This document shows positions 1-5,992 of a DNA stretch of 5,992 nucleotides, piece after piece. Source of the DNA: a bacterium (GTDB lineage: Bacteria > UBP15 > UBA6099 > DSWB01); the NCBI GenBank assembly GCA_020061125.1, contig JAGUYV010000372.1, positions 1-5,992 on the forward strand, in the 5' to 3' direction. The notes beneath the pieces were generated by a model. It did not search any database, was not told the DNA's origin, and saw only the letters and a program-made list of their open reading frames with translations. The first letter of the stretch is position 1. Each line of letters begins with the position of its first letter. The position numbers were made by a program, and so were the translations under genes.

Positions 1-1
1 A

Positions 2-151
2 CTCTGGAGCACGCTCCTGTGCTTCGACACCCGCCCGGACACCGCGGCCGCGGCACTGGACCTGTGCAACGCCATGGCGCGCGATCTGCCATGCCAGCGC
101 CTTTGTTTCGATAAAAACGCCGGACCCTGGAGGCTGCTCCATGACGAATGA
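2..151 (+). CDS. C-terminal end of a protein, possibly an HPr-kinase-like enzyme of the peptide cassette (5' truncated by window)
   Basis: An open frame enters from the left edge and stops at TGA 149-151, giving the last 49 residues of a protein (it begins LWSTLLCFDTRPDT and ends GPWRLLHDE). The Ala-rich helix, a Pro-Cys turn and then a short strand with a final Trp-Arg-Leu-Leu look like the end of the HPr kinase/phosphorylase-like proteins often encoded beside PqqD and radical SAM genes in peptide-maturation cassettes. The Walker A region and catalytic residues would lie outside the window, so the family call is inference from a weak C-terminal resemblance plus context. That the frame is coding is better supported: codon usage matches the neighbours, and its stop overlaps the start of the PqqD gene by 11 nt (141-151), a classic translational-coupling arrangement. 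It could instead be another cassette protein such as a nucleotidyltransferase. Confidence 0.6.
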   Translation, partial: LWSTLLCFDTRPDTAAAALDLCNAMARDLPCQRLCFDKNAGPWRLLHDE

Positions 152-416
152 CTCTCTTGTTGTGAAACGGAATCCCCAGGTGGCGTGGCGCGAACTCGAC
201 GGCAAAATCATGCTCGTGACGCCCGCCGACGCCATGCTGCACCTGCTCAACGACACCGGATCGTTTCTCTGGAAACAGCTCGACGCTCCGCGCGCGGCCA
301 ACGACCTGGCCGCGGCGCTCTGCGCCGAATTCGAGGTGGATGAAGACACCGCGCGCGGCGATGTGCGCGAATTCATTCAGGAAATTCTCGGCAAAAACAT
401 GCTTGAAAGGGCCTGA
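141..416 (+). CDS. PqqD family RiPP leader-binding protein (RRE domain)
   Basis: This 91-residue protein fits the full length of the PqqD family. The visible family pattern is an N-terminal 'VxRNPxVxWRELDGKIMLV' type strand pair (about residues 7-26), the LHLLNDTGSFLW segment (33-44), then a winged-helix-like helical half with an acidic FEVDEDTARGDV stretch and a terminal helix ending LERA. Family members have no catalytic activity. They bind the leader of a precursor peptide and hand it to the partner radical SAM enzyme. The start at ATG 141 is supported by GGAGG at 129-133, 7 nt upstream. The gene overlaps the preceding frame by 11 nt and is followed after 10 nt by the radical SAM gene, so all three are probably cotranscribed. 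It is a stand-alone PqqD, not fused to the radical SAM enzyme. It is not necessarily involved in PQQ synthesis: no PqqA-like peptide is seen and the adjacent small peptide is of another type. Confidence 0.9.
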   Translation: MTNDSLVVKRNPQVAWRELDGKIMLVTPADAMLHLLNDTGSFLWKQLDAPRAANDLAAALCAEFEVDEDTARGDVREFIQEILGKNMLERA

Positions 417-426
417 TCCGCAACCC

Positions 427-1470
427 ATGGGCCGCCTCTACGGACAGCTCCAGGACGCTGCGCGCGCCAGCCTCACCCCGTTCGACACCATGTTCGAGGT
501 CACCCGGCGCTGCAACCTGCGCTGCGCGCATTGCTACAACCCGCCGGACCGCACGGCGGCGGAGATGGACACCGCACAGGCATGCGCTGCACTCGACAAG
601 ATCGCAGCCGCGGGCGGATTCATGCTCACCTTCACCGGCGGCGAGGCCATGTGCCGCCCGGATTTTCTGGACATCGCGGCTCACGCCCGCTCCCTGGGCT
701 TCGCCGTGACTCTCATCAGCAACGGAACCCTCATCACCGCAGAGGCCGCGCGCCGCATGGCCGCGCTCGGGTTCGCCGATGTGGGCGTAACCCTTTACGG
801 CGCGCGCCCCGGCCCGCACGAGGCCGTGACCCGCACCCCGGGATCCCACGAAAAATCCCTGCGCGGCATTCAAAACATCCTCGACGCGGGCCTGCACGCA
901 ACCCTGCGCTCGGTGATCATGAAACCCAACCGGGGCGAACACGAGGCGCTCGTCCAATTCGCCGCGGACCGAGGCATGCGCCAGCTCATAGATGTGCATG
1001 TCTCGCCCCGCCAGGATTCGGACCCGGCCCCCGTGGAACTTCAGTTGCCGGAAGAGGATCTCGAACCCCTGTACGCGGATCCGCGCCTGAACCTGTCTTT
1101 CGCGGGTCTGCCCCGCACCGGGCCGCCCCGGCCCGATTGCGATGCGGGCCGCAGCGTGTGCGCCGTCTGCCCGGACGGAACCGTGTACCCGTGCATCCAG
1201 TTGCCCGTGTCCCTGGGCAATATCGTTCAGCAATCCTTTGACGAGATCTGGAACGGCCCGTCGGCGCGGGATCTGCGCGAACTCATGGCCGGTCCGCTGC
1301 CCGAATGCAGCGCTTGCGCCCTGGGCGGCTATTGCCTTCGGTGCAGCGGCGTTGCGTTTCTTGAAGGGCGCGGCCTGCTCGGGCCCTCGCCAAGCGCGTG
1401 CCAGGGCGCGCGCGTCATTGCGCGGCTCCTGGGGCATGGACACGCCGCAACGGATGCTGTAAAATCATAA
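427..1470 (+). CDS. Radical SAM/SPASM peptide-maturase
   Basis: The 347-residue enzyme has the CX3CX2C motif (C29, C33, C36) that binds the [4Fe-4S] cluster cleaving S-adenosylmethionine, followed by GGE at 71-73, a SAM-contact motif. The C-terminus is a SPASM domain with cysteines at 238, 245, 248, 256, 294, 297, 303, 306 and 325, including CDAG, PDGTVYPC and a CX2CX5CX2C block. These should hold two auxiliary Fe-S clusters. Family members make carbon-sulfur or carbon-carbon crosslinks, or epimerise or decarboxylate, on ribosomal peptides; the exact chemistry cannot be read here. The likely substrate is the 55-residue peptide encoded 10 nt downstream, delivered by the PqqD protein upstream. 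I chose ATG 427, which lies 10 nt after the pqqD-like stop. The same frame is open back to an ATG at 340, but that adds 29 residues lying almost entirely inside the PqqD gene and unlike the family. The nearest SD-like AAAGGG (406-411) is rather distant, so translation may be coupled. Confidence 0.93.
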   Translation: MGRLYGQLQDAARASLTPFDTMFEVTRRCNLRCAHCYNPPDRTAAEMDTAQACAALDKIAAAGGFMLTFTGGEAMCRPDFLDIAAHARSLGFAVTLISNGTLITAEAARRMAALGFADVGVTLYGARPGPHEAVTRTPGSHEKSLRGIQNILDAGLHATLRSVIMKPNRGEHEALVQFAADRGMRQLIDVHVSPRQDSDPAPVELQLPEEDLEPLYADPRLNLSFAGLPRTGPPRPDCDAGRSVCAVCPDGTVYPCIQLPVSLGNIVQQSFDEIWNGPSARDLRELMAGPLPECSACALGGYCLRCSGVAFLEGRGLLGPSPSACQGARVIARLLGHGHAATDAVKS

Positions 1471-1480
1471 GGGACGGATT

Positions 1481-1648
1481 ATGAGCGAAGACAAAGACAA
1501 ACAAACCGGCCGCAAGCCGTACGCAAAACCCGCGGTGGAGTCCGAACGCATTTTCGAGACCACTGCGCTCGCATGCGGCAAATGCGGCAATCCGCAGCAG
1601 GTCACATTTGGCGGCGCCTGCGCGCGTGGGAAACCCGTCACATCCTGA
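1481..1648 (+). CDS. Putative RiPP precursor peptide, 55 aa, Cys-containing core
   Basis: A short frame begins at ATG 1481 and ends at TGA 1646-1648, encoding 55 residues. It has a strong ribosome site, AAGGGA at 1469-1474, overlapping the radical SAM stop and about 6 nt from the ATG. Residues 1-16 are polar and charged. The stretch KPYAKPAVESERIFETTAL (12-30) follows a pattern typical of leaders in PqqD/radical SAM cassettes: K-x-Y-x-x-P-x-V, acidic residues, then ETxAL. ACGKCG (31-36) follows directly, then a Gln/Thr/Gly stretch, a third cysteine at 47 and a short basic tail ending KPVTS. Position, length, leader/core layout and Cys placement all point to the substrate of the upstream enzyme, which would modify C32, C35 and/or C47 or nearby residues. 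Modification type, cleavage site and biological activity are unknown. No dedicated protease or transporter is visible in the window. Confidence 0.8.
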   Translation: MSEDKDKQTGRKPYAKPAVESERIFETTALACGKCGNPQQVTFGGACARGKPVTS

Positions 1649-1736
1649 TATTCCCCAAAAACAGAATTTGATGCCCCGTGCTGTGTTACAGCAATGTGGC
1701 TTGAATTTTCCAATTTCTTTCCGCTCTTGTTCCTAA

Positions 1737-1840
1737 CCTGCTTTTATCCTGCCTATCCTGCAAAACAATTCGGAGGCCCGCGCGGCGAACAACCCAGTCA
1801 AGCGAGGCTCCGCGCCCGGACAGCGAAGTGTTGCCGCGCG
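1737..1840. repeat. Long direct repeat, copy A
   Basis: This segment recurs at 2047-2159 in the same orientation. It is built from an 18-nt block (1737-1754), a 35-nt block (1755-1789), a 23-nt variable spacer (1790-1812) and a 28-nt block (1813-1840). The three blocks are identical to copy B by eye (81 matched positions), and the spacers are equal in length but only about 13 of 23 positions agree. Copy A lacks a 9-nt TCCTGC-type unit present in copy B. No open frame or transposase accompanies it, so it looks like a small dispersed intergenic element rather than an insertion sequence. Confidence 0.85.
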
Positions 1841-1880
1841 ATACCTGGGAGCGGCGGGGTGCGGTGACCCCGCCCTGCAA
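1830..1880. repeat. Tandem hairpin unit, copy 1
   Basis: The unit starts GTTGCCGCGCGATAC and contains a perfect 8-bp hairpin: GGCGGGGT (1853-1860), loop GCGGTG, ACCCCGCC (1867-1874), followed by CTGCAA. It partly overlaps the end of repeat copy A. A sister unit with the same order follows about 87 nt later. No T-run follows on either strand, so it does not look like a standard intrinsic terminator. A REP-like or RNA-level structural role is possible. Confidence 0.75.
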
Positions 1881-1917
1881 TCTTCGAGTTGCTTTAAAGC
1901 GAAGCCGTCGGAGGGGC

Positions 1918-1967
1918 GTTGCGGCGCGTTACAAATTACGGCGCGGTTCGGCGACCGCGCCCTACAA
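1918..1967. repeat. Tandem hairpin unit, copy 2
   Basis: The unit starts GTTGCGGCGCGTTAC and contains the hairpin GGCGCGGT (1940-1947), loop TCGGCG, ACCGCGCC (1954-1961), followed by CTACAA. Its architecture matches the unit at 1830-1880. The fifth stem base is C instead of G and its partner is G instead of C, so pairing is kept. Between the two units is a 10-nt palindrome GCTTTAAAGC (1891-1900). The stretch from 1968 to 2046 after this unit has no further feature that I can see. Confidence 0.75.
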
Positions 1968-2046
1968 AACCGGCGATGCTAATTGGCTAACCTGCTTGTT
2001 TGAAATAATGCCTTTGAGTCGCTTGCTCATTCTTCTGATTATTTAT

Positions 2047-2159
2047 CCTGCTTTTATCCTGCCTGTCCTGCCCATCCTGCAAAACAATTCGGAGGCCCGC
2101 GCGGCGAAAAAATCCCTCAAGCAATGCTTGACGCCCGGACAGCGAAGTGTTGCCGCGCG
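2047..2159. repeat. Long direct repeat, copy B, abutting the lipoprotein stop codon
   Basis: This is the second copy of the element at 1737-1840: 2047-2064 matches 1737-1754, 2074-2108 matches 1755-1789, and 2132-2159 matches 1813-1840. Nine extra bases at 2065-2073 add one more TCCTGCC-like unit. TCCTG occurs at 2046, 2057, 2066 and 2075 (spacing 11, 9, 9). The copy ends exactly where the minus-strand lipoprotein gene stops (TAA on the minus strand, 2160-2162). The TTAC at the junction also resembles the continuation of the repeat unit seen at 1918-1932, so the element may have supplied the stop. Confidence 0.85.
2107..2131 (-). terminator. Possible weak intrinsic terminator of the minus-strand lipoprotein operon
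   Basis: Read on the minus strand, TCAAGC (2131-2126), loop ATT and GCTTGA (2122-2117) form a 6-bp stem, followed after GGGA by six T residues (2112-2107). It lies 29 nt past the lipoprotein stop. The stem is short, only half GC, and separated from the T-run by 4 nt, so efficiency is doubtful. It sits in the one part of repeat copy B that differs from copy A. Confidence 0.4.
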
Positions 2160-2642
2160 TTACTTCATCGGCTCGACGGTGTCAATTTTCAGCTTGAGGA
2201 ACAGCTCGCCCGGCTTGAGCTTGCCCGCGGCCAGGTCGAGCAGGTCGCTCTTTTTGGCGGTGACTTTCATGATCGGTTCGCCGCCGCCCAGGCACACCAC
2301 CGTGGCGGTGTCGCGGGTGAAGCCGCCGAGCAGGCCCAGCAGTTCGCCCAGCTCGGCCTCAAACTGGGCGTCGTACCGGTCCGCGTTCGAAACCTCATAG
2401 GCGTAGTGCAGATTGCCGTCGTATTCCATGACCAGGTCCGGGTCGTATCCCTGTTTTTTGAGCGCGGCCTTGACTCCGTCCAGGGGGTAGGGGTTGAAGT
2501 CCGCGGCGTCCGCGGCCTGTTGCTTTTCCGCGGCTTTTTTGGCCGTTTCCTCGCCGCCCTTTTTCTTACTGCAGCCGTTGAACCCGGCGGTGAGCGCCAG
2601 GCACGCCAGCAGGATTGCTATGCCGGTCAGATGTTTTCTCAT
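2160..2642 (-). CDS. Predicted outer-membrane-type lipoprotein of unknown function
   Basis: This 160-residue protein starts with MRKHL, a hydrophobic segment (about 7-20) and a likely lipobox ending in C24 (FNGC). The -3 Phe is unusual. A second candidate, LLAC at C14, matches the lipobox better but leaves a very short hydrophobic core. The residue after C24 is Ser, which in enterobacteria favours outer-membrane sorting. A Lys/Glu/Ala/Gln-rich linker (25-46) precedes a compact domain from about 48 to 160 with YPLDGVKAALKKQGYDPDL, a Gly-rich turn (CLGGGEP) and a C-terminal strand-rich end. I do not recognise the domain. GGGAG at 2652-2656, 9 nt upstream, supports the start. It is the second gene of an operon, 16 nt after the stop of the 552-residue exported protein, so the two may act together at the cell envelope. 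Confidence 0.8.
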   Translation of the reverse strand: MRKHLTGIAILLACLALTAGFNGCSKKKGGEETAKKAAEKQQAADAADFNPYPLDGVKAALKKQGYDPDLVMEYDGNLHYAYEVSNADRYDAQFEAELGELLGLLGGFTRDTATVVCLGGGEPIMKVTAKKSDLLDLAAGKLKPGELFLKLKIDTVEPMK

Positions 2643-2658
2643 GGTGTGACGCTCCCGT

Positions 2659-4317
2659 TCAGTGGTATTTTTTCAGGTGCGCGGGCGTTTCTTTTTTCTT
2701 GAAAAGGCTCTTGGCCCACTCGTAAAGGTCCGGCTCTTTCTTCTTTTCCTTGATCTGGTGGTACTCTCCGGATTTCTTGTCGAAGGCGTACTTGATCTTC
2801 TGTCCCGGGCGCGTGGGGTCGTCGCGCTCGATCACATGCGGCGACTCGTTGATCTCGGAGATGTGCATTTTGCGGCCTTCGAGATTCATGTCCGGGTTGT
2901 TGACCAGATCGTCGCGGGTTTTGCCCAGTGTGGCGATGACCAGAGCGGGCTTGGTCATGGCCTCGAATGTACTCTGCACCATTTCGCCCGTGCCCTTGAT
3001 GGGCACATAATCCGCGACCTTGCCGAGAAGATGGCCCGCGATGTGCAGGGCCTTGATCTGATCCGCCTGCTGGCCCGTGATGTCGCCCTTTTCGCGCAGG
3101 GCCTTCAGCTTCTGGCTCTTGTCCTTGAGATCCTTGTACGCATTCTGCATGCCCTCGATGTTTTCCTTGATTTCCAGGGCGCTCTTCCCGGTGTCGTACA
3201 CCTTCTTGACGGTCTCCATGTCCTCAATGGCTTTCTCGAACTTGTTGACGGCGTAATCTTTTGACACGCCCATGGCGCCGTCAACCGCGGCCTCGCCCGC
3301 TTGGGTGTTGCCCAGTTTGCCGGACACATATTCCTTGACGCCGTCCACGAATCCGGTTTCCTTTTCGAGCGGCGCTTTCTTCTGCTTGATTTCCGCGGAC
3401 ACGCGCTCGATTTGCTTGTCTGCATTGTCCACGAACTGGCGCGCGGCCTGTTCGCGCACATAGGGGTCGTTCATCTCGCGGATGTCCTGCACGAGTTTTT
3501 CGTGGGCAAAGTCTTTGGGCGCGGACTCGAACGCGGCGTTGACCGCGGCCTTGGCCTCGGTGGCCTGGGCCGAGCGCTCCACGCGCTCCGCGGCCTTGGG
3601 ATCCTCGAGGGTTTTGTTCGCTCGCTTCAAATCCGACTCATCCAGTTCCGCGAATTTCTTGTCAATGTGCGCCTGCAGCTCCTTGTCCGTCATCTTGAGC
3701 AGCTTGTCCTCGGGGATGCCGCTGATCAGCGCCTCGAGGGCCGCCTCTTTCTGGGCCTGGGTAAGGTCTTTGAATTCCACGGCTTTTTTGAGATCGCCGC
3801 CCGAGCCGGACACGCGCCATCCCAGGTTTCCCCCGCTGTAAGACACCGATCCGGTACCTTTTTTCACATTGCCGGATACGCTTGCGCCCAGGGAAATGTT
3901 TTTGGAGTCCGAGCCGGAATAGGTCTGGCCGCCGTGAGTGGCGGTCCATGACCAGGACAAAGCCTCGCCCAGGGACATGGAACCGTCCACGGCGCCGGTT
4001 TTGGGGTCATAGGAGCCGGAGCAGCCCGAGCCTTTCATGGACACCCTGCCCGTGACCCGCGCGCCATCGTTTGTTCCGGAGAACGAACCGGAGCCGGAGA
4101 ACGAGCACGAGAACGATCCGCCCTCGGCATCCACGGTGAAAGAGATGGAGCCGGAGCCGGAGCCGTTCATGCCCTCGGTGGTTTGCGTGCCGCTCCAGGA
4201 CCCGCTGTAGGATCCTTTAGTCGCGCCCGCGGCCGTGTGCGGACCCTGTCCCGCAACCAGCGCCAGCGCCACAGCCAATGCAACAACAAAAACGCCCGTC
4301 CTGCGAATTGCGCTCAT
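2659..4317 (-). CDS. Exported protein with Gly/Ser-rich beta domain and long helical region, unknown function
   Basis: This 552-residue protein has an N-terminal Sec signal peptide: MSAIRR, a hydrophobic stretch at about 9-23, and probable cleavage after AGA at about 32. Residues about 33-175 are rich in Gly, Ser, Thr and aromatic residues with alternating strand-like patterns (GSYSGSWSG, SFSCSFSGSGSFSG, VSYSGGNLGW) and only two cysteines (71, 99), which could pair outside the cytoplasm. From about 184 to 425 the sequence is charged, Ala/Lys/Glu-rich and mostly helical, with coiled-coil-like stretches. A Gly-containing, less polar segment (about 426-466) follows, then a Lys-rich C-terminus with a short EWAKSLF helix. 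I do not recognise the family. The start at 4317 is chosen because the signal peptide begins there and a G-rich SD-like run (4324-4330) precedes it. The same frame is open to a TTG at 4392, but that TTG is part of the -35 element of the promoter. The lipoprotein gene follows 16 nt downstream. Confidence 0.82.
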   Translation of the reverse strand: MSAIRRTGVFVVALAVALALVAGQGPHTAAGATKGSYSGSWSGTQTTEGMNGSGSGSISFTVDAEGGSFSCSFSGSGSFSGTNDGARVTGRVSMKGSGCSGSYDPKTGAVDGSMSLGEALSWSWTATHGGQTYSGSDSKNISLGASVSGNVKKGTGSVSYSGGNLGWRVSGSGGDLKKAVEFKDLTQAQKEAALEALISGIPEDKLLKMTDKELQAHIDKKFAELDESDLKRANKTLEDPKAAERVERSAQATEAKAAVNAAFESAPKDFAHEKLVQDIREMNDPYVREQAARQFVDNADKQIERVSAEIKQKKAPLEKETGFVDGVKEYVSGKLGNTQAGEAAVDGAMGVSKDYAVNKFEKAIEDMETVKKVYDTGKSALEIKENIEGMQNAYKDLKDKSQKLKALREKGDITGQQADQIKALHIAGHLLGKVADYVPIKGTGEMVQSTFEAMTKPALVIATLGKTRDDLVNNPDMNLEGRKMHISEINESPHVIERDDPTRPGQKIKYAFDKKSGEYHQIKEKKKEPDLYEWAKSLFKKKETPAHLKKYH

Positions 4318-4323
4318 GTCGCG

Positions 4324-4330
4324 CCCCCCC
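4324..4330 (-). promoter_or_regulatory. G-rich SD-like ribosome site that helps fix the start at 4317
   Basis: Seven consecutive G on the minus strand lie 6 nt before the ATG at 4317-4315. This is a plausible, though not canonical, pairing site for the 16S tail, and it agrees with the signal peptide starting there. Confidence 0.5.
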
Positions 4331-4364
4331 AAGGTTGAATGTCCTGCAAGATATATTGTTTGGA

Positions 4365-4392
4365 ATAATATTTTATTGCAGAAATTTGTCAA
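4365..4392 (-). promoter_or_regulatory. Sigma70-type promoter of the exported protein/lipoprotein operon
   Basis: On the minus strand, a perfect TTGACA -35 (4392-4387) is followed by a 16-nt AT-rich spacer and TATTAT (4370-4365), five of six matches to the -10 consensus. Transcription would begin near 4358, leaving a leader of about 40 nt before the ATG at 4317. The region is conspicuously AT-rich compared with its surroundings. A 7-bp inverted repeat (GAAATTT 4381-4387, AAATTTC 4397-4403) overlaps the -35 and could be an operator, though this is speculative. Confidence 0.75.
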
Positions 4393-4463
4393 AAGAAAAT
4401 TTCAAGATCAATGCCGGTCGGCGCTCGGGCGGGCGTTTTTTCACAGACGCACAGGAATTGCCG

Positions 4464-5123
4464 TCACTGTGCTGCCGCGCCGCGCTTGAGCAGGGCGCTC
4501 AATTCCAGGGCGCGGTTCATGTGCGCGGAGGCCGAGTGCAGGCCCATGGGGTCTTCCTTGATCCCGATGCGGATGCTTTTGTCGAACAGGCCCGAGCCTT
4601 GCGGGCTGGCCACTGCGGCCGCGCCCAGCGGGCTGATGCAGTGATGCACGCTTGTGGGGATCATCTCCAGGGTGAGGAATGTGGCGATGTGGCCCAGGTG
4701 CGTGGTCTCGAACCCGCCGTGGCGGCCCCAGGCCACGGCCGCGCTCACGCCCACCTTGTTTTTCATGGCCCCGCGCTTGAGGTTCCCGAACACGAACACG
4801 CGGCACCGGTCCAGAAAACTGGCCATGTGCCCGCTGGTGCGCATGAAGTACACGGGCGTGGCCAGCACGATGATGTCCGCGGCTTCCATTTTCTCAAAGA
4901 TCATCTGTGCGTCGTCGTCCAGGGCGCAGTATTTGCCCGGCTCCTGCTTGCGCACGCAGAAGTTGCAGTGCACGCACCCGCCCGTTTCAAGCTGCGACAG
5001 GTGCACGGCTTCGGCGCTCACACCGGGCTTGTTGCTCACCGCGTCCAGCATGATGTCCAGCAGCGCTTCCACATTGCCTTTCTTGACCGGGCTGCCCGAT
5101 ATGCCAAGCACTTTGTAATCCAT
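4464..5123 (-). CDS. Flavodoxin-fold NADPH-dependent FMN reductase / iron-sulfur flavoprotein family
   Basis: The 219-residue protein opens MDYKVLGISGSPVKKGNVEA. The GSP-x-K-x-GN loop (about residues 9-17) is the FMN-phosphate-binding motif of the NADPH-dependent FMN reductase/flavodoxin-like family. A cysteine cluster follows at C50, C53, C56 and C66 (CX2CX2CX9C), the compact motif that binds [4Fe-4S] in archaeal and anaerobic iron-sulfur flavoproteins, although the last spacing here is somewhat long. ADIIVLATPVYFMRTSGHMASFLDR (about 82-106) is the family's second flavin-contact and dimer segment. Cytoplasmic electron transfer or quinone/oxygen reduction is likely; the partner is unknown. 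AGGAGG at 5136-5131 is 7 nt from the ATG at 5123 but only 1 nt from a TTG two codons upstream, so 5123 is preferred. It lies 75 nt downstream of the MaoC-like gene on the same strand. I see no convincing separate promoter or terminator. Confidence 0.88.
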   Translation of the reverse strand: MDYKVLGISGSPVKKGNVEALLDIMLDAVSNKPGVSAEAVHLSQLETGGCVHCNFCVRKQEPGKYCALDDDAQMIFEKMEAADIIVLATPVYFMRTSGHMASFLDRCRVFVFGNLKRGAMKNKVGVSAAVAWGRHGGFETTHLGHIATFLTLEMIPTSVHHCISPLGAAAVASPQGSGLFDKSIRIGIKEDPMGLHSASAHMNRALELSALLKRGAAAQ

Positions 5124-5130
5124 GTCCAAT

Positions 5131-5136
5131 CCTCCT
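5131..5136 (-). promoter_or_regulatory. Ribosome site deciding the reductase start
   Basis: AGGAGG on the minus strand (CCTCCT on plus) lies 7 nt upstream of ATG 5123-5121 and 1 nt upstream of TTG 5129-5127. The spacing selects the ATG. Confidence 0.8.
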
Positions 5137-5198
5137 GAATGCGAATGGGCGGGTCTATCTCAATTTATGATACCACATTTCGACGCCGTGGCGATTCG

Positions 5199-5660
5199 TC
5201 AACTGCCGTTCCCTCGCGCCACGCCGCGCGACAGATGTTCGAGCCGTTCCCCGTCCGGCGGGTAGCCCGTGAAATAGCCTTTGACAACCACGGTTCCCTG
5301 CTGGTTCGCGCACTCGAAATCCACGCGCACCTTGTACCGGTCCGAGACTTCGGCGACCACGGCCTCGCATGTGATGGTGTCGCCCGCGAACACCGGGGCG
5401 GTGAAGTCCATGTGGAAGCGCGCGGCGAGCACGGCCCACTGCCCGCCGATGTGCGTGGCCATGGACGCCACCAGGAACCCCGGCACGATGGGACGGGCGA
5501 ATTTCGTGAGCGCGCAGAACGCAGCGTCCGTGTGGTGCGGGTTCATGTCCCCGCTCAAGCCCACGAAGAGTTGCGAGTCGGTTTCCGTAAAGGTGCGCGT
5601 GAGCAGGGCGCGGTCTCCGGGTTTGAGTTTGCTGGTCACATTGCCGCGGGTCTGAATCAT
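5199..5660 (-). CDS. MaoC-like hydratase (hot-dog fold, (R)-enoyl-CoA hydratase type)
   Basis: The 153-residue protein (from ATG 5660) fits a single hot-dog-domain MaoC hydratase. The signature is LKPGDRALLTRTFTETD (residues 12-28), then the hydratase motif SGDMNPHHTD with D38 and H43 in the D-x4-H spacing of the PhaJ/MaoC catalytic dyad, and the later strand FHMDFTAPVFAGDTITCEA typical of the fold. Family members add water to 2-enoyl-CoA, giving (R)-3-hydroxyacyl-CoA, in fatty-acid, polyhydroxyalkanoate or other acyl-CoA metabolism. The actual substrate cannot be told. The usual His-Gly of the next motif is Pro-Gly here (IVPGFLVASM). An ATG at 5702 extends the frame by 14 residues, but a good -10 lies only 3 nt upstream of it, so that codon would fall at or before the transcript start. 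ATG 5660 has GGAG at 5674-5671. The reductase gene follows on the same strand. Confidence 0.85.
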   Translation of the reverse strand: MIQTRGNVTSKLKPGDRALLTRTFTETDSQLFVGLSGDMNPHHTDAAFCALTKFARPIVPGFLVASMATHIGGQWAVLAARFHMDFTAPVFAGDTITCEAVVAEVSDRYKVRVDFECANQQGTVVVKGYFTGYPPDGERLEHLSRGVARGNGS

Positions 5661-5670
5661 GGGCCGGGCG

Positions 5671-5674
5671 CTCC
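5671..5674 (-). promoter_or_regulatory. Probable ribosome site for the MaoC-like start at 5660
   Basis: GGAG on the minus strand lies 10 nt before ATG 5660-5658. The alternative ATG at 5702 has no purine-rich SD at proper spacing. Confidence 0.5.
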
Positions 5675-5705
5675 ATTTTCGCTTGGCGTTTTCGTGCTGC
5701 ATGCA

Positions 5706-5733
5706 ATTCTATCCGCGCAGCGCGCTTTTTCAA
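5706..5733 (-). promoter_or_regulatory. Sigma70-type promoter of the MaoC-like gene
   Basis: On the minus strand, TTGAAA (5733-5728) and TAGAAT (5711-5706) are separated by 16 nt; each matches five of six consensus bases. The spacer is strongly GC-rich and contains a GCGCGC/TGCGCG tract. Transcription should begin near 5699, which supports translation from ATG 5660 with a leader of about 40 nt. The reductase gene may be cotranscribed. Confidence 0.65.
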
Positions 5734-5793
5734 ATGCCTGGGACTGCGGTTTTTCCACAAGTTCTCCGGATTACGGGCTTTGCGGTTTCGGGT

Positions 5794-5799
5794 TATGAT
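5794..5799 (+). promoter_or_regulatory. Possible -10 element of a leaderless transcript
   Basis: TATGAT matches five of six -10 bases and ends 5 nt before the ATG at 5805, where transcription would be expected to start. No good -35 is visible at 16-18 nt upstream (TTACGG is the nearest). AAGG at 5800-5803 is only 1 nt from the ATG, too near to act as a normal SD. Confidence 0.4.
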
Positions 5800-5804
5800 A
5801 AGGC

Positions 5805-5992
5805 ATGAACAAATGGGCGTGGATATTGCTGCTGATTGCGCTTGCGGGGCGGGGCGCGGGGGCGTGCGAGGATTTGCGCTGGAGCGCGGATTCGATCTCG
5901 TTGTGCGGCGCGACCCTGGCGGTGGAGGACCTGTCGCCGGGATACTCGGTCGTGGATGCGTGCGCGTGGGGCGGGACCGCCATCGCCGCGCT
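5805..5992 (+). CDS. N-terminus of an exported protein, unknown function (3' truncated by window)
   Basis: An ATG at 5805 opens a frame that runs off the right edge, giving at least 62 residues. Its start is a clear signal peptide: MNKWAW, a hydrophobic LLLIALAG stretch (8-15) and probable signal peptidase I cleavage after AGA (residue 20), just before C21. C21 could alternatively be lipidated, but the -3 to -1 residues AGA are a poor lipobox. The mature part starts CEDLRWSADSISLCG and holds cysteines at 21, 34 and 54, so disulfides or a lipid anchor are possible. The visible part is too short for a family call. The gene is divergent from the MaoC-like gene, with about 60 bp between the two promoters. 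Translation may be leaderless. Confidence 0.65.
   Translation, partial: MNKWAWILLLIALAGRGAGACEDLRWSADSISLCGATLAVEDLSPGYSVVDACAWGGTAIAA

What the first reader, a model, noticed from the sequence alone, without database searches (positions are those of the whole stretch)
1481..1648. Overlooked 55-residue RiPP precursor directly behind a radical SAM/SPASM gene
A sub-60-codon frame with a strong SD (AAGGGA, 1469-1474) encodes a leader of the K-x-Y-x-x-P-x-V...ETAL style followed by ACGKCG. Such genes are often missed by automatic annotation. The product may be a new modified peptide, since neither the core (C32, C35, C47, Gly/Gln/Thr rich) nor its tail matches a peptide I recognise.
Basis: partly seen in the sequence, partly recalled or inferred. 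Interest (0 to 1): 0.8.

Follow-up and report, generated by a model that had tools for sequence, protein, structure and literature searches.

The report
Radical-SAM peptide with kinase-target C-terminal serine
A tiny overlooked gene encodes a real, conserved peptide precursor in a widespread family whose gene cassettes pair a radical-SAM peptide-modifying enzyme with a lasso-peptide-type kinase, and nearly every peptide in the family ends in a serine or threonine that the kinase probably phosphorylates.

Summary
The 55-codon frame at 1481-1648 is a real gene. A leader model built without it scores it 43.4 bits; the best of 17,748 ORFs from resampled windows scores 9.8. Homologous short frames lie beside related radical SAM/SPASM genes in the window's own order and in many unrelated bacteria, with a conserved YxxP...C leader, variable cores and purifying selection.

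Relatives add an S24/S26-like peptidase and a PF14907 nucleotidyltransferase. The window's first 151 bases are the kinase's tail, cut by the contig end. Of 33 dissimilar precursors, 31 end in Ser or Thr, against 11% of background proteins (p about 4e-28). HprK-like kinases of lasso peptides phosphorylate exactly such a C-terminal Ser (PMC9266682).

Best reading: a RiPP made with lasso-type leader recognition and C-terminal Ser kinase, with an rSAM enzyme in place of the lasso cyclase. Shown: gene, conservation, cassette, tail. Inferred: phosphorylation of Ser55, thioether at Cys32, leader cleavage. No curated family matches the precursor. It is a new variant of known RiPP logic.

The parts
2..151 (+). 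C-terminal 49 residues of an HprK-like kinase, N-terminal part beyond the contig end
   Evidence: Matches the family kinase HMM (domain E 8.7e-9, one target) and kinases of L034 and L081 by phmmer (2.9e-6, 2.4e-5 among 34 kinases); same gene order as complete loci
141..416 (+). PqqD-family protein (RiPP recognition element), start overlaps the kinase stop
   Evidence: PF05402 2.1e-16, 60.4 bits over cut-off
427..1470 (+). Radical SAM/SPASM enzyme, 347 residues; CxxxCxxC at C29, C33, C36 and SPASM cysteines C238, C256, C294, C297, C303, C306, C325
   Evidence: PF04055 and PF13186; Cys conservation in 20 homologues; model pLDDT 89.6 and fold nearest SkfB, CteB, PqqE
1469..1474 (+). Shine-Dalgarno-like AAGGGA
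   Evidence: Sequence
1481..1648 (+). Precursor peptide gene, 55 residues
   Evidence: Homologues with conserved leader beside rSAM genes; leave-one-out score
1520..1537 (+). YxxPxV leader-recognition motif (residues 14-19, YAKPAV)
   Evidence: Tyr and Pro nearly invariant; same motif as lasso leaders (PMC10368454)
1571..1645 (+). Presumed core region (residues 31-55, ACGKCG...KPVTS); the boundary is inferred from lasso spacing
   Evidence: Variable across homologues except first Cys, a second Cys and last residue
1643..1645 (+). C-terminal Ser55 codon (TCC), predicted phosphorylation site
   Evidence: 31 of 33 dissimilar precursors end in Ser/Thr, p about 4e-28

Best explanation
The frame encodes the precursor of a RiPP made by a kinase/PqqD/radical-SAM cassette. 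The PqqD protein binds the Y-x-x-P-x-V leader and presents the peptide to its enzymes. The radical SAM/SPASM enzyme modifies the core, most likely by a thioether or other carbon crosslink involving Cys32. The HprK-like kinase phosphorylates the C-terminal Ser55, as lasso-peptide kinases do. In relatives a PF14907 nucleotidyltransferase may then elaborate the phosphoserine, and an S24/S26-like peptidase is the candidate for leader removal. Shown here: the gene, its conservation, the cassette and the conserved C-terminal Ser/Thr. Inferred: every enzymatic step.
For: Conserved short frame and leader beside rSAM genes. PqqD. Cassette: of 35 precursor loci with the rSAM within 3 kb, PqqD in 29, kinase in 28, S24-like in 22, PF14907 in 12. 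C-terminal Ser/Thr in 31 of 33 dissimilar precursors vs 10.7% background; Ser/Thr exchange between near-identical precursors L091 and L164. Kinase motif His...GxxxxGK[S/T]...D[D/E] kept and PEPCK-type fold, Z 15. Known lasso kinases act on C-terminal Ser and need the precursor, helped by B1 (PMC9266682, PMC10368454). rSAM profile and fold nearest SkfB and PqqE.
Against: No biochemistry. The window's kinase is truncated, so its motif is unseen. Two precursors beside apparently intact kinases end in Gly or Asp (L088, L094). BsfK, an HprK-like lasso kinase, acts on Ser3 rather than the C-terminus. In 28 precursor loci no rSAM lies within 3 kb. rSAM reaction type cannot be told from sequence. No S24-like gene is seen in the window's own order.
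Confidence: 0.65

Rival explanations
1. Plain sactipeptide- or ranthipeptide-like RiPP: the rSAM enzyme installs Cys thioethers and the kinase is not part of peptide maturation (for example it acts on another protein). The C-terminal Ser/Thr serves another purpose, such as recognition by an exporter.
For: rSAM closest to SkfB by profile and fold; first Cys conserved; some loci lack a nearby kinase yet the peptides end in Ser.
Against: Kinase in 28 of 35 rSAM-linked loci, directly adjacent to PqqD; Ser and Thr interchange but rarely anything else at the last position.
Confidence: 0.2
2. Cofactor or redox-carrier type peptide, like PqqA or mycofactocin: the product is a small molecule excised from the peptide rather than a peptide natural product.
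For: PqqD plus SPASM rSAM pairing as in PQQ; rSAM model matches mycofactocin and PqqE families below cut-off; strong purifying selection on cores within genera.
Against: Cores differ widely in length and sequence between groups and several genomes hold many paralogues (G048, G534, G166), unlike a fixed cofactor.
Confidence: 0.07
3. It is a member of an already named but unstudied cassette such as SynChlorMet (ScmC-ScmF) or GeoRSP.
For: Weak matches to ScmC (kinase of a relative), ScmD, ScmE, ScmF and GeoRSP models; same gene types.
Against: All matches lie far below curated cut-offs (36 vs 125, 33.9 vs 100, 89 vs 400, 122 vs 400 bits) and no NCBIfam model matches any of ten precursors even at E 10.
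Confidence: 0.07
4. Chance or non-coding ORF after the rSAM gene.
For: Short frame; no curated family match.
Against: Leave-one-out score, homologues in many genomes and purifying selection.
Confidence: 0.01

Closest known systems
Phosphorylated lasso peptides (paeninodin, pseudomycoidin; kinases PadeK/ThcoK/SyanK, PsmK with PsmN; also BsfA/BsfK)
   Same: YxxPxL-type leader, discrete PqqD/B1 RRE, HprK-like kinase, C-terminal Ser, often an annotated nucleotidyltransferase.
   Different: No lasso cyclase or B2 protease at the loci in general; an rSAM/SPASM enzyme takes their place. L094 is the one locus seen where both sets adjoin.
Sactipeptide maturases (SkfB, CteB and relatives)
   Same: SPASM-type rSAM enzyme acting beside a short Cys-containing precursor; nearest solved structures by profile and fold.
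   Different: Kinase and nucleotidyltransferase partners and a C-terminal Ser rule; thioethers not shown; StsB, AlbA and SkfB family models match far below their cut-offs.
SynChlorMet cassette (ScmC, ScmD, ScmE, ScmF) and GeoRSP system of NCBIfam
   Same: Same kinds of genes: HprK-like (ScmC), PqqD-like, rSAM/SPASM.
   Different: All below curated cut-offs; precursor matches no model.
PQQ biosynthesis (PqqA/PqqD/PqqE)
   Same: Discrete PqqD plus SPASM rSAM plus short precursor.
   Different: No other pqq genes in the window; PqqE model 94 vs cut-off 381 bits, PqqD model 22 vs 46 bits.

Membership tests
RiPP precursor with PqqD-type RRE and rSAM maturase | Short ORF beside a maturase gene, with conserved leader and variable core in homologues | tested here: met
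RiPP precursor with PqqD-type RRE and rSAM maturase | RRE (PqqD) encoded in the cassette | tested here: met
   PF05402 60.4 bits, cut-off 23.4; in 29 of 35 rSAM-linked loci
RiPP precursor with PqqD-type RRE and rSAM maturase | Peptide is actually modified | not testable with these tools
   Needs mass spectrometry
Lasso peptide | Asn-synthetase-like cyclase and B2 protease in the cluster | tested here: not met
   None among the ORFs of the window, though the contig is cut upstream; an Asn-synthetase motif was found at only one relative locus, L094
Lasso peptide | YxxPx[L/V/I] leader motif | tested here: met
   YAKPAV at residues 14-19; conserved
Lasso-type C-terminal Ser kinase system | HprK-like kinase with His/P-loop Lys/Asp motif beside the precursor | tested here: inconclusive
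   Met in relatives; in the window only the kinase C-terminus is present
Lasso-type C-terminal Ser kinase system | Conserved C-terminal Ser in precursors | tested here: met
   26 Ser and 5 Thr of 33
Sactipeptide | Cys S to alpha-carbon thioether | not testable with these tools
   Only fold and profile proximity to SkfB
Sactipeptide | rSAM over curated sactipeptide maturase cut-offs (StsB, AlbA, SkfB models) | tested here: not met
   104 vs 625, 60 vs 850, 59 vs 300 bits
SynChlorMet cassette | ScmC/ScmD/ScmE/ScmF models over cut-off | tested here: not met
   36 vs 125 (kinase of L033), 33.9 vs 100, 89 vs 400, 79.9 vs 400 bits
GeoRSP system | TIGR04302 and TIGR04303 over cut-off | tested here: not met
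   37.1 vs 100 and 122.4 vs 400 bits
PQQ or mycofactocin system | PqqE or mycofactocin rSAM model over cut-off | tested here: not met
   94.4 vs 381 and 118 vs 265 bits; precursor matches no model

The most novel reading that the evidence does not exclude
A widespread, undescribed RiPP class in which an rSAM-modified peptide receives a C-terminal phosphoserine or phosphothreonine that the PF14907 nucleotidyltransferase extends with a nucleotide or sugar. Where the cassette sits in exopolysaccharide assembly loci (L030 and L031 of the window's own order, also L095 and L151), this may couple the peptide to the polysaccharide machinery.
Probability: 0.15. Interest if true: 0.88.

Novelty: new variant of a known kind. 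Interest (0 to 1): 0.62.

Why it matters
If right, two RiPP tool-kits usually treated separately (lasso-type leader recognition with C-terminal Ser kinases, and radical-SAM core chemistry) are joined in one cassette present in many little-studied bacterial groups. It gives unannotated kinases, PqqD proteins and nucleotidyltransferases a directly testable shared substrate: the last residue of an overlooked 42-96 residue gene. It also supplies a simple sequence rule (YxxP leader, Cys, C-terminal Ser/Thr) for finding these missed genes.

Tried and rejected
Chance ORF: rejected by the leave-one-out score and homologues. Member of a curated precursor family: no Pfam match for four family precursors and no NCBIfam match for ten, even at E 10. 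Plasmid-borne relatives: none by tblastn. TIGR04247 was tried as a possible SynChlorMet precursor model; it is a NosD-like copper family and irrelevant. The rSAM-seeded scan of genome contigs gave only three weak relatives. Weak hits L007 and L008 (inside long frames, E 0.006 and 0.07) and L005 (antisense to another gene) were not pursued as precursors. L070 is a wrong-frame match to the leader model and was dropped from the counts. Literature: no held paper uses the word SynChlorMet; the only held paper with 'HPr kinase', 'radical SAM' and 'RiPP' mentions the kinase in lasso clusters. Most subscription papers are not held, so a prior description is not excluded. HprK itself is not among the listed PDB rows, where PEPCK entries fill the list; that is no evidence against HprK. 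A sequence search of the PDB with the kinase profile gave only P-loop stretches.

Full report
OBSERVATION. The window is the whole of contig C329 of a 78.8% complete genome. The ORF 1481-1648 reads exactly as described, with AAGGGA at 1469-1474 overlapping the stop of the radical SAM gene and 10 nt between that stop and the ATG. The rSAM gene most plausibly starts at ATG 427 and encodes 347 residues with radical SAM and SPASM domains. Upstream lies a PqqD-family gene at 141-416. The first 151 bases encode a 49-residue tail that matches the C-terminus of the HprK-like kinases found at the homologous loci.

IS IT A GENE? A search with the 55 residues found leader matches in same-order genomes G002, G003 and G005 and in the distant G091. 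Profiles then found more in the family of G091, across 386 genomes sampled over many families, and with a leader-only model in further groups. Reading the loci shows the short frame just after or just before an rSAM gene of the same family, often with PqqD and kinase genes. A leader model without the window sequence gives the window ORF 43.4 bits; the best of 17,748 ORFs from Markov resamplings reaches 9.8. Close homologue pairs give pN/pS 0.15, 0.05, 0.09 and 0.32 (the first pair has only three differences).

ANATOMY. Across 23 diverse precursors the invariant or nearly invariant features are the Tyr and Pro of Y-x-x-P, the first Cys (Cys32 here) and a second Cys; a C-terminal Ser is the next most conserved. 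In the set of 33 dissimilar precursors most cores have 2-3 Cys; one type (L158/L160) has a single one. Of the 33, 26 end in Ser and 5 in Thr; in 410 long ORFs of the same stretches the figures are 7.3% and 3.4% (p about 4e-28 for Ser/Thr). The binomial test treats the 33 as independent, which shared ancestry makes optimistic, but the tails differ in sequence and length. The first models (A1, A2) included the C-terminus; the later one (A4) did not, so for hits it brought in the last residue is an independent observation. Among near-identical precursors of one genus the last residue is Ser in L091/L176 and Thr in L164/L167, which fits a phosphoacceptor.

CASSETTE. In 35 precursor loci with the rSAM within 3 kb, PqqD is present in 29, the kinase in 28, an S24/S26-like gene in 22 and a PF14907 nucleotidyltransferase in 12. 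The S24-like genes score just below the Pfam cut-off, so that label is tentative. Some loci are cut by contig ends. The other 28 precursor loci show no rSAM within 3 kb; many are extra paralogues (G048, G534, G166), so their enzymes may be elsewhere in the genome.

KINASE. The family kinases keep His, GxxxxGK[S/T] and D-D/E, the residues reported as important in lasso-peptide kinases (PMC10368454, PMC9266682). The model of the G005 kinase (pLDDT 90.8) has the PEPCK-like fold, to which HprK belongs (own knowledge). A kinase-like ORF adjoining an asparagine-synthetase gene at L094 matches the same HMM (5e-25).

RADICAL SAM ENZYME. By profile its best solved relatives are SkfB (1.6e-39) and PqqE (5.4e-36), then cytosylglucuronate decarboxylase (BlsE), SuiB and 5wgg; the fold search gives SkfB, a sactipeptide thioether enzyme (5why) and PqqE first. 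This favours peptide modification, thioether perhaps, but does not decide it.

MECHANISM PROPOSED. PqqD holds the YxxP leader; the rSAM enzyme modifies the core around Cys32; the kinase phosphorylates Ser55; in relatives the nucleotidyltransferase extends the phosphate and a peptidase removes the leader. My own rough confidences: gene real 0.97; RiPP cassette 0.9; C-terminal phosphorylation 0.65; thioether at Cys32 0.45; S24-like leader peptidase 0.4.

COMPARISON. It works like the phosphorylated lasso peptides in leader recognition and tail, and like sactipeptide or PQQ-type systems in its rSAM enzyme. It is not a lasso peptide by the genes held, and it is below curated cut-offs for SynChlorMet, GeoRSP, PQQ and mycofactocin. 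At L094 one operon reads kinase, PqqD, rSAM, precursor, ABC transporter, B2-like protease, second PqqD and lasso-type cyclase, which suggests the two tool-kits can share a locus. No held paper was found that describes an rSAM RiPP with an HPr-type kinase, but most subscription papers are not held.

CAVEATS. The kinase of the window organism is incomplete; many genomes are incomplete multi-contig assemblies; genome names are withheld; no peptide-level evidence exists here.

Noticed in passing
window 1747-1844 and 2066-2163: A 98-nt direct repeat, 88% identical, 319 nt apart in the non-coding stretch downstream of the precursor, each preceded by TTTATCCTGCCTATCCTGC-like words; possibly a dispersed repeat of the genome.
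   Followed up: partly
window 2160-2642, 4464-5129, 5199-5702 (- strand): A small lipoprotein-like ORF, an FMN-reductase family protein and a MaoC-like dehydratase: ordinary genes with no evident link to the cassette.
   Followed up: no
window 2659-4317 (- strand): A 552-residue ORF, Gly/Ser-rich at its N-terminal part and charged further on, without a Pfam match over cut-off.
   Followed up: no
L094 1535-8263 (- strand): Hybrid operon: HprK-like kinase, PqqD, rSAM, YxxP precursor ending in Asp, ABC transporter, Transglut_core3 protease, PqqD, Asn-synthetase cyclase; lasso and rSAM gene sets side by side.
   Followed up: partly
L030 2444-6777, L031 8142-13498, L095 7657-11790, L151 1-9991: Exopolysaccharide assembly genes (polysaccharide export, Wzz-like chain-length protein, ExeA-like ATPase, in L095 a Wzy-like membrane protein) directly beside the cassette, including in the window's own order.
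   Followed up: partly
L031 8142-10466: A single 774-residue frame joins a PF14907 nucleotidyltransferase domain to a polysaccharide export protein with SLBB domains.
   Followed up: no
L085 127-682, L079 5982-6427, L171-L175: Several genomes carry tandem or dispersed precursor paralogues: three in a row in L085, two in L079, eight in genome G048.
   Followed up: no
L032, L033, L034, L035, L040, L095, L096, L098, L152, L163 and others: An S24/S26 signal-peptidase-like gene recurs within about 2 kb of the precursor in 22 of 35 rSAM-linked loci; a candidate leader peptidase.
   Followed up: partly
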